A stretch of DNA of 64,000 nt from Aeromicrobium erythreum (GTDB taxonomy: Bacteria; Actinomycetota; Actinomycetes; Propionibacteriales; Nocardioidaceae). The notes under the pieces are model-generated. The model ran no database searches. It was not told where the DNA came from and saw only the letters and a list, made by a program, of their open reading frames with translations. Shown here piece by piece: positions 1-64,000 of this stretch. Positions within the stretch are counted from its first letter, which is position 1. Every line of letters starts with the position of its first letter. A program made the translations under genes and the position numbers. Location of the stretch: positions 2,108,001-2,172,000 of the forward strand of contig NZ_CP011502.1 in the NCBI RefSeq assembly GCF_001509405.1. Reading direction: 5' to 3'.

Positions 1-368
1 GACAGCGACCCGCCGGCCACGCCGCCCAGGTTGAGGCCGACGTTGAACCCCTGCGGCGCCGACACGGCGCGGATGGTGCGCAACGCCGTCTGCGTCAGGG
101 CCGCGACCTCGGCGGTCTCGTCGGCCGTGAGCTCGGTGTAGTCGGCGACGTGCCGGTTCGGCACGACCATGAGGTGCCCGGGGTTGTACGGGTAGAGGTT
201 GAGCACGACGAAGCAGGTGGCACCGCGGTGCACGACGAGCTCGGACTGCGCTCCCCCGGCCGCGATGCGGCAGAAGGGGCACGTGTCGTCGGGCTCGGGC
301 TCCTCGCCGCGCACGTAGGACATGCGGTACGGCACCCAGAGACGCTCCAGGCGGTCGTCGAGGCTCAC
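1..368 (-). CDS. HIT-domain protein (AP4A phosphorylase-like), C-terminus cut by window edge
   Basis: Reading the reverse strand from a GTG at 368 gives an open frame that runs off the window. It has a CxxC zinc pair near residues 30-33 (TCPFCRI), then the HIT-fold segment NLYPYNPGHLMVVPNRH and later FNVGLNLGGVAGGS, which in this family sits just before the HxHxH catalytic triad (outside the window). HIT proteins hydrolyse or phosphorolyse nucleotide-phosphate bonds such as Ap4A. In many actinobacteria this gene directly follows thrS; here a secreted protein gene lies between. The start is supported by TAGGGT (375-380, reverse strand) six bases upstream with no Shine-Dalgarno, predicting a leaderless mRNA. 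Confidence 0.88.
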   Translation of the reverse strand, partial: MSLDDRLERLWVPYRMSYVRGEEPEPDDTCPFCRIAAGGAQSELVVHRGATCFVVLNLYPYNPGHLMVVPNRHVADYTELTADETAEVAALTQTALRTIRAVSAPQGFNVGLNLGGVAGGSL

Positions 369-427
369 CCGACCACCCTAGACGAGGGGTTCACCGCGGC
401 TGCCGGGACCGACGCGGTGGAGCGAGG

Positions 428-1837
428 TCAGCGGTTCCGGATGGTCCAACGACCGCGCGCCACCATGATCTGCTCCAGTCCGCCGCCATAGGACGGAGCC
501 CAGATGGTGAGTCGGTACTGTCGCGTGCGTCGAGTGTCGTTGTCGAGGCGGAGGCGGACCCGACCGTCCTTGCCGATCGTGCGCTCCCGCCCGGCGGGCG
601 ACCACCCGTCCCGGGTCCTCAGCTCGAGCCACGCCTTCAGTCCCGCTCCGTCCTTCACCGTCACGGTGCGGGTGACGGGATGGTAGGCCCGCGCTCGCGT
701 GGTGCGTGAGGGAAACGACGGGCGGGGCAGCAGTCGGACGTCCGCACCGACCCGACCCGCCGACTCGGTCGCGGTAACGGCGGAGGCGAGCTCGACGTGG
801 CCACCTCCGCGAATGACGTGATCCTGTCGCCCGATGCGGAAGTCGGTGCCACGAGTCAGCACGATGTCGGACAGGGTCGTGGCCGCCCGCGCACCCCACG
901 CCCTGAAGCGCGCGGTGACGATCCTCGAGGCGCCGTCGAGCTCGACCGGACGCCAGTACTGCTGATGCTGCGTCACCACGAGCGTGAAGCGCGTCCCGCG
1001 GGGCATCCACCACACGTCCTGGCGGCGACGACCCAGCGAGTGGGCTCGTGCTTCCGGCACCGTGACGCCCAGTCGCGTGTCGTCGGGAACGAGGGTGACG
1101 TTCGCGGTGTCGGCGACCTGGCGCCGTTGCCCGGCTCGGACCTGCTCGACGGTGAGGGAGAAGGGGCCGGTGGTCGGCGGATAGGTCATGAGGCTCCAGA
1201 CGCGACGATTCACGTCGACCCGGCCGAGCAGCGTGCGCTGACCCGTGATCCCGTGAGTTGCCCAGACCTCCAGCTGCACGTCGCGCGCTGGCGCCTCGGC
1301 GCAGGCTCCGGACTCGTCGGCCACCTCGTAGAGCGGCGAGAGCCCCAGCACGTCGACGCCGTGAGACCACTTCTTGGTCGTTGGTTCGCTGATCTGTACC
1401 GAGGCCTCACGCAGCAGGGCGGCGCGGGAAGGGTGGTAGAAGACGGAGGCGTCGAGGTAGTGCCACGTGTCTTTGACCAGGACGAGGGACCGGACGTGGC
1501 CTCGCCCCGTCTCACCCAGCGAGGCCTCCACGGGCGGCGGGACCGCCAGGCCGTCCTCCCGCACGGCAACGGCGTCCGTGGAGACCCACGGACCGTTCGA
1601 GCTGGTGCGGTACTCCCACCGGATCAGCTGGCCGGTGCGAGGCCCGTCAGCCCCGACGGAGCGCACGACGGGAAGCTGCAACGGGTCGGTTCCCTCCACG
1701 CATCGGGTCCGCGGCCCGACCGGGCCGATGTAGGAATCCCCCGCGTCCGCGGGGGCAGCCGCTGACCCGAGAAGGCCGATGGTGAGCAGGAGGGCGACGC
1801 CAAGAACGATCGAGCGTGACCGCGCCGAGCCGATCAC
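428..1837 (-). CDS. Secreted protein of unknown function
   Basis: The 469-residue product begins VIGSARSRS and continues with a hydrophobic stretch (VLGVALLLTIGLLG) and an AxA-type cleavage site near ADAGDSY, a classical signal peptide, so it is probably exported. The rest is beta-rich and without cysteine clusters or recognisable catalytic motifs; the last ~70 residues resemble the beta-sandwich repeats found at the ends of actinobacterial surface proteins. The frame is open further upstream to an ATG at 1933, but that would add 32 Arg-rich residues before the signal peptide. I prefer GTG 1837, which overlaps the stop of an upstream mini-ORF as GTGA. It lies between thrS and the HIT gene. 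Confidence 0.7.
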   Translation of the reverse strand: MIGSARSRSIVLGVALLLTIGLLGSAAAPADAGDSYIGPVGPRTRCVEGTDPLQLPVVRSVGADGPRTGQLIRWEYRTSSNGPWVSTDAVAVREDGLAVPPPVEASLGETGRGHVRSLVLVKDTWHYLDASVFYHPSRAALLREASVQISEPTTKKWSHGVDVLGLSPLYEVADESGACAEAPARDVQLEVWATHGITGQRTLLGRVDVNRRVWSLMTYPPTTGPFSLTVEQVRAGQRRQVADTANVTLVPDDTRLGVTVPEARAHSLGRRRQDVWWMPRGTRFTLVVTQHQQYWRPVELDGASRIVTARFRAWGARAATTLSDIVLTRGTDFRIGRQDHVIRGGGHVELASAVTATESAGRVGADVRLLPRPSFPSRTTRARAYHPVTRTVTVKDGAGLKAWLELRTRDGWSPAGRERTIGKDGRVRLRLDNDTRRTRQYRLTIWAPSYGGGLEQIMVARGRWTIRNR

Positions 1838-1941
1838 CGACGACGCACTTTCCGGGAGCCGGAGACGACGAGCGACCCTCGGACGGCCCTCGCTCGGACC
1901 AGCTCTCGTTCGACGACGGCGGCGAAGCTGCATCTGCTCAC
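1834..1941 (-). CDS. 35-codon leaderless mini-ORF translationally coupled to the secreted protein
   Basis: GTG 1941 lies six bases after a TAGGGT hexamer (1948-1953, reverse strand). The frame encodes 35 residues (starting VSRCSFAAVV) and its TGA overlaps the GTG of the signal-peptide protein by four bases. Nothing in the peptide is recognisable. I infer that ribosomes load at the 5' end of the transcript and reinitiate at the overlap. The alternative is that the downstream gene starts at ATG 1933 in another frame and this ORF is not translated. Confidence 0.4.
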   Translation of the reverse strand: MSRCSFAAVVERELVRARAVRGSLVVSGSRKVRRR

Positions 1942-1963
1942 GGCGCGACCCTAGGGCAACGAC

Positions 1964-2001
1964 GTCGCCCCCGTCCCCGGATCACGGGGAACGAGGGCGA
2001 C
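1964..2001 (-). terminator. Hairpin downstream of thrS
   Basis: Arms GTCGCCC (1964-1970) and GGGCGAC (1995-2001) extend inward through mostly paired bases to a small loop. It sits just after the thrS stop at 2027. No U-tract is present, which is common in high-GC actinobacteria. It could also act as a 5' element for the next gene. Confidence 0.45.
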
Positions 2002-2026
2002 AGCCGTACGGATGTGCTGGTGCTGC

Positions 2027-4012
2027 TCAGACCTGCTCGCGCGACGCCACGGCCTCGAGGATGCGGCGCACCGCGTCGTCGACGGGCACCCCGTTCTCCT
2101 GCTCGCCGTTGCGGTAGCGGAACGAGACGGCGTCGGCCTCGATGTCGCGGTCGCCGACGAGCAGCATGAAGGGCACCTTCTGCGTCTGGGCGGTGCGGAT
2201 CTTCTTCTGCATGCGCTCGTCGGAGTCGTCGACCTCGAAGCGGATGCCCGCACCGCGGAGCCGCTGGCCCAGCGTGTGCAGGTAGTCCGAGTGCCGCTCG
2301 GCGACCGGGATGCCGACCGCCTGGACGGGCGCGAGCCACGGAGGGAAGGCGCCGGCGTAGTGCTCGACGAGCACGCCGAGGAACCGCTCGATCGAGCCGA
2401 ACTTCGCCGAGTGGATCATCACCGGCTGCTGGCGCGTGCCGTCGGCGGCCACGTACTCCAGGTTGAACCGCTCCGGCGACGGCTGGTTGAAGTCGTACTG
2501 CACCGTGCCCATCTGCCAGGTGCGACCGATCGCGTCGCGCGCCTGCACCGAGATCTTCGGGCCGTAGTAGGCCGCGCCGCCCGGGTCGGGCACGAGCTCG
2601 ATCCCGGTCTCCGCGGCCACGTCGGCGAGCACCTGCGTGGCGAGCTCCCAGTCCTCGTCGGACCCGATGAACTTGTCCTTCGACGCGTCGCGGGTCGACA
2701 GCTCGAGGTAGAAGTCGTCGAGGCCGAAGTCGCGCAGCAGGCTGAGCATGAAGTTCAGCAGGTGACGCACCTCGTCGGGCGCCTGCTCGGGGGTGACGTA
2801 GGAGTGCGAGTCGTCCTGCGCGAAGCCGCGCACGCGCGTGAGGCCGTGGATGACGCCGGACTTCTCGTTGCGGTACACGTGCCCGAACTCGAAGAAGCGC
2901 AGCGGCAGCTCGCGGTAGGAGCGCTGCCGGGAGCGGTAGATGATGTTGTGCATCGGGCAGTTCATCGCCTTGAGGCGGTAGTCCTGGCCGTCGACGTCGA
3001 GCGCCGGGAACATCCCCTCGCCGTAGTACGGCAGGTGGCCCGACGTGTGGAACAGGCCCTCCTTGGCGATGTGCGGGGTGCCGACGTACTCGAAGCCCTC
3101 CTCGATGTGCCGACGACGGACGTAGTCCTCCATCTCGCGCTTGATCACGCCACCGCGCGGGTGGAAGACGGGCAGGCCGGAGCCGATCTCGTCGGGGAAG
3201 GAGAACAGGTCGAGCTCGGTGCCGAGGCGGCGGTGGTCGCGACGCTGCGCCTCCTCGAGGCGGTGCAGGTACTCCTCCTGCGCCTCCTTGGTGGGCCAGG
3301 CGGTGCCGTAGATGCGCTGCAGCTGCTTGTTCTTCTCGTCGCCGCGCCAGTACGCGGCGGCCGAGCGCATGAGCCGGAAGGCGGGGATGCGCTTGGTCGT
3401 GGGCAGGTGCGGGCCCCGGCAGAGGTCCTTCCAGGCCAGCGATCCGTCGCGCTTGACGTTGTCGTAGATGCTGAGGCCGCCCTCGCCGACCTCGACGCTC
3501 GCGCCCTCGGTGGAGCCGGCGCTCGACTTCAGGCCGATGAGCTCGAGCTTGTACGGCTCGTCGGCGAGCTCCTCGCGCGCGGCGTCGTCGCTGATCTCGC
3601 GGCGGTCGAAGCGCTGGCCCTCCTTGACGATCTTCTTCATGCGCGACTCGATGGCCTGCAGGTCCTCGGGCTTGAACGGCTCGGCGACGTCGAAGTCGTA
3701 GTAGAAGCCGTCGGTGATCGGCGGGCCGATGCCGAGCTTGGCCTCCGGGAACAGCTCCTGCACGGCCTGCGCCATCACGTGGGCGGTGGAGTGGCGCAGG
3801 ATGTCGAGGCCGTCGGGGCTGTCGAGCGTCACCGGGACCACGGTCTGGCCCTCGACGAGCAGCGTCGACAGGTCACGCAGGTCGCCGTCGATGCGCGCGG
3901 CGACGACGTCGGGCTGCTCGGCGAAGAGCTGCCACGCCTTCGTCCCCTCGTCGACGGTCTGGGGTGCGGCCTCGGCCCCCGCCTCGGCGGCGACGTGCAC
4001 GGTGACGGACAT
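2027..4012 (-). CDS. thrS: Threonyl-tRNA synthetase
   Basis: This 661-residue class II synthetase charges tRNA-Thr in the cytoplasm. The N-terminal TGS-like domain is followed by the editing domain with HSTAH (residues 74-78) and CRGPH. The catalytic core shows motif 2 (GHVYRNE with [11 protein letters not shown]), zinc-binding Cys in MNCPMH, His in QDDSH and His in [13 protein letters not shown], and motif 3 around the latter. The C-terminal anticodon-binding domain starts near PPWLAPVQ. Length is normal for the family. ATG 4012 has a GGAG element upstream (ATGGAGCACCGCC). Nothing resembling a T-box leader was seen in the short upstream region. Confidence 0.97.
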
Positions 4013-4090
4013 GGCGGTGCTCCATTCTGGTCCCGACGACCCCTACGACTGGGCCGTTCTGCTTGGCCACACCCTAGGGCCTGCGCGGGA

Positions 4091-5338
4091 TCAGGAGTCC
4101 CGCTGGCCCCACGGGGAGCCGTAGGCGGTGAGCAGCTCCAGGAACGGCACCGCGTCGAAGGCCTCGGGACCGAGCACGCCCGCCCCGCTCCAGGTGCCGT
4201 CGGCGAGCAGCTCGAGCGCGACTACGGGGTTCACGGCGGTCTGCCACACGACGCACTGGTGGCCGTACTCCTGCATCGCCCACTCGTTGTCGACGACGTG
4301 GTACAGGTACGTCTCGCGCTCCTGCCCGTCCTTGCCGATGCCGGTGACCCAGAGCCCGGCGCAGGTCTTGCCGGTCATGCGTGGGCCGATGGTCGCGGGG
4401 TCGGGCAGGCAGGCGGCGACGACGTCACGGGGCGAGACCTCGACGGGTCCGCCTGCCGACGGCACGCGGACGGGGGTGGTGCTGTCGAGCCCGACGTCGT
4501 GCAGGGCCTTGAGGACGTTGATGAAGTCCTCCCCCAGCCCGTACTTGAACGTCACCCGCTCGGCGTCGACCCAGCGCGGCATGAGGAGCACCTCCTCGTG
4601 CTCGACGTTGACGCACTCGACGGGCCCGATGCCCTCGGGGAAGTCGAACACCTCGGGCTCGGAGAACGGCGGCGTCACGAACCAGCCGCCGTCGGGCTCG
4701 TCGGCGCGCGCCTTCTCCCAGACGACGGGCGGGTTGAGGCACTCCTCGATCGTCGTCCAGATCGAGAAGGACGGCGCGAACACCTCGTTGCCGTGCTCGT
4801 CGTGCACCGCCAGGTTGGCGCCGTCGCGGGTGCCCAGGTCACGGATCTCGCTGAACAGGTGGTCGGCCGCGTACCGGGCGAACACGTCGGAGAGGCCAGG
4901 CTCCACGCCCATGCCGACGAGGGCGAGACGACCGGCCGACTCCCACTGGTCGGCGACGGCGAACTGGTCGTCGCCGAGCTTCTTCCCGACCTTCGCGTAG
5001 GGCTCCTCGGGGTGGCGCGTCGACAGCGACATCGCCATGTCGAGGTAGTCGGCGCCGGCGGCGAAGGCGCCGTCGAAGATCGACATGACGAACCGTGGGT
5101 CGACGGCGTTCATGACGTGGGTGACGTCGTGCTCACGGCACAGGGCCGCGACGTCGTCGGCCGACGACGCGTCGACGCGGGCTGCCACGAAGCGGTCGTC
5201 GTCGAGGGCGTCGACGGCGGCACGGGCGCGCGACTCGTCGTAGTCGGCGACGACCACGAGCTCGAAGAAGTCGCGACGTGCGGCGATGGCCGTGAAGGCG
5301 GCGCCGACGCCGCCGGAGCCGACCAGCAGGATCTTCAT
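4091..5338 (-). CDS. Saccharopine dehydrogenase-family oxidoreductase
   Basis: The 415-residue protein opens with a Rossmann NAD(P)-binding motif, LLVGSGGVGAAF (GxGGxG at 7-12), followed by the acidic ADYDESRA loop, and ends with the saccharopine dehydrogenase C-terminal fold. Enzymes of this group include saccharopine and lysine-6-dehydrogenases and carboxynorspermidine/homospermidine enzymes, so the exact substrate cannot be read from sequence. It follows the APC permease on the same strand with an 84-base gap and a purine-rich site (GAGGAGAGAC) before ATG 5338, so the two are probably co-transcribed. With the neighbouring aminotransferase and Lrp/AsnC regulator the context suggests lysine or polyamine breakdown (inference). 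Confidence 0.85.
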   Translation of the reverse strand: MKILLVGSGGVGAAFTAIAARRDFFELVVVADYDESRARAAVDALDDDRFVAARVDASSADDVAALCREHDVTHVMNAVDPRFVMSIFDGAFAAGADYLDMAMSLSTRHPEEPYAKVGKKLGDDQFAVADQWESAGRLALVGMGVEPGLSDVFARYAADHLFSEIRDLGTRDGANLAVHDEHGNEVFAPSFSIWTTIEECLNPPVVWEKARADEPDGGWFVTPPFSEPEVFDFPEGIGPVECVNVEHEEVLLMPRWVDAERVTFKYGLGEDFINVLKALHDVGLDSTTPVRVPSAGGPVEVSPRDVVAACLPDPATIGPRMTGKTCAGLWVTGIGKDGQERETYLYHVVDNEWAMQEYGHQCVVWQTAVNPVVALELLADGTWSGAGVLGPEAFDAVPFLELLTAYGSPWGQRDS

Positions 5339-5422
5339 GTCTCTCCTCGGAGGTGTCCCGGGTCGGGACGGTGTGCAGTGGTGGGGCGGGGTGGTGAGCA
5401 GGGGGCGGGGTGCGGCGACGAC

Positions 5423-6964
5423 TCAGTCGAGGGCCGCGCCGGGACGCGTCGGGCCGAGCGCCGCCAGCGCCACCTCGTCGGAGACGGTCTCGAAGCCCTT
5501 GCGCGTGAAGAAGGTGGCGCCGACGGTGAACCGCCAGACGACCATGAGCACGAGGCCGAGCACCAGGAAGACGACGGCGATGGCGAGCGGCAGCCCGACG
5601 CCGAGCACCGACGAGCCGCTGTAGGAGGCGCCCGGGTCGGAGAGGTCGAGCACGGACTCGTACAGGAGGTAGAACAGGGTGCCGGCGCCGACGAGCGGCC
5701 CCACGCCGATGAACAGGAACGCCTTGACCGACGTGAAGAGCCGCCGACGCCAGTAGATGGCGCACGCCAGTCCGGTGAGGCCGTAGTAGAAGGCGATCAT
5801 CAGCGACAGCGCCGAGATCGAGTCGAACAGGAAGTTGTCGCTGATCGCGCTCGCGCCGACGTACCATGCGATGGCCACGGCGCCGATGAACCACGTGCTG
5901 AACGACGGCGTCCCGTACCGCTCGTGGATGCGGGCGAACACCTTCGGGAACGCCCCGGCGCTCGCCATCGAGAGCGACACACGCGACGCGGGGAGGATGG
6001 TCGTCTGCGTCGAGGCGATGCCCGAGGTGATGATCGAGAGCAGCAGCACGAAGGCGAACGGACCCATGACGAGGTCGCCGACGGCACCGAACAGCGCGTC
6101 GTCGTCCTCGTAGCCGGTGACGAAGTCGACGCCTCCGGCGGCGATGGTCACGATCCCGACGCCCAGGTAGGTCGCGACGAGGATGACCGTGCTCCAGATG
6201 CCGGCGCGGCCGGGCGTGGTGTCGCCGTCGGTCGACTCCTCGGAGAGGTTCACCGCGCTCTCCCAGCCCCAATAGATGAAGACGCCGATGAGCAGGCCGC
6301 TGACGAGCTCGTGGGAGTCGAGTCCGGCGGGGCTGAGCCAGCTCCAGCTCGGCGTCGTCGCGCCGGCGGGCAGCGAGCCGGTCGCGAGCCGCACGGCGGC
6401 GACGCCGACGAAGAGGAGCAGCGCGCCGACCTGCGCGAAGACGAGCCAGACCTGGAACCTCGCCGACGCCTCGGTGCCGCGGACGCACAGCCACGTCATG
6501 ACGACGACGATGGCCACGGCGATCGTCACGACGACCGGGCGGTTGGCGGCCAGCGAGTCGGCGCCGACCATGACGAAGAGGTAGCGCGCGGCGACGTCGG
6601 CGAGGGAGCCGATCACCAGCACGCCGGTGGTGAAGACGGCCCAGCCGCCCATCCAGCCGATCCACGGGCCCATCGCGCGGGTGACCCACGAGAACGTGGT
6701 GCCGCAGTCGGTGTCGGCCCGGTTCATGTACAGGAACGCACCGGCGATGAGGAACATCGGCACGAACGACAGCCACAGCACCGCCGGGGCGTGGATGCCC
6801 GCCACCACCACCATCGAGCCGAGCACGGCGGCGATCGAGTACGCCGGTGCGGTCGCGTCGAGCCCGATCGACAGGCCTTCCCAGAAGCCGATCGCGTTGG
6901 CCTTCAGACCCTTGCTGCCCGTGGGGGCCACGTCGGCGGCTCCCGGTCCCACGTCCTGCGCCAT
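5423..6964 (-). CDS. APC-superfamily amino acid/polyamine permease
   Basis: The 513-residue protein is predominantly hydrophobic with about twelve membrane segments. The N-terminal FWEGLSIGLDATAPAYSIAAVLG and the GWESAVNLSEES segment near the middle are typical of APC transporters of amino acids and amines. A Shine-Dalgarno-like GGAGAGGAG precedes ATG 6964. It is divergent from the class III aminotransferase gene and is followed by the saccharopine-dehydrogenase-like gene, which suggests import of the substrate handled by those enzymes. Substrate specificity is not determined by the sequence. Confidence 0.9.
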   Translation of the reverse strand: MAQDVGPGAADVAPTGSKGLKANAIGFWEGLSIGLDATAPAYSIAAVLGSMVVVAGIHAPAVLWLSFVPMFLIAGAFLYMNRADTDCGTTFSWVTRAMGPWIGWMGGWAVFTTGVLVIGSLADVAARYLFVMVGADSLAANRPVVVTIAVAIVVVMTWLCVRGTEASARFQVWLVFAQVGALLLFVGVAAVRLATGSLPAGATTPSWSWLSPAGLDSHELVSGLLIGVFIYWGWESAVNLSEESTDGDTTPGRAGIWSTVILVATYLGVGIVTIAAGGVDFVTGYEDDDALFGAVGDLVMGPFAFVLLLSIITSGIASTQTTILPASRVSLSMASAGAFPKVFARIHERYGTPSFSTWFIGAVAIAWYVGASAISDNFLFDSISALSLMIAFYYGLTGLACAIYWRRRLFTSVKAFLFIGVGPLVGAGTLFYLLYESVLDLSDPGASYSGSSVLGVGLPLAIAVVFLVLGLVLMVVWRFTVGATFFTRKGFETVSDEVALAALGPTRPGAALD

Positions 6965-7010
6965 GGGTGCTCCTCTCCCGTCGACTCGTTGCAGGAACTC
7001 TGCACCCGCT

Positions 7011-7088
7011 CGACGGAATCCACAAGAGTCGTCACACGATCGTTACGTGTTCAGTCGCCTCGACCCTTGCATTCGACGCATTCCGTCG
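7011..7088. promoter_or_regulatory. Inverted 9-mers in the permease/aminotransferase divergent region; candidate Lrp/AsnC sites
   Basis: CGACGGAAT (7011-7019) is repeated in exact inverse as ATTCCGTCG (7080-7088). The second copy sits in a near-palindrome, ATTCGACG...CGTCGCGAAT (7071-7093). The two lie in the 151-base divergent intergenic region and flank its likely promoters. The Lrp/AsnC regulator encoded at 8569 is the obvious candidate ligand (inference). Confidence 0.4.
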
Positions 7089-7115
7089 CGAATACTCGCA
7101 GTGATCGGAGGAACC

Positions 7116-8531
7116 ATGACCCACCCCACGCTCGACCCCCACCGCGCCCCCGGCATCGACGAGCAGCTCGCGCGACGCCAGAAGGCCGCACGCGACCACC
7201 TCTGGATGCACTTCGCGCCCCTGAAGGACGCCGACGCCGCCGACGTGCCCGTGATCGTGCGGGGCGAGGGTTGTTACGTCTGGGACGACCGGGGCCGGCG
7301 GTATCTCGACGGCCTCGCCGGTCTCTTCGTCGTGCAGGCCGGCCATGGTCGGCGTGAGCTCGCCGAGGCGGCGGCACGCCAGGCGCAGGACCTCGCGTTC
7401 TTCCCGCTCTGGTCGTACGCGCACCCCACGGCCATCGACCTCGCGGAGCGGATCGCGTCGCTGGCGCCCGGCGACCTGAACCGCGTGTTCTTCTCCAGCG
7501 GCGGCGGGGAGGCCGTGGAGACGGCGTGGAAGCTGGCGAAGAACTACTTCAAGCTCGTCGGCAAACCGATGAAGCACAAGGTGATCAGCCGTTCGGTGGC
7601 CTACCACGGCACCACGCACGGGGCGCTCTCCATCACGGGTCTCCCGACGCTGAAGCAGCAGTTCGAGCCGCTCGTGCCGTCGACGTTCCGGGTGCCCAAC
7701 ACCAACCACTACCGGGCCCCGCAGCACGCCGACGACCTCGAGGCCTTCGGGCGCTGGGCCGCCGACCAGATCGAGGTGGCCATCGAGGCCGAGGGTCCCG
7801 AGACGGTCGCCGCCGTGTTCCTGGAGCCGGTGCAGAACGCCGGCGGGTGCTTCCCGCCGCCGCCCGGCTACTTCCAGCGGGTGCGCGAGATCTGCGACCG
7901 CCACGACGTGCTGCTGGTCTCCGACGAGGTGATCTGCGCCTTCGGACGTCTCGGCACCACGTTCGGGGCCGAGCGCTACGGCTACGTGCCCGACATGATC
8001 ACCTGCGCGAAGGGGCTGACGTCGGGCTACTCCCCCCTCGGCGCGACGATCGTCAGCGACCGCATCGCCGAGCCCTTCCAGCGCACCGGCGAGATGTTCG
8101 CGCACGGGTACACGTTCGGCGGGCACCCCGTCTCCTGCGCCGTGGCCCTGGCCAACCTCGACCTCTTCGAGCGCGAGGGCCTGCTGCAGCACGTGCGGTC
8201 CACGGAGGGCGCCTTCCGCAGCACCCTGGAGCGGCTGGGCGACCTGCCGATCGTCGGCGACGTGCGCGGCGACGGCTTCTTCTACGGGATCGAGCTGGTG
8301 AAGGACAAGGACACGAAGGAGACCTTCACGCCAGAGGAGTGCGACCGGCTCCTGCGCGGATTCATGTCGCACGCGCTGCTCGACGCCGGCCTCTACTGCC
8401 GCGCCGACGACCGGGGCGACCCGGTGGTCCAGCTGGCGCCGCCCCTGGTGGCCGGGCAGGCCCAGTTCGACGAGATCGAGCAGGTGCTGCGTAGCGTGCT
8501 GACGGAGGCGTGGGCCAAGATCTCCGCATGA
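7116..8531 (+). CDS. Class III pyridoxal-phosphate aminotransferase (polyamine/omega-amino acid type)
   Basis: The 471-residue protein has the fold-type I class III pattern: SSGGGEAVETAWKLAKNY near residue 130, VAYHGTTHGA, the Asp-containing LLVSDEVICAFGRLGT, and the PLP lysine in TCAKGLTSGYSPLG. Family members move amino groups from putrescine, cadaverine, beta-alanine or 4-aminobutyrate to pyruvate or 2-oxoglutarate; the substrate here is not certain. GGAGGAACC immediately before ATG 7116 is a strong ribosome binding site. It is divergent from the permease and co-directional with the Lrp/AsnC regulator, an arrangement like the Streptomyces polyamine aminotransferase-AsnC pair. Confidence 0.92.
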   Translation: MTHPTLDPHRAPGIDEQLARRQKAARDHLWMHFAPLKDADAADVPVIVRGEGCYVWDDRGRRYLDGLAGLFVVQAGHGRRELAEAAARQAQDLAFFPLWSYAHPTAIDLAERIASLAPGDLNRVFFSSGGGEAVETAWKLAKNYFKLVGKPMKHKVISRSVAYHGTTHGALSITGLPTLKQQFEPLVPSTFRVPNTNHYRAPQHADDLEAFGRWAADQIEVAIEAEGPETVAAVFLEPVQNAGGCFPPPPGYFQRVREICDRHDVLLVSDEVICAFGRLGTTFGAERYGYVPDMITCAKGLTSGYSPLGATIVSDRIAEPFQRTGEMFAHGYTFGGHPVSCAVALANLDLFEREGLLQHVRSTEGAFRSTLERLGDLPIVGDVRGDGFFYGIELVKDKDTKETFTPEECDRLLRGFMSHALLDAGLYCRADDRGDPVVQLAPPLVAGQAQFDEIEQVLRSVLTEAWAKISA

Positions 8532-8572
8532 ACGTTCGCCAGTCCCCCTCCGTCGCCGAGGCGACACCGTGA
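8528..8572 (+). CDS. 14-codon mini-ORF linking the aminotransferase and Lrp genes
   Basis: ATG 8528 overlaps the aminotransferase stop as ATGA, encodes MNVRQSPSVAEATP, and its TGA overlaps the GTG start of the Lrp gene as GTGA. The two back-to-back four-base overlaps could let ribosomes reinitiate across the gap. There is no independent proof of translation. Confidence 0.3.
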   Translation: MNVRQSPSVAEATP

Positions 8573-9027
8573 GCGCGCCGGTGCTCGACGAGGTCGCCAA
8601 GCGCATCATCGCGCTGCTGCAGGTCGACGGCCGCATGTCGTACGCGGCCATCGGCAAGGAGGTCGGGCTCTCGGAGGCCGCCGTGCGCCAGCGCGTGCAG
8701 AAGCTGACGGACTCCGGCGTCATCAACATCGTCGCGGTCACCGACCCGATGCAGCTCGGCTTCGCGCGGGAGGCGCTCATCGGCATCCGCGGCAAGGGTC
8801 CGCTGGAGCCGCTCGCCGAGAGCCTCGCCGAGATCCCCGAGGTCGACTACGTGGTCATCACAGCGGGCTCGTTCGACATCATCCTCGAGCTCGTCTGCGA
8901 GACCGACGAGCACCTGCTGCAGGTGCTGTCGGAGAACATCCGCGCCCGCGACGACGTCGTCAGCACCGAGACGTTCACCTACCTGAAGCTGGTCAAGCAG
9001 ACGTACACCTGGGGCGTCCCCGACTGA
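8569..9027 (+). CDS. Lrp/AsnC-family transcriptional regulator
   Basis: The 152-residue protein has an N-terminal winged helix (helix-turn-helix around YAAIGKEVGLSEAAVRQRVQKL, residues 25-46) and a C-terminal RAM/AsnC ligand-binding domain (VDYVVITAGSFDIILELVC). These regulators sense amino acids and form octamers that wrap DNA. It closes the catabolic cluster and probably controls the divergent permease and aminotransferase promoters, where a 9-base inverted repeat is seen. The start is GTG 8569, chosen because the HTH spacing is then normal and the codon overlaps the mini-ORF stop. Confidence 0.93.
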   Translation: MSAPVLDEVAKRIIALLQVDGRMSYAAIGKEVGLSEAAVRQRVQKLTDSGVINIVAVTDPMQLGFAREALIGIRGKGPLEPLAESLAEIPEVDYVVITAGSFDIILELVCETDEHLLQVLSENIRARDDVVSTETFTYLKLVKQTYTWGVPD

Positions 9028-9045
9028 CCCGACCTCGGCGAGGCG

Positions 9046-10740
9046 TCAGGAGGCCCCGACGCGCAGGCGCGGCATCGGCAGGAGGAGGGCGCCCGGCGCG
9101 CCCTCCGGCACGACGGGCCGGTGCGGGGCGACGGCGTCGATCCGGCGGTACGTCGAGCCCAGCGGCGGACGCGGGTCGGGCTCGCCGCGGTTGGGCCAGA
9201 ACGACATCGCCCGTTCCGCCTGGGCCGTGATCGTGAGCGACGGGTTGACCCCGAGATTCGCGCTGATGGCCGAGCCGTCCGCGACGTGCAGGCCCTCGTG
9301 CCCGAACAGCCGCTGGTAGGGGTCGATGACCCCCTCCTGCGGCGTGGTGCCGATCGGACAGCCCCCGATGAAGTGGGCCGTGAGCGGGATGCCGACGAGC
9401 TCGCCGACGGAGCCGCCGGGCACGCCGTCGAGCTTGTCGGCGATCTCGCGGGCGACGTGGTCGGCCACGGGGATGTGCGACGGGTTCGGCGCGCCCGTGC
9501 CCTGCCGGCTGCTCATCCTGAGGCCGAACGGACCGCGCTTGAGGAACGTCGTGACGGAGTTGTCGAGCGACTGCATGACGAGCACCACGACCGACTGCTC
9601 GGCCCAGCGGCGCGGGTCGTGCAGGCGCAGCGTGCCGCGCAGCCCGAGGCCGCGGTAGCCGCGCAGCACCTTGCGCAGCTGCGAGCCGCCGCCGCGGTGG
9701 TCGGCCAGCGCCATGTTCATCAGGCTCAGCGCGCCCGAGCCCCGGCCGTAGCGGACGGGCTCGACGTGCGTCTGCGGGTCGGGGTGGAACGACGAGGTGA
9801 TCGCGACGCCGGGCGTGACGTCGGCGTCCTTGGCGCTCGCGCGGGCCGAGAGCACCGCCTCGGAGTTCGTGCGGCTCAGCTCGCCCAGCCGCTCGGAGAT
9901 CCCCGGCAGCGAGCGACGGCGGAGCCGGTGCAGCAGGTCCTGCGTGTTGAGCGCGTTGCCCGCGAAGACCACCTGGTCGGCGCTGAAGCGACGACGGCGC
10001 AGCCGGTTGCCCGTGCGTCGGGTGTGCACGACGTAGCCACCACCGCGCCGCGGACGCACGTCGGTCACCGTGGTGAGCGGGTGGACCTGGGCGCCGCCCC
10101 GCTCGGCCAGGTGCAGGTAGTTCTTCACGAGCGTGTTCTTGGCGTTGTGCCGGCAGCCGGTCATGCACGCGCCGCAGTCGGTGCAGGTGCGGCGCGTGGG
10201 CCCGGCGCCGCCGAAGTACGGGTCGTCGACCTCCTCGCCGGGACGGTCGCCGAACAGCACGCCGACGTCGGCGGCGTGGACCGTGTCGCCGACGCCGAGC
10301 CCCTCGGCGACCTCCGCCATCAGCCGGTCGGGCAGGGTCGTGCGCGGGTAGGTCGCGACGCCGAGCATGCGGCGGGCCTGGTCGTAGTGCGCGGCGAGCT
10401 CGTCGCGCCAGTCGGTGACGTGCGCCCACTGCGGGTCGTCGTAGAAGCCGTCGAGCGGCTGGTAGAGCGTGTTCGCGTACACCAGGGAGCCGCCGCCGAC
10501 GCCGGTGCCGCTCGCGATGAGGACGTCCTTGAGCGGCGTGATGCGCATGATGCCGAAGCAGCGCGCCCACGGGGCCCACAGGTAGCGACGCAGACGCCAC
10601 GACGTCTCGGGCAGCTCGTCGTCGGCGAAGCGTCGACCGGCCTCCATGACCCCGACGGAGTACCCCTTCTCGGTGAGCCTGAGCGCGGTCACGCTGCCGC
10701 CGAACCCGGAGCCGACCACCAGGACGTCGTAGTGCTTCAT
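9046..10740 (-). CDS. GMC-family oxidoreductase (cholesterol oxidase-like)
   Basis: The 564-residue flavoprotein starts MKHYDVLVVGSGFGGS, an FAD-binding GxGxxG at residues 10-15. It has a cysteine cluster CTDCGACMTGCRHNAKNTL in the middle, as in the Mycobacterium ChoD-type group, and the C-terminal GMC signature HFIGGCPIGTT followed by VADGSAISANLGVNPSLTI. It probably oxidises an alcohol to a ketone with reduction of flavin; a sterol is one possible substrate but not proven. An ATG 12 codons further upstream is open, but ATG 10740 lies seven bases after a TACGGT hexamer and starts exactly at the Rossmann fold. It is divergent from a TetR gene. Confidence 0.88.
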   Translation of the reverse strand: MKHYDVLVVGSGFGGSVTALRLTEKGYSVGVMEAGRRFADDELPETSWRLRRYLWAPWARCFGIMRITPLKDVLIASGTGVGGGSLVYANTLYQPLDGFYDDPQWAHVTDWRDELAAHYDQARRMLGVATYPRTTLPDRLMAEVAEGLGVGDTVHAADVGVLFGDRPGEEVDDPYFGGAGPTRRTCTDCGACMTGCRHNAKNTLVKNYLHLAERGGAQVHPLTTVTDVRPRRGGGYVVHTRRTGNRLRRRRFSADQVVFAGNALNTQDLLHRLRRRSLPGISERLGELSRTNSEAVLSARASAKDADVTPGVAITSSFHPDPQTHVEPVRYGRGSGALSLMNMALADHRGGGSQLRKVLRGYRGLGLRGTLRLHDPRRWAEQSVVVLVMQSLDNSVTTFLKRGPFGLRMSSRQGTGAPNPSHIPVADHVAREIADKLDGVPGGSVGELVGIPLTAHFIGGCPIGTTPQEGVIDPYQRLFGHEGLHVADGSAISANLGVNPSLTITAQAERAMSFWPNRGEPDPRPPLGSTYRRIDAVAPHRPVVPEGAPGALLLPMPRLRVGAS

Positions 10741-10747
10741 GCCTGGC

Positions 10748-10790
10748 ACCGTACCCGCTTGTTGACACTTTGCCAATAGCGTTGTTCACT
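10748..10790. promoter_or_regulatory. Overlapping divergent promoters for the GMC and TetR genes, both predicted leaderless
   Basis: Forward: TTGACA (10762-10767), 17-base spacer, TTCACT (10785-10790), then six bases to GTG 10797. Reverse: TTGGCA (10771-10776), 17-base spacer, TACGGT (10748-10753), then seven bases to ATG 10740. Each -35 lies inside the other promoter's spacer, so the polymerases cannot bind together. GTTGACACT (10761) and GTTGTTCACT (10781) form an imperfect direct repeat 20 bases apart that may be the operator. Confidence 0.65.
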
Positions 10791-10796
10791 CGTCCT

Positions 10797-11375
10797 GTGA
10801 CCGCCGTCTCCCGCACCCGTCTCGAGCCCGACGCCCGGCGCCGCCAGATCGTCGAGGCCGCGCGCACGCTCTACGCCGAGCGCGCCTACGACGACGTCTC
10901 CCTCGCCGAGCTGGCGCGTGCCGCCGGCGTCACCCGCGGGCTCCTGCACCACTACTTCGGGTCGAAGCGCGAGATCTTCCTCGCCGTCATGCGCGACTCC
11001 ACGCTCATGCCCGAGACGGAGCTGCCGGACCTGCTGCACCTAACGCTCTCCGAGCGCGTGCGCGTGACGATGGACTGGATCCTCGACGCCGCGCAGACGT
11101 ACGGGCAGGCCTGGGTCGCGGCGTCCGGCGCCGCCGAGCTGCACGGGGAGTCCGACCTGCAGGTCGTGGTCGACGAGGCCGACGACCGCGCCGCCCGTCT
11201 CGTGCTCGACGCCGTCGGGCTCCCCGACTCCCCCGTGCTGCGGGCCCGGCTGCGGGCCTCGGCCGCGTACGTGAAGGCGCTGTGCCGCGAGTGGCTCCAG
11301 CGGGGCACGCTGACGCGCGACGACGTCCTCGACCTGCTCACCACCCACCTCGTCCACGTCCTGGAGGGCTCATGA
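10797..11375 (+). CDS. TetR-family transcriptional repressor
   Basis: The 192-residue protein has an N-terminal TetR DNA-binding domain (RRQIVEAARTLYAERAYDDVSLAEL, then AGVTRGLLHHYFGSKREIF) and an all-helical ligand-binding domain. It is the first gene of an operon with the monooxygenase (ATGA overlap at 11372) and is divergent from the GMC oxidoreductase, so it probably represses both units and responds to their substrate. GTG 10797 is preferred over an in-frame upstream ATG at 10770 because that ATG lies within the -10/-35 spacer of a near-consensus promoter whose transcript would begin at about the GTG. Confidence 0.92.
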   Translation: MTAVSRTRLEPDARRRQIVEAARTLYAERAYDDVSLAELARAAGVTRGLLHHYFGSKREIFLAVMRDSTLMPETELPDLLHLTLSERVRVTMDWILDAAQTYGQAWVAASGAAELHGESDLQVVVDEADDRAARLVLDAVGLPDSPVLRARLRASAAYVKALCREWLQRGTLTRDDVLDLLTTHLVHVLEGS

Positions 11376-12793
11376 CGTCCGTCGGCATCATCGGCTCGGG
11401 CTTCGGCGGCATCGCCGTGGCGGCCGAGCTCCTGCAGCACGGCCACGCCGACGTACGGCTGTGGGAGCGCGGCGACGACGTCGGCGGCGTGTGGCGCGAC
11501 AACACCTACCCCGGCGCCGGCTGCGACGTCCCCTCGCCGCTGTACTCGTTCTCCTTCGCCGTGAACACCGAGTGGTCGCGCCGGTACGCGCTGCAGCCCG
11601 AGATCCACGCCTACCTGCGGCGCACGGCCGACGACCTCGGCATCACGCCGCTCGTGCAGCTGCGTCGCGAGGTCGTCTCGGCGCACTGGCACGAGACCGA
11701 CCAGCAGTGGGAGGTCGGCTTCGCCGACGGCTCGCTCGAGCGGGTGCAGGTGCTCGTGAGCGCCGTGGGGCAGCTGTCGGAGCCACGGCTGCCCTCCATC
11801 CCCGGCATCGACGACTTCGAGGGCGACGCGTTCCACTCGGCGCGCTGGGACCACGACCTCGACCTGCGCGGGAAGCGGGTCGCCGCGGTCGGCGTCGGCG
11901 CGAGCGCCATCCAGTACGTGCCGCACCTGGCCGACGTGGCCGGCGAGCTGACGCTATTCCAGCGCTCGCCGAACTACATCCTGCCCAAGCCCGACGGGCC
12001 GCTCCCCCGCTGGTGGCGGCCGGGGATCCGGCTCGAGCGCCCGCTGTGGTGGACGTTCGGCGAGCAGTTCTCGCGAGGTCTCGACGAGGGCACGGTCGTC
12101 GGCGCCATCGAGAAGCGCGTGGCCCTCGCGCACCTGCACCGGCAGGTGCGCGACCCGCGCCTGCGCGAGGTCCTCACGCCCGACTACCCGATCGGCTGCA
12201 AGCGGATCCTGTTCTCCAACACGTTCTACCCGACGCTGGAGCGCGACCACGTCGACGTCGTCGCCGAACGCATCGTGCGGGTCGTCCCCGAAGGGCTCGA
12301 GACCGCCGACGGCACCGTGCACCCGGCCGACGTCATCGTCTACGGCACCGGCTTCGCCGCCCAGGACTTCCTCGACACGATCGACGTGCGCGGCGTGGAC
12401 GGCGAGGCCCTCGCCAAGCGCTGGGTCGACGGCGCGCACGCCCACCTCGGCATGTACGTGCCCGGCTTCCCGAACCTGTTCGTCTCCTACGGCCCGAACA
12501 CGAACCTCGGCGGCGGGTCGATCATCTACATGCTCGAGGCGCAGGCCCGGCACATGCGTCAGGTGCTCGACCGGATGCGCGAGGGCGCCCACGCCACGGT
12601 CGACGTGCGCCCCGAGGTCGAGGCCGCCTACGACCGGCAGGTGCAGGAGCGGCTGGAGAAGTCGGTCTGGGGCAGCTGCGACAGCTGGTACCGCCACCCG
12701 TCGGGTCGCATCACGTCGAACTGGCCCGGGTCGACGTACCCGTACCACCGCCGGGTGCGCTCGCTCGACGTCGAGGACTTCGCGTGGGCGTGA
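11372..12793 (+). CDS. Flavin-containing Baeyer-Villiger-type monooxygenase
   Basis: The 473-residue protein has an FAD Rossmann motif (IIGSGFGGIA, residues 6-15), a second dinucleotide motif (VGVGASAIQ) for NADPH, and between them the Baeyer-Villiger fingerprint FxGxxxHxxxW as FEGDAFHSARW. Such enzymes insert oxygen next to a ketone to give an ester or lactone, using O2 and NADPH. WERGDDVGGVWRDNTYPGAGCDVPS is typical of the class. It overlaps the TetR gene by ATGA and the following gene by GTGA, indicating tight co-translation. The logical flow with the GMC enzyme is alcohol to ketone to ester (inference). Confidence 0.93.
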   Translation: MTSVGIIGSGFGGIAVAAELLQHGHADVRLWERGDDVGGVWRDNTYPGAGCDVPSPLYSFSFAVNTEWSRRYALQPEIHAYLRRTADDLGITPLVQLRREVVSAHWHETDQQWEVGFADGSLERVQVLVSAVGQLSEPRLPSIPGIDDFEGDAFHSARWDHDLDLRGKRVAAVGVGASAIQYVPHLADVAGELTLFQRSPNYILPKPDGPLPRWWRPGIRLERPLWWTFGEQFSRGLDEGTVVGAIEKRVALAHLHRQVRDPRLREVLTPDYPIGCKRILFSNTFYPTLERDHVDVVAERIVRVVPEGLETADGTVHPADVIVYGTGFAAQDFLDTIDVRGVDGEALAKRWVDGAHAHLGMYVPGFPNLFVSYGPNTNLGGGSIIYMLEAQARHMRQVLDRMREGAHATVDVRPEVEAAYDRQVQERLEKSVWGSCDSWYRHPSGRITSNWPGSTYPYHRRVRSLDVEDFAWA

Positions 12794-13377
12794 GCTATCC
12801 CCCCGAGCCGTGGGACCTGCACGGCCAGGCGGTCGCGTCGGTGTTCCTCGTGCCCGTCCGGTCGCTGCCGGCGCCGCCGCCCGGCACCCGTGTCGTCTCC
12901 GTGGCGGGGCGGGCGGTCGTGACCGCCGCCTTCTTCCGGTACGAGGAGCCGAGCCCACTCGTCTACGACGAGGTCATGGCCACCGTGCTCGTGCGCCGCG
13001 GCGTGCGACCGCGCGTGTGGATCCCATGGATCTGGGTCGACAGCGAGGCGTCGCGCGACGGTGGGCGCGCGCTGTGGGCCATCCCGAAGGACCTCGCCCG
13101 CTTCGATGTCGAGCCGGGACGTCGGCACCGCGGCGACGGCCTCGCGAGCGTCGAGGTCGCGCGGACGGTGGGCCTGCCGGGTCGTTGGCCGCTCGCCTTC
13201 CGCGTGGTGCAGCGTCGGGGCGGGCGATCCGTCGTCACGTCCGTGCGCGGACGCCTCCGCGCGCAGCTGCTGCGCACGTCGTGGACGTTCTCGGGCCCGT
13301 TGTCGCTGCTCGCAGGACGGCGTCCGGTCGTGTCGGTGCGGGCGTCGAGGTTCCGGCTGCTGTTCGGTCGCGGGTGA
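12790..13377 (+). CDS. Acetoacetate decarboxylase-like beta-barrel protein
   Basis: The 195-residue product starts VSYPPEPWDLHGQAVASVF and contains FFRYEEPSPLVYDEVMATV and GRALWAIPKDLARF, the pattern of acetoacetate decarboxylase-fold proteins; the lysine in AIPKD occupies the place of the usual Schiff-base lysine region. Catalytic function is unproven, as many members of the fold are not decarboxylases. GTG 12790 overlaps the monooxygenase stop; a GTG two codons upstream is also possible. It is the last gene of the TetR-monooxygenase operon. Confidence 0.78.
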   Translation: MSYPPEPWDLHGQAVASVFLVPVRSLPAPPPGTRVVSVAGRAVVTAAFFRYEEPSPLVYDEVMATVLVRRGVRPRVWIPWIWVDSEASRDGGRALWAIPKDLARFDVEPGRRHRGDGLASVEVARTVGLPGRWPLAFRVVQRRGGRSVVTSVRGRLRAQLLRTSWTFSGPLSLLAGRRPVVSVRASRFRLLFGRG

Positions 13378-13419
13378 CCTCGGCTCGCACGTCGTCGCGT
13401 TCCACGGCACGGTGGTCCC

Positions 13420-13623
13420 ATGGCTGAGTACCGACTGACCACGGAGGACGGCGACGTCGTCGCCGAGGAGACGCTGGAGCACGACCAGGCGGCCGTCGCC
13501 TGGCGCTCGAGCCGACCGTTCGAGGCTCCCACCCCCGGCGAGGGCCGCGGGCTGCGCCTCGAGCGTCACACCGACCGCGGGTGGGTGCGCCTCGACCCGC
13601 TCGGCACGGCCGAGACCACCTGA
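13420..13623 (+). CDS. Small hypothetical protein (67 aa)
   Basis: The acidic 67-residue product (MAEYRLTTEDGDVVAEETLEHD...) has no signal peptide or membrane segment. Its third codon positions are GC-rich like the neighbouring genes, which favours a real gene. A CACGGT hexamer six bases before ATG 13420 could be a leaderless -10 element. Function unknown. It follows the oxidation operon by 42 bases and may be independent of it. Confidence 0.6.
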   Translation: MAEYRLTTEDGDVVAEETLEHDQAAVAWRSSRPFEAPTPGEGRGLRLERHTDRGWVRLDPLGTAETT

Positions 13624-13648
13624 CGCTCCCCTGCCCCGGGTCGCGGCC

Positions 13649-14134
13649 TCAGCCTGCGGGAGGGGGCTGCTTCGTCACGCTCACCCAGCCGACGGGTTCG
13701 GCGACGACCTCGAGCTCGTCGGGCGTGAGCTCGATGGCCGACGCCGCGTTGCCGACGGCCGGGTAGACCGACGGGAAACGACGCAGCGACTCGTCGAGGT
13801 GCACGGCCGCTCCGTCGGGGTTGGCGAACGGACACACACCGCCCGCAGGGTGGCCCGTGAGCGCCTCGACGTCGTCGGCCTTGAGCATGCGCGCCTTGAG
13901 GCCGAACGTCGCCTTGAAGGCCGCGTTGTCGACCCGTGCGTCGCCCGCGGCGACGACGAGGATGCTGGTGCCCGGCTCACGTCCGTAGAAGCCGAGGGTC
14001 TTCGCGATGCGCGCCGGCTCGACACCGAGCTCCGCGGCCGCCAGCTCGACCGTCGCGCTCGACCCGGACGTCTCGACGACGTCGCCGTCGCGTCCGAAGC
14101 GGGCGAGGTGGGCGCGGGCGCTCTCGATCGACAT
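13649..14134 (-). CDS. YbaK/EbsC-family aminoacyl-tRNA deacylase
   Basis: The 161-residue protein matches the YbaK/ProX editing-domain family: AAAELGVEPARIAKTLGFYG, the invariant lysine in that segment, VDNAAFKATFGLKARML and GHPAGGVCPFANPDG. Members hydrolyse mischarged tRNAs such as Cys-tRNA-Pro. ATG 14134 (MSIESARAHL) lies seven bases after a TACGAT hexamer (14142-14147, reverse strand), predicting a leaderless start. The open frame continues upstream through the tRNA-Val gene, so the longer ORF is an artefact. ATG 14143 (MAGMSIES) is a less likely alternative. Confidence 0.92.
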   Translation of the reverse strand: MSIESARAHLARFGRDGDVVETSGSSATVELAAAELGVEPARIAKTLGFYGREPGTSILVVAAGDARVDNAAFKATFGLKARMLKADDVEALTGHPAGGVCPFANPDGAAVHLDESLRRFPSVYPAVGNAASAIELTPDELEVVAEPVGWVSVTKQPPPAG

Positions 14135-14169
14135 GCCGGCCATCGTAGGGAGTGCGCAGCGAATGACGA

Positions 14170-14195
14170 GGCCCCCGGCTCGAGAGCCGGGGGCC
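14170..14195 (-). terminator. 26-base perfect palindrome downstream of tRNA-Val(CAC)
   Basis: Twelve bases of GGCCCCCGGCTC mirror GAGCCGGGGGCC, forming a very stable hairpin ten bases past the 3' end of the tRNA. It is well placed to terminate the tRNA transcript before the YbaK promoter. Confidence 0.8.
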
Positions 14196-14205
14196 TGCGT
14201 GTCGG

Positions 14206-14277
14206 TGGGCGATACTGGGTTCGAACCAGTGACCTCTTCGGTGTGAACGAAGCGCGCTACCACTGCGCCAATCGCCC
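14206..14277 (-). tRNA. tRNA-Val (anticodon CAC)
   Basis: Read on the reverse strand, GGGCGAT pairs with ATCGCCC (7-bp acceptor), followed by discriminator A. The D arm is GGCGCAGTGGTAGCGC, the anticodon arm CTTCG-TTCACAC-CGAAG gives CAC, and the T arm contains GGTTCGAACC. CCA is not encoded. It is nearly identical to the tRNA-Val(GAC) at 15448 apart from the anticodon arm. Confidence 0.96.
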
Positions 14278-14318
14278 GGGGACGTCAGAACCTTACTCCA
14301 CCCCGTCTCGAGGTCGAG

Positions 14319-15155
14319 CTACGGGTCCGACGTCTTCGCGGCCTCCCGCGCCCAGATGGCCTGCGCACGCTGCGTGACGGGCCCGGGAGCCGCGGCGACG
14401 GGTCGTCCGTCGACGTGCGAGATGGCCTGGATGTCGCGCGTCGTGCCGACGAGGACGACCTCCTCGGCGTCGGCGAGCACCTCGATCGGCGCGTCACGCT
14501 CCACGACGTCGAGCTCGTCGGCGAGCCACTCGAGCGCCAGCGCCCGGGTGATACCGGCCAGGCAGCCCGACGCGAGCGTGGGGGTGACGAGGGTGCCGTC
14601 GAGGACGTACATGATGTTCGAGCCCGTGCCCTCGCACAGGTGGCCCTGGGTGTTCGGCATGACCGCCTCCGACGCGCCCGCGGCGCGCGCCGCCTCGACC
14701 ATCCTGGCGTTCTCGGCGTAGGACGTGGTCTTGAGGCCCGACAGCGCGCCGCGCTCGTTGCGGGGCCACGGCACCGTGATGATCGTGGCGACCCTCGGCG
14801 GCTTCTGGGCCGGCTCGGTGACGACGACGTGGGTGAGCCCGTGGTCGCCGCGGGGCGAGCCGAGCGGACCCCGACCCGACGTGACGGTGATCCGCACCCG
14901 TCCGAAGGGGAGGTCCTGGCCGTCCAGGGTGGCGTCGATCCCCTCGCGCAGGAGGCCGAGGTCGGGCCGGCCGATGCCGAGCCCTTCGGCGGAGCGCGCG
15001 AGCCGGTCGAGGTGGCGCGTGAGGGCGAACGGCTGCCCGTCGTCGACGGCGACGGTCTCGAACACGCCGTCGCCCACGACGAGCCCGTGGTCGAGCACGC
15101 TGAGGGCCGGTTCGTCCGGTGATTCCAGCAGTTTTCCGTTCAGCCAGGCACGCAT
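14319..15155 (-). CDS. Class IV aminotransferase / aminodeoxychorismate lyase-like
   Basis: The 278-residue protein has the fold-type IV PLP pattern: LDHGLVVGDGVFETVAV near residue 21, the PLP lysine in SGLKTTSYAENARMVEAA, EAVMPNTQGHLCEGTGSNIMYVLDG and the cofactor-binding SGCLAGITR. Members are 4-amino-4-deoxychorismate lyase (folate synthesis), branched-chain or D-amino acid aminotransferases; the length and GDGVFET favour the lyase, but this is not certain. ATG 15155 sits six bases after TAGGGT (15162-15167, reverse strand), predicting a leaderless mRNA. Confidence 0.9.
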   Translation of the reverse strand: MRAWLNGKLLESPDEPALSVLDHGLVVGDGVFETVAVDDGQPFALTRHLDRLARSAEGLGIGRPDLGLLREGIDATLDGQDLPFGRVRITVTSGRGPLGSPRGDHGLTHVVVTEPAQKPPRVATIITVPWPRNERGALSGLKTTSYAENARMVEAARAAGASEAVMPNTQGHLCEGTGSNIMYVLDGTLVTPTLASGCLAGITRALALEWLADELDVVERDAPIEVLADAEEVVLVGTTRDIQAISHVDGRPVAAAPGPVTQRAQAIWAREAAKTSDP

Positions 15156-15248
15156 GGCCCCACCCTAACGCGCCCGCCCGGACCCCCCTGTTTGGCCGCC
15201 GCAGGGGCATGTACTAATGTTTCATCTCGCGCCGGGAACGGTGCGAAT

Positions 15249-15320
15249 GCGGACATAGCTCAGTGGTAGAGCATCACCTTGCCAAGGTGAGGGTCGCGAG
15301 TTCGAATCTCGTTGTCCGCT
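15249..15320 (+). tRNA. tRNA-Gly (anticodon GCC)
   Basis: Acceptor GCGGACA pairs with TGTCCGC; anticodon arm TCACC-TTGCCAA-GGTGA gives GCC; the T loop is GTTCGAATC. CCA is not encoded. First of a Gly-Cys-Val cluster. Confidence 0.96.
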
Positions 15321-15347
15321 CGGAGAGGGTCCCCATACCCATCCAGC

Positions 15348-15418
15348 GGTGGGTTGGCCGAGAGGCGAGGCAACGGACTGCAAATCCGTGTACACGGGTT
15401 CAAATCCCGTACCCACCT
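15348..15418 (+). tRNA. tRNA-Cys (anticodon GCA)
   Basis: Acceptor GGTGGGT pairs with ACCCACC, discriminator T as expected for tRNA-Cys; anticodon arm ACGGA-CTGCAAA-TCCGT gives GCA; T arm CGGGTTCAAATCCCG. CCA is not encoded. Confidence 0.96.
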
Positions 15419-15447
15419 CGATCCCCCAACAGAACAGCACCACCCAC

Positions 15448-15519
15448 GGGCGATTGGCGCAGCGGTAGCGCGCTTCCCTGACACGGAAGAGGTCACTGGT
15501 TCAAACCCAGTATCGCCCA
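15448..15519 (+). tRNA. tRNA-Val (anticodon GAC)
   Basis: Acceptor GGGCGAT pairs with ATCGCCC; anticodon arm CTTCC-CTGACAC-GGAAG gives GAC; T loop GGTTCAAACC. A CCA follows discriminator A at 15520-15522, so the 3' end may be encoded. Confidence 0.96.
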
Positions 15520-15528
15520 CCACCAAGA

Positions 15529-15557
15529 AGCCCCGGAATCCCAAAGATTCCGGGGCT
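15529..15557 (+). terminator. Terminator after the Gly-Cys-Val tRNA cluster
   Basis: AGCCCCGGAATC and GATTCCGGGGCT form a 12-bp stem with a CCAAA loop, followed by CTTCTCG. It lies ten bases after tRNA-Val(GAC). Confidence 0.85.
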
Positions 15558-15682
15558 CTTCTCGTGGTAGCCACCAGTACTCGCGCGGTATCCGTGCGGC
15601 GGGAGTCTGCGCACGCGGGTCGGAGGCACTCGGCACTCGACTGCGCCGTGCAGCCGGCCGCCCGGTCTGAGACCGTTCCAGC

Positions 15683-15919
15683 ATGAAACGCAGCCCCGAC
15701 GAGTCGCCCCGCTGGCGACGCAAGAGGTTGAGATCACAGGCCCGGTCGGAGATCGCCCTGGGCGCTTGCTCGATCCTCTTCTGGATGATGCAGATCTGGG
15801 CGGGCTCCACGGTGGGCCGGCAACCGGGATGGCCCACGTGGACCGGCATCGCCGTGGGCTTCGCTCTCATCGCCTGGGGAGTGCGTCGATACCGCGCCAA
15901 CATCGACCCCCGCTCGTAG
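15683..15919 (+). CDS. Small membrane protein (78 aa), unknown function
   Basis: A very basic N-terminus (MKRSPDESPRWRRKRLRSQ) precedes two hydrophobic segments, roughly residues 24-42 and 53-66, suggesting two membrane helices with cytoplasmic ends. Third positions are GC-rich in the hydrophobic part, which supports a real gene. GACCGT (15671-15676) lies six bases before ATG and is part of the palindrome CGGTCT-G-AGACCG (15663-15675), a possible operator over the promoter. First gene of the atypical stretch after the tRNA cluster. Confidence 0.5.
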   Translation: MKRSPDESPRWRRKRLRSQARSEIALGACSILFWMMQIWAGSTVGRQPGWPTWTGIAVGFALIAWGVRRYRANIDPRS

Positions 15920-16351
15920 CGGCGACTCTCCTCGACGATCCGAGCAAGCAGACAGCAGCGCGGCGAGTTCCCTCGATCCGCCGACGACACCGCACCAGTC
16001 AAAGATCTCGGCGTGGTTCCGTGCATGGCCGGGAGCAGCGGCAGGCGTGAGGCAACGATCGGAGGAGGTCACCTGGCCCTCGGCCCCTTTGGCGGGATCT
16101 TCGTGGGTCTGCCCGAGGATGAACCACGCTTCAGGACCTACCGAGACGTGGCAAGGATCGTGCCGCTCGGGCTGTGGGTGGGGCTTCAGACGGCGACCGC
16201 GCTCGGTCGGTCAACGCACCTGTGTCTGTATGGCGTCGGCGCCGAACACCACATCCCCTCGCGGCGAACCACTCCCGGCACGTCGTCGGTGGGCGCCACC
16301 AGGATGCTGTCGACGGCCGTGGACCCTCGTGTCCGCGCGATGGGCCACCGA
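15920..16351. other. 432 bases without a supported gene
   Basis: Open frames exist in both directions (for example forward from 16013) but their products lack recognisable motifs, membrane segments or consistent GC3 pattern. No tRNA-like fold or repeat was seen. It lies in the atypical 15.6-20 kb stretch. Confidence 0.5.
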
Positions 16352-16471
16352 CTACTTCCGGCGGCTGCGAAGGACAAGCACCACGACAGCCGCTACGACG
16401 ATGATGGCGACGCCGGCGGCGCCCGAGAAGCCGCGGTCTCCTGAGGAGACCGCGGTCGTCAATAAGGTCAT
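16352..16471 (-). CDS. 39-aa single-pass membrane miniprotein
   Basis: On the reverse strand ATG 16471 opens a 39-residue ORF: a polar start (MTLLTTAVSSGDRGFSG), a continuous hydrophobic helix (GVAIIVVAAVVVLVL) and the basic tail RSRRK, the expected topology for an inner-membrane miniprotein with its C-terminus inside. AGGA lies five to six bases before the start. The stop of an upstream mini-ORF overlaps its ATG as ATGA. A 25-base perfect inverted repeat (16431-16455, arms CCGCGGTCTCCT) lies within its first codons. Function unknown; a chance ORF cannot be excluded. Confidence 0.45.
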   Translation of the reverse strand: MTLLTTAVSSGDRGFSGAAGVAIIVVAAVVVLVLRSRRK

Positions 16472-16551
16472 GTCCGGATCCTGCGCGACGGAGGCTGCCA
16501 CCGCACGTCAGAACAGACGCCCCACATGTGCCCGGACGCGCGATCGACCAT
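16468..16551 (-). CDS. 27-codon mini-ORF overlapping the membrane miniprotein start
   Basis: ATG 16551 (MVDRASGHMWGVCSDV...) ends in TGA sharing ATGA with the start at 16471. A TATAGG sequence lies four bases before the ATG. Translation is unproven; it is listed because the overlap repeats a pattern seen elsewhere in the window. Confidence 0.25.
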   Translation of the reverse strand: MVDRASGHMWGVCSDVRWQPPSRRIRT

Positions 16552-16786
16552 GCCCCCTATAGCTCCTGTGACGCTCTCCGTCCCGACACGACGGGGGTAC
16601 CTGAGCCGACCTGCACCGAGCTGATCCCTGGCACGGAATAGCACCGTGCTCACGTCCAACTGCCGCCCACAGCCAGAAACTCCGAACCTCGCGCGGTTCT
16701 GTGTTCCCCGCTCGGCCACTTGCCGGCCGCGCGCGCGAGCCCGACTCCCAGCCGCAGCGTCAGAACGCAGACCTAGGGTTTGCGAC

Positions 16787-17350
16787 ATGGAGCAGATCGC
16801 ACCGTGGTTGTTCGGGCCACTCGGCATTGTCCTTGGATGGTGGCTCAACCAGCGCACGCTTCGCGGAAGCGCCGATCGACAGGCGAAAGAAGCCGAAGAG
16901 GCCGCGGCGCGCCAGAGAGTGGTCGACACCGTCACGCTCGGCCGCGACACCGCTGGGATGATTCGATCGCTTCTCCACGGCATTCACCTGAAGCAGCAGT
17001 ATCGACAGGCACCTCAAGGCTTCTCCGAGGCGATCAGTGAGTTCAACCGGACACGGGACAGGTTTCGCAACGCCGTTCTCGCTCTACGCATCCAGGGCCC
17101 TTCCTGGTCTGTGGAGGGCGCCGACCGGCTTGACGTAAAGATCAGCCTCCTGGCAGAACTCGCCATGATCATGCAAAAGGACATCACCGCAGAGCACATG
17201 GAGTCCGTGAACTCTGAACTACCCGAACTCGAGCGACTGCTGCGCGACTACGTAGCAACGGTGAGCCAGCACTACAACGCCGACTCATCGACCCTCCCGG
17301 TTCAACCCGATTTTGAGAAGGAAGGGCGCTGGCAACCGCCCGACGGTTGA
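16787..17350 (+). CDS. Membrane-anchored coiled-coil protein of unknown function
   Basis: The 187-residue product begins MEQIAPWLFGPLGIVLGWWL, a single N-terminal membrane helix, followed by a charged helical segment (NQRTLRGSADRQAKEAEEAAARQRVV) and further amphipathic helices. Similar small proteins with one N-terminal helix and a cytosolic helical body are common in accessory regions, but no function can be assigned. Its base composition is lower in GC than the flanking backbone, suggesting recent arrival. ATG 16787 is supported by TAGGGT (16774-16779) seven bases upstream and no Shine-Dalgarno. Confidence 0.7.
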   Translation: MEQIAPWLFGPLGIVLGWWLNQRTLRGSADRQAKEAEEAAARQRVVDTVTLGRDTAGMIRSLLHGIHLKQQYRQAPQGFSEAISEFNRTRDRFRNAVLALRIQGPSWSVEGADRLDVKISLLAELAMIMQKDITAEHMESVNSELPELERLLRDYVATVSQHYNADSSTLPVQPDFEKEGRWQPPDG

Positions 17351-17464
17351 CCTGCTCAGAGCCGGGAGGAGTCCCGCCCCGACCGGCCTCGAGCGGGAGT
17401 TCCATGGTGACCTCGATGGTGTCGCTAGCCCCGGTCGCTCCAGTCCTTGCGCGGTTCCGCACGA

Positions 17465-18718
17465 TCACGGTCGGGGCGAGGCGTGCCGGACCGAGCGCGC
17501 GAGCATGGCGAGCGCGACGGCCTGGACCACCGCGACGCCGATCGCGAAGCCGACGACGTGGTCCTCCACGAGCGCACCCGCGACGACGCCGCCCACCAGC
17601 GCCCCGATGCCCTGGACCGCCGCGAAGACTCCGTACCCGCTGGCACCTCGGCTGGCCGGCACGAGGTCGGCCACGTGCGCCTTGACGGCGGAGTCCTGCA
17701 CCCCGAAGGCGGCGCCCCAGCACACGATGCCGAGCACCACCACCGCGAGGTGGTCGGCGAAGACCAGCGGCGAGACGAGGGCGACGAGCGGCGGCACGAC
17801 GAGGAGCACACGCGGCCCGACCCGGTCGAAGAACGAACCGCTGACCAGGGCAGTGACCGCTCCTGTCGCCATCGCCAACGCGTACACGAGCGGCACGGCC
17901 GCGACGTCGACCACGTCGTCCTAGACGAGCCGGTAGGAGATCACTCCGAACGTCGTCAGCCCCGCCGTCGTCAGCGCGACGGCTGCAGAGAAGACGTGGA
18001 ACGCGACGGGCAGGTCCAGGCCCAGGACACGGACGCCGACGGACCTCGTGCTGCGAGCCGCCAACACTCCGTCGGCCTCCTCCACGTCGGGCTGGACGAC
18101 GATCGGCGCCCGGCGGCGCAGCTGGGCGAGCAGCAGCATCGAGAGCACTCCGGGCACGGCGAGCACGGCGAAGCCGGGCCACAGCATCCCTGTCGCGGCC
18201 GCGATGGCCGCCAGCAGCAGCGGGCCGGCGAACGCCCCGACTTGGTCGAGCGCCTTGTGGACGCCGAAGCCCTTGCCCCGACCCGTGCCGGAGGCCATGC
18301 GTGCCAGCAGCGCCGACTTGGCCGGGCTCCGCACCGCCTTCCCCGTGCGCTCGAGCAGGATCAGCGTGGCTGCCACGGCGAGCCCGGCCGTGCCGAGGAA
18401 GGGCGTCACCGCCAGCAGCGGAACGCAGACCGCAGTCATCCCGTACCCGACGACCGTGAGGGCCCAGTGCCTCTGGCTGCGGTCGGCCCAGGTGCCCGTC
18501 AGGAGGCGCAGCACCAGCGCCACCGCCTCCCCAGCGCCGGTGATGACACCGACGGTCAGCGCCGAGGCCCCGAGCTCGCCGAGCAGGGGGCCAGCGAGGG
18601 ACCGCATCCCCTCGTAGACCATGTCGGCAGCCAGGCTGACGAGGGCGAACGCGACGATGGACCGCCACGGCGACCAGACAGGACCGGCACGAGAAGGGAC
18701 GGACGGCGAGTCGCTCAC
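17465..18718 (-). pseudogene. MFS transporter interrupted by an in-frame TAG
   Basis: One continuous frame encodes a ~417-codon major facilitator. The first part (from GTG 18718) carries LTGTWADRS, the RTGKAVRSPAKSALLA segment and six to seven membrane helices, and stops at TAG (17921-17923) right after GVISYRLV. The same frame resumes immediately as DDVVDVAAVPLVYALAMATGAVTALVSGSFFDRVGPRVLL and continues through the remaining helices to 17465. A single base change making a sense codon (for example GAG or CAG to TAG) would restore a normal-length transporter. Readthrough or two-part expression is possible but less likely than recent inactivation. Confidence 0.82.
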
Positions 18719-19045
18719 GAGGTGCGATCCTCGCCCAGGAGGGCGCAGTCTCTGACCGCAATCTTCGTCGCCCGACACGTTGTGGATGGGTCGGATCAGG
18801 GGTGAGATTCGGCATGGCCGAAGACGTGGTCGAGCCGCCCGCCAGGCCGCTAGCCTCGTGCCGTCGCTGATCCACTCTCCCAAGGAACGATCCACGACAT
18901 TGCGCCTGCTTCACGAGGAGCTGGGCCCGCGAGACGCTGTCGACGACTCTCATCTCCCCGAGAGCGTGGGCAGCGTCTCGTCGTTGGTGGCCGGCTCCCC
19001 GGGTTCCTGCGGGACGGCGTCGCGCGCTCGTCTACCGTCGGTGCG
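18719..19045. other. 327 bases without a supported gene
   Basis: The stretch separates the broken transporter from the acetyltransferase gene. Short frames in both directions have no recognisable domain. The only clear element is TACCGT (19033-19038), seven bases before the acetyltransferase ATG. Confidence 0.5.
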
Positions 19046-19474
19046 ATGACGACGCCCGGTGACCAGGTGCTGAGGACGCCCCCGACGCTCGAGGACTACC
19101 TGCGCCTGCGGACCACGTCCGGGCTGACCCCGAGGTCCGCGACCCAGGGCGAGGGCGCGCTGGCGGGCAGCTGGGCATGGAGTGTCGTCGAGCACGAGGG
19201 ACGGGCCGTGGCCATGGGTCGCGTCATCGGCGACGGCGGCTGGTACTTCCACGTCGCCGACATGGCGACCCTGCCGGAGCACCAGGGCCGCGGCCTGGGG
19301 CGTCTGGTCCTGACCGACCTCCTCGCGCAGATCGCCGAGGGAGCCCCGCCCGACCCGTACGTGACACTCATGGCCGACGCGCCCGGGCGCCGCCTGTACG
19401 CCTCGATGGGGTTCGTCGAGACGGCGCCAAGGTCCCTCGGCATGGTCCTCGTGGACGAGCCGCGACCGGGCTGA
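19046..19474 (+). CDS. GNAT-family N-acetyltransferase
   Basis: The 142-residue protein has the acetyl-CoA binding loop HQGRGLGRLVL (Q/RxxGxG/A) at about residues 78-88, preceded by beta strands VADMATLPE, and the C-terminal LYASMGFVE typical of GNAT enzymes that acetylate small molecules or proteins. Substrate unknown. ATG 19046 is seven bases after TACCGT with no Shine-Dalgarno, predicting a leaderless transcript. Confidence 0.9.
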   Translation: MTTPGDQVLRTPPTLEDYLRLRTTSGLTPRSATQGEGALAGSWAWSVVEHEGRAVAMGRVIGDGGWYFHVADMATLPEHQGRGLGRLVLTDLLAQIAEGAPPDPYVTLMADAPGRRLYASMGFVETAPRSLGMVLVDEPRPG

Positions 19475-20082
19475 TCGCTGCGCAAGCGGCCCCCGAGCGC
19501 AGCCAGGGCGCTTCGGCCGAAGCCGCCCCAGCCGCTCGCACTCGGGGCTCCTGGGTTGAACCCGACGGTGCTGTGTACTGCCTTCCCCCATGGCCTGGTC
19601 CCACGCGGCGTGCGAGTCCGTCTGCGATGTGATCTCCACCACGTGTCGACAAGCGGTCAGAGCGAGAGGAGATGGGCCCGCGCGGCGACGAGGACCACCG
19701 GACGCCGCGCGGGCCTCATCAGACGACGGGCTCGACCTCGGGAATCGGACCCACCGCCAGATCCGGCCGCCATGCGCTGCGGACCGGGCCGGCGCTCAAT
19801 GTAGAGGTCCCCGGGTCGTTGCGGGACGAAACCGCACAATGTTCATCCGGCGTGTCGCGACGACGACAGGACCGACGCCGACCGGCAGGGTCCCGGGAAT
19901 GGGAGTGCGGCCCTCCGGGACCTCTGGTTGGGTACAAGAGGTCGACGTCGGTCGGTGCGCCTCTGGCGCACGAGGCGTCGGCACGGGAGCGCGTCGGCCA
20001 GGGGCGACGCTGACCGACTCGGGGCGTGACGCGGGGAGCCGTCGCGCCCCGAGCCGTCCCGGCCCTTCGCCTGCGACGGGAC
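19475..20082. other. 608 bases with no supported gene; contains a strong long-arm hairpin
   Basis: No frame has convincing coding character. Two structures are visible: the 14-base palindrome GCTTCGGCCGAAGC (19510-19523), possibly the acetyltransferase terminator, and a 13-bp inverted repeat GGCCCGCGCGGCG (19675-19687) / CGCCGCGCGGGCC (19703-19715) around a 15-base loop, with no gene close enough to explain it. The stretch may be decayed DNA. Confidence 0.5.
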
Positions 20083-20508
20083 TCAGCAGTCGTCGTTGCG
20101 CCAGGTGCCGTCCTCGCGGACCCAGGGCTGGTCCCGCTGCGACAACGACTCGACGTCGAGCTCGTACGACACCGAACCGCGCGCGCCGTCGGCCGTCACC
20201 TCGACGTCGCGCAGGGGGTCGTCACCGTCGAGCTCGGTGGCTTGGCGCGTCATCCGCTGGAACTCGGCGAACGGCAGCTCCTGACGGCACCGCGCGGACA
20301 GGGACGCGTACGCGTCGTCGGCGCGACCGCCGTGGAAGGCGTCGACGTAGCGGACGACGGCCTGCTCGAGCGCCTCACCCTGCGCACCCGACGCCGACTC
20401 CGCCGGCCCCGGCTCCGTGGCGATCGGCGCGGACCCGCCGTCGGACCCGCCGCAGGCCGTCAGGAGCAGCAGGGGGACCACCGCGACCGCGACCAGACGA
20501 CGCCTCAT
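20083..20508 (-). CDS. Small lipoprotein of unknown function
   Basis: The 141-residue protein starts MRRRLVAVAVVPLLLLTACGGSDGG, a clear lipobox (LTAC) for lipidation at Cys19. The mature part (ALEQAVVRYVDAFHGGRADDAYASLSARCRQEL) resembles NTF2-like/DUF4878 domains of actinobacterial lipoproteins. It should be anchored on the outer face of the membrane. ATG 20508 is six bases after TACGCT (20515-20520, reverse strand). Confidence 0.85.
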   Translation of the reverse strand: MRRRLVAVAVVPLLLLTACGGSDGGSAPIATEPGPAESASGAQGEALEQAVVRYVDAFHGGRADDAYASLSARCRQELPFAEFQRMTRQATELDGDDPLRDVEVTADGARGSVSYELDVESLSQRDQPWVREDGTWRNDDC

Positions 20509-20769
20509 GCGGGGAGCGTACGTCGGCCCCGGTCGCGGCAGCACGCCCGAGACGGCGGCATCGCGCTCCGCACGACAGCGGCCCCACCACTGGCGGGGCC
20601 GCTCGTCGTCACACCGACATGCGAGATGCGGGGCTGGTGTGAGGCTGGCCCGGTCCGGGACACTCACCGAACCGGTACACCTGACGGTACGCAGGTCTGC
20701 CGCATTCGCATCTCGAGGACGACCCGGTCCGCAGAGCATTCGACCACGTGTTCGACTACCATCGTCCGG

Positions 20770-21039
20770 GTGAGCGCCCACCCCCACCACACGCCGCGCT
20801 CCACGGCAGCCAGGCCGTCGCCGGAGGCGTCGTCGGTCGAGCGCGCGCGTCACGTGTGGGTGGCGCCGTCCGCGCGCCAGGTCGACCTGCGGCCCTACCC
20901 CGGCCTGCTCGTCACCTGGCAGCGCCGCGACGACGGCTGGTGGGCGTACGTGGTCATGCTGCTGCCGACGGGCGCGCTGGTGGCGAACTGGGTGCCTGCG
21001 TCGTTGCTGCGTCCCGCTCGAGGCCCGGGCCCGTCCTGA
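20770..21039 (+). CDS. Small hypothetical protein (89 aa)
   Basis: The GTG-started product (VSAHPHHTPRSTAARP...) has a disordered N-terminus and a compact C-terminal part, ERARHVWVAPSARQVDLRPYPGLLVTWQ then WWAYVVMLLPTGALVANWVPASLL. That part is reminiscent of short actinobacterial proteins of unknown function. TACCAT (20757-20762) is seven bases before the GTG. No enzyme motif is seen. Confidence 0.7.
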   Translation: MSAHPHHTPRSTAARPSPEASSVERARHVWVAPSARQVDLRPYPGLLVTWQRRDDGWWAYVVMLLPTGALVANWVPASLLRPARGPGPS

Positions 21040-21139
21040 CGCGATACCGCCGGGCGGCCGTCGAGCTGCGCAAGCCGACGGCCGGACCCGGCGTAGTTCC
21101 AATCTAGGTGCGTCTGCCAGTACCGCAACCGGAGCGACG

Positions 21140-21682
21140 TCAGGTGCGCGAGACGGAGCGCCAGGTGAAGGTGCCGTCGGCCGACGTGATCCGCACGATC
21201 GCGTCGGCCACGACCACCGACGGCTGCGCCGCGTAGGCGACGGCGCAGCTGAACCGCGTGCCGACCGCTGCCGGGACCGATCGGGGGCACGAGACCACCG
21301 TGGGACGACCCTGGGCGTCGAGCGAGGCCTTCACCTGCGCCGACACCGCAGCCGTCGACCGGACCGTCCGCGAAGCAGCGGGCGCGGGTCGGGCGGGGCG
21401 CGGAGCCGTCGACCGGGTCGGGGTGGGCGACGCGGAGGGGGTCGGCGAGGCCGACGGCGACGGGCTCGCCGACGGGGAGGGGGTAGCCGAGGGCGACGGC
21501 GACGCGGAGGCGGCCGGCTCGGCCGCCGGCGAACGCGTCGGCACGACCCGCTCCCCCGCGGCTCGCTGGTCGTCCCCCTCGGTGCCGTCGGTCCCGAGCC
21601 ACGACCGCAGCCCGAACACGCCGCCGGCGAGCACGAGGACGGTCAGCACGAGCGCGGCCAGGACCTTCTTCGACGCGCCCAC
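21140..21682 (-). CDS. DUF4333-type secreted protein with Ser/Pro/Thr repeat linker
   Basis: The 180-residue protein has an N-terminal membrane or signal segment (KKVLAALVLTVLVLAGGVFGL), a low-complexity linker of about 35 residues built from SPSPSA/TPSASP units, and a C-terminal domain with SCPRSVPAAVGTRFSCAVAY...DGTFTW. The two cysteines and the DGxFTW ending match the neighbouring gene's product, so the two are tandem paralogs. The linker suggests crossing of the cell wall. GTG 21682 begins one base after the stop of the upstream paralog. Confidence 0.8.
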   Translation of the reverse strand: MGASKKVLAALVLTVLVLAGGVFGLRSWLGTDGTEGDDQRAAGERVVPTRSPAAEPAASASPSPSATPSPSASPSPSASPTPSASPTPTRSTAPRPARPAPAASRTVRSTAAVSAQVKASLDAQGRPTVVSCPRSVPAAVGTRFSCAVAYAAQPSVVVADAIVRITSADGTFTWRSVSRT

Positions 21683-21683
21683 G

Positions 21684-22085
21684 TCACTCCCCCTGCGACA
21701 CGGGCTTGGAGTTCCAGGTGAAGTGGCCGTCGGGGCCGTCGATCTTGACCGCCGCGACCGCGACGGCCGCCGTGTTCGGCTGGTTGGCGAAGAACACCTG
21801 GCAGTCGAAGGCCGTGCCGATCTTCTGCAGCACCCGGTCGGGGCACTCGACGCGGGTCGGCTGACCGGCGTTCTGGTCCAGACGGGTCTTGATCGACTGC
21901 TCGATCCGCGTGGTGGTCATCTTGGTCGGCGCGAGCGACGGGCTGGCCGACGCCGACGGTGTCGGGTCGGCGCTGGAGCCGGACCCGCCGTCGTCGTCGG
22001 GGCTGCACGAACGCAGCGCGAAGAGCAGCGCTGCGACCCCGAGCAGCACCACGACGAGGGCCGCGACCTTCCGCATCTTCTTCAC
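21684..22085 (-). CDS. DUF4333-type membrane-anchored protein
   Basis: The 133-residue product has an N-terminal helix (RKVAALVVVLLGVAALLFALRSC), a short Ser/Pro linker and a C-terminal domain with ECPDRVLQKIGTAFDCQVFF...DGHFTW. It is a paralog of the next gene. GTG 22085 is preferred; ATG 22076 is alternative. TAGAAT (22094-22099, reverse strand), which overlaps the YihY stop codon, lies eight bases before the GTG and may be an internal promoter, although the gene could also be read from YihY. Confidence 0.8.
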   Translation of the reverse strand: MKKMRKVAALVVVLLGVAALLFALRSCSPDDDGGSGSSADPTPSASASPSLAPTKMTTTRIEQSIKTRLDQNAGQPTRVECPDRVLQKIGTAFDCQVFFANQPNTAAVAVAAVKIDGPDGHFTWNSKPVSQGE

Positions 22086-22096
22086 GGGCGACGATT

Positions 22097-22972
22097 CTAG
22101 CGGTCGGGACGGGGGTGGCGGTCCTCGTCGAAGGAGGCGTTGATCGCAGCGCCGATGAGCACGGCGATGGAGATGACGTACAGCCACAGCAGGACGGCGA
22201 TGGGCGCGGCGAGCGGACCGTAGATGGAGGTGCCACCGGTGGAGAAGCCGAGCGCCCACCGCACGAGCAGGCTGCCGCCGATCCACAGCCCCATCGTGAA
22301 GAACGCACCCGGCAGCCCGGACCTCCACGACACCTTGACCGGGACGGCCAGGTGGTAGAGCGACGCGAGGAAGCCGACCGAGACGAGCAGCACCGCCGGC
22401 CAGTACAGCGGCTGCAGCACGGCCAGCTGCGAGGGCACGACCGACGCCGCGACCTCCGGACCGGCGAGCACGAGCGGCACGACGACGATCGCGATCGCGA
22501 GGGCGACGACGTACAGCGAGAACGACAGCGCCCTCGTCTTGACGATGCCGCGCACGCCGCCGAGCCCGTAGAGGATGGAGATGGTGTCGAGGAAGACGTT
22601 GAGGGCCCGCGAGCCCGACCACAGCGCGAGCACGAACCCGATGGAGACGACGTCGATGCGCCCGGACCTCAGCACCTCGTCGAGGGTGGGCGCGATGACC
22701 TGGTCGACGGTGCCCTGCGTGAGCGCCTGGGACGAGAGCTCGAGCACCCGGTCCTTCAGCACGTCGACCTGGGCGACGTCGTAGCGCTCGGCGACGAACC
22801 CGATCGTGCCGGCGAGCCCGAACACCAGCGGCGGCAGCGACAGGATCGCGAAGAACGCCGCCTCGGCCGCGAGGCCGGTGACCCGGTGCTGGATGCAGCG
22901 GGAGACGGTGCGTGCCGTGACTCGCGCCAGCCGGTCCACGGCCGCCGGGCGTCCTACCCGTTCAGCCGCCAT
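22097..22972 (-). CDS. YihY/virulence-factor BrkB-family membrane protein
   Basis: The 291-residue protein has about six membrane helices and family hallmarks: LAAEAAFFAILSLPPLVFGLAG, LALWSGSRALNVFLDTISILYG and YGPLAAPIAVLLWLYVISIAVLIGAAINA. Formerly misnamed RNase BN, the family is of unknown transport role. ATG 22972 lies six bases after TACCGT. Its -10 shares seven bases with the divergent promoter of the forward ORF at 22990. The two DUF4333 genes follow closely and may form one unit. Confidence 0.92.
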   Translation of the reverse strand: MAAERVGRPAAVDRLARVTARTVSRCIQHRVTGLAAEAAFFAILSLPPLVFGLAGTIGFVAERYDVAQVDVLKDRVLELSSQALTQGTVDQVIAPTLDEVLRSGRIDVVSIGFVLALWSGSRALNVFLDTISILYGLGGVRGIVKTRALSFSLYVVALAIAIVVVPLVLAGPEVAASVVPSQLAVLQPLYWPAVLLVSVGFLASLYHLAVPVKVSWRSGLPGAFFTMGLWIGGSLLVRWALGFSTGGTSIYGPLAAPIAVLLWLYVISIAVLIGAAINASFDEDRHPRPDR

Positions 22973-22977
22973 GCCCC

Positions 22978-22984
22978 TACGGTA
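22978..22984. promoter_or_regulatory. Shared heptamer TACGGTA serving as -10 on both strands
   Basis: Forward TACGGT (22978-22983) is six bases before ATG 22990; reverse TACCGT (22984-22979) is six bases before ATG 22972. The same seven base pairs therefore form the -10 for both divergent leaderless genes, so the two initiations are mutually exclusive at any moment. Confidence 0.55.
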
Positions 22985-22989
22985 TCGAC

Positions 22990-23109
22990 ATGCATCCCTT
23001 CCGCCGCGCACCCTCGACCCGGGCGATCCCGCTCGTCGCCCTCGACGCGGGGGCAGGCACGAGGTGCCTCGCGACCTCGGTGCGTCGCGTGACGGGGACG
23101 GCCCGGTGA
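22990..23109 (+). CDS. 39-codon leaderless mini-ORF coupled to the next membrane gene
   Basis: ATG 22990 follows TACGGT by six bases. The peptide (MHPFRRAPSTRAIPLVALDA...) is basic with no known motif. Its TGA overlaps the GTG of the next gene as GTGA, so it is probably the ribosome entry point for that gene, which has no good ribosome binding site of its own. Confidence 0.4.
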   Translation: MHPFRRAPSTRAIPLVALDAGAGTRCLATSVRRVTGTAR

Positions 23110-23726
23110 AGCCGCTCGCGCTGGCCGCGGTGGCCTCGGCCCTGACGACGGCGGTCGCGGCATGGGCGTTGCGGGCCACCGACGCGACGACGGCCGTGGC
23201 CGCCGTCGCTGCCGTCGCGGTGGCGACGGCATGGCTCGCGCGCTTCCACGACGGGCCGACCGGCTCGGGAGTCGCCCTCGCCGGTCCCGTGCAGCTGACG
23301 GCACTCGCCCTGGTCGGACGCGCGTCCGCTGCGGGCGCCCTGCCCGTGGTCGCCGCCCAGGTCGTGGGTGCGGTCGCGGCCGGGGCGGCCGTCACCGCCC
23401 TCGACCTGCCCGGCGGGAGGTTGGTCTGGGACGATCCGACGCTGCTGGCCGGGGGCGTCCTCGCGGCCGTCGTCGGCCTGCTCACGGGGTGGGCGACGCT
23501 CGCCGGCGACCCCGCAAGCCCCGCCTGGCAGGTGGTCGGTCCCGTCTCCGCCGGGGGCCTGCTCGGCGTCGGCCTGGCCGCCGCGGCCCAGCCCGCCGCC
23601 GTCCTGGGACTGGCGACCGCCGGCGTCGTGGCGTGGCCGCTGGCGCTGGTCGTGGCCGTCGGAGCCCTGCTGGGCGGCCTGCTGGGCACCTTCGTCGTCT
23701 CGTGGGTGTCGCCGCACGCCGAGTGA
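23106..23726 (+). CDS. Aquaporin-like/multi-pass membrane protein, unknown function
   Basis: The 206-residue protein is almost entirely Ala/Val/Gly/Leu-rich with about six membrane helices and short loops. RFHDGPTGSGVALAGPVQLTALALVGR and the later SPAWQVVGPVSAGGLLGVGLAAAAQP recall the two-fold arrangement of MIP channels, but no NPA box is present, so the resemblance is weak and no transport function is claimed. GTG 23106 overlaps the mini-ORF stop. Confidence 0.65.
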   Translation: MKPLALAAVASALTTAVAAWALRATDATTAVAAVAAVAVATAWLARFHDGPTGSGVALAGPVQLTALALVGRASAAGALPVVAAQVVGAVAAGAAVTALDLPGGRLVWDDPTLLAGGVLAAVVGLLTGWATLAGDPASPAWQVVGPVSAGGLLGVGLAAAAQPAAVLGLATAGVVAWPLALVVAVGALLGGLLGTFVVSWVSPHAE

Positions 23727-23779
23727 CCCCGGTCACGCCACTGCCCGCGTTCGCACCGGTTTCGATGCGCTGATCCCAT

Positions 23780-23844
23780 CATGTGGACGCAGGGACCACA
23801 TGGTGAGATCTGCAGTTGTGGGGCGTCCACGGGCTGGCAACACT
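23780..23844 (+). promoter_or_regulatory. Sulfite reductase operon control region: palindrome and promoter
   Basis: CATGTGG (23780-23786) and CCACATG (23796-23802) form a palindrome with a 9-base spacer, centred about 60 bases before the predicted transcript start, a classical activator position. Downstream lie TTGTGG (23816-23821), a 17-base spacer and AACACT (23839-23844), six bases before the leader peptide ATG. The regulator is unknown. Confidence 0.45.
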
Positions 23845-23850
23845 GTCCGC

Positions 23851-23931
23851 ATGCTGATCGCGCACCCGCTCTGGCTCGTGGGACGTCTCCACGTCGACCT
23901 CGGTCGTGCGCGCACCATGGCGTGTCGCTGA
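23851..23931 (+). CDS. Cysteine-type leader peptide upstream of sulfite reductase
   Basis: A 26-codon ORF starts at ATG 23851, predicted leaderless, and ends MACR-stop. The segment LVGRLHVDLGRARTMACR fits the recurring R-x-H-V-D-L-x-R...C-R pattern of short leader peptides found before thiol and sulfur genes in actinobacteria. In those systems ribosome stalling at the Cys codon (here TGT, the second-last codon) when cysteine is scarce is thought to control the downstream operon. It ends 85 bases before the reductase start. Confidence 0.75.
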   Translation: MLIAHPLWLVGRLHVDLGRARTMACR

Positions 23932-24016
23932 CCCACCGCGCCCGCACCCACCTGCCGCGACGCGCGACGCCCGTCCGTCCCCGACCGGCCGTCGCGCGTC
24001 CTCCCCGAGGACTCCC

Positions 24017-25699
24017 ATGACGTCGAGCACCACCACGCCCCCCTCCCGTCCGGCCCGCCGCCGTCGCGGCGAGGGCCAGTGGGCGTTGGGCTACCGCGAG
24101 CCGCTCAACGCGAACGAGCAGTCCAAGAAGGACGACAACCCGCTGAACGTCCGCGCCCGCATCGAGAACATCTACGCGCACCGCGGCTTCGACAGCATCG
24201 ACCCCGGCGACCTGCGTGGACGCTTCCGCTGGTGGGGGCTGTACACGCAGCGCAAGGCCGGGATCGACGGCGGCAAGACCGCGACGCTCGAGCCGGAGGA
24301 GCTCGACGACCGCTACTTCATGCTCCGCGTGCGGATCGACGGCGGACAGCTGAACCTCGCGCAGCTGCGCACCATCGCCGACATCTCCGTGGAGTTCGCG
24401 CGCGACAGCGCCGACCTCACCGACCGCCAGAACGTCCAGTACCACTGGATCGACGTGCGCGACATGCCCACGATCTGGGAGCGGCTCGAGGGTGTCGGCC
24501 TGTCGACGCAGGAGGCCTGCGGCGACTGCCCGCGCGTCATCCTCGGCTCGCCCGTCGCGGGCATCAGCGCCGACGAGATCATCGACGCCCGCCCGGCCAT
24601 CGAGGCCGTCGAGAGCCGCTACATCGGCGACCGCGCCTTCTCGAACCTGCCGCGCAAGTTCAAGTCGGCGATCAGCGGACACCCTGGGCACGACGTTGTC
24701 CCGCAGATCAACGACATCGCCTTCATCGGCGCCGAGCACCCCGCGCACGGACCCGGCTTCGACCTGTGGGTCGGCGGCGGGCTGTCCACCAACCCGATGC
24801 TCGCCCAGCGGGTCGGGGTCTGGGTGCCGATCGACGAGGTGCCGGAGGTGTGGGAGGGCGTCGTCAGCATCTTCCGCGACTACGGTTACCGCCGGCTCCG
24901 CTCCCGCGCCCGCCTCAAGTTCCTCGTGGCCGACTGGGGCATCGAGAAGTTCCGCGAGGTGCTGGAGACCGAGTACCTCGAGCGCACCCTCGTCGACCTC
25001 GACGCCCCCGAGGTGCCGGCCACGCCCGTCGACCACGTGGGCGTGCACCGCCAGAAGGACGGCCGCTACTACGTGGGCGTCGCCGCGACGGTCGGTCGCA
25101 TCTCCGGCACGCTGCTGAACCGGGTGGCCGACGTCGTCGAGGCGCACGGCTCCGACCGCGTCGCCACCACGCCCATGCAGAAGCTCGTCGTGCTCGACGT
25201 CGAGGAGGACCGCGTCGAGTCGCTCGTCGAGGCGCTGGCCGAGCTGGGCCTGCACGCGCGGCCGTCGCAGTGGCGTCGCAACACGATGGCCTGCACCGGC
25301 ATCGAGTACTGCAAGCTCGCCATCGTGGAGACGAAGGCCCGCGCGGCCGACCTCATCGGTGAGCTGGAGAAGCGCGTTCCCGAGCTCGACGCCCCGATCA
25401 CGGTCAACGTGAACGGCTGCCCGAACTCCTGCGCCCGCATCCAGACGGCCGACATCGGCCTCAAGGGCCAGCTCGTGCTCGACGAGAACGGCGACCAGGT
25501 GGAGGGCTTCCAGGTGCACCTCGGCGGTGCCCTCGGGCTGGAGGCCGGCTTCGGCCGCAAGCTCCGCGCCCACAAGGTGACCGGCGAGCAGCTGCCCGAC
25601 TACGTCGAGAAGCTGTCGCGCACGTTCCTGGAGCAGCGCGACGCCGACGAGTCGTTCGCGCACTGGGTCGCCCGCGCCGACGAGGAGGTCCTGCGATGA
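24017..25699 (+). CDS. sir: Ferredoxin-type sulfite (nitrite/sulfite) reductase
   Basis: The 560-residue siroheme-[4Fe-4S] enzyme reduces sulfite to sulfide with six electrons. Two ferredoxin-like halves are visible, with DLTDRQNVQYHW and the siroheme-binding arginines in the first part, and the cluster cysteines in CTGIEYCKLA and NGCPNSCARIQ. Placement beside a cysteine-type leader peptide and a siroheme chelatase favours sulfite over nitrite. It overlaps the next gene by ATGA. ATG 24017 starts the conserved WALGYREPLN region after a short basic tail. Confidence 0.95.
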   Translation: MTSSTTTPPSRPARRRRGEGQWALGYREPLNANEQSKKDDNPLNVRARIENIYAHRGFDSIDPGDLRGRFRWWGLYTQRKAGIDGGKTATLEPEELDDRYFMLRVRIDGGQLNLAQLRTIADISVEFARDSADLTDRQNVQYHWIDVRDMPTIWERLEGVGLSTQEACGDCPRVILGSPVAGISADEIIDARPAIEAVESRYIGDRAFSNLPRKFKSAISGHPGHDVVPQINDIAFIGAEHPAHGPGFDLWVGGGLSTNPMLAQRVGVWVPIDEVPEVWEGVVSIFRDYGYRRLRSRARLKFLVADWGIEKFREVLETEYLERTLVDLDAPEVPATPVDHVGVHRQKDGRYYVGVAATVGRISGTLLNRVADVVEAHGSDRVATTPMQKLVVLDVEEDRVESLVEALAELGLHARPSQWRRNTMACTGIEYCKLAIVETKARAADLIGELEKRVPELDAPITVNVNGCPNSCARIQTADIGLKGQLVLDENGDQVEGFQVHLGGALGLEAGFGRKLRAHKVTGEQLPDYVEKLSRTFLEQRDADESFAHWVARADEEVLR

Positions 25700-25875
25700 G
25701 GGCGACACCGTTCCACTGTCCGTACTGCGCCGACGAGGACCTGCGTCCGCACGGCGAGACCCACGGCGAGTGGGAGTGCCGCAGCTGTCTGCGCGCCTTC
25801 CGCCTCGGCTCCATCGGACTCCTCTCCCCCACCCACACCAGCACCACCGACCCCTCTGGAAGGAGGACAGCATGA
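25696..25875 (+). CDS. Small zinc-ribbon protein (59 aa) in the sulfite reductase operon
   Basis: The product has two CxxC knuckles: HCPYC near residue 8-11 and ECRSC about 18 residues later, a compact zinc ribbon. It overlaps the reductase stop and the chelatase start, each as ATGA, so translation of the three is locked together. Similar small cysteine-rich ORFs lie between sulfite reductase and the next sulfur gene in other actinobacteria. A role in handling the metal cluster or a partner ferredoxin is conceivable, but nothing in the sequence proves it. Confidence 0.82.
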   Translation: MRATPFHCPYCADEDLRPHGETHGEWECRSCLRAFRLGSIGLLSPTHTSTTDPSGRRTA

Positions 25876-26630
25876 CTGCACCAGCGTTGATCGCCCTGGC
25901 GCACGGCAGCCGCGACCCGCGGTCCGCCGAGACCATCACTGCCCTGACGGAGCGCGTGGCGTGCATGCGTCCCGACCTCCGGGTGGCCACCGCGTTCCTC
26001 GACCACTCCGAGCCCGACCTCGACGCCGTCGTCGACCGTCTGGTCGCCGAGGGTCACAGCGAGATCGTCCTCGTCCCCCTGCTGCTCACCGAGGCCTACC
26101 ACGCCAAGGTCGACGTGCCGGAGGCCGCGAAGGCGGCCCGCTCCCGTCACGAGGGGCTGCAGATCGAGGTGACCGACGTCCTCGGCATCGAGAACGCGTT
26201 CTTCCACGTGCTCGACCGTCGGCTGCGCGAGGTGCTGCGCGAGAACCGGGTGCGCGAGCTCGACGCCCTGGTGCTCGCGGGTGCCGGCTCGTCCGACGCG
26301 GTCGCGAACGCCACCATCGCCCGGGCCGCCCGCGCCTGGGGCGCGCACCATAAGCTGCCGACGATCGCTGCGTTCGCGTCGAGCGCGCCGCCCGCCGCGG
26401 GCGAGGCCGTGCGGGCGCACCGCGCCGACGGTCGCCGCAACATCGCGGTCGGTCAGCTGATGCTCGCACCGGGCTTCCTGCCCGACCGGGTGAAGGAGCT
26501 GGCGTACGAGGCCGGCGCCGTCGCCGTCGCCGAGCCACTGGGCGTCTCGGACGAGGTGGCCGAGGTCATCCTGGCCCGCTACGCGGTCGGGGCCGTCGAG
26601 CTGGTCTCGCTGGACGCGCTCTTCGCCTGA
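25872..26630 (+). CDS. Sirohydrochlorin chelatase (SirB/CbiX family)
   Basis: The 252-residue protein has two repeated chelatase domains. The first begins LIALAHGSRDPRSAETI with the metal-binding His, and includes LVPLLLTEAYHAKVDVPEA with the second catalytic His; the second includes LVLAGAGSSDAVANATI. It inserts iron into sirohydrochlorin to make siroheme, the cofactor of the reductase encoded just upstream. GGAAGGAGGACAGC gives a good ribosome binding site before ATG 25872. The cysH and cysDN genes that often share this operon are absent here. Confidence 0.93.
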   Translation: MTAPALIALAHGSRDPRSAETITALTERVACMRPDLRVATAFLDHSEPDLDAVVDRLVAEGHSEIVLVPLLLTEAYHAKVDVPEAAKAARSRHEGLQIEVTDVLGIENAFFHVLDRRLREVLRENRVRELDALVLAGAGSSDAVANATIARAARAWGAHHKLPTIAAFASSAPPAAGEAVRAHRADGRRNIAVGQLMLAPGFLPDRVKELAYEAGAVAVAEPLGVSDEVAEVILARYAVGAVELVSLDALFA

Positions 26631-26720
26631 GCACCCCCCGGCACTGGTACGACACCGCACGACCCACCGCCGGACCCTCCGGCGCACCGGGCCCGCACCC
26701 CGGGGACTAGCGTTCCCCGG

Positions 26721-27758
26721 GTGCGGGCCTGGTTGCGTCTCGGGATCCTCGTCGTCGTCGCGTCGACGGCGCTCGAGCTCGCCCAGGTGCCGTCGGCACT
26801 CCTCTTCGGCGGACTGCTCGGCGCCCTCGTGTACGCACTGCTCGCCCCGGGCCGGCTCGCGCCCCGACCGCTGGACGCACCCCGCTGGGTCTCTCTCACG
26901 GGCCAGGGCGTCGTCGGCACGATCGTCGGCGCCTCGGTCGACTGGGGGACGTTCACGTCGCTCGGCTGGTCGTGGCCCGTGGTCGTGGCGGCCTCGGCCT
27001 CGACGATCGTCGTGAGCGTCCTGGCGGGGCAGCTGCTGCGTCTGCACCGGGGTGTGACCCCCGTGACGGCTGCCTTCGCCTCGATCGCAGGCGGCGCGTC
27101 GGGCATGACGGCCCTCTCCCGCGACCTCGGCGCCGACGACCGGGTCGTCACCGTGCTGCAGTACCTGCGCGTCCTCGTGGTGCTGTTCAGCCTGCCGCTC
27201 GTGGTCGGGCTCGTCTTCCACGAGCGCGGTGGTGCAGCCTCCGGCGGGTTCGTCCTCGGCAGTGGCCGCGACCTGCTCTACTGCGCCCTCGCCGTCGGCT
27301 CGGGGCTGCTGCTGGGGCGCGTCGCGCACCTCCCGTCGCCGGCCATCCTCGGCCCCGTGGTCACCGCGGCGGCGCTGCACGCCGTGCCGGGGTTCACCGA
27401 CGCGGTCGTGCCGACCTGGGTGGAGGGTCTCGGGTACCTCGCGATCGGCGTCCAGGTCGGGCTGCGGTTCACGCTGGAGAGCCTGCGGTCGATCGCGCGG
27501 ATGCTCCCGACCGCCGCCGTCTCCATCGCGCTCACCATGGTCACCTGCGCGGGCCTGGGACTCGCCCTCGCGGCGGCGACCGGGACGAGCCGCCTCGACG
27601 CGTACCTGGCCACGACGCCCGGCGGCCTCTACGCCGTGCTCGCGACGTCGACCTCCACCGGCGGCAACGTCACCTTCGTGACGGCCGTCCAGCTGCTCCG
27701 GCTGCTGCTGGTGCTGCTGCTGGCTCCGGCCCTCGCCCGGCTGCTGCGCCGGGGCTGA
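26721..27758 (+). CDS. AbrB-family membrane protein (putative regulator/transporter)
   Basis: The 345-residue protein has about ten membrane helices in two repeated halves, with ASIAGGASGMTALSRDLGAD in the first half and ATTPGGLYAVLATSTSTGGNVTFVTAVQLLR in the second. This repeated pattern is characteristic of the AbrB/'ammonia monooxygenase' membrane family; its function is not established. GTG 26721 lies seven bases after TAGCGT with no Shine-Dalgarno. It converges on PPK2 with only two bases between the stops. Confidence 0.88.
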   Translation: MRAWLRLGILVVVASTALELAQVPSALLFGGLLGALVYALLAPGRLAPRPLDAPRWVSLTGQGVVGTIVGASVDWGTFTSLGWSWPVVVAASASTIVVSVLAGQLLRLHRGVTPVTAAFASIAGGASGMTALSRDLGADDRVVTVLQYLRVLVVLFSLPLVVGLVFHERGGAASGGFVLGSGRDLLYCALAVGSGLLLGRVAHLPSPAILGPVVTAAALHAVPGFTDAVVPTWVEGLGYLAIGVQVGLRFTLESLRSIARMLPTAAVSIALTMVTCAGLGLALAAATGTSRLDAYLATTPGGLYAVLATSTSTGGNVTFVTAVQLLRLLLVLLLAPALARLLRRG

Positions 27759-27760
27759 CG

Positions 27761-28594
27761 TCAGCTCGACGCAGCGAGCCGGGCGCGCTGCTCGTCGACG
27801 TCGTAGTCGGCCTCGGGCCAGGTCAGGTCCAGCGCGCGCAGGTGCTCCAGGAGCAGCCGGCCGACCGCCCAGTTGCGGTACCACTTGCGTCCGCTGGGCA
27901 CGACGTGCCACGGGGCGACGTCGGTCGACGTCCGCTGGAGCACCAGGTCGTACGCGTCCTGGTAGTCGTCCCACAGCTCACGCTCGTCGATGTCGCCCGG
28001 GTTGAACTTCCAGTGCTTCGTCGGGTCGTCGAGCCGGGCGAGGAGTCGAGCGGCCTGGTCGTCGGGACTGATGTGCAGCAGGCACTTGAGGACCGTGCCG
28101 CCGGACTCGACGTACCGGCGCTCGAAGGCGTTGATCGCGTCGTAGCGTCGCTCGACCTCGTCGACGTCGGCCAGCCGGCGCACGCGCCCGATGAGCACGT
28201 CCTCGTAGTGGGAGCGGTCGAAGACGCCGAGCTCGCCGGCCGACGGCAACCGTCGCTCGACCCGCCACAGGAAGTCGTGGGCGAGCTCCTCGGGCGTCGG
28301 CTTCTTGAAGGAGGCGATGCGGACCCCGAGCGGGCTGACCAGACCGACGACCTTCTCGATCGTGCCGCCCTTGCCCGAGGTGTCCATGCCCTGCAGCACG
28401 ACCAGGACGGAGCGCGGGTCGCCCGTCGTGCCGTGCGCGTGCAGACGCTCCTGCAGGTCGGCCAGCTCGGTGCCGAGCTCGGCGAGCGCGGCCTTGCCGG
28501 CCGCCTTGTCGCCGTCGAAGCCGGGGGTCGAGCGGGAGTCGACCTCGGCGAGGCTGCTGACGGCGGACAGCGTGCTGCTCAGGCTCTGCGACAT
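27761..28594 (-). CDS. ppk2: Polyphosphate kinase 2 family protein
   Basis: The 277-residue cytosolic kinase has Walker A GMDTSGKGGTIEKV, Walker B-like VFDRSHYEDVLIGRV and the lid region DDPTKHWKFNPGDIDERELWDDY, followed by PWHVVPSGRKWYRNW. PPK2 enzymes transfer phosphate between polyphosphate and nucleoside mono- or diphosphates; the subclass cannot be fixed by eye. ATG 28594 is six bases after TACGGT (28601-28606, reverse strand) and only 27 bases from the divergent reductase start. Confidence 0.95.
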   Translation of the reverse strand: MSQSLSSTLSAVSSLAEVDSRSTPGFDGDKAAGKAALAELGTELADLQERLHAHGTTGDPRSVLVVLQGMDTSGKGGTIEKVVGLVSPLGVRIASFKKPTPEELAHDFLWRVERRLPSAGELGVFDRSHYEDVLIGRVRRLADVDEVERRYDAINAFERRYVESGGTVLKCLLHISPDDQAARLLARLDDPTKHWKFNPGDIDERELWDDYQDAYDLVLQRTSTDVAPWHVVPSGRKWYRNWAVGRLLLEHLRALDLTWPEADYDVDEQRARLAASS

Positions 28595-28600
28595 GGCGCC

Positions 28601-28614
28601 ACCGTACCTAGGGT
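28601..28614. promoter_or_regulatory. Back-to-back -10 elements of the PPK2/RibD-like divergent pair
   Basis: Reverse TACGGT (28606-28601) and forward TAGGGT (28609-28614) are two bases apart, six and seven bases from their respective ATG codons. The whole intergenic region is 27 bases, so any -35 contacts must lie inside the opposite gene's first codons. Confidence 0.6.
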
Positions 28615-28621
28615 GGGCGTC

Positions 28622-29281
28622 ATGGCCACGCCGACGATCGACCGTGCACTGTACGAGTACCCCGACCTCGAGGAGGGCCGCGCCTGGGTGCGGGTCAACT
28701 TCGTCAGCAGCGTCGACGGCTCGGCGGAGGGGGCCGACGGGCGGTCGGGGTCGCTCGGCACCGACGCCGACCAGGCCGTGTTCGGGCTCCTGCGCGAGCT
28801 GTGCGACGTCGTGCTCGTGTCGGCCGGCACCGCGCGGTCTGAGGACTACGGACCCATCGACGACGGCTTGCTCGCGCTCGTCAGCCGCAGCCTCGACGTG
28901 CCCGACCGGTTGAAGGTCCCGGGCGTGCTCGTCATCGCGCCAGGAGCCGCCGACGAGGAGCAGGTGGTGGCGCTCGAGGGCGCGGGCGTGGAAGTGCTGC
29001 TCACCGGCGAGGACGAGGTCGACTGGCCGGCGGCGCTCGCCGAGCTCGGCCGTCGCGGCCTGCAGCGGGTGCTGTGCGAGGGCGGCCCGTCGTTGTTCGC
29101 CGGCCTCACGGCGCTCGACCTGGTCGACGAGCTGTGCCTGACCGTCTCCCCCGTCCTCGTGGCCGGCGACGGTCAGCGCATCTCCACCGGCGGCGAGTCG
29201 GCGGAGGTGCCGCTGCGGCTGGCGCACGCCGTCGACGTCGACGGCACGCTGCTCACGCGGTGGGTGCGGCAGGGACGCTGA
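28622..29281 (+). CDS. RibD C-terminal/dihydrofolate-reductase-like pyrimidine reductase
   Basis: The 219-residue protein has the RibD reductase fold: VRVNFVSSVDGSAEGADGRSGSLG near the start, LCDVVLVSAGTARSEDYGP, LQRVLCEGGPSLFAGL and DELCLTVSPVLVAGDG. Such proteins reduce NADPH-dependent pyrimidine or related substrates; the deaminase half of a true RibD is absent, so a role in riboflavin synthesis is not assured. Predicted leaderless start. Its 3' end overlaps the convergent SGNH gene by 29 bases. Confidence 0.88.
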   Translation: MATPTIDRALYEYPDLEEGRAWVRVNFVSSVDGSAEGADGRSGSLGTDADQAVFGLLRELCDVVLVSAGTARSEDYGPIDDGLLALVSRSLDVPDRLKVPGVLVIAPGAADEEQVVALEGAGVEVLLTGEDEVDWPAALAELGRRGLQRVLCEGGPSLFAGLTALDLVDELCLTVSPVLVAGDGQRISTGGESAEVPLRLAHAVDVDGTLLTRWVRQGR

Positions 29282-30122
29282 CCCGGCCGTCCGGCACGAG
29301 CGTGAGGTCGGGGGCGAGGTGGCCGAACGGCACCTCGTCGCGCTCCCCCAGCGCCGCGAGCACCGACGGCAGCATGGCCTGCGCGGTCCGCTTGTAGCCG
29401 AGCGAGCTGGGGTGGAAGCGGTCGAGGCTGAACATCTCGTCGGGGTTCGTGATGAAGAACGGCCCGACGACGTCGGCGAGCGAGACGACGTAGGCACCGT
29501 GGCGCAGGGCCGCCTCCTGCTGGGCGGCCGCGAGCTGGCGCGAGGCCCGCGACCCGAGGGCGCGCAGGGGCTGCGGCACGGGGGTGAGGGCGCCGAGGTC
29601 GGGGCACGTGCCGACGACCACCGCGGTGCCACGACCTCGCAGCGCCGAGACGCACGCCTCGAGGTGGCTCACCGACTCGACCACCGGCACCCGGTGCGTC
29701 ACGTCGTTGCCGCCCACGACGACGACCGCGACGTCGGGCGCGTAGTCGGGCGGCAGCGACGCGAGCTGCTCGGCCAGCCGGCTGCTCTCGGACCCGACCA
29801 CGGCGGCGGTGCGCAGGCGCACGGCGCGCTCGGTGCGCTTGGACACCTGCCGGGCGAGCCGCGCACCGAGCGTGCCCCGCGGTCCGTCGGCACCCAGCCC
29901 CGCGGCGATCGAGTCGCCCAGCACGAGCAGGTCGATGGTGCCGCCGTGCCGCTTCTTGTAGACGCGGTCGGCAAGGGGTGCGTCCTCGCCGAGCGGCTTG
30001 CCGATCGCCGCGCGCGCGAGCGCGGCCTGGTGCTGCAGCACCGCCCGCGCCCCCCACGCCGCGGCCGCCCCCGCCGTCGCGGTCACCAGCAGACCCGTCG
30101 CCACCGTCCTCGTCACTCCCAC
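29253..30122 (-). CDS. SGNH/GDSL-family hydrolase, membrane-anchored
   Basis: The 289-residue protein has an N-terminal hydrophobic helix (VATGLLVTATAGAAAAW) and the SGNH blocks: LVLGDSIAAGLG (Ser), the Gly-rich oxyanion region, VVVGGNDVTH (Asn) and DRFHPSSLGY (Asp and His). It is likely an extracytoplasmic esterase. GTG 30122 is preceded by GGAGGAACGTCCTC; a GTG two codons later is alternative, and the open frame further upstream lacks a ribosome binding site. Substrate unknown. Confidence 0.88.
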   Translation of the reverse strand: MGVTRTVATGLLVTATAGAAAAWGARAVLQHQAALARAAIGKPLGEDAPLADRVYKKRHGGTIDLLVLGDSIAAGLGADGPRGTLGARLARQVSKRTERAVRLRTAAVVGSESSRLAEQLASLPPDYAPDVAVVVVGGNDVTHRVPVVESVSHLEACVSALRGRGTAVVVGTCPDLGALTPVPQPLRALGSRASRQLAAAQQEAALRHGAYVVSLADVVGPFFITNPDEMFSLDRFHPSSLGYKRTAQAMLPSVLAALGERDEVPFGHLAPDLTLVPDGRVSVPAAPTA

Positions 30123-30186
30123 GAGGACGTTCCTCCCACACCCGTGTGAACAGGTGGTCTCTTGCACCTGAACGTAGGCTGGAGAC

Positions 30187-30609
30187 ATGAGCGACCAGGC
30201 GGGCAAGACCAGCTACGACGTCGAGAAGTCCAACGAGGAGTGGCGCGCCGAGCTGAGCGCCGCCGAGTACCACGTGCTCCGCGAGGCCGGCACCGAGCGG
30301 CCGTTCAGCTCCCCCTTCGAGACGGACCCGACGGAGGCCGTGTACGCCTGCCGCGCGTGCGGCTCCGAGCTGTTCCGCAGCGACACCAAGTTCGACGCGC
30401 ACTGCGGCTGGCCTGCCTTCTACGCCCCGCTCGCGGAGGACCGCGTCGAGTACATCGAGGACCGCTCGATGGGCATGCGTCGCGTCGAGGTCCGCTGCGC
30501 CACCTGCGGCTCCCACCTCGGCCACGTGTTCGAGGGCGAGGGCTTCCCCACCCCCACCGACCAGCGGTTCTGCATCAACGGCATCAGCCTCACCCAGGTC
30601 CCCGTCTGA
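30187..30609 (+). CDS. msrB: Peptide methionine-(R)-S-oxide reductase
   Basis: The 140-residue MsrB repairs oxidised methionine in proteins. Zinc is bound by CRAC and CATC pairs, GHVFEGEGF is the conserved core, and the catalytic Cys is in RFCINGISL. KFDAHCGWPAFYA is also conserved and provides a candidate resolving Cys. ATG 30187 is six bases after TAGGCT (30175-30180), predicting a leaderless transcript. The gene is followed by a palindromic repeat array. Confidence 0.97.
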   Translation: MSDQAGKTSYDVEKSNEEWRAELSAAEYHVLREAGTERPFSSPFETDPTEAVYACRACGSELFRSDTKFDAHCGWPAFYAPLAEDRVEYIEDRSMGMRRVEVRCATCGSHLGHVFEGEGFPTPTDQRFCINGISLTQVPV

Positions 30610-30629
30610 CCCCTCGGCAATCGGTGGGA

Positions 30630-30895
30630 GATTCCCAGGTGGACCTGGGAATCCGCGCCACGCATGGCTTGCTTCCCGTGCGTGGCTGAGATTTCCGTGC
30701 CTCGCTGGAGCTTCCGAGGTCGACCTCGGAATCGCTGCTACGCGCGGTGCACTTCCCGTGCCTTGCTGAGCTTCCCGTGCCCTGCGGGGAGACAACCCAG
30801 GTCGACCCGGAAATCTCAGCCACGCACGGCTTGCTCTCCGTGCGTGGCTGAGATTTCCGTGCCTCGCTGAAGATTCCCAGGTCGACCTGGGAATC
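30630..30895. repeat. Palindromic repeat array between convergent msrB and hemQ
   Basis: Two 77-base direct repeats (30657-30733 and 30819-30895, similar but not identical) each comprise a GCCACGCA/TGCGTGGC hairpin, the segment TGAGATTTCCGTGCCTCGCTG and a 24-base palindrome. A further palindrome stands at 30630-30653 (arms GATTCCCAGGT/ACCTGGGAATC), one at 30710-30733 (TTCCGAGGTC/GACCTCGGAA), a degenerate one at 30791-30815, and a perfect one at 30872-30895 centred on GGTCGACC. The array fills the intergenic space and ends five bases before the hemQ stop. It may act as a bidirectional terminator or as a REP-like element. Confidence 0.8.
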
Positions 30896-30900
30896 CCCGA

Positions 30901-31605
30901 TCAGGGCCAGAGCGCGGTGAGGTCGGCCGGGTCGTGGCGGCGGCCGGTGTAGAACGGGATCTCCTCGCGCACGTGGCGGCGGGCGGTGCTGGCGCGCAGG
31001 TCGCGCATGAGGTCGACGATGCGGTGCAGCTCGTCGGCCTCGAACGCCAGGATCCACTCGTAGTCGCCGAGCGCGAACGACGCGACCGTGTTGGCGCGGA
31101 CGTCGGGGTAGGGGCGGGCCTGCATGCCGTGCTCCTTGAGCATCGCGCGACGCTCCTCATCGGGCAGCAGGTACCACTCGTAGGAGCGGACGAACGGGTA
31201 CACGCAGACCCAGTCGCGCACGGTCTCGTCGGCCATGAACGCGGGCACGTGCGACTTGTTGAACTCCGCAGGACGGTGCAGGGCGGTCTGCGACCACACG
31301 GGCGCCATCCGCGAGCCCAGCGCGGTCCGCCGGAACGCGTTGTAGGCGGCCTGCAGCGCGTCGGCCGACGACGCGTGCCACCAGACCATGAGGTCGGCGT
31401 CGGCGCGCATGCCGCTGACGTCGTAGAAGCCGCGGACCACGACGTCCTCGTCGGCCAGACGCTTCACCAGGTCGTCGACCTCGGCGGCCTCCGCGGCACG
31501 GTCGGCGTCCCCGAGCACCCGCTCGAGCTTGAAGACCGACCACATCGTGTAGCGGATGGTCTCGTTGATCTCCTTGGCCAGCTTTCCCTGGTTCGGCACG
31601 CTCAT
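30901..31605 (-). CDS. hemQ: Coproheme decarboxylase HemQ (ChdC)
   Basis: The 234-residue protein belongs to the chlorite-dismutase-like family. It converts coproheme to protoheme by two oxidative decarboxylations, the last step of the coproporphyrin-dependent pathway. Segments [38 protein letters not shown] (with the tyrosine region used in catalysis) and [28 protein letters not shown] are characteristic. ATG 31605 starts [14 protein letters not shown]; the longer open frame lacks support. It is the third gene of a hemE-hemY-hemQ unit on this strand. Confidence 0.95.
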
Positions 31606-31627
31606 GGGTCCATTCTCCCCCCGCGGC

Positions 31628-32950
31628 TCAGCGTGCGAGGAGGCGGGCCGCGGCGGCGCGGGCCGACGCGACGACCGCCGGGATGCCCACCCCGTGGTAG
31701 ACGGCACCGCACACCTCGAGACCGTCGACGAGCGCGACCGCCGCCTCGACGGTCGCCACGCGGCCGAGGTGGCCCACGTCGTACTGGGGCAGGCCGCCGC
31801 CCCAGCGCTGCACGTGCGTCGCCAGCACCGGCGGCAGCCCGCCGTACGCGGACGTCAGGTCGGCGAGCGCCAGCGCGGCCACGTCGGCGTCGTCGCGGTG
31901 GAGCACAGCGGTGTCGCCGGCCCTGCCGATCGAGGCGCGCACGACCGTGCGGTCACCCGCCCGCTCCCCCAGCCAGGCCCACTTCTGCGAGGAGATCGTC
32001 GAGCCCTTCACCACCGTGCCGTCGACCGGCGGCACGAGGAATCCCGAGCCCTCCACGTCGATCGGCCCGTCGAGCACGAACGTCACCAGCGCCATCGAGG
32101 CGTAGTCGACGGCGGCCAGCGCGAAGGCCGCCGGCGGCGCGACCTCGGCGAGCAGGCGCGCGGTGGCCGGCGCCGGTGTCGCGACGACGACCGCGTCGAC
32201 CTCGTACGTCTCGATCGCCGACACCGGGCCCGCGGAGACCGTCCAGACGCCATCGTCGACCCGCACGGCCCGCACGGTCGACCGGAGCCGCACGTCGAGG
32301 TCACCGTGCTCGACGACGCGCTGCGGGAGCGTGCCCACCCCGCCGACGACGCCGGCGAACACCGGCGTGGCGAGGGTGCGCGTCGTGGCCCGGGTGGCAG
32401 CGGCCCCCGCGAGCGGATCGGCGCCCAGCGCCAGCACCTGCGGCGCGGCGGCGCGCAGCGACAGGCGGTCCGCGTGACCGGCGTACACGCCGCCGAGCAG
32501 CGGCTCGACGAGCCGGTCGACCACCTCGCGACCGACCCGCGGCGCGAGGAAGGCCGCCACCGACACGTCGTCGTCGGGCACCGGCTCGGCGTGCGGCACC
32601 GGACGCTCGGCGAGGATCCCCGACGCCTCGAGGGCGTCGAGGTCGGCAGGCACGCCCATGACCGTCGGCGGCAGCGGACGCAGCGCACCCCGCGTCCAGA
32701 TCGCGGCCGACGTCGTCGCCGGGTGGGTCAGCTCCGCCCCGACCCGGGCGGCGAGGTCGACGGCCTCGGGCCGACGCGCCAGCATCGACTCCGCGCCGAC
32801 GTCGACGCGCAGGTCGCCGACGTCGTCGACGCGCAGCTTGCCGCCCACCTGGTCGGCACCCTCGAGCACGACGACGTCGCACCCGGCCTCACGCAGGTCG
32901 AGGGCGGCGACCAGCCCGCCGATGCCGGCCCCGACGACGGCGACGCGCAT
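31628..32950 (-). CDS. hemY: Coproporphyrinogen III oxidase (HemY/CgoX type)
   Basis: The 440-residue FAD protein starts [19 protein letters not shown] (GxGxxG) followed by [13 protein letters not shown] and [13 protein letters not shown]. The C-terminal [22 protein letters not shown] is the second FAD-binding segment of protoporphyrinogen/coproporphyrinogen oxidases. In Gram-positive bacteria this enzyme oxidises coproporphyrinogen III to coproporphyrin III. Its ATG shares one base with the hemE stop (TGATG), so translation is coupled. The ferrochelatase of the pathway is not in the window. Confidence 0.94.
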
Positions 32951-33999
32951 CAGACGCGCTCGTAGCCGTGCACGAAGTCGACGAGACCCTTCACCGCGTC
33001 GGGGTCGGTCTGCGGCAGCACGCCGTGGCCGAGGTTGAAGACGTGCCCCCGCGCACCGCGACCGCGCTCGATCGCGGCGGCCGCCTTCGTGTGCAGCACG
33101 TCGGCCGGGGCGAAGAGCAGCGTCGGGTCGAGGTTGCCCTGCACGGAGCGGTGCGGTCCGACCTTCTCGATGGCGCGGTCCAGCGGCACGCGCCAGTCGA
33201 CCCCGACCACGTCGGCGCCGACGTCGCCCATCTGGTCGAGCAGCTCGCCGGTGCCGACCCCGAAGTGGATACGAGGCACGCCGAGGTCGGCGACCGACTC
33301 GAGCACGCGTCGGGAGTGGGGGGCCACGTAGGTCTCGTAGTCCGACGGCGACAGCGCGCCGGCCCAGGAGTCGAACAGCTGCACCGCGGAGGCGCCGGCC
33401 TCGACCTGCACGCGCAGGAAGTCGGCCGCCAGGTGCGAGAGCCGCTCGAGCAGGTCGTTCCACAGGCCGGTCTGGGAGTACATCAGCTGCTTCGTGATCC
33501 GGTGGTCGCGCGAGGGCCCGCCCTCCACGAGGTACGACGCGAGCGTGAACGGCGCGCCGGCGAAGCCGATGAGCGGCGTGCCGCCCAGCTCCCCCACGAG
33601 CGCCCGCGCCGCCGCGGCGATGCTCTCCACGTCGTCGGGCTCGAGCCGGCGCAGCTGGTCGAGCTGTCCGCGCCGACGGATCGGGTCGGCGATCACCGGT
33701 CCCGTGCCGGGCACGATGTCGAGGTCCACCCCGATCGCCTTGAGCGGGACGACGATGTCGGAGAAGAAGATCGCCGCGTCGACGCCGTAGCGACGCACCG
33801 GCTGCATCGTGATCTCGACGACGAGGTCGGTCGTGAAGCACGAGTCGAGCATCGCGACGCCCTCGCGCACCTTCAGGTACTCCGGCAGGTGGCGACCCGC
33901 CTGACGCATGAACCAGACAGGGGTGCGGCTCGTGGGCTCGCCACGGCACGCGCGCAGGAAGTCGCTCTCGGCGAGCCGGGCGGAGGGGGAGGTGGTCAC
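32950..33999 (-). CDS. hemE: Uroporphyrinogen decarboxylase
   Basis: The 349-residue cytosolic enzyme decarboxylates uroporphyrinogen III to coproporphyrinogen III. The signature [16 protein letters not shown] lies near residue 26, [12 protein letters not shown] follows, and [22 protein letters not shown] is the second signature. [15 protein letters not shown] closes the barrel. The start is GTG 33999; GAGAAT lies six bases upstream on the reverse strand (34006-34011), compatible with a leaderless mRNA. It heads the heme operon and is divergent from the DUF3000 gene. Confidence 0.97.
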
Positions 34000-34077
34000 C
34001 GAGGGATTCTCTCAGGGGTGGGATCACCGTCTGCGTGTCGGGACCCGGTCGGCGCCCGGAGTGCCTACCATCGGCCT

Positions 34078-34656
34078 GTGGGCGCCCGCAGCGAGTTCGA
34101 TCACACCCCTCCAGCGTTCGCCGCTGCCCTGGAGCAGCTGCTGGCCGCACCGGTGCGTCCCGAGGTCGTCGTCGACGAGATCCCCGCACCCCAGCGGATC
34201 GCGCCGTTCGCGCACGCCCTGAGCGGCGACCTCGAGGTCGGCGGCGACGACGTGGCCACCGGTCGCTTCATCCTGCTGCACGACCCCGCCGGCAACGACG
34301 CGTGGGACGGCACGTTCCGCTGCGTCACGTTCGCGCGGGCCGAGGTCGAGCGCGAGATGGCCGAGGACCCCGCCCTGGCGACCGTCGGGTGGAGCTGGCT
34401 GGTCGACGCGCTCGAGGCGCAGGGCGGCACGCACACCGCCGCCAGCGGCAGCGTCACGGTCGTGAGCACCGAGACCTTCGGCGAGATGGCCGGCGACACC
34501 GGCTCGGCCCAGGTCGAGATCCGCGCGTCCTGGACACCCACCTCCGAGGCCGGAGCGCACGTCGCCGCCTGGACCGAGCTGCTCTGCACGCTCGCCGGTC
34601 TGCCCCCGCTCGCACCGGGCGTCGTCCCGCTGCAGCGTCGCCGAGGTCGCCGTTGA
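34078..34656 (+). CDS. DUF3000-family protein
   Basis: The 192-residue product (VGARSEFDHTPPAFAAALEQLL...) matches the actinobacterial DUF3000 pattern: RPEVVVDEIPAPQRIAPFAHAL, GRFILLHDPAGNDAWDGTFRCVTFARAEVE and the GWSWLVDAL segment. The family is restricted to Actinobacteria and usually sits between hemE and ribonuclease D as here; function unknown. GTG 34078 is six bases after TACCAT (34066-34071). The stop is followed by ribonuclease D with almost no gap. Confidence 0.9.
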   Translation: MGARSEFDHTPPAFAAALEQLLAAPVRPEVVVDEIPAPQRIAPFAHALSGDLEVGGDDVATGRFILLHDPAGNDAWDGTFRCVTFARAEVEREMAEDPALATVGWSWLVDALEAQGGTHTAASGSVTVVSTETFGEMAGDTGSAQVEIRASWTPTSEAGAHVAAWTELLCTLAGLPPLAPGVVPLQRRRGRR

Positions 34657-34661
34657 CCTCC

Positions 34662-35888
34662 GTGCCCGAGGAGACGGGGAGCCCGGAGGAGCAGGCTCCT
34701 CCTCTTCCACGTCTGCAGCTGCGTGACCCCCTGCCCCCCGTCATCGACACGGTCGACGACTACGTGGCCTACTGCGCGCGTCTCGCGCTCGGCCACGGTC
34801 CGGTGGCCCTCGACGCCGAGCGGGCGTCGGGCTACCGCTACTCCCAGCGGGCCTACCTCGTGCAGGTGCGCCGCGACGGCAGCGGCACCGGCCTGGTCGA
34901 CCCCATCGCCTTCGACGACCTCGTCGACCTCGACGAGGCGATCGGCGACGCGGAGTGGATCCTGCACGCGGCCACGCAGGACCTGCCGTGCCTCGCCGAG
35001 GTCGGGCTGCACCCGACCGCCCTGTTCGACACCGAGCTCGCCGGCCGGCTGCTCAACCTCCCGCGCGTGGGCCTGGCCTCCCTCGTGGAGCACTACCTCG
35101 GGCTGAGCCTGGCCAAGGAGCACTCGGCCGCCGACTGGTCGACGCGACCGCTGCCGGAGCCCTGGCTCGAGTACGCCGCGCTCGACGTCGAGGTGCTCAT
35201 CGAGCTGCGCAACCTCATCGAGGCCGACCTCGAGCGCGCCGGCAAGCGCGAGTGGGCCGCGCAGGACTTCGAGGCCCTCCTGTCGTTCACGGGGGCTCCG
35301 CCGAAGGAGGAGCGCTGGCGGCGCACGTCGGGGATCCACCGGGCCCGTGGCCGACGTACCCTCGGGCTGGTGCGCGCCCTCTGGGAGGCGCGCGACCGGA
35401 TCGCCGAGCAGCGCGACACGACGCCCGGGCGGATCCTGCCCGACGCCTCCATCCTCGAGATCGCCCGCGAGGCTCCCCGCGACGCCTCGACGCTGCGCAA
35501 CCTGCCCGTCATGCGCTCGCGCGGACCGCGCCGCTTCCTGCAGCAGTGGCTCGACGCGGTCGAGGAGGGCCTCGCCCTCCCCGACGACGCCCTGCCGCTC
35601 TCCACGCAGCACCGCGAGGGGCCGCCCCCGCCGCGCGCGTGGGCCGACAAGCACCCCGAGGCCGCGGCGCGGCTGACATCGGCCCGCGAGGCGGTCACGC
35701 GCATCGCCGAGCAGCACGACCTGCCGCCGGAGAACCTCATCTCCCCCGGCCTCGTCCGCGGTCTGGCCTGGGACCCGCCGACCGTCGTCGACGTCGTCCA
35801 CGTCGGCGACGCGCTCACCGAGGGCGGGGCCCGTCCGTGGCAGGTCGAGCTCGTCGCCGCCGACCTCGTCGACGCCCTGACGCCCTGA
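34662..35888 (+). CDS. rnd: Ribonuclease D-like 3'-5' exonuclease with HRDC domain
   Basis: The ~408-residue protein has the DEDD exonuclease motifs: VALDAERASGYRYSQRAYLVQV (Exo I, Asp and Glu), the WILHAATQDLPCL segment (Exo II) and YAALDVEVLIELRNLI (Exo III). A C-terminal HRDC region (LVRALWEARDRIAEQRDTTPGRILPDASILEIAR) follows. It trims RNA 3' ends, including tRNA precursors. The start is uncertain: GTG 34662 is used here; a TTG at 34653 overlapping the DUF3000 stop as TTGA is possible. It is probably co-transcribed with DUF3000. Confidence 0.92.
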   Translation: MPEETGSPEEQAPPLPRLQLRDPLPPVIDTVDDYVAYCARLALGHGPVALDAERASGYRYSQRAYLVQVRRDGSGTGLVDPIAFDDLVDLDEAIGDAEWILHAATQDLPCLAEVGLHPTALFDTELAGRLLNLPRVGLASLVEHYLGLSLAKEHSAADWSTRPLPEPWLEYAALDVEVLIELRNLIEADLERAGKREWAAQDFEALLSFTGAPPKEERWRRTSGIHRARGRRTLGLVRALWEARDRIAEQRDTTPGRILPDASILEIAREAPRDASTLRNLPVMRSRGPRRFLQQWLDAVEEGLALPDDALPLSTQHREGPPPPRAWADKHPEAAARLTSAREAVTRIAEQHDLPPENLISPGLVRGLAWDPPTVVDVVHVGDALTEGGARPWQVELVAADLVDALTP

Positions 35889-35926
35889 TCGGTCACGCAC
35901 CCTCAGTCGTGCGCGGGATCACCCAC

Positions 35927-35952
35927 TGAGGCAAGGCGAACCTGAGTAGCAT
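35927..35952 (+). promoter_or_regulatory. DtxR/IdeR-like iron box overlapping the efeU promoter
   Basis: The 19-base site 35927-35945 reads TGAGGCAAGGCGAACCTGA. Counted by eye it agrees with the DtxR/IdeR consensus (TTAGGTTAGSCTAACCTAA) at about 14 of 19 positions, including AGG and AACCT. It ends one base before the TAGCAT -10 (35947-35952), so a bound repressor would block initiation. Repression under iron-rich conditions is inferred. Confidence 0.6.
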
Positions 35953-35958
35953 GTCGGT

Positions 35959-36792
35959 GTGCTCGCCAACTTCCTGATCGGTCTGCGCGAGGGGCTGGAG
36001 GCCAGCCTCGTCGTCAGCATCCTGCTGGCCTACCTCGTGCGCACGGACCGCCGCCGCGACGTCCGCTACATCTGGATCGGCGTGGGCGGAGCGCTGGCCC
36101 TCGTCGTGCTCGTGTTCACGGCCGTGACGCTCGCCTTCGAGCAGCTCCCCTTCGTGTGGCAGGAAGCCGTCGGCGGGACGCTCTCGATCCTCGCCGCCGC
36201 CCTGGTCACGTGGATGATCTTCTGGATGCGCCGTACCGCCCGCGGGCTCAAGCGCGAGCTCGAGGGCGAGCTCGCGACGGCGGTCGAGCTCGGACCCGTC
36301 GCCATCGCCACGGTCGCGTTCCTGACCGTCGGGCGCGAGGGTCTGGAGACCGCCGCGATCATCTGGGCCACGATCTCCGGCAGCTACACCGCCTCGCCGT
36401 TCGTCGGCGCGACCACAGGCATCCTCGTCGCGGTGCTCCTGGGCTACCTCATCTACCGCGGGGCCCTGCGCATCAACCTCTCGACCTTCTTCCAGGTGAC
36501 GGGTGCCCTGCTCATCGTGGTCGCCGCCGGCGTGCTCGCCTACGGCGTCCACGACCTGCAGGAGGCCGGCATCCTGCCCGGCATCACGAACCTCGCGTTC
36601 GACGTCTCCGGTGTCATCGCACCCGACAGCTGGTACGGCACGCTCCTCAAGGGCACCGTGAACTTCCAGCCCGACCCGACCTGGCTGCAGACGATCGCCT
36701 GGGTGGCCTACGTGGTGCCGGTGCTGTGGCTCTACCTGCGCCCCCAGGCAAGCGCGGCGCCCACCGCCCCGCGACCCGACGCGCACGTCTGA
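35959..36792 (+). CDS. efeU: FTR1/EfeU-family high-affinity iron permease
   Basis: The 277-residue membrane protein has about seven helices and the two REGLE iron-coordination motifs: LREGLEASLV (residues 9-18) and VGREGLETAAI (around 115). It imports iron, in many systems together with EfeO and the peroxidase EfeB, which are absent here. GTG 35959 is six bases after TAGCAT, giving a predicted leaderless start, and a DtxR/IdeR-like operator overlaps the promoter. Lone efeU genes occur in actinobacteria. Confidence 0.94.
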   Translation: MLANFLIGLREGLEASLVVSILLAYLVRTDRRRDVRYIWIGVGGALALVVLVFTAVTLAFEQLPFVWQEAVGGTLSILAAALVTWMIFWMRRTARGLKRELEGELATAVELGPVAIATVAFLTVGREGLETAAIIWATISGSYTASPFVGATTGILVAVLLGYLIYRGALRINLSTFFQVTGALLIVVAAGVLAYGVHDLQEAGILPGITNLAFDVSGVIAPDSWYGTLLKGTVNFQPDPTWLQTIAWVAYVVPVLWLYLRPQASAAPTAPRPDAHV

Positions 36793-36842
36793 CGCACGCG
36801 ATCTGGGTGCCGGACGACCGGGCCCCGGATACGGTGGGGCCC

Positions 36843-36866
36843 ATGCCCGGACGGTCCGCAGGATGA
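36843..36866 (+). CDS. 7-codon leaderless mini-ORF coupled to the next gene
   Basis: TACGGT (36830-36835) is seven bases before ATG 36843. The ORF encodes only MPGRSAG, and its TGA shares ATGA with the ATG at 36863. The GCAGGA just before the second ATG may help reinitiation. The predicted 5' end of the mRNA coincides with the first ATG. Confidence 0.4.
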   Translation: MPGRSAG

Positions 36867-37453
36867 GCGACTTCCATCGCCCGTCCCTGCCCGGGCAGGG
36901 ACTCTTCGAGGCGCTCGCGCACGACACCGACCCGGCCGAGGTGGCCGCCGCCGGCCACCGGATCGCGCACCTGCTCGTGCGGGGACCGATCGACCGCGAC
37001 GACCGCGACCTCGTCGACCGCGTGCTGCACCTGTCCGACGCCGAGGGCCTCGGCGTGATCGCCGAGCTGTGGTCGCACGCCCCGCCCGACACGCTGTCGG
37101 GCGCGCTGTGGCGGCTCTACCTGCTGCGCGAGTGGGTCCACCGCCAGCCCCGCCAGGCCGCCGCCGAGTTCGCCGCCGGGCGCGGCTTCGCGCCCGTGCA
37201 CGAGATGCTCGCCGGCGTCGTCGAGCCGCCTGGCGCCGATGAGGTGGTCGACCTCGTCGACACGGTCGTGCGCGGCATCGTCGTCACCGACCTCGACGTC
37301 GTCCTCGACCGCGCGGCGGCGTTCGCGCACATCGTCGGCGTCGGCCGCGGACAGCTCGACGACGCCGACGCGCACAGCGGCGCACGCCTGCTCGACATGG
37401 CGCTGCACCTGCGTCGGGCGGCGGCGCTCGAGCGGTCCGGCTCGCTGCACTGA
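36863..37453 (+). CDS. Conserved hypothetical protein (196 aa)
   Basis: The cytosolic, largely helical product (MSDFHRPSLPGQGLFEALAHDTD...) contains GVIAELWSHAPPDTLSGALWRLYLLREWVHRQP and an acidic C-terminal half. No domain of known function is recognised. Third-position GC content is high throughout, so it is a confident gene. It follows efeU by 70 bases but has its own promoter and mini-ORF. Confidence 0.85.
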   Translation: MSDFHRPSLPGQGLFEALAHDTDPAEVAAAGHRIAHLLVRGPIDRDDRDLVDRVLHLSDAEGLGVIAELWSHAPPDTLSGALWRLYLLREWVHRQPRQAAAEFAAGRGFAPVHEMLAGVVEPPGADEVVDLVDTVVRGIVVTDLDVVLDRAAAFAHIVGVGRGQLDDADAHSGARLLDMALHLRRAAALERSGSLH

Positions 37454-37482
37454 GGCGCGCACCACGCGTCCTCCGGTCGCTG

Positions 37483-37517
37483 CCGGCGGACCGCCGGGGG
37501 CGGCATCGCAGGCCGCC
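37483..37517 (+). terminator. Tandem hairpins after the 36863 gene
   Basis: CCGGCGG-A-CCGCCGG (37483-37497) is followed by GGCGGC/GCCGCC (37499-37517) around ATCGCAG. They lie about 30 bases past the stop and upstream of the candidate RNA promoter. Confidence 0.5.
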
Positions 37518-37564
37518 CGACCACATCGCTTGTGCGTGCCCAGCGGCGGGCTAGGCTGGTCATC

Positions 37565-37647
37565 GCGCCGGGCCGCGGTAAGCCCCGGGTCCCAAAAATA
37601 GCCGCTACGAGCGGCCACGCGCCGTGAGGCGCTTCCCGGCCCGGCGC
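37565..37647 (+). ncRNA. Candidate structured small RNA (~83 nt), unassigned family
   Basis: A promoter-like pair TTGTGC (37530-37535), 16 bases, TAGGCT (37552-37557) predicts a transcript start at about 37564-37565. From exactly there GCGCCGGGCC (37565-37574) pairs with GGCCCGGCGC (37638-37647), a perfect 10-bp terminal stem. Inside are hairpins GCCGC-TACGA-GCGGC (37601-37615) and GCGCC-GTGA-GGCGC (37619-37632), plus an A-rich single-stranded stretch (CCCAAAAATA) unusual for this genome. It lies between converging genes, and no coding frame is convincing. I do not recognise the family; it could be a small RNA gene or a complex terminator. Confidence 0.4.
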
Positions 37648-37688
37648 CCCACCATCTTCGTGTCGCCGCCCTCGTGCACGCGGCGCGC

Positions 37689-38666
37689 TCAGGCCGGGGC
37701 GAAGGTCGTGTACGACTGCGCCGGGCGGCCGATCGACGCGAGCTCCGTCAGGTCGTCCTCGCTCGGCTGCCACGAGACGGCGTCGGCGTTCGCCGCCACC
37801 TGCTCCGGACGGGACACGCCCGCGATGACGCTGCTGACCGCCGGCTGGGCCGCCAGTCCACCCATGGCCAGCTCCAGCAGCGAGATGCCCCGAGCGTCGG
37901 CGAAGGACTGGAGCGTGTCGATGCGCTCCCAGTCGGCCGTCGCCAGCCGCTCGGACTGCGTCGCCAGCCGGGTCCCCTCCGGCGCGTCCTCCCCGCGCCG
38001 GTACTTTCCGGTCAGCAGCCCGTAGGCGAGCGGGAAGTACGGCAGGATCCCGACGTCGAGGTGCTCGCAGGCCGGGGTCAGCTCGACCTCCGCGGTCCGG
38101 TTGTACAGCGAGTACTCGTTCTGCGCGGTCGTGAACCGGGTGAGTCCGGCGGTCCGGGCGCGCCAGTCGGCGTCGACCAGCTGCCAGGACTGGAAGTTCG
38201 AGCAGCCGACGGCGCGCACCGTGCCGGCCTGCACGAGGGCGTCGAGCGCCTCGAGCGTCTCGTCGAGCGGGGTGGCGGGGTCCGGCGTGTGCAGCTGGTA
38301 GAGGTCGAGGTGGTCGGTGCCCAGACGTCGCAGGCTGGCCTCGACGGCGGTGCGGACGTAGGCGGCGCTCCCCCGTCGACCCCCGTCGTCGCCGTTGCGG
38401 CCCTGCATGTCCATGCCGAACTTCGTGGCGACGACCACCTCGTCGCGACGTGACCCGAGCGCCGCGCCGAGCAGCTCCTCGCTCGCGCCGAAGCCGTAGA
38501 CGTCGGCGGTGTCGAAGAAGGTGACGCCCCGCTGGAGGGCGGCGTCGACCACGGCCTGCACCTGCGGGGCGTCGATGCGCGTGCCGAAGGCGTTGCAGCC
38601 GATGCCGACGACGGGCACCTGGATGCCGGAGTGGCCGAGGGGACGGTGGAGGAGGTCGTGGCTCAT
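37689..38666 (-). CDS. Aldo/keto reductase
   Basis: The 325-residue protein has the AKR pattern: VVGIGCNAFG, GVTFFDTADVYGFGASEELLGAAL with catalytic Asp and Tyr, the Lys in VVATKFGMD and the His of LYQLHTPDP, and the NADPH-binding ISLLELAMGGLAAQPAVSSVIAGVSRPEQV. It reduces carbonyls in the cytoplasm; substrate unknown. ATG 38666 is seven bases after TAGGCT (38674-38679, reverse strand), predicted leaderless. It is divergent from a small secreted protein gene 54 bases away. Confidence 0.94.
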   Translation of the reverse strand: MSHDLLHRPLGHSGIQVPVVGIGCNAFGTRIDAPQVQAVVDAALQRGVTFFDTADVYGFGASEELLGAALGSRRDEVVVATKFGMDMQGRNGDDGGRRGSAAYVRTAVEASLRRLGTDHLDLYQLHTPDPATPLDETLEALDALVQAGTVRAVGCSNFQSWQLVDADWRARTAGLTRFTTAQNEYSLYNRTAEVELTPACEHLDVGILPYFPLAYGLLTGKYRRGEDAPEGTRLATQSERLATADWERIDTLQSFADARGISLLELAMGGLAAQPAVSSVIAGVSRPEQVAANADAVSWQPSEDDLTELASIGRPAQSYTTFAPA

Positions 38667-38720
38667 GCCCCCGAGCCTAGGCCGACGGTCCCGTCGCGCG
38701 CGTCGCCTAGACTGCACCCC

Positions 38721-39047
38721 ATGCCCGGACCCCGCCGCACGCTGGCTGCCGCCCTGAGCGCGGCCGTCGTCGGGCTGTTCCTCGTGGCCGGGATCGGCGC
38801 CACCCACGCGGGGGCGCACCAGCGGGCCACGACGACGCACACCTCGGCTGCGTCGAGCCACCAGGCGGCGCACGTGAAGGCATCGGGCCAGCACGTCGAC
38901 CAGCACCACCTCGACCTCTGGGCGCTGCCGCCCGAGAGCGCGCCCGTCGCCCCGGTCCTCGCCCGCGACACGGTCGTCGACGCAGGGGTCGCCGTGGTGG
39001 AGTCCGAGGCACCCGCCGCCGCGGGACGCGGACCGCCGACGGCCTGA
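38721..39047 (+). CDS. Small secreted His-rich protein of unknown function
   Basis: The 108-residue product starts with a signal peptide (RRTLAAALSAAVVGLFLVAGIGATHAGAH) and continues with a short His-rich stretch (HQRATTTH, SSHQAAH, GQHVDQHHLDLW), then an Ala/Pro-rich tail. The density of histidines suggests possible metal binding, but no fold is recognisable. ATG 38721 is seven bases after TAGACT (38708-38713). It precedes secDF by 44 bases and could be co-transcribed with it. Confidence 0.72.
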   Translation: MPGPRRTLAAALSAAVVGLFLVAGIGATHAGAHQRATTTHTSAASSHQAAHVKASGQHVDQHHLDLWALPPESAPVAPVLARDTVVDAGVAVVESEAPAAAGRGPPTA

Positions 39048-39091
39048 CGCACCTTCGTCAGCCGTCCCGTCGTCCATCCCGAAAGTCATCC

Positions 39092-41383
39092 ATGCACCAG
39101 CGCGCCCCTCTGTGGCGTGCGATCGCGGCGTTCGCCGTGCTCGCCGCCTCCCTCGCCTTCGCCTACTTCAAGCCCGCCAACCTCGGCCTCGACCTCGAGG
39201 GCGGCACGCAGATCGTCCTCGAGACCCAGGACACCGACCGCGTCAAGGCCGACGCCGAGTCGACCTCCCGGGCCCTGGAGGTCATCCGCGGCCGTGTCGA
39301 CGCCCTGGGCGTCGCCGAGCCGACCCTCGCCCAGTCCGGCGACCGCCGGATCATCGTCGAGCTCCCCGGCGTGACCGACCCGCGGGAGGCGGCCGAGGTC
39401 ATCGGCCAGACCGCCCAGCTCTCCTTCCACGAGGTCCTGCGCCCCGCGCAGGAGGGCCAGAAGCCCGAGGACGGCCAGGTCGTCGCGAACGACGAGCAGG
39501 GCCAGCCGCTGCTCCTCGGCCCGACGCTCGTCGACGGCGAGGGGGTCTCCGACGCCGAGGCCGCCACGCCGCAGCAGGGCGTGGGCCAGTGGGTCGTCAA
39601 CGTCAACTTCGCCGGCGAGGGCCGCACCGGCTGGCGCGACCTCGTCGCGGCCGCCTGCGCCAACACCGAGGGCGGCAACCGGGTCGCCATCCTGCTCGAC
39701 GAGGACATCATCTCCTCCCCCGCCGTCCAGCCCGACTTGTGCCGCTCCGGCGGCGGCAACAGCACCAGCATCACCGGCAACTTCACCCAGGCCCAGGCCG
39801 ACGACCTCGCCGTCCTCATCAAGGGCGGCGCGCTCCCGGTGCCCGTCGAGGTCATCGAGCAGCGCACGGTCGGCGCGACGCTGGGCGACGCGGCGATCGA
39901 CGCGTCCATCGAGGCCGGCATCATCGGCATCATCCTGACCGGCCTGTTCATCGTGCTCGTGTACCGCGTGGTCGGGCTCATGGCCACGTTCGCGCTGGCC
40001 ACCTACGCCGCGATCTCCTACGGCCTGCTCGTCTGGCTCGGCGCGACCCTCACGCTGCCCGGCCTGGCGGGCTTCGTGCTCGCCATCGGCCTGGCCATCG
40101 ACGCCAACGTGCTGGTGTTCGAGCGAGCCCGCGAGGAGTACGAGAAGAACGGCAACCTGCACACCTCGCTCACGACCGGCTTCAACAAGGCGTGGTCGGC
40201 CATCCTCGACTCCAACGTCACCACGGTGCTGGCCGCCGCGCTGCTGTTCTTCCTGGCGTCCGGTCCGGTCAAGGGCTTCGGCGTCACCCTGACGATCGGC
40301 ACCATCGCATCGATGTTCTCGGCGCTGGTCGTCGCACGCGTGCTCACCGAGTTCGCGGTGAAGCGGTCGTTCCTGAAGAAGCGGCCCGGTCTCACCGGCG
40401 TGGCCTCGACGGGCCCGGTCCGCAAGTGGCTCAACGAGCGCGGCCCGAACCTGATGCGTCGCAGCGGGCTCTGGATCGGCCTCACCCTGGTCGTCGCTGG
40501 CGTGTCGATCAGCGGCATCCTGCTGCGCGGCCTGAACCTCGGCGTCGAGTTCACGGGCGGGCGCATCCTCGAGTTCTCCACCGCCCAGGCCGTCGACGTG
40601 CAGGAGGTGCGCGAGGCGGTGTCGGACGCGGGCTTCCCGCGCGCCGTCGTGCAGGAGTCGTCCGGCGACGGTCAGAGCGAGAACGTCAGCGTCCGCCTCG
40701 ACGACATCACCAACGACGAGGCCGTCGAGGTCGAGGAGGCCGTCGAGTCGGTCGCGGGCCAGGCCACGAAGGAGCGCGACGAGCTGATCGGTCCGAGCCT
40801 CGGCAAGGAGCTGCGCGACAAGGCGCTCATCGCGTTCGCGATCGCCATCGCCGCGCAGATGGTCTACCTCGCCTGGCGGTTCCGCTGGACCTACGCGGTG
40901 TCGGCCCAGCTGTCGATGGCGTCGGTCGTGCTCACCGTGGTCGGCATCTTCGCGTGGTGGGGCAAGCCGATCGACGGCGTGTTCCTGGCCGCGGTGCTGT
41001 CGATCATCGGCCTCGCGGTCAACGACACGATCGTCGTGTTCGACCGCATCCGCGAGCACACGGGCGAGAACCGAGGCCGACGGCTGCGCGACGTCGTGAA
41101 CGAGGCGATCCTGCAGACGATCCCGCGCACGGTGAACACCGGCCTCGGTGCCATGTTCATCCTCGCGGCGCTCGCGTTCCTCGGTGGCGACTCGCTGACC
41201 GACTTCGCGATCGCCCTCCTGCTCGGGCTCTCGATCGGCATCCTCTCGACGATCTTCACGGCGTCCGCCCTCGCCGTGAAGCTCGAGGAGCGCTGGCCGC
41301 ACGACCCGGACAAGAAGCCCAAGGTCGTCGACAAGTACGCCCAGATCGACGACGGACGGAACACCGACGGCGCCGTCGTCTGA
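39092..41383 (+). CDS. secDF: Fused protein translocase subunit SecDF
   Basis: The 763-residue RND-type protein carries SecD then SecF in one chain: an N-terminal helix, LGLDLEGGTQIVLE, a large periplasmic-type loop (RIIVELPGVTDPREA...), six helices with GFVLAIGLAIDANVLVFERAREE, then the SecF half with LNLGVEFTGGRILEF and LSIIGLAVNDTIVVFDRIREHTGENR. It uses the proton gradient to help late steps of Sec export. It stands apart from yajC, ruvB and relA, where actinobacterial secD and secF normally sit as separate genes, so it may be a second, paralogous copy. Confidence 0.95.
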   Translation: MHQRAPLWRAIAAFAVLAASLAFAYFKPANLGLDLEGGTQIVLETQDTDRVKADAESTSRALEVIRGRVDALGVAEPTLAQSGDRRIIVELPGVTDPREAAEVIGQTAQLSFHEVLRPAQEGQKPEDGQVVANDEQGQPLLLGPTLVDGEGVSDAEAATPQQGVGQWVVNVNFAGEGRTGWRDLVAAACANTEGGNRVAILLDEDIISSPAVQPDLCRSGGGNSTSITGNFTQAQADDLAVLIKGGALPVPVEVIEQRTVGATLGDAAIDASIEAGIIGIILTGLFIVLVYRVVGLMATFALATYAAISYGLLVWLGATLTLPGLAGFVLAIGLAIDANVLVFERAREEYEKNGNLHTSLTTGFNKAWSAILDSNVTTVLAAALLFFLASGPVKGFGVTLTIGTIASMFSALVVARVLTEFAVKRSFLKKRPGLTGVASTGPVRKWLNERGPNLMRRSGLWIGLTLVVAGVSISGILLRGLNLGVEFTGGRILEFSTAQAVDVQEVREAVSDAGFPRAVVQESSGDGQSENVSVRLDDITNDEAVEVEEAVESVAGQATKERDELIGPSLGKELRDKALIAFAIAIAAQMVYLAWRFRWTYAVSAQLSMASVVLTVVGIFAWWGKPIDGVFLAAVLSIIGLAVNDTIVVFDRIREHTGENRGRRLRDVVNEAILQTIPRTVNTGLGAMFILAALAFLGGDSLTDFAIALLLGLSIGILSTIFTASALAVKLEERWPHDPDKKPKVVDKYAQIDDGRNTDGAVV

Positions 41384-41400
41384 CGGACCTCACCCGAGGG

Positions 41401-41439
41401 CGTCGTCGACCGCTCCCCCGCACGGGAGGGTCGGCGACG
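41401..41439 (+). terminator. Terminator after secDF
   Basis: CGTCGTCGACCGCTCCC pairs with GGGAGGGTCGGCGACG across a short loop (CCGCAC), with two bulged positions. It begins 17 bases past the secDF stop. Confidence 0.65.
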
Positions 41440-41482
41440 CCTCGGCGGTTCCACGCTCGACACGGGTGGCAGGATGAACGTC

Positions 41483-42859
41483 ATGCGTATCGCGAACCAC
41501 GTGGTCGACCTCGTGGGCGGCACCCCGCTCGTGAAGTTGTCCAGCGTCGTCCCGGCAGGATCTGCCCTGGTGGCGGCCAAGATCGAGTACCTCAACCCCG
41601 GCGGCAGCTCCAAGGACCGGATCGCCGTCAAGATGGTCGACGAGGCCGAGGCCTCCGGCGCGCTCAAGCCCGGCGGCGTCATCGTCGAGCCCACCTCCGG
41701 CAACACCGGGGTCGGGCTCGCGCTGGTGGCCCAGCAGCGCGGCTACTCCTGCATCTTCGTCTGCCCCGACAAGGTCAGCGAGGACAAGCGCAACACCCTG
41801 CGTGCCTACGGCGCCGAGGTCGTGGTCTGCCCGACCGCCGTGCCGCCGGAGCACCCCGACAGCTACTACAACGTCTCCGACCGGCTCGTCCGCGAGACCC
41901 CGAACGCCTGGAAGCCCGACCAGTACTCCAACCCCGCCGGGCCGGCCTCGCACTACGAGACGACGGGTCCGGAGATCTGGGCCGACACCGACGGCACGGT
42001 CACGCACTTCGTGGCCGGCGTCGGCACGGGCGGCACCATCACCGGCACCGGCCGCTACCTCAAGGAGGTCTCCGGCGGTCGGGTCAAGATCATCGGCGCC
42101 GACCCCGAGGGCTCGGTCTACTCCGGCGGCACGGGCCGCCCGTACCTGGTGGAGGGTGTCGGCGAGGACTTCTGGCCGAGCGCCTACGACCCCGAGATCG
42201 CCGACGAGATCATCGCGGTCTCCGACGCCGACGCGTTCGAGATGACCCGCCGCCTCGCCCGCGAGGAGGGGCTGCTGGTCGGAGGCTCCTGCGGCATGGC
42301 CGTCGTCGCGGCGCTCGAGGTGGCCGAGCGCGAGGGCCCCGACGCCGTCGTCGTGGTCCTGCTGCCCGACGGCGGACGCGGCTACCTCTCCAAGATCTTC
42401 AACGACGACTGGATGTCGTCCTACGGCTTCCTGCGCGAGCCGCTCGACGGCCACACCGACCGGCCCAGCGTCGGCGCGGTGCTGCGCCGCAAGTCCGGTG
42501 ACCTGCCCGCGCTCGTGCACACCCACCCGTCGGAGACCATCCGCGACGCGATCGAGATCCTGCGCGAGTACAACGTCTCCCAGATGCCGGTCGTCGGCGC
42601 CGAGCCGCCCGTCGTCATCGGCGAGGTCGCCGGCAGCGTCAGCGAGCGCACCCTCATCAGCGCCGTCTTCGAGGGTCGCGCCTCGCTCACCGACCCGGTG
42701 TGGAAGCACATGGAGCCGCCGTTGCCGTTGCTCGGCGCGCACGAGGACCTCGACACCGCGCTGACGATGCTGAAGGACAGCGACGCCGTCATGGTGATCG
42801 AGGACGGCAAGCCGCTGGGCGTCCTGACCCGGCACGACCTCCTGGGGGTGCACGTATGA
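41483..42859 (+). CDS. cbs: Cystathionine beta-synthase
   Basis: The 458-residue PLP enzyme condenses serine (or O-acetylserine) with homocysteine to cystathionine. The PLP lysine is in EYLNPGGSSKDRIAVKM, the substrate loop is PTSGNTGVGLAL, and GVGTGGTITGTGRYLKE binds the cofactor phosphate. Two C-terminal CBS repeats (LVHTHPSETIRDAIEILREYNVSQMPVV and DTALTMLKDSDAVMVIEDGKPLGVLT) form the regulatory module. It closely follows the Mycobacterium enzyme by eye. ATG 41483 (MRIANHV) has an AGGA eight to nine bases upstream; an in-frame ATG at 41474 is less likely. Confidence 0.96.
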   Translation: MRIANHVVDLVGGTPLVKLSSVVPAGSALVAAKIEYLNPGGSSKDRIAVKMVDEAEASGALKPGGVIVEPTSGNTGVGLALVAQQRGYSCIFVCPDKVSEDKRNTLRAYGAEVVVCPTAVPPEHPDSYYNVSDRLVRETPNAWKPDQYSNPAGPASHYETTGPEIWADTDGTVTHFVAGVGTGGTITGTGRYLKEVSGGRVKIIGADPEGSVYSGGTGRPYLVEGVGEDFWPSAYDPEIADEIIAVSDADAFEMTRRLAREEGLLVGGSCGMAVVAALEVAEREGPDAVVVVLLPDGGRGYLSKIFNDDWMSSYGFLREPLDGHTDRPSVGAVLRRKSGDLPALVHTHPSETIRDAIEILREYNVSQMPVVGAEPPVVIGEVAGSVSERTLISAVFEGRASLTDPVWKHMEPPLPLLGAHEDLDTALTMLKDSDAVMVIEDGKPLGVLTRHDLLGVHV

Positions 42860-44025
42860 GCGACCAGAGCGACGACCGCACGGGCGAGGCGCTGGGCTTC
42901 GCGACCCGCGCGATCCACGCAGGCTTCGAGCCCGACCCGCAGACCGGCGCGGTGAACGTGCCGATCTACGCGTCCTCGACCTTCGCCCAGGACGGCGTGG
43001 GTGGCATGCGCGGCGGCTACGAGTACGCCCGCACCGGCAACCCGACCCGCGCGGCGCTCGAGGCGAACCTGGCGTCGCTCGAGAACGGCGCGCACGGTCG
43101 CGCGTTCTCCTCGGGCATGGCGGCCACCGACGCCGCCCTGCGCACCCTGCTGCGGCCCGGTGACCACCTCGTCATCCCCGACGACGCCTACGGCGGCACC
43201 TTCCGGCTCATCGACAAGGTGTTCACCCACTGGGGCATCTCCTACACGCCCGTCGCCGTCAACGACGTCGACGCCGTCCGCGCTGCGATCCGGCCCGAGA
43301 CGAAGGTCGTGTGGGTCGAGACCCCGACCAACCCGCTGCTCAACGTCGCCGACGTCGAGCAGGTGGCCGAGGTCGCGCACGCCGCAGGTGCACGGTTCGT
43401 CGTCGACAACACCTTCGCCTCGCCCTACCTGCAGCAGCCGCTCGCCCTCGGCGCCGACGTGGTCCTGCACTCCACCACGAAGTACCTCGGCGGCCACTCC
43501 GACGTGGTGGGCGGCGCGCTCGTCACCGACGACGCCGAGCTCGACACCGGGTTCGCCTTCCTGCAGAACGGCGCCGGCGGCGTGCCGGGTCCGTTCGACG
43601 CCTACCTGACGTTCCGCGGCGCGAAGACGCTCGCGGTCCGGATGGAGCAGCACTGCACGAACGCGGAGGCGGTCGTCGACCTCCTCGTCGGTCACCCGGC
43701 CGTCGCGTCGGTGCTCTACCCCGGCCTGCCCGACCACCCCGGGCACGAGGTCGCCGCCCGGCAGATGCGTCGCTTCGGCGGCATGGTCTCGCTGCGGCTG
43801 GCGGGAGGGCGCCAGGCGGCACTCGACCTCTGCGCGCGGACCCGCATCTTCACCCTCGCGGAGAGCCTCGGTGGCATCGAGTCGCTCATCGAGCACCCGG
43901 GGGCCATGACGCACGCGTCGACCGCGGGCTCGGTGCTGGAGGTGCCAGACGACCTGGTGCGGCTCAGCGTGGGCATCGAGGACACGGCCGACCTGCTGGC
44001 CGACCTGGAGCAGGCGCTCGGCTGA
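42856..44025 (+). CDS. metB: Cystathionine gamma-synthase
   Basis: The 389-residue Cys/Met-metabolism PLP enzyme makes cystathionine from an acylated homoserine and cysteine. FATRAIHAGFEPDPQTGAV opens the protein, YARTGNPTRAALE is conserved, the PLP lysine is in VLHSTTKYLGGHSDVVGG, and FTLAESLGGIESLIEHPGAMTH is the family signature. It overlaps cbs by ATGA. Members of this family also include cystathionine gamma-lyase, so the pair could run transsulfuration in either direction. Confidence 0.93.
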   Translation: MSDQSDDRTGEALGFATRAIHAGFEPDPQTGAVNVPIYASSTFAQDGVGGMRGGYEYARTGNPTRAALEANLASLENGAHGRAFSSGMAATDAALRTLLRPGDHLVIPDDAYGGTFRLIDKVFTHWGISYTPVAVNDVDAVRAAIRPETKVVWVETPTNPLLNVADVEQVAEVAHAAGARFVVDNTFASPYLQQPLALGADVVLHSTTKYLGGHSDVVGGALVTDDAELDTGFAFLQNGAGGVPGPFDAYLTFRGAKTLAVRMEQHCTNAEAVVDLLVGHPAVASVLYPGLPDHPGHEVAARQMRRFGGMVSLRLAGGRQAALDLCARTRIFTLAESLGGIESLIEHPGAMTHASTAGSVLEVPDDLVRLSVGIEDTADLLADLEQALG

Positions 44026-44076
44026 CCCGCCGCCCGTGGCTCGCCCCGCCAGGGACGCCACGGACAGGTGGGCCGC

Positions 44077-45558
44077 TCAGCCCGCCTGCTCCTGCGCGTC
44101 GTCGACGGTCTCGCCCTCGACGAGGAGCGGGTCGATCTCGGGTCGCTCGAGGTCCTCGAACAGCGCGAACTCCTGCGACGGGGAGGGCTGCGTCAGCTCG
44201 CTCGCGGTGAGGCTGCGCGGGTCGACGTCGAGCTCCTGCACGTCGCCCAGCAGGGCCGTGTCGTCGACGCGGTCGAGCTTGCGTGCCGTGACGAGCACGC
44301 CGCGCTCGAGCGAGCCGACGAAGGTGTTGTAGTCCTTGACCGACCGTTCGAGCGAGCGGCCGAGCTTGGACACGTGCGAGGACAGGGTGCCGAGCCGCTT
44401 GTACAGCTCACGTCCGAGGTCGACGAGCTCCTGCGCGTTCTCGGCGAGGTCCTCCTGGCGCCAGGTGAACGCCACGGTCTTGAGCACCGCCCACAGGTTG
44501 ACCGGCGTCGCCAGCACGATGCCCCGCGCGAACGCGTGCTCCATGAGCGACGGGTCGGCGTCGAGCGCGGCGTTGAGGATCGCGTCGTTCGGGATGAACG
44601 CCACCGTGAACTCCGGGCTGGTGGGCAGACCGGTCCAGTACTCCTTCTGGGCCAGCGCGTCGACGTGCGCCCGCACGGCCTTCGCGTGCTGCACGAACAT
44701 CCGCTTGCGCTCGGCGTCGTCGAGGTCGGGGCGGTTCGCGTCGATGAAGACCGCGTAAGGCACCTTCGCGTCGACCGCCATCTGCTTGCGTCCCGGCAGC
44801 TTGATGACCATGTCGGGACGTCGGGCGCCGGAGTCGGCGGTGATTGACTCCTGGGTGGAGAAGTCGATGCGGTTGAGCAGCCCGGCCGACTCCACGAGCG
44901 ACGTCAGCTGGGTCTCGCCGTAGGCCCCGCGGACCGTGTTGTTGCGCAGGGCGCCGGAGAGCGTCTCTGCAGCCTGCTGGGAGCGCGCCGCCGACTCCTG
45001 CGTGGCGCGGATCTGCTCGGCGAGGTGGCCGTGCTGCCGGGCACGCTTCTCCTCGATCTCCTCGACCTTGCGCTGCATCTGCTGGAGCTGGGTGGCCACC
45101 GGCGCGAGCTTCTGCAGCACGCGGCTCTCGCTCTGCTCCTTGGCCTGGCGCTCCTTGGCCTCGCGGTCGTGCTGCGCCACGAGCTCGCGCGTCTGACGCC
45201 GGGCGACCTCGACCTGCTCGCGCAGGGCGTCCGCCTCGGCCCGCGTGGCCGCGAGCCGGGCCTCGACGTCGGCCTTGGCCGCGGCGAGAGCGCTCTCGAC
45301 GCGGCTGCGCTCCGCCGCCAGCGCCTGCTCGACCTGCGCCCGCTCCGCCGCCGCCGCGTGCCGCGCGTCGGCGAGCTCCGCGCGGGCCATGTGCCGCACC
45401 TCGGCCAGCTCCGCGGCGTGTCGGGCCTGGACCACCGCGGGGTCCTCGGCGCCCGCCGCCCCGTCGACCTGACGCAGGCGGGCGACCAACAGGCCGACCA
45501 CCACGCCGAGCGCGACACCGACGAGCAGACCGAGCAGGAGGGTGAGGGTGGGAGCCAT
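44077..45558 (-). CDS. rmuC: DNA recombination protein RmuC homolog
   Basis: The 493-residue protein has an N-terminal membrane helix (LTLLLGLLVGVALGVVVGLLV), about 150 residues of Ala/Glu/Arg coiled coil, then the RmuC nuclease-like core: RGAYGETQLTSLVESAGLL, RRPDMVIKLPGRKQMAVDAKVPYAVF and AFIPNDAILNAALDADP. RmuC limits inversions at short inverted repeats. CAGACT lies seven bases before ATG 45558 on the reverse strand. It converges on metB and is divergent from a membrane protein gene. Confidence 0.93.
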   Translation of the reverse strand: MAPTLTLLLGLLVGVALGVVVGLLVARLRQVDGAAGAEDPAVVQARHAAELAEVRHMARAELADARHAAAAERAQVEQALAAERSRVESALAAAKADVEARLAATRAEADALREQVEVARRQTRELVAQHDREAKERQAKEQSESRVLQKLAPVATQLQQMQRKVEEIEEKRARQHGHLAEQIRATQESAARSQQAAETLSGALRNNTVRGAYGETQLTSLVESAGLLNRIDFSTQESITADSGARRPDMVIKLPGRKQMAVDAKVPYAVFIDANRPDLDDAERKRMFVQHAKAVRAHVDALAQKEYWTGLPTSPEFTVAFIPNDAILNAALDADPSLMEHAFARGIVLATPVNLWAVLKTVAFTWRQEDLAENAQELVDLGRELYKRLGTLSSHVSKLGRSLERSVKDYNTFVGSLERGVLVTARKLDRVDDTALLGDVQELDVDPRSLTASELTQPSPSQEFALFEDLERPEIDPLLVEGETVDDAQEQAG

Positions 45559-45683
45559 GGGTCCGAGTCTGGCAAGACTGACCGACAGAACCGTGCAGGC
45601 GTGCCGGACCCCTGTCGATGCGTGACGTGGAACGCGTTCCGCGCGGCTCGAACGGCTGGCGTGGCCCCCCTACGCTGGAATCC

Positions 45684-46382
45684 ATGCCTGACTCCACCGA
45701 CACCCGCGAACGTTCCTCGGTCCTGGGCGGCCTGTCGTGGTTCCAGGTGCTGGCCGGTGCCCTCGCCGCGATGACGTCGGCGTGGATCGCCTCCGCGCTC
45801 GGCGTGGCCGGCACCATCGTCGGGGCCGCGCTGGGCAGCCTGGTCGTCACCATCACGTCCTCGCTCTACGCCAGCACGCTCGACAAGGGACGCACGCTCA
45901 TCGTGCAGACCGACGGCGGCCAGGTCGTCGAGACCGAGGCCGAGCCCGGTCACACCGCCGAGGCCCTGGCCGCGGTCCGCCGTGCCACGCACGAGGAGGT
46001 CACCGGCGCCGAGGTGGTCGACGCGCCCCGCCGCACCATCCGGTGGAGGGCCGTGGCCCTGTCGACCGTGGTCGTCCTGCTCGTCGCGGGCGTGGCCATG
46101 GGCAGCTACGAGCTCGTGACCGGCAAGGCCTACGGCTCGAACCCCGACAACCCCCGCATCGGCCACTTCTCCGGCGGTGGCGGCGACTCGACACCGCGCG
46201 ACGAGCGACCGACGCCCACCGAGACCGCCACCCCGGACCCCACGGCGTCGCCGACCCCCGACGACGAGGCCACCCCCGACCCCACGCCGACGCCGACCCC
46301 GACGTCGAGCGCCGACCCCGTGCCGACGCCAACCCCGAGCGCCACGACCGGCGACCAGCAGGACCCCGCGCCGGCCCCGTGA
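45684..46382 (+). CDS. Membrane protein with glycine-zipper helix and Pro/Thr-rich tail
   Basis: The 232-residue product has a first hydrophobic region (VLAGALAAMTSAWIASALGVAGTIVGAALGSLV) with GxxxG spacing, a linker, a second helix (AVALSTVVVLLVAGVAMGSYELV) and a C-terminal tail of about 75 residues made of TPTPTATPDP-like units, probably outside the membrane and possibly spanning the wall. Function unknown. ATG 45684 is seven bases after TACGCT (45671-45676). Confidence 0.8.
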   Translation: MPDSTDTRERSSVLGGLSWFQVLAGALAAMTSAWIASALGVAGTIVGAALGSLVVTITSSLYASTLDKGRTLIVQTDGGQVVETEAEPGHTAEALAAVRRATHEEVTGAEVVDAPRRTIRWRAVALSTVVVLLVAGVAMGSYELVTGKAYGSNPDNPRIGHFSGGGGDSTPRDERPTPTETATPDPTASPTPDDEATPDPTPTPTPTSSADPVPTPTPSATTGDQQDPAPAP

Positions 46383-46451
46383 GCGCGGGAATGAACCGGA
46401 CGACGACGCCGTTGACGAGCCCGACCAGCACGCCCCGGGAGGAGGAGCCCC

Positions 46452-46856
46452 ATGACCATCTACCTGACCCCGAACATCTCCGACGACCAGATCGCGGCGA
46501 TGGACGTCTTCGACGCCTTCCGGCTCGGCGAGGAGCTGCTGGAGTCGCGCTACCCCCGCGACGCCGCGCGCGTCCTGCGGCGGGTCGTCGAGGACTCCCC
46601 CGACAACGCGTCGGCGTGGGAGCTGCTCGCTCGTGCCCACTTCGCGGCCGCCCAGCTGCGGCCTGCGGAGGAGGCGTTCCGTCGGCTCGTCGAGCTGGAG
46701 CCCACGAGCGGCTGGGCGCACACCGCGCTCGGCCTGACGCTCGACCGGCAGAGCCGTCACCGCGAGGGTGCGCTCATGCACCGCATGGCGGCCGCCATGG
46801 GCGAGTCGGCCCGCGACGCCTCGCGCGTGCAGCTCGTCGACCGACCGGTCGTCTGA
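46452..46856 (+). CDS. Tetratricopeptide-repeat protein
   Basis: The 134-residue cytosolic protein consists of about three TPR-like helix pairs: FRLGEELLESRYPRDAARVLRRVVEDSPDNASAWELLARAHFAAAQLRPAEEAFRRLVELEPTSGWAHTALGLTL. Such repeats bind partner proteins. GAGGAGGAG lies just before ATG 46452, a strong ribosome binding site. It sits 69 bases downstream of the membrane protein gene and may be co-transcribed. Confidence 0.9.
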   Translation: MTIYLTPNISDDQIAAMDVFDAFRLGEELLESRYPRDAARVLRRVVEDSPDNASAWELLARAHFAAAQLRPAEEAFRRLVELEPTSGWAHTALGLTLDRQSRHREGALMHRMAAAMGESARDASRVQLVDRPVV

Positions 46857-46881
46857 GCCCCGGTCCGGCCGGAGCCGCCCG

Positions 46882-47541
46882 ATGAGCCCCTACGTCCCCG
46901 CGGCGGTCGGCGCCGCCTTGGCGCTGCTGCCGTGGGGATGGGGGGCCGGCCGGCACGTCGTCACCCTCGTGCACGAGGCGGGCCACGCGCTGGTCGCCGT
47001 GCTGACCGGTCGGCGGCTGAATGGGGTGCGCCTGCACCGTGACACCTCGGGGCTGACCACCTCGGTGGGCCGGCCCACCGGCCCCGGCATGGTGGCCACC
47101 GCCGCCGCGGGCTACCTCGCACCGAGCGCCCTCGGCCTCGGGCTGCTCGCGCTCGTGTCGCTCGATCGCACCGCCTGGGCCCTGTGGACCGCGCTCGCTG
47201 TCGTCGCCGGCATGCTCGTGTTCATCCGCAACGTGTTCGGTCTCCTCGTGGTGGGACTCGCCGGGGCCGGCGTCGCGCTGCTGGTGTGGCGCACCGACCC
47301 GGCGGCGCAGGGGTTCGCCGCCGTCGCGCTCTCCACGTTCCTGCTGGTCGGCGGACCGCGCACCACGGTCGAGCTGTGGTCGTCGCGGCGCAGGTCGCGG
47401 TCGCGCACGAGCGACGCCGACGTGCTCGCCCGGCTCACGCCCCTGCCCGCCGCGGCCTGGAACGCGGGCTTCGTGCTGCTCACCCTCGGCGCCCTCGTCC
47501 CCGCCTGGACGCTGCTGCGTGACCTCACCGCCCTGCGCTGA
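46882..47541 (+). CDS. M50-like membrane metalloprotease family protein
   Basis: The 219-residue protein has several membrane helices and the zinc-protease motif HEAGH (residues 31-35) in VVTLVHEAGHALVAVLTGRRL, as in the M50B-like family. Its helices include GYLAPSALGLGLLALVSL and a central LVFIRNVFGLLVVGLAG. The second metal ligand (Asp of the LDG motif) is not evident, so proteolytic activity is uncertain. It follows the TPR gene by 25 bases. Confidence 0.85.
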   Translation: MSPYVPAAVGAALALLPWGWGAGRHVVTLVHEAGHALVAVLTGRRLNGVRLHRDTSGLTTSVGRPTGPGMVATAAAGYLAPSALGLGLLALVSLDRTAWALWTALAVVAGMLVFIRNVFGLLVVGLAGAGVALLVWRTDPAAQGFAAVALSTFLLVGGPRTTVELWSSRRRSRSRTSDADVLARLTPLPAAAWNAGFVLLTLGALVPAWTLLRDLTALR

Positions 47542-47572
47542 CGCAGGGCCCGTCGCCTGCTTGGATGAGCCC

Positions 47573-48880
47573 GTGACCGACTCGCCCACCACGACCCCGC
47601 CGCTCTTCGAGGTCGGCGCCCGCCTCGGGGACCGCGCCGGCCGCACCGGCACGCTCACCACCGCGCACGGCACGATCCGCACGCCCGCCTTCGTCCCCGT
47701 CGGCACCAAGGCCACCGTCGAGGCGGTGCTGCCGGAGGCGATGGCCGAGCTCGGCGCGCAGGCCCTGCTCGCCAACGCCTACCACCTGTACCTCCAGCCC
47801 GGCGACGACGTCGTGGAGGAGGCCGGCGGGCTCGGCCGGTTCATGGGCTGGTCCGGCCCGACCTTCACCGACTCCGGCGGCTTCCAGGTCATGAGCCTCG
47901 GCGCCGGGTTCCGCAAGACGCTGTCGATGGACTCCACGTCCGAGGCCGCCGACGTCATCGCCACCGACAAGGACCGCCTGGCGCACGTCGACGACGACGG
48001 CGTCACCTTCCGCAGCCACCTCGACGGCTCGACCCACCGGTTCACCCCCGAGGTGTCCATGGGCATCCAGCACCGCCTGGGCGCCGACGTCATCTTCGCG
48101 TTCGACGAGCTGACCACCCTCCTGGACAGCCGCGCCTACCAGGAGGAGTCGCTGGCCCGCACCGAGGCGTGGGCCGCGCGCTGCCTCGCCGAGCACCGCC
48201 GCCTCTCTTCTCTTCGCCGCCCCCAGCCCGGCACCCTCGCCGGCACCCCCACCGGGCCCGCTCGCCGCCCCCAGCCCGGCACCCCCGCCGGGCCCGCTGG
48301 ACCTGCCCTGTTCGGGGTGGTGCAGGGCGCCCAGCACGAGGACCTGCGCCGTCGCGCCGCACGGCACCTGGCCGAGCTCGAGGTCGACGGCACGCGCTTC
48401 GACGGGTTCGGCATCGGCGGCGCCATCGAGAAGGAGAACCTGGCGACCATCGTCGGCTGGGTCACCGACGAGCTCCCCGACGACAAGCCCCGTCACCTGC
48501 TCGGCATCGGCGAGCCCGACGACCTGTTCGCCGCGGTCGAGGCGGGTGCCGACACGTTCGACTGCGTCGGCCCGTCGCGGGTGGCGCGCTCCTCGCGCGT
48601 GTACACCGCCGACGGACGCGAGAACCTGCTCGTCGCCCGATCGCGCCGCCGCTTCGAGCCGATCGAGGACGACTGCGACTGCTACACCTGCGCGCACTAC
48701 ACGCGCGCCTACCTGCACCACCTGTTCAAGGCCAAGGAGTACCTCGCCGCGACCCTGACCACGATCCACAACGAGCGCTACGTGGTGCGCCTGGTCGACC
48801 GCATGAGGGCCGCCCTCGAGGACGGCACGTTCGACGAGCTGCGCGCCGAGACGATGGGCCGGATCCGCTCCTCCCGCTGA
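47573..48880 (+). CDS. tgt: tRNA-guanine transglycosylase with Pro-rich repeat insertion
   Basis: The ~435-residue enzyme exchanges guanine-34 for preQ1 in tRNAs with GUN anticodons. FTDSGGFQVMSLG carries the Asp general base, FAFDELTTLL is the substrate loop, DTFDCVGPSRVAR the nucleophile region, and CDCYTCAHYTRAYLHH with a later His the zinc site. Residues ~211-243 (48203-48301) form an unusual insertion with a 48-bp tandem repeat encoding RRPQPGT twice. GTG 47573 is chosen because the conserved core then starts at the normal distance; TTGGAT lies six bases upstream. It converges on a queuosine-precursor transporter gene. Confidence 0.94.
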   Translation: MTDSPTTTPPLFEVGARLGDRAGRTGTLTTAHGTIRTPAFVPVGTKATVEAVLPEAMAELGAQALLANAYHLYLQPGDDVVEEAGGLGRFMGWSGPTFTDSGGFQVMSLGAGFRKTLSMDSTSEAADVIATDKDRLAHVDDDGVTFRSHLDGSTHRFTPEVSMGIQHRLGADVIFAFDELTTLLDSRAYQEESLARTEAWAARCLAEHRRLSSLRRPQPGTLAGTPTGPARRPQPGTPAGPAGPALFGVVQGAQHEDLRRRAARHLAELEVDGTRFDGFGIGGAIEKENLATIVGWVTDELPDDKPRHLLGIGEPDDLFAAVEAGADTFDCVGPSRVARSSRVYTADGRENLLVARSRRRFEPIEDDCDCYTCAHYTRAYLHHLFKAKEYLAATLTTIHNERYVVRLVDRMRAALEDGTFDELRAETMGRIRSSR

Positions 48881-48907
48881 GGCGAGCGCCGGACCGCGCC
48901 GCAGGGC

Positions 48908-49633
48908 TCAGTACGTGGGCTCGGCGGCCTTGAGCCGCGCGATCACGAGCACCGTCACCGGCATGACGAGCAGCTCCACCGCCACCTTGAACAGCACCCC
49001 GACCACGAAGTAGTTGAGGAACCCGCCCGTGCCCGTGATGCCGATGGCGCTCGCCGCGATCGCGCAGAACAGGAAGGTGTCGACGAGCTCGCCGAGACCG
49101 GTCGACGACGCGAGCCGCGCCACCAGCGCGCGCTCGGCCGTCCGCGCCTTCATCCGGGTGAGCACCCAGGCGTTGGTCAGCTGCCCGCACACGTAGCCGG
49201 CGACGCTCGCCAGCACGATCTGCGCCACCGGGCCCAGGACGGTCGAGAAGGCCTCGTCGTTGCCGTAGAACGAGGCGCCCGGGATACGGGCGACCACGGT
49301 GAACGTCAGGACGGCCAGCAGGGCGCAGGCGAAGCCGGTGAGCACGGCCCGACGTGCCGCGCGGAAGCCGTAGACCTCCGAGATCACGTCGCCCAGCACG
49401 TACGCGAGGGGGAAGAGCACCGCTCCCCCGTCGATGATGAGCGGCCACAGCTGCACGGGCCCGAGCGTGAGCGAGCCGGAGCCGACCTCGATCGGCTTGG
49501 TGGCCACCACGTTCGAGACGACCACGATGGTGGCGAACAGCGCGAGCACGACGGCGTAGGCCGACGAGCCCGAGGACGCGAACCGGACCTCCTGGCCCGG
49601 TGCCTGCGAGGGCGCGGAGGACGACGAGGTCAT
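48908..49633 (-). CDS. yhhQ: Queuosine precursor transporter (YhhQ/VUT family)
   Basis: The 241-residue membrane protein has six to seven helices and family motifs: VVLALFATIVVVSNVVATKPIEV, GAVLFPLAYVLGDVISEVYGFRAARRAV, YVCGQLTNAWVLTRMKART and ELVDTFLFCAIA. YhhQ proteins import preQ0/preQ1 (or queuine) for use by Tgt, encoded next to it. ATG 49633 has AGGATGTCGCTC upstream; ATG 49642 three codons earlier is also possible. Confidence 0.92.
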   Translation of the reverse strand: MTSSSSAPSQAPGQEVRFASSGSSAYAVVLALFATIVVVSNVVATKPIEVGSGSLTLGPVQLWPLIIDGGAVLFPLAYVLGDVISEVYGFRAARRAVLTGFACALLAVLTFTVVARIPGASFYGNDEAFSTVLGPVAQIVLASVAGYVCGQLTNAWVLTRMKARTAERALVARLASSTGLGELVDTFLFCAIAASAIGITGTGGFLNYFVVGVLFKVAVELLVMPVTVLVIARLKAAEPTY

Positions 49634-49669
49634 GAGCGACATCCTGGCACGGGATGGGATGATCGCCCC

Positions 49670-50965
49670 ATGAGCCTGCCCGACCGCACCGACGTCCTCG
49701 TGGTGGGTGCCGGGCCCGCCGGCGCTGCCGCGGCAGCCTGGTCGGCCCGGGCGGGTGCGGACGTGCTGCTGGCCGACGCGGCGGCGTTCCCGCGCGACAA
49801 GACGTGCGGCGACGGCCTGACCCCTCGCGCCGTCGCCGAGCTCGACCGCCTCGGCCTCGGCGACTGGACCCGCTCGTTCGGCACGAACCGTGGCCTGCGC
49901 GCCGCGGGCTTCGGCCAGGAGCTCCTGCTCCCCTGGCCCGGCGGCTCGCTGCCCGACCACGGTTCGGCGGTGCCCCGCACGCAGCTCGACGCGCGCATCC
50001 GCGACGTCGCGCTCGCCGACGGTGCGCAGCCGCTGGACCGCGCGCGGGCGGTCGACGTCGAGCGCGACGGCTCCGGCCGGGTCAGCGCCGTCGTGTTCGT
50101 CGTCGGTCCCGAGAAGCAGCGGCACGTCGTGCGTTGCGAACGACTCGTGGTCGCCGACGGTGTGCGGTCGCCGCTCGGCAAGGTCCTCGGGCGGGAGTGG
50201 CATCGCGACACCGCCTACGGGGTCGCCGGCCGCTCCTACGTCAAGTCCGGGCGCTTCGACGACCCGTGGATCTCCTCCCACCTGGAGCTGAGGGCGGCGC
50301 CCGGCGGGGGTGCCGGGCCACGGGCGGCGAAGGACAAGGGCGCTCTGCTGCCCGGATACGGCTGGATCTTCCCCCTCGGCACGGCCGGCGAGGGCGGAGA
50401 GGTCAACCTCGGCGTCGGCGCGCTGGCCACGGCCAAGCGGCCGGCGGCGCTGCAGATCCGTCCGCTCATGGAGTACTACGCCGAGCTGCGGCGCGAGGAG
50501 TGGGAGCTCGGGCCCGACCTGCGTCTGCCGACGTCGGCCCTGCTGCCGATGGGTGGTGCGGTGTCGGGTGTCGCCGGACCCAACTGGATCCTCGTCGGGG
50601 ACGCGGCGGGGTGCGTCAACCCGTTGAACGGCGAGGGCATCGACTACGGCCTGGAGACGGGACGCGTCGGCGCGGAGCTCCTCGCCTCACGCACCGACGT
50701 CGCCGAGGCGTGGCCCCAGCTGCTGACCGGCCACTACGGCGAGGCGTTCTCGATCGCGCGTCGTCTGGCCGGGCTGCTCACGGTGCCGCGGCTGCTGCCG
50801 ACGTTCGGACCGCTCGGCATGCGCTCGCAGACCCTGATGACCGTGGCGCTGCGGGTGATGGGCAACCTCGTCACCGACGAGGACCGCGACGTCACCGCGC
50901 GCCTGTGGAGGTGGGCGGGACGGCGGTCGGTCGCGCTCGACGACCGACCGCCGTTCACCGCCTGA
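49670..50965 (+). CDS. Geranylgeranyl reductase-family flavoprotein (MenJ-like)
   Basis: The 431-residue protein starts VLVVGAGPAGAAAAAWSARAG (FAD GxGxxG), has RDKTCGDGLTPRAVAEL and the conserved second FAD segment WILVGDAAGCVNPLNGEGIDYGLETG. Members saturate isoprenoid double bonds; the Mycobacterium MenJ homolog reduces one isoprene of menaquinone. A role in menaquinone or lipid maturation is likely. It is divergent from yhhQ with 36 bases between start codons and converges on a small membrane protein. Confidence 0.92.
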   Translation: MSLPDRTDVLVVGAGPAGAAAAAWSARAGADVLLADAAAFPRDKTCGDGLTPRAVAELDRLGLGDWTRSFGTNRGLRAAGFGQELLLPWPGGSLPDHGSAVPRTQLDARIRDVALADGAQPLDRARAVDVERDGSGRVSAVVFVVGPEKQRHVVRCERLVVADGVRSPLGKVLGREWHRDTAYGVAGRSYVKSGRFDDPWISSHLELRAAPGGGAGPRAAKDKGALLPGYGWIFPLGTAGEGGEVNLGVGALATAKRPAALQIRPLMEYYAELRREEWELGPDLRLPTSALLPMGGAVSGVAGPNWILVGDAAGCVNPLNGEGIDYGLETGRVGAELLASRTDVAEAWPQLLTGHYGEAFSIARRLAGLLTVPRLLPTFGPLGMRSQTLMTVALRVMGNLVTDEDRDVTARLWRWAGRRSVALDDRPPFTA

Positions 50966-50974
50966 CCGCTGCGC

Positions 50975-51478
50975 TCAGGAGGCGGCGGGCGGGTCGGACT
51001 TCTTGTTGACCTCGGGCAGCTTCTCGCCGGAGTCCTTGAACGACAGTGCCGTGAAGACGGTCAGCGCGATCGCGGCGATCCAGACGATGTAGCCGGACCA
51101 GCCCGGGCCGACGCTCACGTCGACGCCCATGCCGGACGGGACGTCGCCGCCCTCGGTGAGCGGACGCAGGACGAGCAGGATCGTGCCGAGCGCGGCCGTC
51201 GCGAGCGCCACCAGGCGCCACGGGACGCCGTCGGGGAGGTTCTGCGCGGCGAAGGCCTTCACCGCGACGACGGCGACCGCGACGATGACGAGCAGGATGC
51301 CCAGGGTCGCGAAGCTGTACCAGGCGTTGCGGCCGGCCGAGGTGTTGACGGCGAAGTCGCCGCTGCCCTTGACCGAGGCCGTGACGAAGGCGTCGAAGAA
51401 CGAGAACAGGATCGCGACAGCTCCCGCGACCAGGGCACCCTGGTCGAACTTGGAGAGCGCCTTGAAGTCGGCTGCCAT
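50975..51478 (-). CDS. Four-helix membrane protein of unknown function
   Basis: The 167-residue product has four membrane segments: LVAGAVAILFSFFDAFVT, YSFATLGILLVIVAVAVVAV, LVALATAALGTILLVL and GYIVWIAAIALTVFTAL, with a short charged C-terminus (EKLPEVNKKSDPPAAS). No motif points to a function. ACGGAAGGTTCCCC precedes ATG 51478. It is divergent from the sigma factor gene. Confidence 0.88.
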   Translation of the reverse strand: MAADFKALSKFDQGALVAGAVAILFSFFDAFVTASVKGSGDFAVNTSAGRNAWYSFATLGILLVIVAVAVVAVKAFAAQNLPDGVPWRLVALATAALGTILLVLRPLTEGGDVPSGMGVDVSVGPGWSGYIVWIAAIALTVFTALSFKDSGEKLPEVNKKSDPPAAS

Positions 51479-51677
51479 GGGGAACCTTCCGTTGCTGAGA
51501 AAAGGATGAAGAACGGGAACAACCTAGTCCCTCGTCCCACTTGAGGGGAACAGGCTCGCGGTGTGAGACCGTGCGCACCCGTCCGCGGCGCGCCGGACCC
51601 TTCCGTGACCCTCCTGCGGGCGGTCCGGAGATGGGCCTGAGACCCCGGCGAACACCTGCCAAGAAGAGGCTGAGAGT

Positions 51678-51704
51678 GGAATCCCCGGTGTGTCCGGTGC
51701 GTTG
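51678..51704 (+). promoter_or_regulatory. Possible ECF-sigma-type promoter upstream of the sigma factor
   Basis: GGAATC (51678-51683), a 16-base spacer and CGTTG (51700-51704) resemble the GGAAC...CGTT pattern recognised by stress ECF sigma factors. A transcript would start about 28 bases before the sigma ATG. Matches are partial. Confidence 0.35.
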
Positions 51705-51720
51705 CACTGGTACAGACACG

Positions 51721-51741
51721 ATGGGAGGCGTATTCACATGA
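51721..51741 (+). CDS. 6-codon mini-ORF overlapping the sigma factor start
   Basis: ATG 51721 encodes MGGVFT and its TGA shares ATGA with ATG 51738. The GGGAGG Shine-Dalgarno of the sigma gene lies inside this ORF. Its translation is unproven. Confidence 0.25.
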   Translation: MGGVFT

Positions 51742-52682
51742 CGTCAACGAGGCACGAGAGCGCCGAGGGCAAGGACAGCGTCGGCATGTACCTGGCCGAG
51801 ATCGCCCGGACGCCGCTGCTGGACGCCGCCCGCGAGGTCGAGCTCAGCCGCAGCATCGAGGCGGGCCTCTACGCCCAGCACCTGCTCGACGAAGGACGCA
51901 TCGGCCGCGCGAAGGGCGGCGCACCCAAGCGGGCCACCCGCGAGGAGCTCGAGTTCATCGCGGCCGAGGGCGAGCGCGCCCAGCAGGAGTTCATCAACGC
52001 CAACCTGCGCCTGGTCGTCTCGATCGCGCGCAAGTACGGCCGCTCCGCGATGCCGATGCTCGACCTGGTGCAGGAGGGCAACACCGGCCTGATCCGCGCC
52101 GTCGAGAAGTTCGACTACGCGAAGGGCTTCAAGTTCTCCACCTACGCCACCTGGTGGGTGCGTCAGGCGATCACCCGCGGCATCGCGCAGCAGGCGCGCG
52201 TCGTGCGGCTGCCCGTGCACGTGGTGGAGGAGCTGAACCAGGTCACGGCGGCACGCCGGACGCTCGAGCGCACGCTCGGCTACGACCCCGAGCCGCAGGA
52301 GATCGCCGACGAGCTCGGCATGGACGTCGACCGCGTCATCGACCTGCTGTCCTGGGGTCGCGACCACGTCAGCCTGGACACCCCGGTCGACGAGGACGGC
52401 GACACCTCGCTCGGTGACCTCATCGCCCGCGAGACCCAGCCTGGCCCCGACCTGGCGGTCCTGGACGACGAGACCAAGCACCTGATCAGCTCGCTGATCG
52501 ACCACCTGGGAGCCCGCGAGGCCGACATCGTGCGGGCCCGCTACGGCCTGCTCGACGGTCGTCAGCAGAAGCTCGCCGACATCGGCAAGCGCCACGGCAT
52601 CTCCGCCGAGCGCGTGCGCCAGCTCGAGCGCCAGGCGCTCGTCACGCTGCGCAAGATCGCCGACCCCGACCTGGCGGCCTGA
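51738..52682 (+). CDS. Principal-type (group 1/2) RNA polymerase sigma factor
   Basis: The 314-residue protein has sigma regions 1.2 (DSVGMYLAEIARTPLLDAAREVELS), 2 (ANLRLVVSIARKYGRSAMPMLDLVQEGNTGLIRAVEKFDYAKGFKFSTYATWWVRQAI), 3 and 4 with the HTH ending (LADIGKRHGISAERVRQLERQALVTLRKI). It lacks a long region 1.1, like the group 2 SigB of mycobacteria, so it is more likely an alternative primary-like factor than the housekeeping one (inference). GGGAGG nine bases before ATG 51738 is a good ribosome binding site. A possible ECF promoter lies upstream. Confidence 0.93.
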   Translation: MTSTRHESAEGKDSVGMYLAEIARTPLLDAAREVELSRSIEAGLYAQHLLDEGRIGRAKGGAPKRATREELEFIAAEGERAQQEFINANLRLVVSIARKYGRSAMPMLDLVQEGNTGLIRAVEKFDYAKGFKFSTYATWWVRQAITRGIAQQARVVRLPVHVVEELNQVTAARRTLERTLGYDPEPQEIADELGMDVDRVIDLLSWGRDHVSLDTPVDEDGDTSLGDLIARETQPGPDLAVLDDETKHLISSLIDHLGAREADIVRARYGLLDGRQQKLADIGKRHGISAERVRQLERQALVTLRKIADPDLAA

Positions 52683-52704
52683 CACCCCCTCTGACCGCCA
52701 GCCC

Positions 52705-52738
52705 GAAGCCGCCCTGCCACCCCCGACAGGGCGGCTTC
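52705..52738. terminator. Bidirectional terminator between sigma factor and coaE
   Basis: GAAGCCGCCCTG (52705-52716) and CAGGGCGGCTTC (52727-52738) make a perfect 12-bp stem between convergent genes, followed by GTCGTGCTC. Confidence 0.85.
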
Positions 52739-52780
52739 GTCGTGCTCAGAGCCTCGTCCTGTCCAGCGCCGACGCGCTGC

Positions 52781-53377
52781 TCAGCGGTCGGACGTGAGGC
52801 GCGCCCAGAGGGCGTCGACCGCCGCGAGGAGGTCCTCGCGGCTGCCCTGGTTGTCGAGCACCTCGTCGGCCGCCTCGAGCCGCCGCTCACGGCTCGTCTG
52901 GGCGGCCAGGCGGGCGCGGGCGTCGTCCTCGGCCATGCCGCGCTGCTCGACGAGCCGCCGCACCTGCAGCTCGGGGGGCAGGTCGACCACCACGACGACG
53001 TCGCACGCGGCGGCCATGCCCATCTCCACGAGCAGCGGGTGGTCGTGCACGACGACGGCGTCATCGGGCGCCGCGGCGACCCGGGCGGCGGCGAGGTCGC
53101 GGATCGCGGGGTGGGTGATGGCCTCGAGGTCGCGTCGGGCGGCCTCGTCGGCGAAGACGACGGCACCGAGGGCCGGGCGGTCGAGCGACCCGTCGGCGGC
53201 GACCACGGTGTCGCCGAACCGTTCGCGGATCGCTGCGAGCCCGGGGGTGCCGGGCTCGACGGCCTCGCGCGCGAGGAGGTCGTAGTCGACGACGACCGCG
53301 CCGAGCTCGGCGAGCCGTGCGCTGACGGTGCTTTTGCCGGAGCCGATGCCGCCCGTGAGGCCGACGTGCAGGGTCAT
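52781..53377 (-). CDS. coaE: Dephospho-CoA kinase
   Basis: The 198-residue enzyme phosphorylates dephospho-CoA in the last step of coenzyme A synthesis. The P-loop GLTGGIGSGKSTVSARL opens the protein, then VVDYDLLAREAVEPGTPGL, HPAIRDL and the VVHDHPLLVEMGM strand. The family's C-terminal extension is absent; length is normal for single-domain CoaE. ATG 53377 begins one base after the stop of the upstream wall-peptidase-like gene, so it is expressed with it. In many actinobacteria coaE is next to rpsA; here they are 4 kb apart. Confidence 0.95.
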   Translation of the reverse strand: MTLHVGLTGGIGSGKSTVSARLAELGAVVVDYDLLAREAVEPGTPGLAAIRERFGDTVVAADGSLDRPALGAVVFADEAARRDLEAITHPAIRDLAAARVAAAPDDAVVVHDHPLLVEMGMAAACDVVVVVDLPPELQVRRLVEQRGMAEDDARARLAAQTSRERRLEAADEVLDNQGSREDLLAAVDALWARLTSDR

Positions 53378-53378
53378 G

Positions 53379-54287
53379 TCAGCCCGTCGCCGCGCTGCCG
53401 TAGGTGGTCACGTGCACGTGGTCGACGTGGTTGGCGGTGTCGCCACCGCGGTCGCTCATGGGCCGCCAGCTCGCGGAGGTGGCGGGCCGCCAGATGCGCT
53501 GCTCCCAGATCAGGTACTCGATGCCGAGCTCGCTGCGGTGCTCCTGCAGGAAGGCGGCGATCTCGTCGCCGAGCGGGCCGCGCACCATGATGTCGAGCGC
53601 CTGCCCGGTCGCGTGCTCGCCACGTCCGGCGATGCCGCCGTACTCGCCGACCTGGGGGAAGCGTTCGCACACGGCGCGGAACACCTTGACGGTGTCGGGC
53701 TGCAGACCGGCCTCCGACATCTTGTTGCAGGGTTGCGTCCCGAGCGGGAGGTCGTCGGCGACCTGCCGCGACGGCACCCAGCGGGGCAGGTCGGCGAGGA
53801 CCACCTCGGTCCAGCCGTCGCGGGTCCGGCCCGTGACGTCGATCTTCTGCCCGCGCTCGAGCCGCTTGAGCACCGGCGACGCGGAGTCGGCGTCGGCGTG
53901 CACGGCGACGCCGTCGTCGAGCGCGACCTGCTGGCCCTTGACGACCACCTGCACGGTGCCCTCGACGGGCAGCTCGGGACGCTCGGCGCTGCGGTTCACC
54001 TCCGGCGCCTCCTCGAAGGCCTCGGCGATGACGTCGTCCTGCACAGGTGCGGCGGCTGCGCGAGGCACCGTCGTCGGAGCGTCGGGGCCCTGGGCCTGCA
54101 CCACGGCGACAGCGGCGCCGAGCACGGCCACCACGCTCACGGCAGGGAGGACGACGGTGACGGCGCGACGCTGCCAGGACGGCGCCGCGTGACGGCTGCT
54201 GCGTCGGGCCCCGCCCGGCGTCCGCGGTCCGCTCGACCCGCGTCCGGCACGCCGCGGCACGGCGTGCTTGTGGCGCGAGGATGCCAC
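53379..54287 (-). CDS. Membrane-anchored protein with SH3-like and M15-type peptidase-like domains
   Basis: The 302-residue product has a basic N-terminus, one membrane helix (AVTVVLPAVSVVAVLGAAVAV), a bacterial SH3-like segment (ADSASPVLKRLERGQKIDVTGRTRDGWTEVVL) and a C-terminal domain with GRGEHATGQALDIMV and NHVDHVHVTTYG, an H...D...H arrangement like zinc D-Ala-D-Ala carboxypeptidases. It probably acts on or binds peptidoglycan outside the membrane. GTG 54287 is preceded by AAGGTGAT. It overlaps in transcription with coaE downstream. Confidence 0.85.
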   Translation of the reverse strand: MASSRHKHAVPRRAGRGSSGPRTPGGARRSSRHAAPSWQRRAVTVVLPAVSVVAVLGAAVAVVQAQGPDAPTTVPRAAAAPVQDDVIAEAFEEAPEVNRSAERPELPVEGTVQVVVKGQQVALDDGVAVHADADSASPVLKRLERGQKIDVTGRTRDGWTEVVLADLPRWVPSRQVADDLPLGTQPCNKMSEAGLQPDTVKVFRAVCERFPQVGEYGGIAGRGEHATGQALDIMVRGPLGDEIAAFLQEHRSELGIEYLIWEQRIWRPATSASWRPMSDRGGDTANHVDHVHVTTYGSAATG

Positions 54288-54348
54288 AGACGATCACCTT
54301 CAGGTGGTGGGGAACAGGACCGACCAACCCCTGCAGCATACTGGGCGG

Positions 54349-55689
54349 GTGGATGCGCGCGCAGGGGACGGCCCGCAGGGGCTGGAGGTCCTGACGGCGG
54401 GACGCAGCGAGCAGGACCAGCGTCGCGTGGCCGGCGCGCTGCGGGCGCGGGGCCTCGGCACGGGCGACCGGCTCGTGCTGCTGTGCCCCGGGGAGCCGGC
54501 CTACGCGAGCGTCGTGCTCGGCGCGGCACGGTCGGGCGTCGTGCCGGTGCCGCTGGACCCGCGCCTGACCGCCTGGGAGCGCGAGCGGGTCCTCGGCGAC
54601 CTCGACGCCGCCCTGGTCGTGGACGACTCGGCCGCCCTGCGGGCGCTGCTGGACGGACCCGCTGCCGACCTCGCGCCCGACCCTCTGTGCCGGCCGATGC
54701 ACTTCACGTCGGGCACGACCGGTCGGCCGAAGGGTGTGTGGTCGGGCCTGCTCGAGCCGGACGACGCCCGCGACCTCGTGGTCGAGGAGCGCGAGCTCTG
54801 GGGCTTCCGGGCCGACGACGTCGACCTCGTCGTCTCGCCGATCTACCACTCCGCTCCCCTGCGCTTCGCCACGGGCACCCTGTTGGCCGGCGGGAGCATC
54901 GCGGTGCTGCCGCACTTCGACGCGACCGCCTTCGTCGACGCCGTCGCGCAGGTCCGTCCCACGACCATGTTCTGCGTGCCGGCGCACCTACAGCGCCTGC
55001 AGCAGCACCTCGACGAGACGGGCGACGAGCCCGACCTCTCGTCGTTCCGGCTCGTGGCGCACGCCGGCGCACCGTGCCCCGAGCCCGTCCGACGCCGCGC
55101 GCACGCGCAGTTCGGCGAGCGGACCGTGTGGGAGTTCTACGGGTCGACGGAGGGACAGTGGACGGCCTGTCGCGGTGACGCGTGGCACGAGCGTCCCGGC
55201 AGCGTCGGCCGAGCCCGGCCCGGCCGGGTGGTGACGGTCGACGACGAGGACCAGCTGTGGTGCGTCGTGCCGCGCTGGGGACGCTTCACCTACTGGCGCG
55301 ACGAGGAGAAGACCGCGCAGGCCTGGCGCGACACCCCGGACGGCCCGGCGTTCACGGTCGGCGACCTGGGCCGCGTGGAGGACGGCTGGGTCTACCTCGA
55401 CGCCCGTCGCAGCGACCTCGTCATCAGCGGTGGCGTCAACGTCTACCCCGCCGAGGTCGAGGCGGCGCTGGAGGACCTGCCCGGCGTGCTCGAGGTGGCC
55501 GTGTTCGGCCGGCCGGACGAGCGGTGGGGCCAGCGGGTGGTGGCGGCCTACGTCGGCGACGCGGACGAGGAGACCCTGCGGGCGCGCGCCCTCGAGCGCC
55601 TCGCGCCGCCGAAGCGGCCCAAGGAGTACCTGCGCCTCGACGCCCTCCCCCGCACCGCCACCGGCAAGGTGCGCCGGACCGAGCTCTGA
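54349..55689 (+). CDS. AMP-forming acyl-CoA synthetase/ligase
   Basis: The 446-residue protein has the adenylate-forming motifs: FTSGTTGRPKGVWSG (P-loop-like), VWEFYGSTEGQW, TVGDLGRVEDGWVYLDARRSDLVISGGVNVYPAEVE and the C-terminal lysine in PRTATGKVRRTEL. It activates a carboxylic acid with ATP and joins it to CoA. It is shorter than usual (about 500) because the N-terminal region is trimmed. GTG 54349 is chosen (CATACT six bases upstream); the open frame extends into the divergent promoter. Substrate unknown. Confidence 0.9.
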   Translation: MDARAGDGPQGLEVLTAGRSEQDQRRVAGALRARGLGTGDRLVLLCPGEPAYASVVLGAARSGVVPVPLDPRLTAWERERVLGDLDAALVVDDSAALRALLDGPAADLAPDPLCRPMHFTSGTTGRPKGVWSGLLEPDDARDLVVEERELWGFRADDVDLVVSPIYHSAPLRFATGTLLAGGSIAVLPHFDATAFVDAVAQVRPTTMFCVPAHLQRLQQHLDETGDEPDLSSFRLVAHAGAPCPEPVRRRAHAQFGERTVWEFYGSTEGQWTACRGDAWHERPGSVGRARPGRVVTVDDEDQLWCVVPRWGRFTYWRDEEKTAQAWRDTPDGPAFTVGDLGRVEDGWVYLDARRSDLVISGGVNVYPAEVEAALEDLPGVLEVAVFGRPDERWGQRVVAAYVGDADEETLRARALERLAPPKRPKEYLRLDALPRTATGKVRRTEL

Positions 55690-55721
55690 GCTCCCCGACC
55701 CCGTCCGTCGCACCCGTCCCA

Positions 55722-55951
55722 GGATTCCCATCACCTGAGGGGAATCCTCACTCACCTGCGGTTGATCCCGCCGGTGAGTGAGGAAGAACCATGGTGAGTG
55801 CCACCAGGCGCGATGCGCTCAGGCGCATCTCGACGGGCGGACGCGACCGGCCCGCTCACCACGGTCCTCCCCCGCTCACCTCGGGAAGCATCCGCAGGTG
55901 AGCGCGGGAGAACCATGGCGAGCTGCTGATTCCCATCAAGTGATGGGAATC
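55722..55951. repeat. Palindromic repeat cluster between the ligase and the GlxA/AraC gene
   Basis: Elements in order: a GGATTCCC/GGGAATCC palindrome (55722-55747); a hairpin TCACTCACC/GGTGAGTGA (55748-55756, 55773-55781) followed by GGAAGAACCATGGTGAGTG, in which the arm is repeated; a second hairpin CGCTCACC/GGTGAGCG (55873-55880, 55897-55904) followed by GGGAGAACCATGGCGAGC; and a 24-base palindrome with 11-base arms GATTCCCATCA/TGATGGGAATC (55928-55951). The outer GATTCCC/GGGAATC arms match the array at 30630-30895, though the centres differ. The cluster fills the space between convergent genes. Confidence 0.75.
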
Positions 55952-55971
55952 AGCGACAGGCGATGGTCCGG

Positions 55972-56925
55972 TCAGCCCGCGTCGGCGCAGGCGAAGGTGC
56001 GGCGGAACTCCTGGGGCGTGGTGCCGAGCGCCTGGGTGAAGTGGTGGCGCAGCGTGGCGGCGTTGCCGAAGCCGACACGGGACGCCACCTGCTCCACCGA
56101 GAGCGTCGAGCCCTCGAGCAGCTGCTCGGCCAGCGCGATGCGCTGGCTGGTGAGCCACTGCAGCGGGGTGGTGCCGGTCTCGTCGCGGAAGCGCCGGGCG
56201 AAGGTGCGTGGCGACATGTGCGCGACCGCGGCGAGCCGGTCGACGGGCAGCGGCTCGTCGACGTGCTCGAGCGCCCACTCGAGCACCGGCGACAACGTCT
56301 CGGCCTCGACCTGGCCGACCGGGGTGCGCACGAACTGCGCCTGCCCGCCCGTGCGGTGCGGCGGCATGACGATGCGCCGTGCGGTGGTCGCGGCCGTGCG
56401 CGCCCCGAACACCCGCCGCACGAGGTGCAGCGAGGCGTCGATGCCGGCGGCAGAGCCGGCCCCGGTCAGCACGTTGCCGTCGAGGACGTACAGCACCTCC
56501 GGGCGCACGACCGCCGTCGGGAAGGCCTCCTGCAGCTCGGTGCCGTAGCGCCAGTGCGTCGTGCACTCCCGCCCGTCGAGCAGGCCCGCCTCGCCCAGCA
56601 GCCACGCGCCGGTGCAGTGCGCCGAGACGTAGGCACCGCGCTCCCCCGCCGCGCGGACGGCCTCGACGGCGGCCGGGTGGTGGTGGCGGTAGCCGCGCTT
56701 CGGCGCGACGCACACGAGGTCGGCGTCAGCGGTCGCGTCGAGCGAAGCCTCCACGTGCAGGTCGACGCTCGAGCCACGGACCCGCCCCGGCTCGGGCGTG
56801 CAGATCGTGAAGTCGAAGACCGGGTTGTCGTCCTCGGGGTGGTAGGGCTCGTTCCAGACCTCGCAGATGGCTCCGAGGCCGAACGCCTCGACCCCGTCCT
56901 GCACGACGACCGCGACCTTCTTCAT
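55972..56925 (-). CDS. GlxA-type regulator: DJ-1/PfpI domain plus AraC DNA-binding domain
   Basis: The 317-residue protein has an N-terminal class I glutamine-amidotransferase-like domain (VAVVVQDGVEAFGLGAICEVW, with the nucleophile-elbow Cys in YVSAHCTGAWLLGEAGLL) and a C-terminal pair of AraC helix-turn-helices (LAAVAHMSPRTFARRFRDETGTTPLQWL and QVASRVGFGNAATLRHHFTQALGTTPQEFR). Such proteins activate catabolic genes in response to small molecules. Upstream palindromes with TGCCAC/GTGGCA may be its own operators. It is divergent from a 53-residue membrane protein. Confidence 0.93.
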   Translation of the reverse strand: MKKVAVVVQDGVEAFGLGAICEVWNEPYHPEDDNPVFDFTICTPEPGRVRGSSVDLHVEASLDATADADLVCVAPKRGYRHHHPAAVEAVRAAGERGAYVSAHCTGAWLLGEAGLLDGRECTTHWRYGTELQEAFPTAVVRPEVLYVLDGNVLTGAGSAAGIDASLHLVRRVFGARTAATTARRIVMPPHRTGGQAQFVRTPVGQVEAETLSPVLEWALEHVDEPLPVDRLAAVAHMSPRTFARRFRDETGTTPLQWLTSQRIALAEQLLEGSTLSVEQVASRVGFGNAATLRHHFTQALGTTPQEFRRTFACADAG

Positions 56926-56936
56926 GGACCCAGCCT

Positions 56937-56990
56937 GCCACAGGTGTGGCGGTTTATCGAGGATGACTGGCTTTTCTGCCACTGGTGGCA
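56937..56990. promoter_or_regulatory. Two TGCCAC/GTGGCA palindromes upstream of the GlxA-type gene
   Basis: GCCAC-AGGT-GTGGC (56937-56950) and TGCCAC-TG-GTGGCA (56977-56990) are centred 40 bases apart, about four helical turns. A third half-site, TTTCTGCCA, recurs at 56974 and at 57011, the latter running into the next gene's ATG. Likely sites for the divergent regulator or another factor. Confidence 0.5.
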
Positions 56991-57018
56991 GGATCAGACG
57001 GAGACGAGACTTTCTGCC

Positions 57019-57180
57019 ATGTTCCTGTTGCTCATCCTCCTGGCCCTGTCCGCCCTCGTCATCGTCCTCGCGATCTGCGTCTCCCTCGACGGCTACGGCA
57101 GCCGTCCCGGGCCGCGCAGCCGTCCGCGCGACCCGTTCGAGCCGTCGCGGGCCGACGACCACGACCTGCCCGTCCGGTGA
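57019..57180 (+). CDS. 53-aa single-pass membrane protein
   Basis: The product starts with a hydrophobic helix (MFLLLILLALSALVIVLAI) and ends with a hydrophilic Arg/Pro/Asp-rich tail (SRPRDPFEPSRADDHDLPVR). Function unknown. The start coincides with a repeated TTTCTGCCA element that may bind the GlxA-type regulator encoded divergently. Good GC3 in the tail supports a real gene. Confidence 0.65.
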   Translation: MFLLLILLALSALVIVLAICVSLDGYGSRPGPRSRPRDPFEPSRADDHDLPVR

Positions 57181-57201
57181 CCCCGGCCCTCGCCCCGACA
57201 A

Positions 57202-57236
57202 GACGAGACCCCCGACCATCGGCCGGGGGTCTCGTC
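57202..57236. terminator. Bidirectional terminator between the 57019 gene and rpsA
   Basis: GACGAGACCCCCG (57202-57214) and CGGGGGTCTCGTC (57224-57236) form a perfect 13-bp stem with a nine-base loop, between convergent genes. Confidence 0.9.
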
Positions 57237-57260
57237 GTGCGGTCGTTCAGCGGGTGAGGA

Positions 57261-58706
57261 TCACTCGCCGCCCGTCAGCTTCTCGCGCAGGGCCTGCAGG
57301 GCCTCGTCGGACGCGAGCGAACCCTCGCCCGTCTCGACGTCGCCACCGGCGGAGTAGTTGCTGACCTCGCCGGCCTCGATGTTGGCCTTCTCGGCCTCCT
57401 CGATCTGCTTCTTGTGCGCCTCCCAGCGCTCGTGAGCCTCGGCGTACTGCTTCTCCCAGGCAGCGCGGGCCTCCTCGAAGCCCTCCTGCCACTCGCCGGT
57501 CTCCGGGTCGAAGCCGTCGGGGTAGATGTAGTTGCCCTGCTCGTCGTAGGAGGACGTCATGCCGTAGAGCGTCGGGTCGAAGTCGTCGGCCGCAGCGGCC
57601 TGCGTCTCGTTGGCCTGCTTGAGCGACAGCGAGATGCGACGACGCTCGAGGTCGATGTCGATGATCTTGACCATGACCGAGTCGCCGATCTGGACGACCT
57701 GCTCGGGGATCTCGACGTGACGCTCGGCCAGCTCGGAGATGTGCACGAGGCCCTCGATGCCCTCCTCGACGCGCACGAACGCACCGAACGGGACGAGCTT
57801 GGTGGCCTTGCCGGGCACGATCTGGCCGATCTGGTGGGTCCGGGCGAAGTGCTGCCACGGATCCTCCTGCGTCGCCTTGAGCGACAGCGACACGCGCTCG
57901 CGCTCGAGGTCGACGTCGAGCACCTCGACCGTGACCTCGTCGCCGACCTGGACGACCTCGTTCGGGTGGTCGATGTGCTTCCAGGACAGCTCGGAGACGT
58001 GGACGAGACCGTCGACGCCGCCGAGGTCGACGAACGCACCGAAGTTGACGATCGAGGAGATGACGCCCTTGCGGACCTGCCCCTTCTTGAGCTCGTCGAG
58101 GAACTTCTGGCGCACGGCCGACTGGGTCTGCTCGAGCCACGCACGGCGCGACAGGACCACGTTGTTGCGGTTCTTGTCGAGCTCGATGATCTTCGCCTCG
58201 AGCTTCTGGCCGATGTACGGGTCGAGGTCGCGCACGCGGCGCATCTCGACCAGCGACGCGGGCAGGAAGCCACGGAGTCCGATGTCCATGATGAGGCCGC
58301 CCTTGACGACCTCGATGACGGTGCCCTCGACGACGCCGTCCTCGGCCTTGATCTTCTCGATGTCGCCCCAGGCGCGCTCGTACTGGGCGCGCTTCTTGGA
58401 CAGGATCAGACGGCCTTCCTTGTCCTCCTTCTGGAGGACGAGGGCCTCGACGCTGTCACCGACGGCGACGACCTCGTGCGGGTCGACGTCGTGCTTGATG
58501 CTCAGCTCGCGCGAGGGGATGACGCCCTCGGTCTTGTAGCCGATGTCGAGGAGGACCTCGTCGCGGTCCACCTTGACGATGGTGCCGTCGACGATGTCGC
58601 CGTCGTTGAAGTACTTGATGGTCGAGTCGATGGCCGCGAGGAAGTCTTCCTCGGTGCCGATGTCGTTGACCGCAACCTGCGGTGCCGCAGAGGGTGCGAT
58701 GCTCAT
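57261..58706 (-). CDS. rpsA: 30S ribosomal protein S1
   Basis: The 481-residue protein has four S1 RNA-binding domains: about residues 35-105 (VDGTIVKVDRDEVLLDIGYKTEGVIPSREL), 120-188 (VEGTVIEVVKGGLIMDIG), 208-276 (RKGVISSIVNFGAFVDLGGVDGLVHVSELSW) and 293-362 (TKLVPFGAFVRVEEGIEGLVHISELA), as usual for actinobacteria, followed by an acidic, helical C-terminal tail. It helps mRNA reach the ribosome. ATG 58706 has CGGAG upstream. The predicted promoter is about 130 bases upstream, leaving a structured leader. The many predicted leaderless genes around it would not depend on classical S1 docking (inference). Confidence 0.98.
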   Translation of the reverse strand: MSIAPSAAPQVAVNDIGTEEDFLAAIDSTIKYFNDGDIVDGTIVKVDRDEVLLDIGYKTEGVIPSRELSIKHDVDPHEVVAVGDSVEALVLQKEDKEGRLILSKKRAQYERAWGDIEKIKAEDGVVEGTVIEVVKGGLIMDIGLRGFLPASLVEMRRVRDLDPYIGQKLEAKIIELDKNRNNVVLSRRAWLEQTQSAVRQKFLDELKKGQVRKGVISSIVNFGAFVDLGGVDGLVHVSELSWKHIDHPNEVVQVGDEVTVEVLDVDLERERVSLSLKATQEDPWQHFARTHQIGQIVPGKATKLVPFGAFVRVEEGIEGLVHISELAERHVEIPEQVVQIGDSVMVKIIDIDLERRRISLSLKQANETQAAAADDFDPTLYGMTSSYDEQGNYIYPDGFDPETGEWQEGFEEARAAWEKQYAEAHERWEAHKKQIEEAEKANIEAGEVSNYSAGGDVETGEGSLASDEALQALREKLTGGE

Positions 58707-58760
58707 AGGTAGATGGACTCCGATGGATGGATGATGTAGGGATAGCGGCCGGCGGACGTG

Positions 58761-58844
58761 CCTCGGACGCCCCGTGAGGGCGTGCGAGGAGCGCTCCTGC
58801 TCGGTCCGAGGAACGCACAGGTCACCAGCGCACCTCTCAGGGTA
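58761..58844 (-). promoter_or_regulatory. rpsA promoter and structured 5' leader
   Basis: TACCCT (58839-58844, reverse strand) is a likely -10, giving a leader of about 125 bases. It contains a hairpin with arms CCTCGGACGCCC and GGGCGTGCGAGG (58761-58789, one mismatch) and, overlapping it, the palindrome AGGAGCGCTCCT (58787-58798). Autogenous control by S1 is known in other bacteria and would fit, but is not shown here. Confidence 0.45.
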
Positions 58845-58902
58845 CGCGATCCCCGTCGTTCCCGGACCACCGGGGGCGTCGTGAGGGACGGCCGGACGAC
58901 GT

Positions 58903-60168
58903 TCAGGCGGGCAGGGCGAAGAACGCGGTCAGCGCACGCACGTAGTGCTCGACGTCGGCGGCCGCCATCGTCTCCCGCGCGGAGTGCATGGCCAGCTGCG
59001 GGGCACCGAAGTCGACGGTGGTGATGCCGGTGCGGGCGGCGCTGATCGGCCCGATCGTCGAGCCGCACGGCAGGTCGGCCCGGTGGACGTAGCGCTGCAG
59101 CGGCACCCCGGCGTGCTCGCAGGCCCGTGCGAACACCGCGGCGCCGACGGCGTCGGTGGCGTAGCGCAGGTTCTGGTTGACCTTGAGGACCGGTCCGGCG
59201 CCGAGGCGCACGTGGTGCAGCGGCTCGTGACGCTCGGCGTGGTTGGGGTGCGTCGCGTGCGCCATGTCGCCGGACGCGCAGACCGAGCCCGCGACCGCGC
59301 GGTGCAGGTCGTCGCGGTCGCCACCGGCGGCCAGGACGATGCGCTCGAGCACCGTGAGCAGCAGGTCCGAGGCGGCGCCGCGCTCGGAGGAGCTGCCCAC
59401 CTCCTCGTGGTCGAACAGCACGAGCACCGACCGCTGGCCGTCCACCGGCGCCCTGCCGCCGGCCGCGGAGTCGAGCAGCGCCTGCAGCCCGGCGAAGCAG
59501 GTGGCCTGGTTGTCCAAGCGGGGTGCCGCGACCAGCCAGCCGTCGACGCCCACGCGCGCGCTGGGCACGACGTCGGCCGTCATGAGCTCGAAGCCGAGCA
59601 CGTCGTCGGCGCCGAAGCCCTCCCGCTCCCCCAGCCACGCGAGGAACGGGGTGCCGCGCTGCGCCCAGATGGCGTCGAGGTGACGCTGACGGTCGGGCGC
59701 GCCGGCGGCGTCGCGATCGAGGTGGATCGCCAGGTTCGGCACCCGCAGCACCGGCTCGTCGACGTGCACGTGCCGCTCCTCGCCGTCGCGCAGCACCACG
59801 CGGCCGGCGACGCCGAGGTCGCGGTCGAGCCAGGTCGTGAGCAGGGGGCCGCCGTAGGGCTCGAGCGCGAGCACGTCGGTGCCCTCGAAGCGTCGGTCGT
59901 GGTGCTGCTTCAGGCGCAGCGTCGGGCTGTCGGTGTGCGCACCGACGATCCTGAACGGGTCGGAGGCGGCGGACGAGGCGGTGTCGTCCCACGCCACGAG
60001 CGACCCGCCGCGCACGACGTAGCCGCGACCACCCGGCCCGGGCCATGCGGCGCGCTCGTCGACCCTCGACCACCCCGCCGACTCCAGCGCGGCGGCCGCG
60101 GTGGCGACGGCGTGGAACGGGGACGGCGAGGCATCCACGAAGCGGCAGAGGTCGTCGGCGGCACCCAT
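58903..60168 (-). CDS. M18-family aminopeptidase
   Basis: The 421-residue metallopeptidase has the M18 pattern: [19 protein letters not shown], the zinc His/Asp in [51 protein letters not shown] with catalytic Glu, and the final His in [10 protein letters not shown]. It removes N-terminal (often acidic) residues from peptides. ATG 60168 is six bases after TACGGT (60175-60180, reverse strand), predicting a leaderless mRNA. Confidence 0.95.
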
Positions 60169-60246
60169 GGCCCCACCGTAGCGACCTGCGGACGCACGTC
60201 CGGCGCGCCACCCATGGGTGACGCGCCGGACGAAGGTGCCTGCGGC

Positions 60247-61251
60247 TCAGGCGGTGTGCGTGCCGCCGTCCTGGCGACCTGCGGCCTTGCGACCACGGGC
60301 CAGGCCCGCGACGCCGAGGACCAGCAGGACGAGTCCGACGATGCCGCCGACGATCGGGAACGTGGTGTCCACGGCCTTCAGCAGCGTCGCCTTGCCCTTG
60401 TACTCATCGACGGTGTCCTGGATGTAGGCGTCGGTGTAGCCGAGCGTCGCCTTCGTGGTGGTGAGCTTGCGCTCGCCGTCGACCTCCAGGTAGGAGTCCT
60501 GTGCCTCCCCGCCCTTGATGATGACGCCGGTGACGGGCTCGACCAGGAAGCTGCGCGTGTTCGCGTAGATCCGGTCGGCCGTGACCTGCGAGGCGTCCTC
60601 GCCGACGAGCGAGCCGGGCACGTCGATCGTGCCGGTCTTCGTCGGCTCGATGACCTGCTCGAACTCGTAGACGTCGAGACCCTTGATCGTGGTCTCGCCC
60701 TTGTAGACGGCCGGGGTGGCCTTCTTCAGGGTGCCGTCCCAGAAGTCGTACGTCTTCTTCTCGGTCCCGAACGGGAACTTGAAGTACAGGCCCTTGAAGG
60801 CGCCCTCGGACTCCTCGCCACCGGTCTCCGTGGTCGAGCCGCTCCACGAGACGGTCTCGCCGGTGTGGGCGTCGAACGCGACGCGGTCCTTCGTGCTGCT
60901 GAGCGGCGTCTGCCCGCTGGCGCAGTCGAAGTCGGGCGTGTCGGTGCACGTGTAGGTGTCCCACACGGCCACGTCGCGGCCGAGCTCGTCGGAGGCCTTC
61001 TCGCTCAGGTCGACCTTGCCCTGCACGATGCGCGTGGACTTCAGGGGTCCGGTCTCGACCGCGGGTCCGCCCTCGGCGCCGACGTTGAGGTACTCAGCGT
61101 CCTCTCCCGGCGCCGTCTGCGAGATGCTCGTGGTCTCGTTGTTGTCGGGCACCACGGCCAGACGGTCGTACATGTAGAACTTGCTCAGTCCTGCCAGAAG
61201 AACCAGGAAGGCGCCCAGCACGAGCGCCACCAGTCCCAGCTTCTTACCCAC
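60247..61251 (-). CDS. DUF3068 (PorA-like) membrane protein
   Basis: The 334-residue protein has an N-terminal helix (LVALVLGAFLVLLAGLSKFYMYDRLAVVPDN), an extracytoplasmic beta-rich domain (VWDTYTCTDTPDFDCASGQTP..., YFKFPFGTEKKTYDFWDGTL) and a C-terminal helix (FPIVGGIVGLVLLVLGVAGL). This is the PorA/DUF3068 family of actinobacterial surface proteins, of uncertain function. GTG 61251 has GGAGGG upstream; TAACGT further up may be the -10. It is divergent from the next membrane protein gene. Confidence 0.88.
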   Translation of the reverse strand: MGKKLGLVALVLGAFLVLLAGLSKFYMYDRLAVVPDNNETTSISQTAPGEDAEYLNVGAEGGPAVETGPLKSTRIVQGKVDLSEKASDELGRDVAVWDTYTCTDTPDFDCASGQTPLSSTKDRVAFDAHTGETVSWSGSTTETGGEESEGAFKGLYFKFPFGTEKKTYDFWDGTLKKATPAVYKGETTIKGLDVYEFEQVIEPTKTGTIDVPGSLVGEDASQVTADRIYANTRSFLVEPVTGVIIKGGEAQDSYLEVDGERKLTTTKATLGYTDAYIQDTVDEYKGKATLLKAVDTTFPIVGGIVGLVLLVLGVAGLARGRKAAGRQDGGTHTA

Positions 61252-61340
61252 AGTCGGGCTCCCTCCGCTGTTGTGATCAGGCGCACGTTACCAGTCCGTA
61301 GGGTCATCGGAGCCGCACCCGACGTGTGTGAGGATGAGTC

Positions 61341-63167
61341 GTGGTCGAACCTGTCACGCGCCGGCTGCTCGGGACCCTGCGCGACGAGGGCGTCGGCACC
61401 CGGGAGCTCGTCTCCGGCGCCGCTCTCGTGCTCTTCCTGGCCCAGCTCGCCTGGCGTGCCTGGATCGTCGTCCCGGGCTGGTTCTACTCCGACGACCTGC
61501 TGCTCCTGGAGGACGCAGCGCGGCCGCTGCACACGGTGCTCCTGGAGCCGAACGACAGCCAGCTGATGCCGCTCGGGCGCGTCGTCGCCGCCTTGGTCGC
61601 CGCCGCCGGACCGTACGCGTGGTGGGCTGCCGCGACGTCGGTGCTGGTGCTGTCGGCCGCCGCGACGGCCGCGTGCTGGCTCATGCTGCGCACGGTCTTC
61701 GGTCCGCGCCCGTTCGTCCTCGTGCCGTTCGCGCTCTTCTGCTTCCTCCCCCTCGCCGCCGACGCGAGCTCCTGGTGGGCCGTCGCGCTGAACGCGCTCC
61801 CCGCTCAGGTGGCGTTCTTCCTCGTGGTCACGGGGTTCGTGCTCTGGACCCGTGACCGACGTCCGCGCTGGGCTGCGCTCGTGGTGCTGGCCTACCTCCT
61901 CGGCGCGGCGAGCGGACCCCGCGCGCTGCTCATGGCCCTGCCGGTGGGCGCGTTCGTCGTCCTGTTCTGCTCCGGGACCGGACGGAGCACGCTCGGCCGG
62001 GTCGTACGCCGGCACGGCCCCGTGGTCGCGCCGCTCGCCGCGCTCGGCGTCGCCTACCTCGTGCTCTACCGGGCCACCACGCCCCCGCCGGTGCAGGTCA
62101 CCGGTGCCACGCCGTGGCTCGACGTCGCCGACCGGCTCCTCCTGTCATCCGTGCTGCCCGGGCTGGTCGGCGGACCCTGGCGCTGGGACGTCGCCGCGGA
62201 CCCGCTGTCGGTCCCCGACCCCCTGCTCGCGGTGCGCGTGGTGGCTGCCGTCGCGGTCCTGGTGGTCGTCGCCGTCGCGTGGCGTCGGCACCCGAGCACC
62301 ACGTGGCGTGCGGTCGTCGTGGTGCTCGTGCAGGTGGCGGGCACCTACGTCGCGATCGCCCTCGGCCGTGGGCTGCAGGTCGGGGCCGTCGCCGGCCAGT
62401 TCACGCGCTACCTGCCCGACCTCGCCGCGGTGCTGCCGTTGGCGCTGGCCGCTGCTGTCCTGCCGGTGCGCGTGCCCGACGCACCGACCGTGCGCGAGCG
62501 TCCGCTGCTGCCCCGTCTGCCCTCGGTGCCGCGCGCAGCGCAGGGAGCCGCGCTCTCCGTCGTGCTCGTCGCGTCGCTGGTGAACGCGGCCGACTACGCG
62601 CGACCGTGGCACGAGGACTTCCCCGCGCGTCGCTACGTCGAGAACGCGCGCGCGTCGCTGCTCGCCGACCCGCGCCCCGTCGCCGACCTCGAGGTCCCGG
62701 AGCTCGTGCAGCTCGGGCTGCACTACCCGCGGAACCTGCCGTCGCACGTGCTCGCGCCGTACGGTGATCTCGTGGACGCACGCAGGCAGGGCAACGACCT
62801 CGCGGTGCTCGATACCGACGGCACGGCGCGCCAGCCGCTCGTGCGCGGCGCCGAGAGCGCTCCCGGACCCGTGGCCGGCTGCGGGACGAAGGTCGTACCA
62901 GGTGAGCCGGGGCGCATCGCGCTCGACCGGGCGCAGATGCCCGACTTCCCGTGGACCACGATCAACTACGCCGCGTCGGTCGACGGCGAGGCCGTGCTGC
63001 GCTTCGACGGTCGCGAGCCCGTGCGCATGCAGGTCCTCAGCGGCCCGCACACCTACCTCGTCAACGGCGACGGCGCCTACTCGACGCTCGAGGTCGACGT
63101 GACGACACCCGGCCTGACGGTCTGCGTCGACCGCGTCGCGGCGGGCACGCTGGAGGCCCTGCGATGA
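61341..63167 (+). CDS. Large multi-pass membrane protein with extracytoplasmic C-terminal domain
   Basis: The 608-residue protein has about ten to eleven helices in the first ~420 residues, with a first loop YSDDLLLLEDAARPLHTVLLEPNDSQLMPLGR. The acidic pair YSDD and the topology resemble GT-C glycosyltransferases or mannosyltransferase-like proteins, but no family is certain. The C-terminal ~190 residues are soluble and beta-rich. GTG 61341 has GAGGATGAGTC upstream. It overlaps the acyltransferase gene by ATGA, which suggests a joint role in surface glycan or lipid modification. Confidence 0.8.
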   Translation: MVEPVTRRLLGTLRDEGVGTRELVSGAALVLFLAQLAWRAWIVVPGWFYSDDLLLLEDAARPLHTVLLEPNDSQLMPLGRVVAALVAAAGPYAWWAAATSVLVLSAAATAACWLMLRTVFGPRPFVLVPFALFCFLPLAADASSWWAVALNALPAQVAFFLVVTGFVLWTRDRRPRWAALVVLAYLLGAASGPRALLMALPVGAFVVLFCSGTGRSTLGRVVRRHGPVVAPLAALGVAYLVLYRATTPPPVQVTGATPWLDVADRLLLSSVLPGLVGGPWRWDVAADPLSVPDPLLAVRVVAAVAVLVVVAVAWRRHPSTTWRAVVVVLVQVAGTYVAIALGRGLQVGAVAGQFTRYLPDLAAVLPLALAAAVLPVRVPDAPTVRERPLLPRLPSVPRAAQGAALSVVLVASLVNAADYARPWHEDFPARRYVENARASLLADPRPVADLEVPELVQLGLHYPRNLPSHVLAPYGDLVDARRQGNDLAVLDTDGTARQPLVRGAESAPGPVAGCGTKVVPGEPGRIALDRAQMPDFPWTTINYAASVDGEAVLRFDGREPVRMQVLSGPHTYLVNGDGAYSTLEVDVTTPGLTVCVDRVAAGTLEALR

Positions 63168-64000
63168 CGGCGACGGTTCCCGGCTCCCCCACCTCCCCCG
63201 CGGCACCCGCCGACCGGACGTCGGGCGGACGCGCCGTCGCACCCGTGTACCCGGGCCTCGACACGCTGCGCGCGGTGGCCTCCCTCGCGGTCGTGCTCAC
63301 CCACTGCGCGTTCTGGGCCGGGTTCTACGACGAGGGTCTGCTCGGAGCCGCGATGCAGCGCCTCGAGGTCGGTGTCGCCGTCTTCTTCGTGCTGTCCGGC
63401 TTCCTGCTCGCGCATCCCTGGCTCACCGCGGCGCGCACCCGCGAGCAGCACGACTCGGTGGCGCGGTACGCCTGGAAGCGCGCGCTGCGCGTCCTGCCCG
63501 TCTACTGGGTCACCGTCGTGCTGGCGCTGCTGATCGTGCGGCAGAACCGCGAGCTCGGCCTGGACCGCTGGGTGCAGAACCTCGCGCTCGTGGACCTCTA
63601 CCGCGAGCCGGCGCTGCCCGAGGGCCTCTCGCAGATGTGGAGCCTCGCGACCGAGGTCGCGTTCTACGCCGCGCTGCCCCTGATCCTCGTCGTGCTGCTG
63701 GGTCGACGCACCCACGGTCTGCGCGTCAGGCGGGTGCTCACGCTGCTCTCCGTCCTCGCCGTGCTGTCGCTCGTCTGGACGTCGGCGGCCTCGATCGGCG
63801 GCCCGCTCGTGCCACTAGGTCCCTGGACGACGCAGGCGCTCCCGGCCTTCCTGGGCTGGTTCGCGGTCGGCATCGCGTTCGCCGTCGTCGACGTCGACCG
63901 CCGCCATCCGCTGCCCGGGCGCCCGTCGCGCGTCGCGCACCGCCTCGAGTCGGTGGCGTCCGCCCCGGGTGCCTGCTGGCTCCTGGCAGGGGCGGTGCTC
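63164..64000 (+). CDS. Acyltransferase 3-family membrane protein, C-terminus cut by window edge
   Basis: The visible 279 codons show a disordered Pro/Ala-rich start, then YPGLDTLRAVASLAVVLTHCAFW with the catalytic His, VGVAVFFVLSGFLLAHPWL, KRALRVLPVYWVTVVLALL and SLATEVAFYAALPLILVV, all hallmarks of integral membrane O-acyltransferases that modify cell-envelope sugars. ATG 63164 overlaps the previous stop as ATGA. The remainder lies beyond 64000. Confidence 0.93.
   Translation, partial: MTATVPGSPTSPAAPADRTSGGRAVAPVYPGLDTLRAVASLAVVLTHCAFWAGFYDEGLLGAAMQRLEVGVAVFFVLSGFLLAHPWLTAARTREQHDSVARYAWKRALRVLPVYWVTVVLALLIVRQNRELGLDRWVQNLALVDLYREPALPEGLSQMWSLATEVAFYAALPLILVVLLGRRTHGLRVRRVLTLLSVLAVLSLVWTSAASIGGPLVPLGPWTTQALPAFLGWFAVGIAFAVVDVDRRHPLPGRPSRVAHRLESVASAPGACWLLAGAVL

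Follow-up and report, generated by a model that had tools for sequence, protein, structure and literature searches.

The 291-nt gap that separates the msrB and hemQ genes of the soil bacterium Aeromicrobium erythreum is occupied by an array of palindromes and hairpins, which raises the question of what kind of element this array represents and why it is situated where two genes end. The window analysed here comprises 64,000 nt (positions 2108001-2172000 of the 3,629,239-bp single-contig genome; short coordinates refer to window positions). A sequence-only reading had taken the flanking genes to be convergent msrB and hemQ, and profile searches agree: the upstream ORF (30187-30609, plus strand) carries a SelR domain (PF01641, E 1.7e-45) and the downstream ORF (30901-31605, minus strand) belongs to the chlorite-dismutase family (PF06778, E 2.5e-77). 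The tandem array between them (30630-30895) consists of about three units of 80-82 nt, each pairing a 24-bp palindrome (P) with a nested hairpin (H), and a fourth P closes the series.

The first palindrome, GATTCCCAGGTGGACCTGGGAATC (30630-30653), begins 20 nt past the msrB stop codon and is followed by a hairpin segment with the inner stem GCCACGCA/TGCGTGGC (30654-30709). The second palindrome, GCTTCCGAGGTCGACCTCGGAATC (30710-30733), is degenerate and includes a compensated change of a C-G to a G-C pair; its hairpin segment (30734-30790) is also degenerate, as is the third palindrome (30791-30815), the right end of which overlaps the start of the third hairpin (30808-30859). This last hairpin has a perfect 22-bp stem (30808-30829 / 30838-30859) with an 8-nt loop, and on its own is predicted to fold with -43.9 kcal/mol. 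The fourth palindrome (30872-30895) is perfect, and 5 nt separate it from the stop codon of hemQ. The general formula of these palindromes is GATTCCCAGGT-nn-ACCTGGGAATC (24 bp), and GATTCCCAGGTNNACCTGGGAATC was matched without mismatch at both 30630-30653 and 30872-30895, where 100 shuffles led us to expect 0 matches. All of the hairpins, palindromes and repeats described in the sequence-only reading were recovered, including the degenerate palindromes at 30710-30733 and 30791-30815, and the repeated unit architecture proved larger and more regular than first noted: three direct 80-nt copies (30627-30706, 30707-30786 and 30789-30868; spacing 80 and 82) precede the closing palindrome, the second and third being 74% and 81% identical to the copy at 30627-30706. 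The word GCACGG/CCGTGC of the outer stem of H recurs in its inner stem, which explains why a 3' arm had appeared to recur in degenerate form.

The predicted fold of the 291-nt region is very stable (-171 kcal/mol, z = -10.6 against shuffles). The accompanying claim that the array is neither a tRNA, a CRISPR nor a simple terminator also held, as tRNA models and Rfam families gave no match to the array, repeat searches gave no support for a CRISPR, and no U-tract terminator was found in it; the U-tract is likewise missing from the other copies that we read directly. No match was found among 72,556 plasmid records, which gives no indication of a plasmid origin.

Further copies are dispersed through the genome in several families, for which copy numbers derive from genome searches and context statistics from stretches fetched around the copies. 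A strict palindrome pattern allowing up to 3 mismatches gave 32 matches, of which ~30 belong to the family of the msrB-hemQ array (family A) and occupy ~17 places or gaps; the reversed control pattern had 0 matches in the genome. H co-occurs with P at family A places in blastn searches. Direct reading of the sequence around P in every copy gave the edge (GG)A-GATTCCC / GGGAATC-T(CC). P is its own reverse complement, and at other loci H is found in either orientation with respect to P; the units at 30627-30868 of the array follow each other in direct order. A sister family (B), with the palindrome GATTCCCATCA-nn-TGATGGGAATC and a CTCACC/GGTGAG hairpin, occupies ~11 gaps. One of its elements, not noted in the sequence-only reading, lies in a second convergent gap of the window (55723-55951), where the palindrome GATTCCCATCACCTGAGGGGAATC (55723-55746) is followed by the hairpin CTCACTCACC / GGTGAGTGAG (55747-55783), a second, nested hairpin of the form GCTCAC..GCTCACC / GGTGAGC..GCGAGC (55854-55923) and the palindrome GATTCCCATCAAGTGATGGGAATC (55928-55951). 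Family T (GTTTGCGTGGGGCCCCACGCAAAC; unit of 61 bp) has 52 palindromes in ~25 gaps, including arrays with 61-bp spacing, and shares with A and B a palindrome-hairpin-palindrome architecture and no common core; examples are found at G000:C1:111926-112008, 438242-438324 and 3435996-3436200 (L298, L304 and L314), and none of the listed copies falls inside the window.

The window also holds two repeats of other kinds. A 91-nt inverted repeat (14191-14281 and 15444-15534) has copies that are 87% complementary and 1162 nt apart, and a 144-nt direct repeat (57618-57761 and 57876-58019; 76% identical) lies inside one predicted minus-strand gene (57261-58706) and probably reflects internal protein domain repeats.

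The placement of the repeats relative to genes is strongly biased. Using a purpose-written codon-usage gene caller, we found every scored palindrome of families A and B, in A. erythreum as in a second complete Aeromicrobium genome (G018), to be intergenic, typically 10-20 nt past a stop codon (the nearest stop lies a median of 13 nt from P). Gaps with A or B elements in these two genomes (n=55) comprise 29 convergent, 21 tandem and 5 divergent gaps, against 9, 73 and 55 among the other gaps of >=100 nt in the same stretches (n=137; Fisher p 6e-12), a comparison in which the background is drawn from fetched stretches, the elements lengthen their own gaps and some gaps are orthologous across the two species. 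The element is closer to the 3' end of the upstream gene in 19 of the 21 tandem gaps. One gap that is tandem in A. erythreum (L059) is convergent in Aeromicrobium sp. CnD17-E (G028; L107) and in the species of G061 (MAG, L110), the gene after the element being missing in A. erythreum. Family T has the same bias (15 convergent, 9 tandem and 1 divergent, against a background of 5, 38 and 28; p 2e-7), as do four further families of congeners introduced below (D-G), most of which begin within 1-20 nt of a preceding stop codon (58 gaps: 33, 22 and 3, against 10, 67 and 71; p 4e-14). Folding follows the same division, with a median z of -9.3 in element gaps of A. erythreum versus -2.0 in convergent gaps without an element. 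Neither outcome named earlier as refuting, a lack of further copies or their random distribution in coding and promoter regions, was seen: the genome has ~30 further palindromes of this type, with all scored copies intergenic and convergent gaps strongly over-represented.

Between species, P is conserved more tightly than neighbouring coding DNA. Across 13 orthologous gaps compared with G028, identity was 96.8% in coding ends, 86.6% in the rest of the gap and 98.7% in the outer arms of P; in the comparison with a MAG of the G061 species the corresponding values were 95.8%, 87.0% and 99.6%. In a set of 105 A, 50 B and 50 T palindromes, hardly any variation is seen in the core (TTCCCA/TGGGAA, symmetric, in A and B) and changes at the edges are symmetric on both sides, with covariation at position 0 in A (z 5.2), positions -1 and 2 in B (z 4.5 and 3.2) and position 5 in T (z 3.0); H contains three covarying pairs (z 5.2, 3.9 and 2.8). 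In one orthologous palindrome (L170), for example, the GATTCCC/GGGAATC of A. erythreum corresponds to GGTTCCC/GGGAACC in both G028 and G061. Symmetric changes of this kind fit selection on a hairpin, but they also fit template-switch repair of quasi-palindromes, and therefore are not proof of a function in RNA.

The repeats have a narrow distribution. The 24-mer P pattern was present in 4 of 395 genomes of the class Actinomycetes, all four of them Aeromicrobium, with no occurrence among the sampled genera of the class outside Aeromicrobium, and a wide spread in the Actinomycetes can thus be dismissed. A search of a contig collection found it only in Aeromicrobium and in one MAG labelled Propionibacteriales, which has exactly the msrB-hemQ gap of G061; on the basis of such identity, G061 and MAG LacPavin_0920 MAG_72_22 were treated as one species. 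P is missing entirely from many congeners, and two have variants that share only its outer arms (G015, GGC..GCC; G011, GG-AGAA-CC). Other Aeromicrobium species carry unrelated long hairpins in the msrB-hemQ gap, such that relatives have A, B or one of the four unrelated families D-G there. Each of D-G is a dispersed repeat in its own genomes, and searches with four of the gap hairpins found none of them in A. erythreum.

Comparison of orthologous gaps revealed turnover on two levels. The number of units in the msrB-hemQ gap is 3 in A. erythreum, 2 in G028 and 1 in G061, and the locus at 55.7 kb in the window has a P-H-H-P arrangement in two species and a single P in G061, where the sequences on its two sides agree with those that border the array; a like pattern was seen at L172 and L054. 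The differences in unit number are consistent with recombination between P palindromes. On the second level, whole families replace each other: three gaps with A in A. erythreum (L057, L068 and msrB-hemQ) hold B in G018, the replacement is reversed at L070, and both are present in G018 at L058. By a rough estimate that treats 13 A and 9 B convergent gaps as independent draws from roughly 700 convergent gaps, ~0.2 such coincidences would be expected, versus 3-4 observed. Palindromes at L070 are chimeras of a B half and an A half, and the P of L173, which is of B type in A. erythreum, carries A-type inner arms in G028. Unit number aside, the three closest species agree in their family A positions at every gap that could be compared, so that no recent family A insertion was seen; a clean empty site with target duplication was not found at the loci compared, including 12 further loci in three species, where intergenic divergence outside P is high. 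As related species hold unrelated hairpin repeats in the same gaps, the repeats look like interchangeable gene-end cassettes. Six stretches of G018 (L079, L180, L176, L185, L236 and L260) contain further long hairpins resembling extra repeat families, such as GGAGGTAGGTCTCGCACCTC.., at a gap with family A in A. erythreum, and TTCCACCGTCTCAGC..GCTGAGACGGTGG.

The location, structure and turnover of the repeats were observed directly, and the explanation that we favor, with somewhat better than even confidence, is that they are non-coding, BIME-like repeats without a RAYT that are retained as bidirectional 3'-end hairpins, acting in termination or in protection of mRNA ends. Transcribed from either side, an element would form the last structure of both transcripts, and its hairpins would halt RNA polymerase, block 3' exonucleases, or both, presumably to some advantage of the host. 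Any family with the P/H architecture could serve in this way, such that one family would give way to another without leaving the gap empty; copies may spread by a non-RAYT enzyme or by recombination or gene conversion, and the near-invariant core of P may be the recognition site of a mobiliser or of a host protein. This explanation is favored by the dispersal of the repeats, the convergent excess in A/B, D-G and T, the stability of the folds, the conservation of P, the covariation, the mutual replacement of A and B and the changes in unit number. Against it stand the missing U-tract, the 5 of 55 A/B gaps that are divergent, and the presence in some gaps (L062 and L063) of ordinary terminator-like hairpins, which would make the element unnecessary there. 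A terminator, moreover, requires structure only and leaves the invariant core of P unexplained; on sequence grounds this core suggests a sequence-specific partner, whether host protein or mobiliser, of which a pure terminator would have no need.

One may postulate instead that the repeats are selfish or neutral non-autonomous elements of a MITE- or REP-like kind that target gene 3' ends or existing hairpins, have no function and are tolerated in 3' gaps, their mobilising enzyme being lost or of an unrecognised type. We consider this a genuine possibility, if not a probable one: the restriction of dispersed families to one genus, the presence of several unrelated families per genome, the occupation of the same gap by different families in different species and the presence of copies in a few divergent gaps as well would all be expected, whereas the absence of both a Y1/RAYT gene and an empty site with target duplication at the compared loci speaks against it, as do the family A positions common to the three closest species, which indicate no recent movement; conservation of P above that of coding DNA is unexpected for neutral copies unless conversion homogenises them. 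A transposase of the RAYT/Y1_Tnp type (PF01797) was absent from A. erythreum, G018, G061, G028, G011, G015 and G007, with positive controls, and no GTAG/CGTC tag was found at the ends of P in any copy read. The RAYT was accordingly rejected as mobiliser, PF01797 being missing in every carrier genome tested. RAYT genes are typically flanked by elements in an inverted layout, and between uvrC and uvrA (L061) an AbiEi_4-domain gene (5273-6256) is flanked by two inverted family A elements (5079-6351), the flanking elements and the size of the gap being kept in four species. Because of this shared layout we weighed the AbiEi_4 gene as a mobiliser, and rejected it because the one domain detected in it is of an antitoxin-type regulator. 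The suggestion in the sequence-only reading that the array might be a mobile REP-like element therefore stands insofar as the element resembles REPs in its dispersal and its place at 3' ends; it is not supported in the strict sense of a mobile REP, as RAYT/Y1 is absent from the carriers tested, the GTAG/CGTC tag is missing and no clean insertion with target duplication was seen. Rather doubtful, in our estimation, is a broader proposal in which a general RAYT-independent mechanism of Aeromicrobium, either an unrecognised enzyme or replication-based amplification, repeatedly makes and spreads families built on one plan and brings them to the 3' ends of genes, so that unrelated sequences succeed each other at the same gene pairs as an analogue of REP/BIME that supplies bidirectional transcript ends.

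The remaining alternatives give less weight to the hairpin as such. P could be the putative site at which a dimeric protein with a nucleoid, chromosome-organising or regulatory role binds sequence-specifically, with 3' placement merely avoiding promoters and genes and H serving as a spacer or co-element; the symmetric core TTCCCA/TGGGAA of A and B, the outer arms common to A, B and the G015 and G011 variants, and the conservation of P above coding sequence point in this direction. We nevertheless judge it unlikely, given that the centre in G011 is a non-symmetric AGAA and centre bases are free to vary as in a hairpin loop, that T and D-G occupy the same kind of gap with other cores, and that P is wholly missing in many congeners. 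Template switching at quasi-palindromes is an established class of mutation (PMC7202029), and imperfect 3'-end inverted repeats perfected in this way and homogenised by gene conversion, with no functional selection, could account for the chimeric palindromes at L070, the inner-arm switch at L173 and the symmetric edge changes; such an origin is quite improbable, however, since it leaves unexplained that one sequence recurs at tens of sites, that unit lengths are fixed (80-82 and 61 bp) and that the elements sit at 3' ends. In Haemophilus influenzae, inverted pairs of DNA uptake words form 3'-end terminators (PMC5217627), a precedent for reading the palindromes as uptake words paired at gene ends. 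This we regard as highly improbable: all 7 GATTCCCA words in the window sit in a perfect or slightly degenerate P, and the lack of any single word in the window disfavors an identity as uptake sequence; no scored element P lies inside a gene.

Structures at gene ends are usually regarded as individually evolved, whereas in Aeromicrobium the flanking genes remain unmoved and unrelated hairpin cassettes occupy, and swap places in, the convergent gaps between them. Two questions are thereby made testable, namely how palindromic repeats spread without a RAYT and whether they are retained for the ending or protection of transcripts, and the msrB-hemQ locus, with 1, 2 and 3 units in close relatives, provides a natural allelic series. 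Since A. erythreum makes erythromycin, bidirectional 3'-end parts of this strength might, should they be confirmed, also be of practical use.

Modular hairpin repeats in intergenic DNA are well represented by BOX, ERIC and NEMIS elements, the number of inner modules being variable in BOX; the likeness considered here is one of architecture, and the Aeromicrobium unit is set apart by its make-up of P and H. REP and BIME elements are found in enterobacteria, Pseudomonas and Stenotrophomonas and fall into GTAG and CGTC super-families (PMC3733652, PMC2817692), the CGTC REPs also being without a known transposase (PMC3733652). The Aeromicrobium repeats are like them in forming dispersed intergenic palindromes and fixed-spacing arrays, in the presence of several families per genome and in favoring gaps past gene ends, convergent or unidirectional; they differ in having neither a RAYT nor a GTAG/CGTC tag, in numbering tens of copies, where REPs usually exceed 100 per genome (PMC2817692), in the perfect dyad symmetry of P, and in the swapping of unrelated families at orthologous gaps. 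Because RAYT, tag and high copy number all fail, we do not file these repeats as REPs and consider them REP-like in working at most. Stem-loop families at 3' ends without a known transposase are on record from several genera and include Bor, Ype and Efa (PMC1590033) as well as palindromic spaced motifs (PMC5217627). Families of this type similarly consist of repeated stem-loops near 3' ends, often between convergent genes, for which transcript ending or stabilising has been proposed, whereas the Aeromicrobium units are composite (P with nested H), tandem and turn over at the same gap between species. With respect to intrinsic terminators, a stable G+C-rich stem-loop shortly past the stop codon is present (median 13 nt) and a U-tract is not. 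An actinomycete parallel is the TRIT, a model of repeated intrinsic bidirectional terminators in M. tuberculosis (Gardner et al. 2011, as cited in PMC3526491); a stable hairpin within ~20 nt of stop codons is a shared feature, while the absence of a U-tract, the much longer stems, the array and the invariant core set the Aeromicrobium element apart from intrinsic terminators in general. Our literature search found no description of such repeats in Aeromicrobium, which is weak evidence of novelty given its partial coverage. What is unusual here is that a single genus has so many unrelated families and that these succeed one another in the same gaps.

Follow-up and report, generated by a model that had tools for sequence, protein, structure and literature searches.

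Palindromic clusters between Aeromicrobium genes as probable non-autonomous ends of a small REPtron-like element with a nuclease-like protein

What is the cluster of palindromes and hairpins that lies between two genes of the Aeromicrobium erythreum chromosome, and what brought it there? We studied it within a stretch of 64,000 nucleotides (the window). An initial annotation had noticed a palindromic cluster at 55722-55951, and this was borne out: palindromes, hairpins and trailing arms were located at 55723-55951, where two units stand in inverted orientation, each composed of a palindrome (P), a hairpin (H) and a trailing arm (Table 1). The degenerate third arm copy of that annotation does exist as a component of this plan: it is found at 55784-55800 and in the outer parts of the right hairpin (55854-55923), and in the gene-bearing ends described below this trailing arm is the pairing partner of the palindrome's right arm. 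The interior spacer at 55801-55853 is possibly a remnant of the place where a gene would sit. The same annotation held that the cluster repeats the plan of an array at 30.6 kb; the palindrome, hairpin and arm are common to both, but here they form two inverted units around ~53 bp and not a linear repeat.

Table 1. Features of the two palindromic clusters of the window and of the genes beside the second one. R1 is the covariance model described in the text; its E-values are rough.
Feature	Position in window	Strand	Remarks
Type-A unit 1 of the 30.6-kb cluster (palindrome 30630-30653)	30627-30704	+	R1 41.3 bits, E 1.7e-7
Type-A unit 2, degenerate (palindrome 30710-30733)	30707-30784	+	R1 15.9 bits, E 0.068, weak
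Type-A unit 3	30797-30866	+	R1 35.6 bits, E 3.1e-6
Type-A terminal palindrome	30872-30895	+	
AMP-forming acyl-CoA ligase-like gene (by eye)	54268-55689	+	Stop just left of cluster; start uncertain
Whole left unit	55720-55798	+	R1 model positions 1-80, 33.5 bits, E 9e-6
Left type-B palindrome P (GATTCCC-N10-GGGAATC)	55723-55746	+	GATTCCCATCACCTGAGGGGAATC, imperfect
Left hairpin H	55746-55783 (or 55745-55784)	+	17-nt arms, CCTCACTCACC...GGTGAGTGAGG
Left trailing arm (third arm of the initial annotation)	55784-55800	+	GAACCATGGTGAGTG
Interior spacer between inverted units	55801-55853	.	~53 bp; contains small hairpin GATGCGC/GCGCATC
Right unit, nested hairpin with outer trailing arms	55854-55923	-	33-nt arms, 82% complementary
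R1 match to right unit	55926-55855	-	32.4 bits, E 1.6e-5
Right type-B palindrome P	55928-55951	-	GATTCCCATCAAGTGATGGGAATC
GlxA/AraC-type regulator gene (by eye), convergent	55972-57219	-	Stop just right of cluster; start uncertain

The pattern GATTCCC-N10-GGGAATC, with at most three mismatches, occurs seven times in the window against 1.52 expected, a count that none of 100 shuffles reached, and four of the seven matches are exact palindromes. The 246-nt cluster region folds with z-scores of -9.5 (as DNA) and -10.0 (as RNA), and none of 200 shuffles was as stable. An Rfam search of the window returned four tRNAs only and no match at the clusters.

The whole genome (G000, 3.63 Mb, one contig) contains 39 exact copies of the pattern and 42 at up to one mismatch, against 0 for the reversed control, and we retrieved 25 further stretches of it to cover its other clusters. 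Two families coexist in this one genome: type A, with a AGGTCGACCT core and a CACGG...CCGTG hairpin, and type B, with a ATCANNTGAT core and a CTCACC...GGTGAG hairpin. Each palindrome type is mostly paired with its own hairpin, and palindromes within a cluster are often spaced by 80 (A) or 82 (B) bases. The early guess of families of related elements with matched parts is supported. Palindromes with an A half and a B half exist at L065 (G000:C1:3048195-3048218) and L067 (G000:C1:3191973-3191996; ATCAGGACCT), which suggests recombination between the families. Between the first of these (G000:3048195) and a B unit at 3049413 the spacing resembles that of an element; the gene enclosed, a zinc alcohol dehydrogenase by eye, was rejected as a partner. 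At 30.6 kb, three units with AGGTCGACCT-type cores stand in tandem. Among close relatives the number of tandem type-A units at this site (window 30707-30784; orthologs L117, L124) is three, two and one, as if units had been lost between palindromes.

By our simple gene caller, 14 of the 29 clusters of the genome lie between convergent genes, 12 between co-directional and 3 between divergent ones, and none inside a gene; 12 of the 57 gene junctions of the window are convergent. A position between convergent genes, as claimed at the outset for both window clusters, holds for these two but for fewer than half of the clusters genome-wide. Two further sites deserve mention. A lone ACGGTCCCGT-type palindrome at G000:C1:369872-369897, whose cognate gene was found in G026 (C137) and not in the own genome, is likely a relic. 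At L055 of the own genome a difference of ~800 bp beside a type-A palindrome was considered as an element gene and rejected: it is an ion-channel-like gene (by eye), present beside the palindrome in L107 and L111 and deleted right next to it here.

A gene at G000:C1:2003272-2004252, ~104 kb to the left of the window, sits between inverted type-A units, as does its counterpart in G026 and G039. Homologs of this partner gene were detected in 41 of the 49 genus genomes, the best in G026 (94% identity), G039 (93%), G018 (68%) and G033 (51%). Five genomes carry 27-39 exact palindromes, and they are exactly the own genome and the four just named, whose homologs reach 51% identity or more; in the remaining 44 the palindromes number 0-7 and homolog identity does not exceed 43%. 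The sole palindrome of this pattern in G003 lies within 0.2 kb of its homolog.

We compared 49 homolog loci of the genus (the best 48 and one weaker, out of 84 rows of which the remainder were weaker and mostly partial) by aligning the 300 bp upstream of the gene locally against the 250 bp downstream, with a cut of 21.7, the 95th percentile among non-cognate pairs. Inverted ends that match each other enclose the gene: ends of ~80 bp matched left to right at 47 of the 49 loci, L161 (17.5) and L199 (15) falling below the cut, and all 47 pairs are inverted, in elements of 1182-1346 bp. Distal flanks of the homolog loci matched in 0 of 48 cases (maximum 17), and none of 34 ordinary genes of the window reached 22 (maximum 14). 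The sequence of the ends differs from genome to genome and co-varies with the protein (Mantel rho 0.494, reached in 0 of 2000 permutations, 45 of the 47 elements), a correlation that shared descent alone would also give.

Copies of the ends are scattered through the same genomes and mostly match the ends of the genome's own gene. A GGTTTMCC-N10-GGKAAACC pattern occurs in 27 of the 49 genomes, the reversed control giving 0 in every one. Fifty of 60 listed dispersed palindromes, from 16 genomes, are within two of ten core bases of the gene ends of their own genome; 5000 label shuffles gave a mean of 7.3 and a maximum of 34. The list behind this count runs part of the way into G033 and omits palindromes at gene ends and the genomes that have no cognate gene for theirs (G000, G005 and G013). 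DNA searches with the 80-bp end of the G045 element found 28 further places in G045, and with that of the G016 element 15 further places in G016. In G005, where no homolog was found at E <= 1e-5, three copies of the G016 end remain.

The structure of the end is kept through compensatory change. We aligned 32 ends from 16 elements, picked among the 47 for their clean ~80-bp ends, and the alignment is nearly free of gaps over 84 columns. The hairpin, extended by the right arm of P on one side and the trailing arm on the other, makes a single stem of 25 pairs, in which 80.6% of cells pair (60.7% when shuffled) and 153 cells are changed on both sides, against 58 shuffled and 37-59 in slid controls; the covariation score is 0.453, against 0.135 shuffled. 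Pairing in the palindrome P of the same ends is 82.2%. Since the right arm of P pairs both in the stem and in the palindrome, it has two partners, the left arm of P and the trailing arm. Selection on structure, the other reading offered by the initial annotation, is thereby supported for the gene-bearing ends. A constant tag of the GTAG/CGTC type, judged by eye, was not seen in the 32 aligned ends.

From these 32 ends we built a covariance model (R1); none of them is type A or comes from G000, G039 or G018, and one of the elements is a second, different one of G026. R1 was run unfiltered over the whole window, and the E-values of such a model are rough. Its seven best matches, of 81, all fall inside the two clusters, the best elsewhere reaching 18.1 bits (E 0.023), and of 142 matches in the 25 other stretches of the own genome, the top 37 fall within clusters or touch them. 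A model made from other, gene-bearing ends therefore recovers both window clusters and further ones, and by this model the type-B units of the window belong to the end family of the nuclease-like elements. Type-A units score 40.5-49.5 against the ends that flank the own gene or its close orthologs; type-B units reach 18.5 at best with any of the 47 gene-bearing ends, short of the 21.7 cut, and no homolog of the partner gene was found at the type-B loci covered. Type B is an orphan family: none of the genomes searched has a cognate gene for it, and its source element was lost or lies outside the sample.

Between genomes, orthologous intergenic sites differ in having or lacking whole elements and loose units. 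The clearest case is a 1.23-kb insertion difference between G016 and G005: the element of G016 lies between TGA and TCAGTC, apparently two convergent stop codons, and the empty site of G005 reads TGTCCTGACTCAGTC. No target-site duplication was seen at this site, the sole clean empty one. At the site beside uvrA, which holds the partner gene in the own genome, 30 loci were compared: four (G000, G026, G039, G018) have the ~1.3-kb element, 21 have 25-125 bp, and five are different or unreadable. Inserts of 1051 bp (L283 in G002), 1051 bp (L277 in G044) and 661 bp (L268 in G031) were also observed at this convergent site. At the site of the window cluster G000 and G026 have both units, G039 has a lone palindrome and G018 has none in its 40-bp spacer; the other loci of the 30 comprise 11 spacers of at most 24 bp (two of them negative, from extrapolated ends), eight other inserts or longer spacers, and seven unpaired. 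Different repeats or hairpins occupy the spacer orthologous to 55689-55972 in L295 (G021) and L302 (G010), and this convergent spacer seems to attract several kinds of insert. Nearly all units of the own genome for which an ortholog was available are also found in the two genomes most closely related to it, which gives no hint of recent movement.

The pairing of gene and repeats is wide in actinobacteria. Homologs at E <= 1e-10 were found in 86 of 296 Actinomycetota genomes sampled, and outside the genus the left and right flanks matched in 22 of 29 homologs against 1 of 28 controls (cut 12.5, the 95th percentile of non-cognate pairs). At a stricter score of 22, 13 of the 29 matched, five inverted and eight direct, some of these calls being ambiguous because the repeats are themselves palindromic; in Tsukamurella, direct repeats of ~78 bp flank two of three loci. 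R1 matched ends outside the genus weakly (best 20.9 bits, 11 loci), and it is in this genus alone that the layout is inverted throughout. An origin in phages or viruses was considered and rejected: viral contigs gave 0 exact palindromes and 0 protein relatives (51 pattern matches, none confirmed), and phage records gave 0 relatives of the partner protein. Plasmid records yielded four distant protein matches only, three of them in one Tsukamurella assembly. The Tsukamurella tyrosinosolvens "plasmids" NZ_LR134451.1, NZ_LR134463.1 and NZ_LR134465.1 carry, among others, tatB, pdxS and Mrp and resemble pieces of chromosome.

The partner protein has 327 residues, and its N-terminus matches AbiEi_4 (28.8 bits, cut-off 25). 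This domain lies in the N-terminal half of 13 of 15 aligned members, and the AbiEi models of PADLOC, with E of up to 10, pick up every one of the 15. In the C-terminal half, DUF559 was above its cut-off (26.2 bits against 20.6) in one of six distant homologs scanned, MTES_1575, described as a Vsr-type REase (PMC3710099), matched the same single homolog below its cut-off, and among 15 close homologs DUF559 gave a weak match in one (E 0.012). E206, D239, E250, D252 and G253 are identical in 49 of 49 homologs, and K256 in 48 of 49. From the weak Pfam matches and these invariant residues, we read E-x-D-G-x-x-K with the D residues as a putative PD-(D/E)XK-type site. AlphaFold2 on an alignment of four sequences gave a pLDDT of 39.6, and neither a profile search of PDB nor NCBIfam gave a credible match. 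The listed Pfam matches contain no DDE transposase family, AbiEi_4 and weak DUF559 and MTES_1575 appearing instead. An element of 1182-1346 bp has no room for an AbiEii toxin partner: it holds one gene of ~0.97 kb, with a median of 91 bp from stop to outer end. Public records label AbiEi/DUF559-type proteins as antitoxin-domain or hypothetical.

Taken together, we regard the cluster as probably a pair of non-autonomous ends, derived from a small mobile element that resembles a REPtron but encodes an unrelated, nuclease-like protein, the movement being our deduction. The complete element is ~1.25 kb long and consists of P, H and trailing arm (~80 bp), one gene, and the same end inverted. The gene product would join an AbiEi-type winged-helix DNA-binding domain to a Vsr/DUF559-like nuclease domain of the PD-(D/E)XK type. 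The winged helix would recognise the folded or the duplex end, and the form that it recognises may come from the right arm of P pairing with one or other of its two partners, the left arm and the trailing arm. The nuclease domain would cut at the end, which, with or without the gene, would then be copied or transferred to spacers immediately downstream of stop codons. Mobilisation in trans or internal deletion may account for the loose ends. A different enzyme could also be the mobiliser of the ends. More broadly, we lean, by a small margin, towards a mobile class that spans the phylum Actinomycetota, in which one AbiEi-winged-helix/Vsr-like nuclease recognises its own folded palindrome-hairpin-arm ends and scatters them between genes, in the manner of REPs and without an HUH or DDE enzyme.

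Other readings account for part of these data. Palindromic, dispersed, intergenic repeats associated with a gene of one or a few copies recall the REPtrons (PMC8266576, PMC3733652), and the initial annotation had proposed to look elsewhere in the genome for a RAYT gene; a RAYT is the mover of ordinary REP/BIME repeats. That expectation failed: Y1_Tnp (PF01797), the HUH tyrosine transposase (TnpAREP) domain, was found in 0 of 49 genus genomes and in 5 of 14 control genomes, which refutes a RAYT as far as PF01797 reaches, and the gene found instead, outside the window, is unrelated and its ends show by eye no GTAG-type constant tag. We give RAYT-moved repeats next to no credit; the repeats work like REPs and yet, by the enzyme test, are not REPs. 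That the clusters are bidirectional terminators or RNA hairpins, kept for expression of the flanking genes and never mobile, would agree with 29 of 29 clusters being intergenic and 14 convergent, with the very stable folds and with the compensatory changes; it does not explain why units are present or absent at orthologous sites, nor why the unit, in a sequence particular to each genome, recurs at numerous unrelated places and flanks one gene family on either side. We think it improbable, and a terminator role could be a side effect of the ends.

AbiEi antitoxins bind inverted repeats in their own promoter (PMC7319586), and with AbiEi_4 in the N-terminal half of 13 of 15 members the flanking palindromes might be operators of self-regulation plus a terminator, the dispersed copies being the regulon or binding sites of the same protein. 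We judge this very improbable: the matched inverted ends of ~80 bp stand on both sides of the gene, the hairpin and trailing arm are part of the dispersed copies, most of which are found beyond stop codons rather than in promoters, whole blocks of gene plus ends are absent from orthologous sites, and the median of 91 bp after the stop leaves no room for AbiEii. Domestication of the nuclease, which would have stopped moving the repeats long ago and now put them to use for the host (chromosome structure or repair), is a doubtful explanation that nevertheless carries some weight. The uvrA-side locus is the same in G000, G026, G039 and G018, with 68-100% protein identity, and most units are common to close relatives; elements at different loci in other species, end families specific to each genome and gene-less relic units in G005 speak against it. 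Domestication now and mobility at some time are not mutually exclusive.

If the elements do move by means of this protein, a kind of repeat that has no known mover in these genomes would be explained, and a class of nuclease would be added to the known ways in which DNA moves. AbiEi/DUF559-type proteins, if they are enzymes of mobile elements, would acquire a function for a large unexplained family. The matched pairs of protein and end from many species make recognition directly testable.

An element with palindromic ends and a DNA-binding, nuclease-like protein is apparently undescribed, and its likeness to known systems is partial in each case. With type IV toxin-antitoxin AbiE it shares the N-terminal AbiEi_4 domain and the binding of inverted repeats by AbiEi proteins (autoregulation in PMC7319586), but it has no AbiEii within the element, carries a C-terminal nuclease-like domain, and has its repeats at both ends and dispersed. 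Weak Pfam matches and the invariant D and E-x-D-G-x-x-K residues bring it close to the Vsr/DUF559/MTES_1575 REase-fold nucleases; searches of open-access full text found no link of AbiEi or DUF559 proteins to flanking palindromic repeats. Inverted ends, near-constant length, empty sites and short gene-less copies recall MITEs and IS with terminal inverted repeats, whereas here no DDE family stands among the listed matches, the one clean comparison shows no target duplication, each end is itself palindromic, and a genome has one to three diverged gene copies and not identical multiples. It also resembles REPtrons (RAYT/TnpAREP with REPs, and TIRtrons with TIRYTs; background in PMC8266576 and PMC3733652, the latter for GTAG/CGTC REPs): a gene flanked by palindromes that co-vary with the protein and are also copied into intergenic spacers, many copies past stop codons, and dimers and arrays. 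The element differs from them in its end, which is ~80 bp of palindrome, hairpin and trailing arm without a GTAG/CGTC tag by eye, and in its protein, which appears to combine an AbiEi-type winged helix with a Vsr/DUF559-like domain in place of the HUH Y1 transposase.
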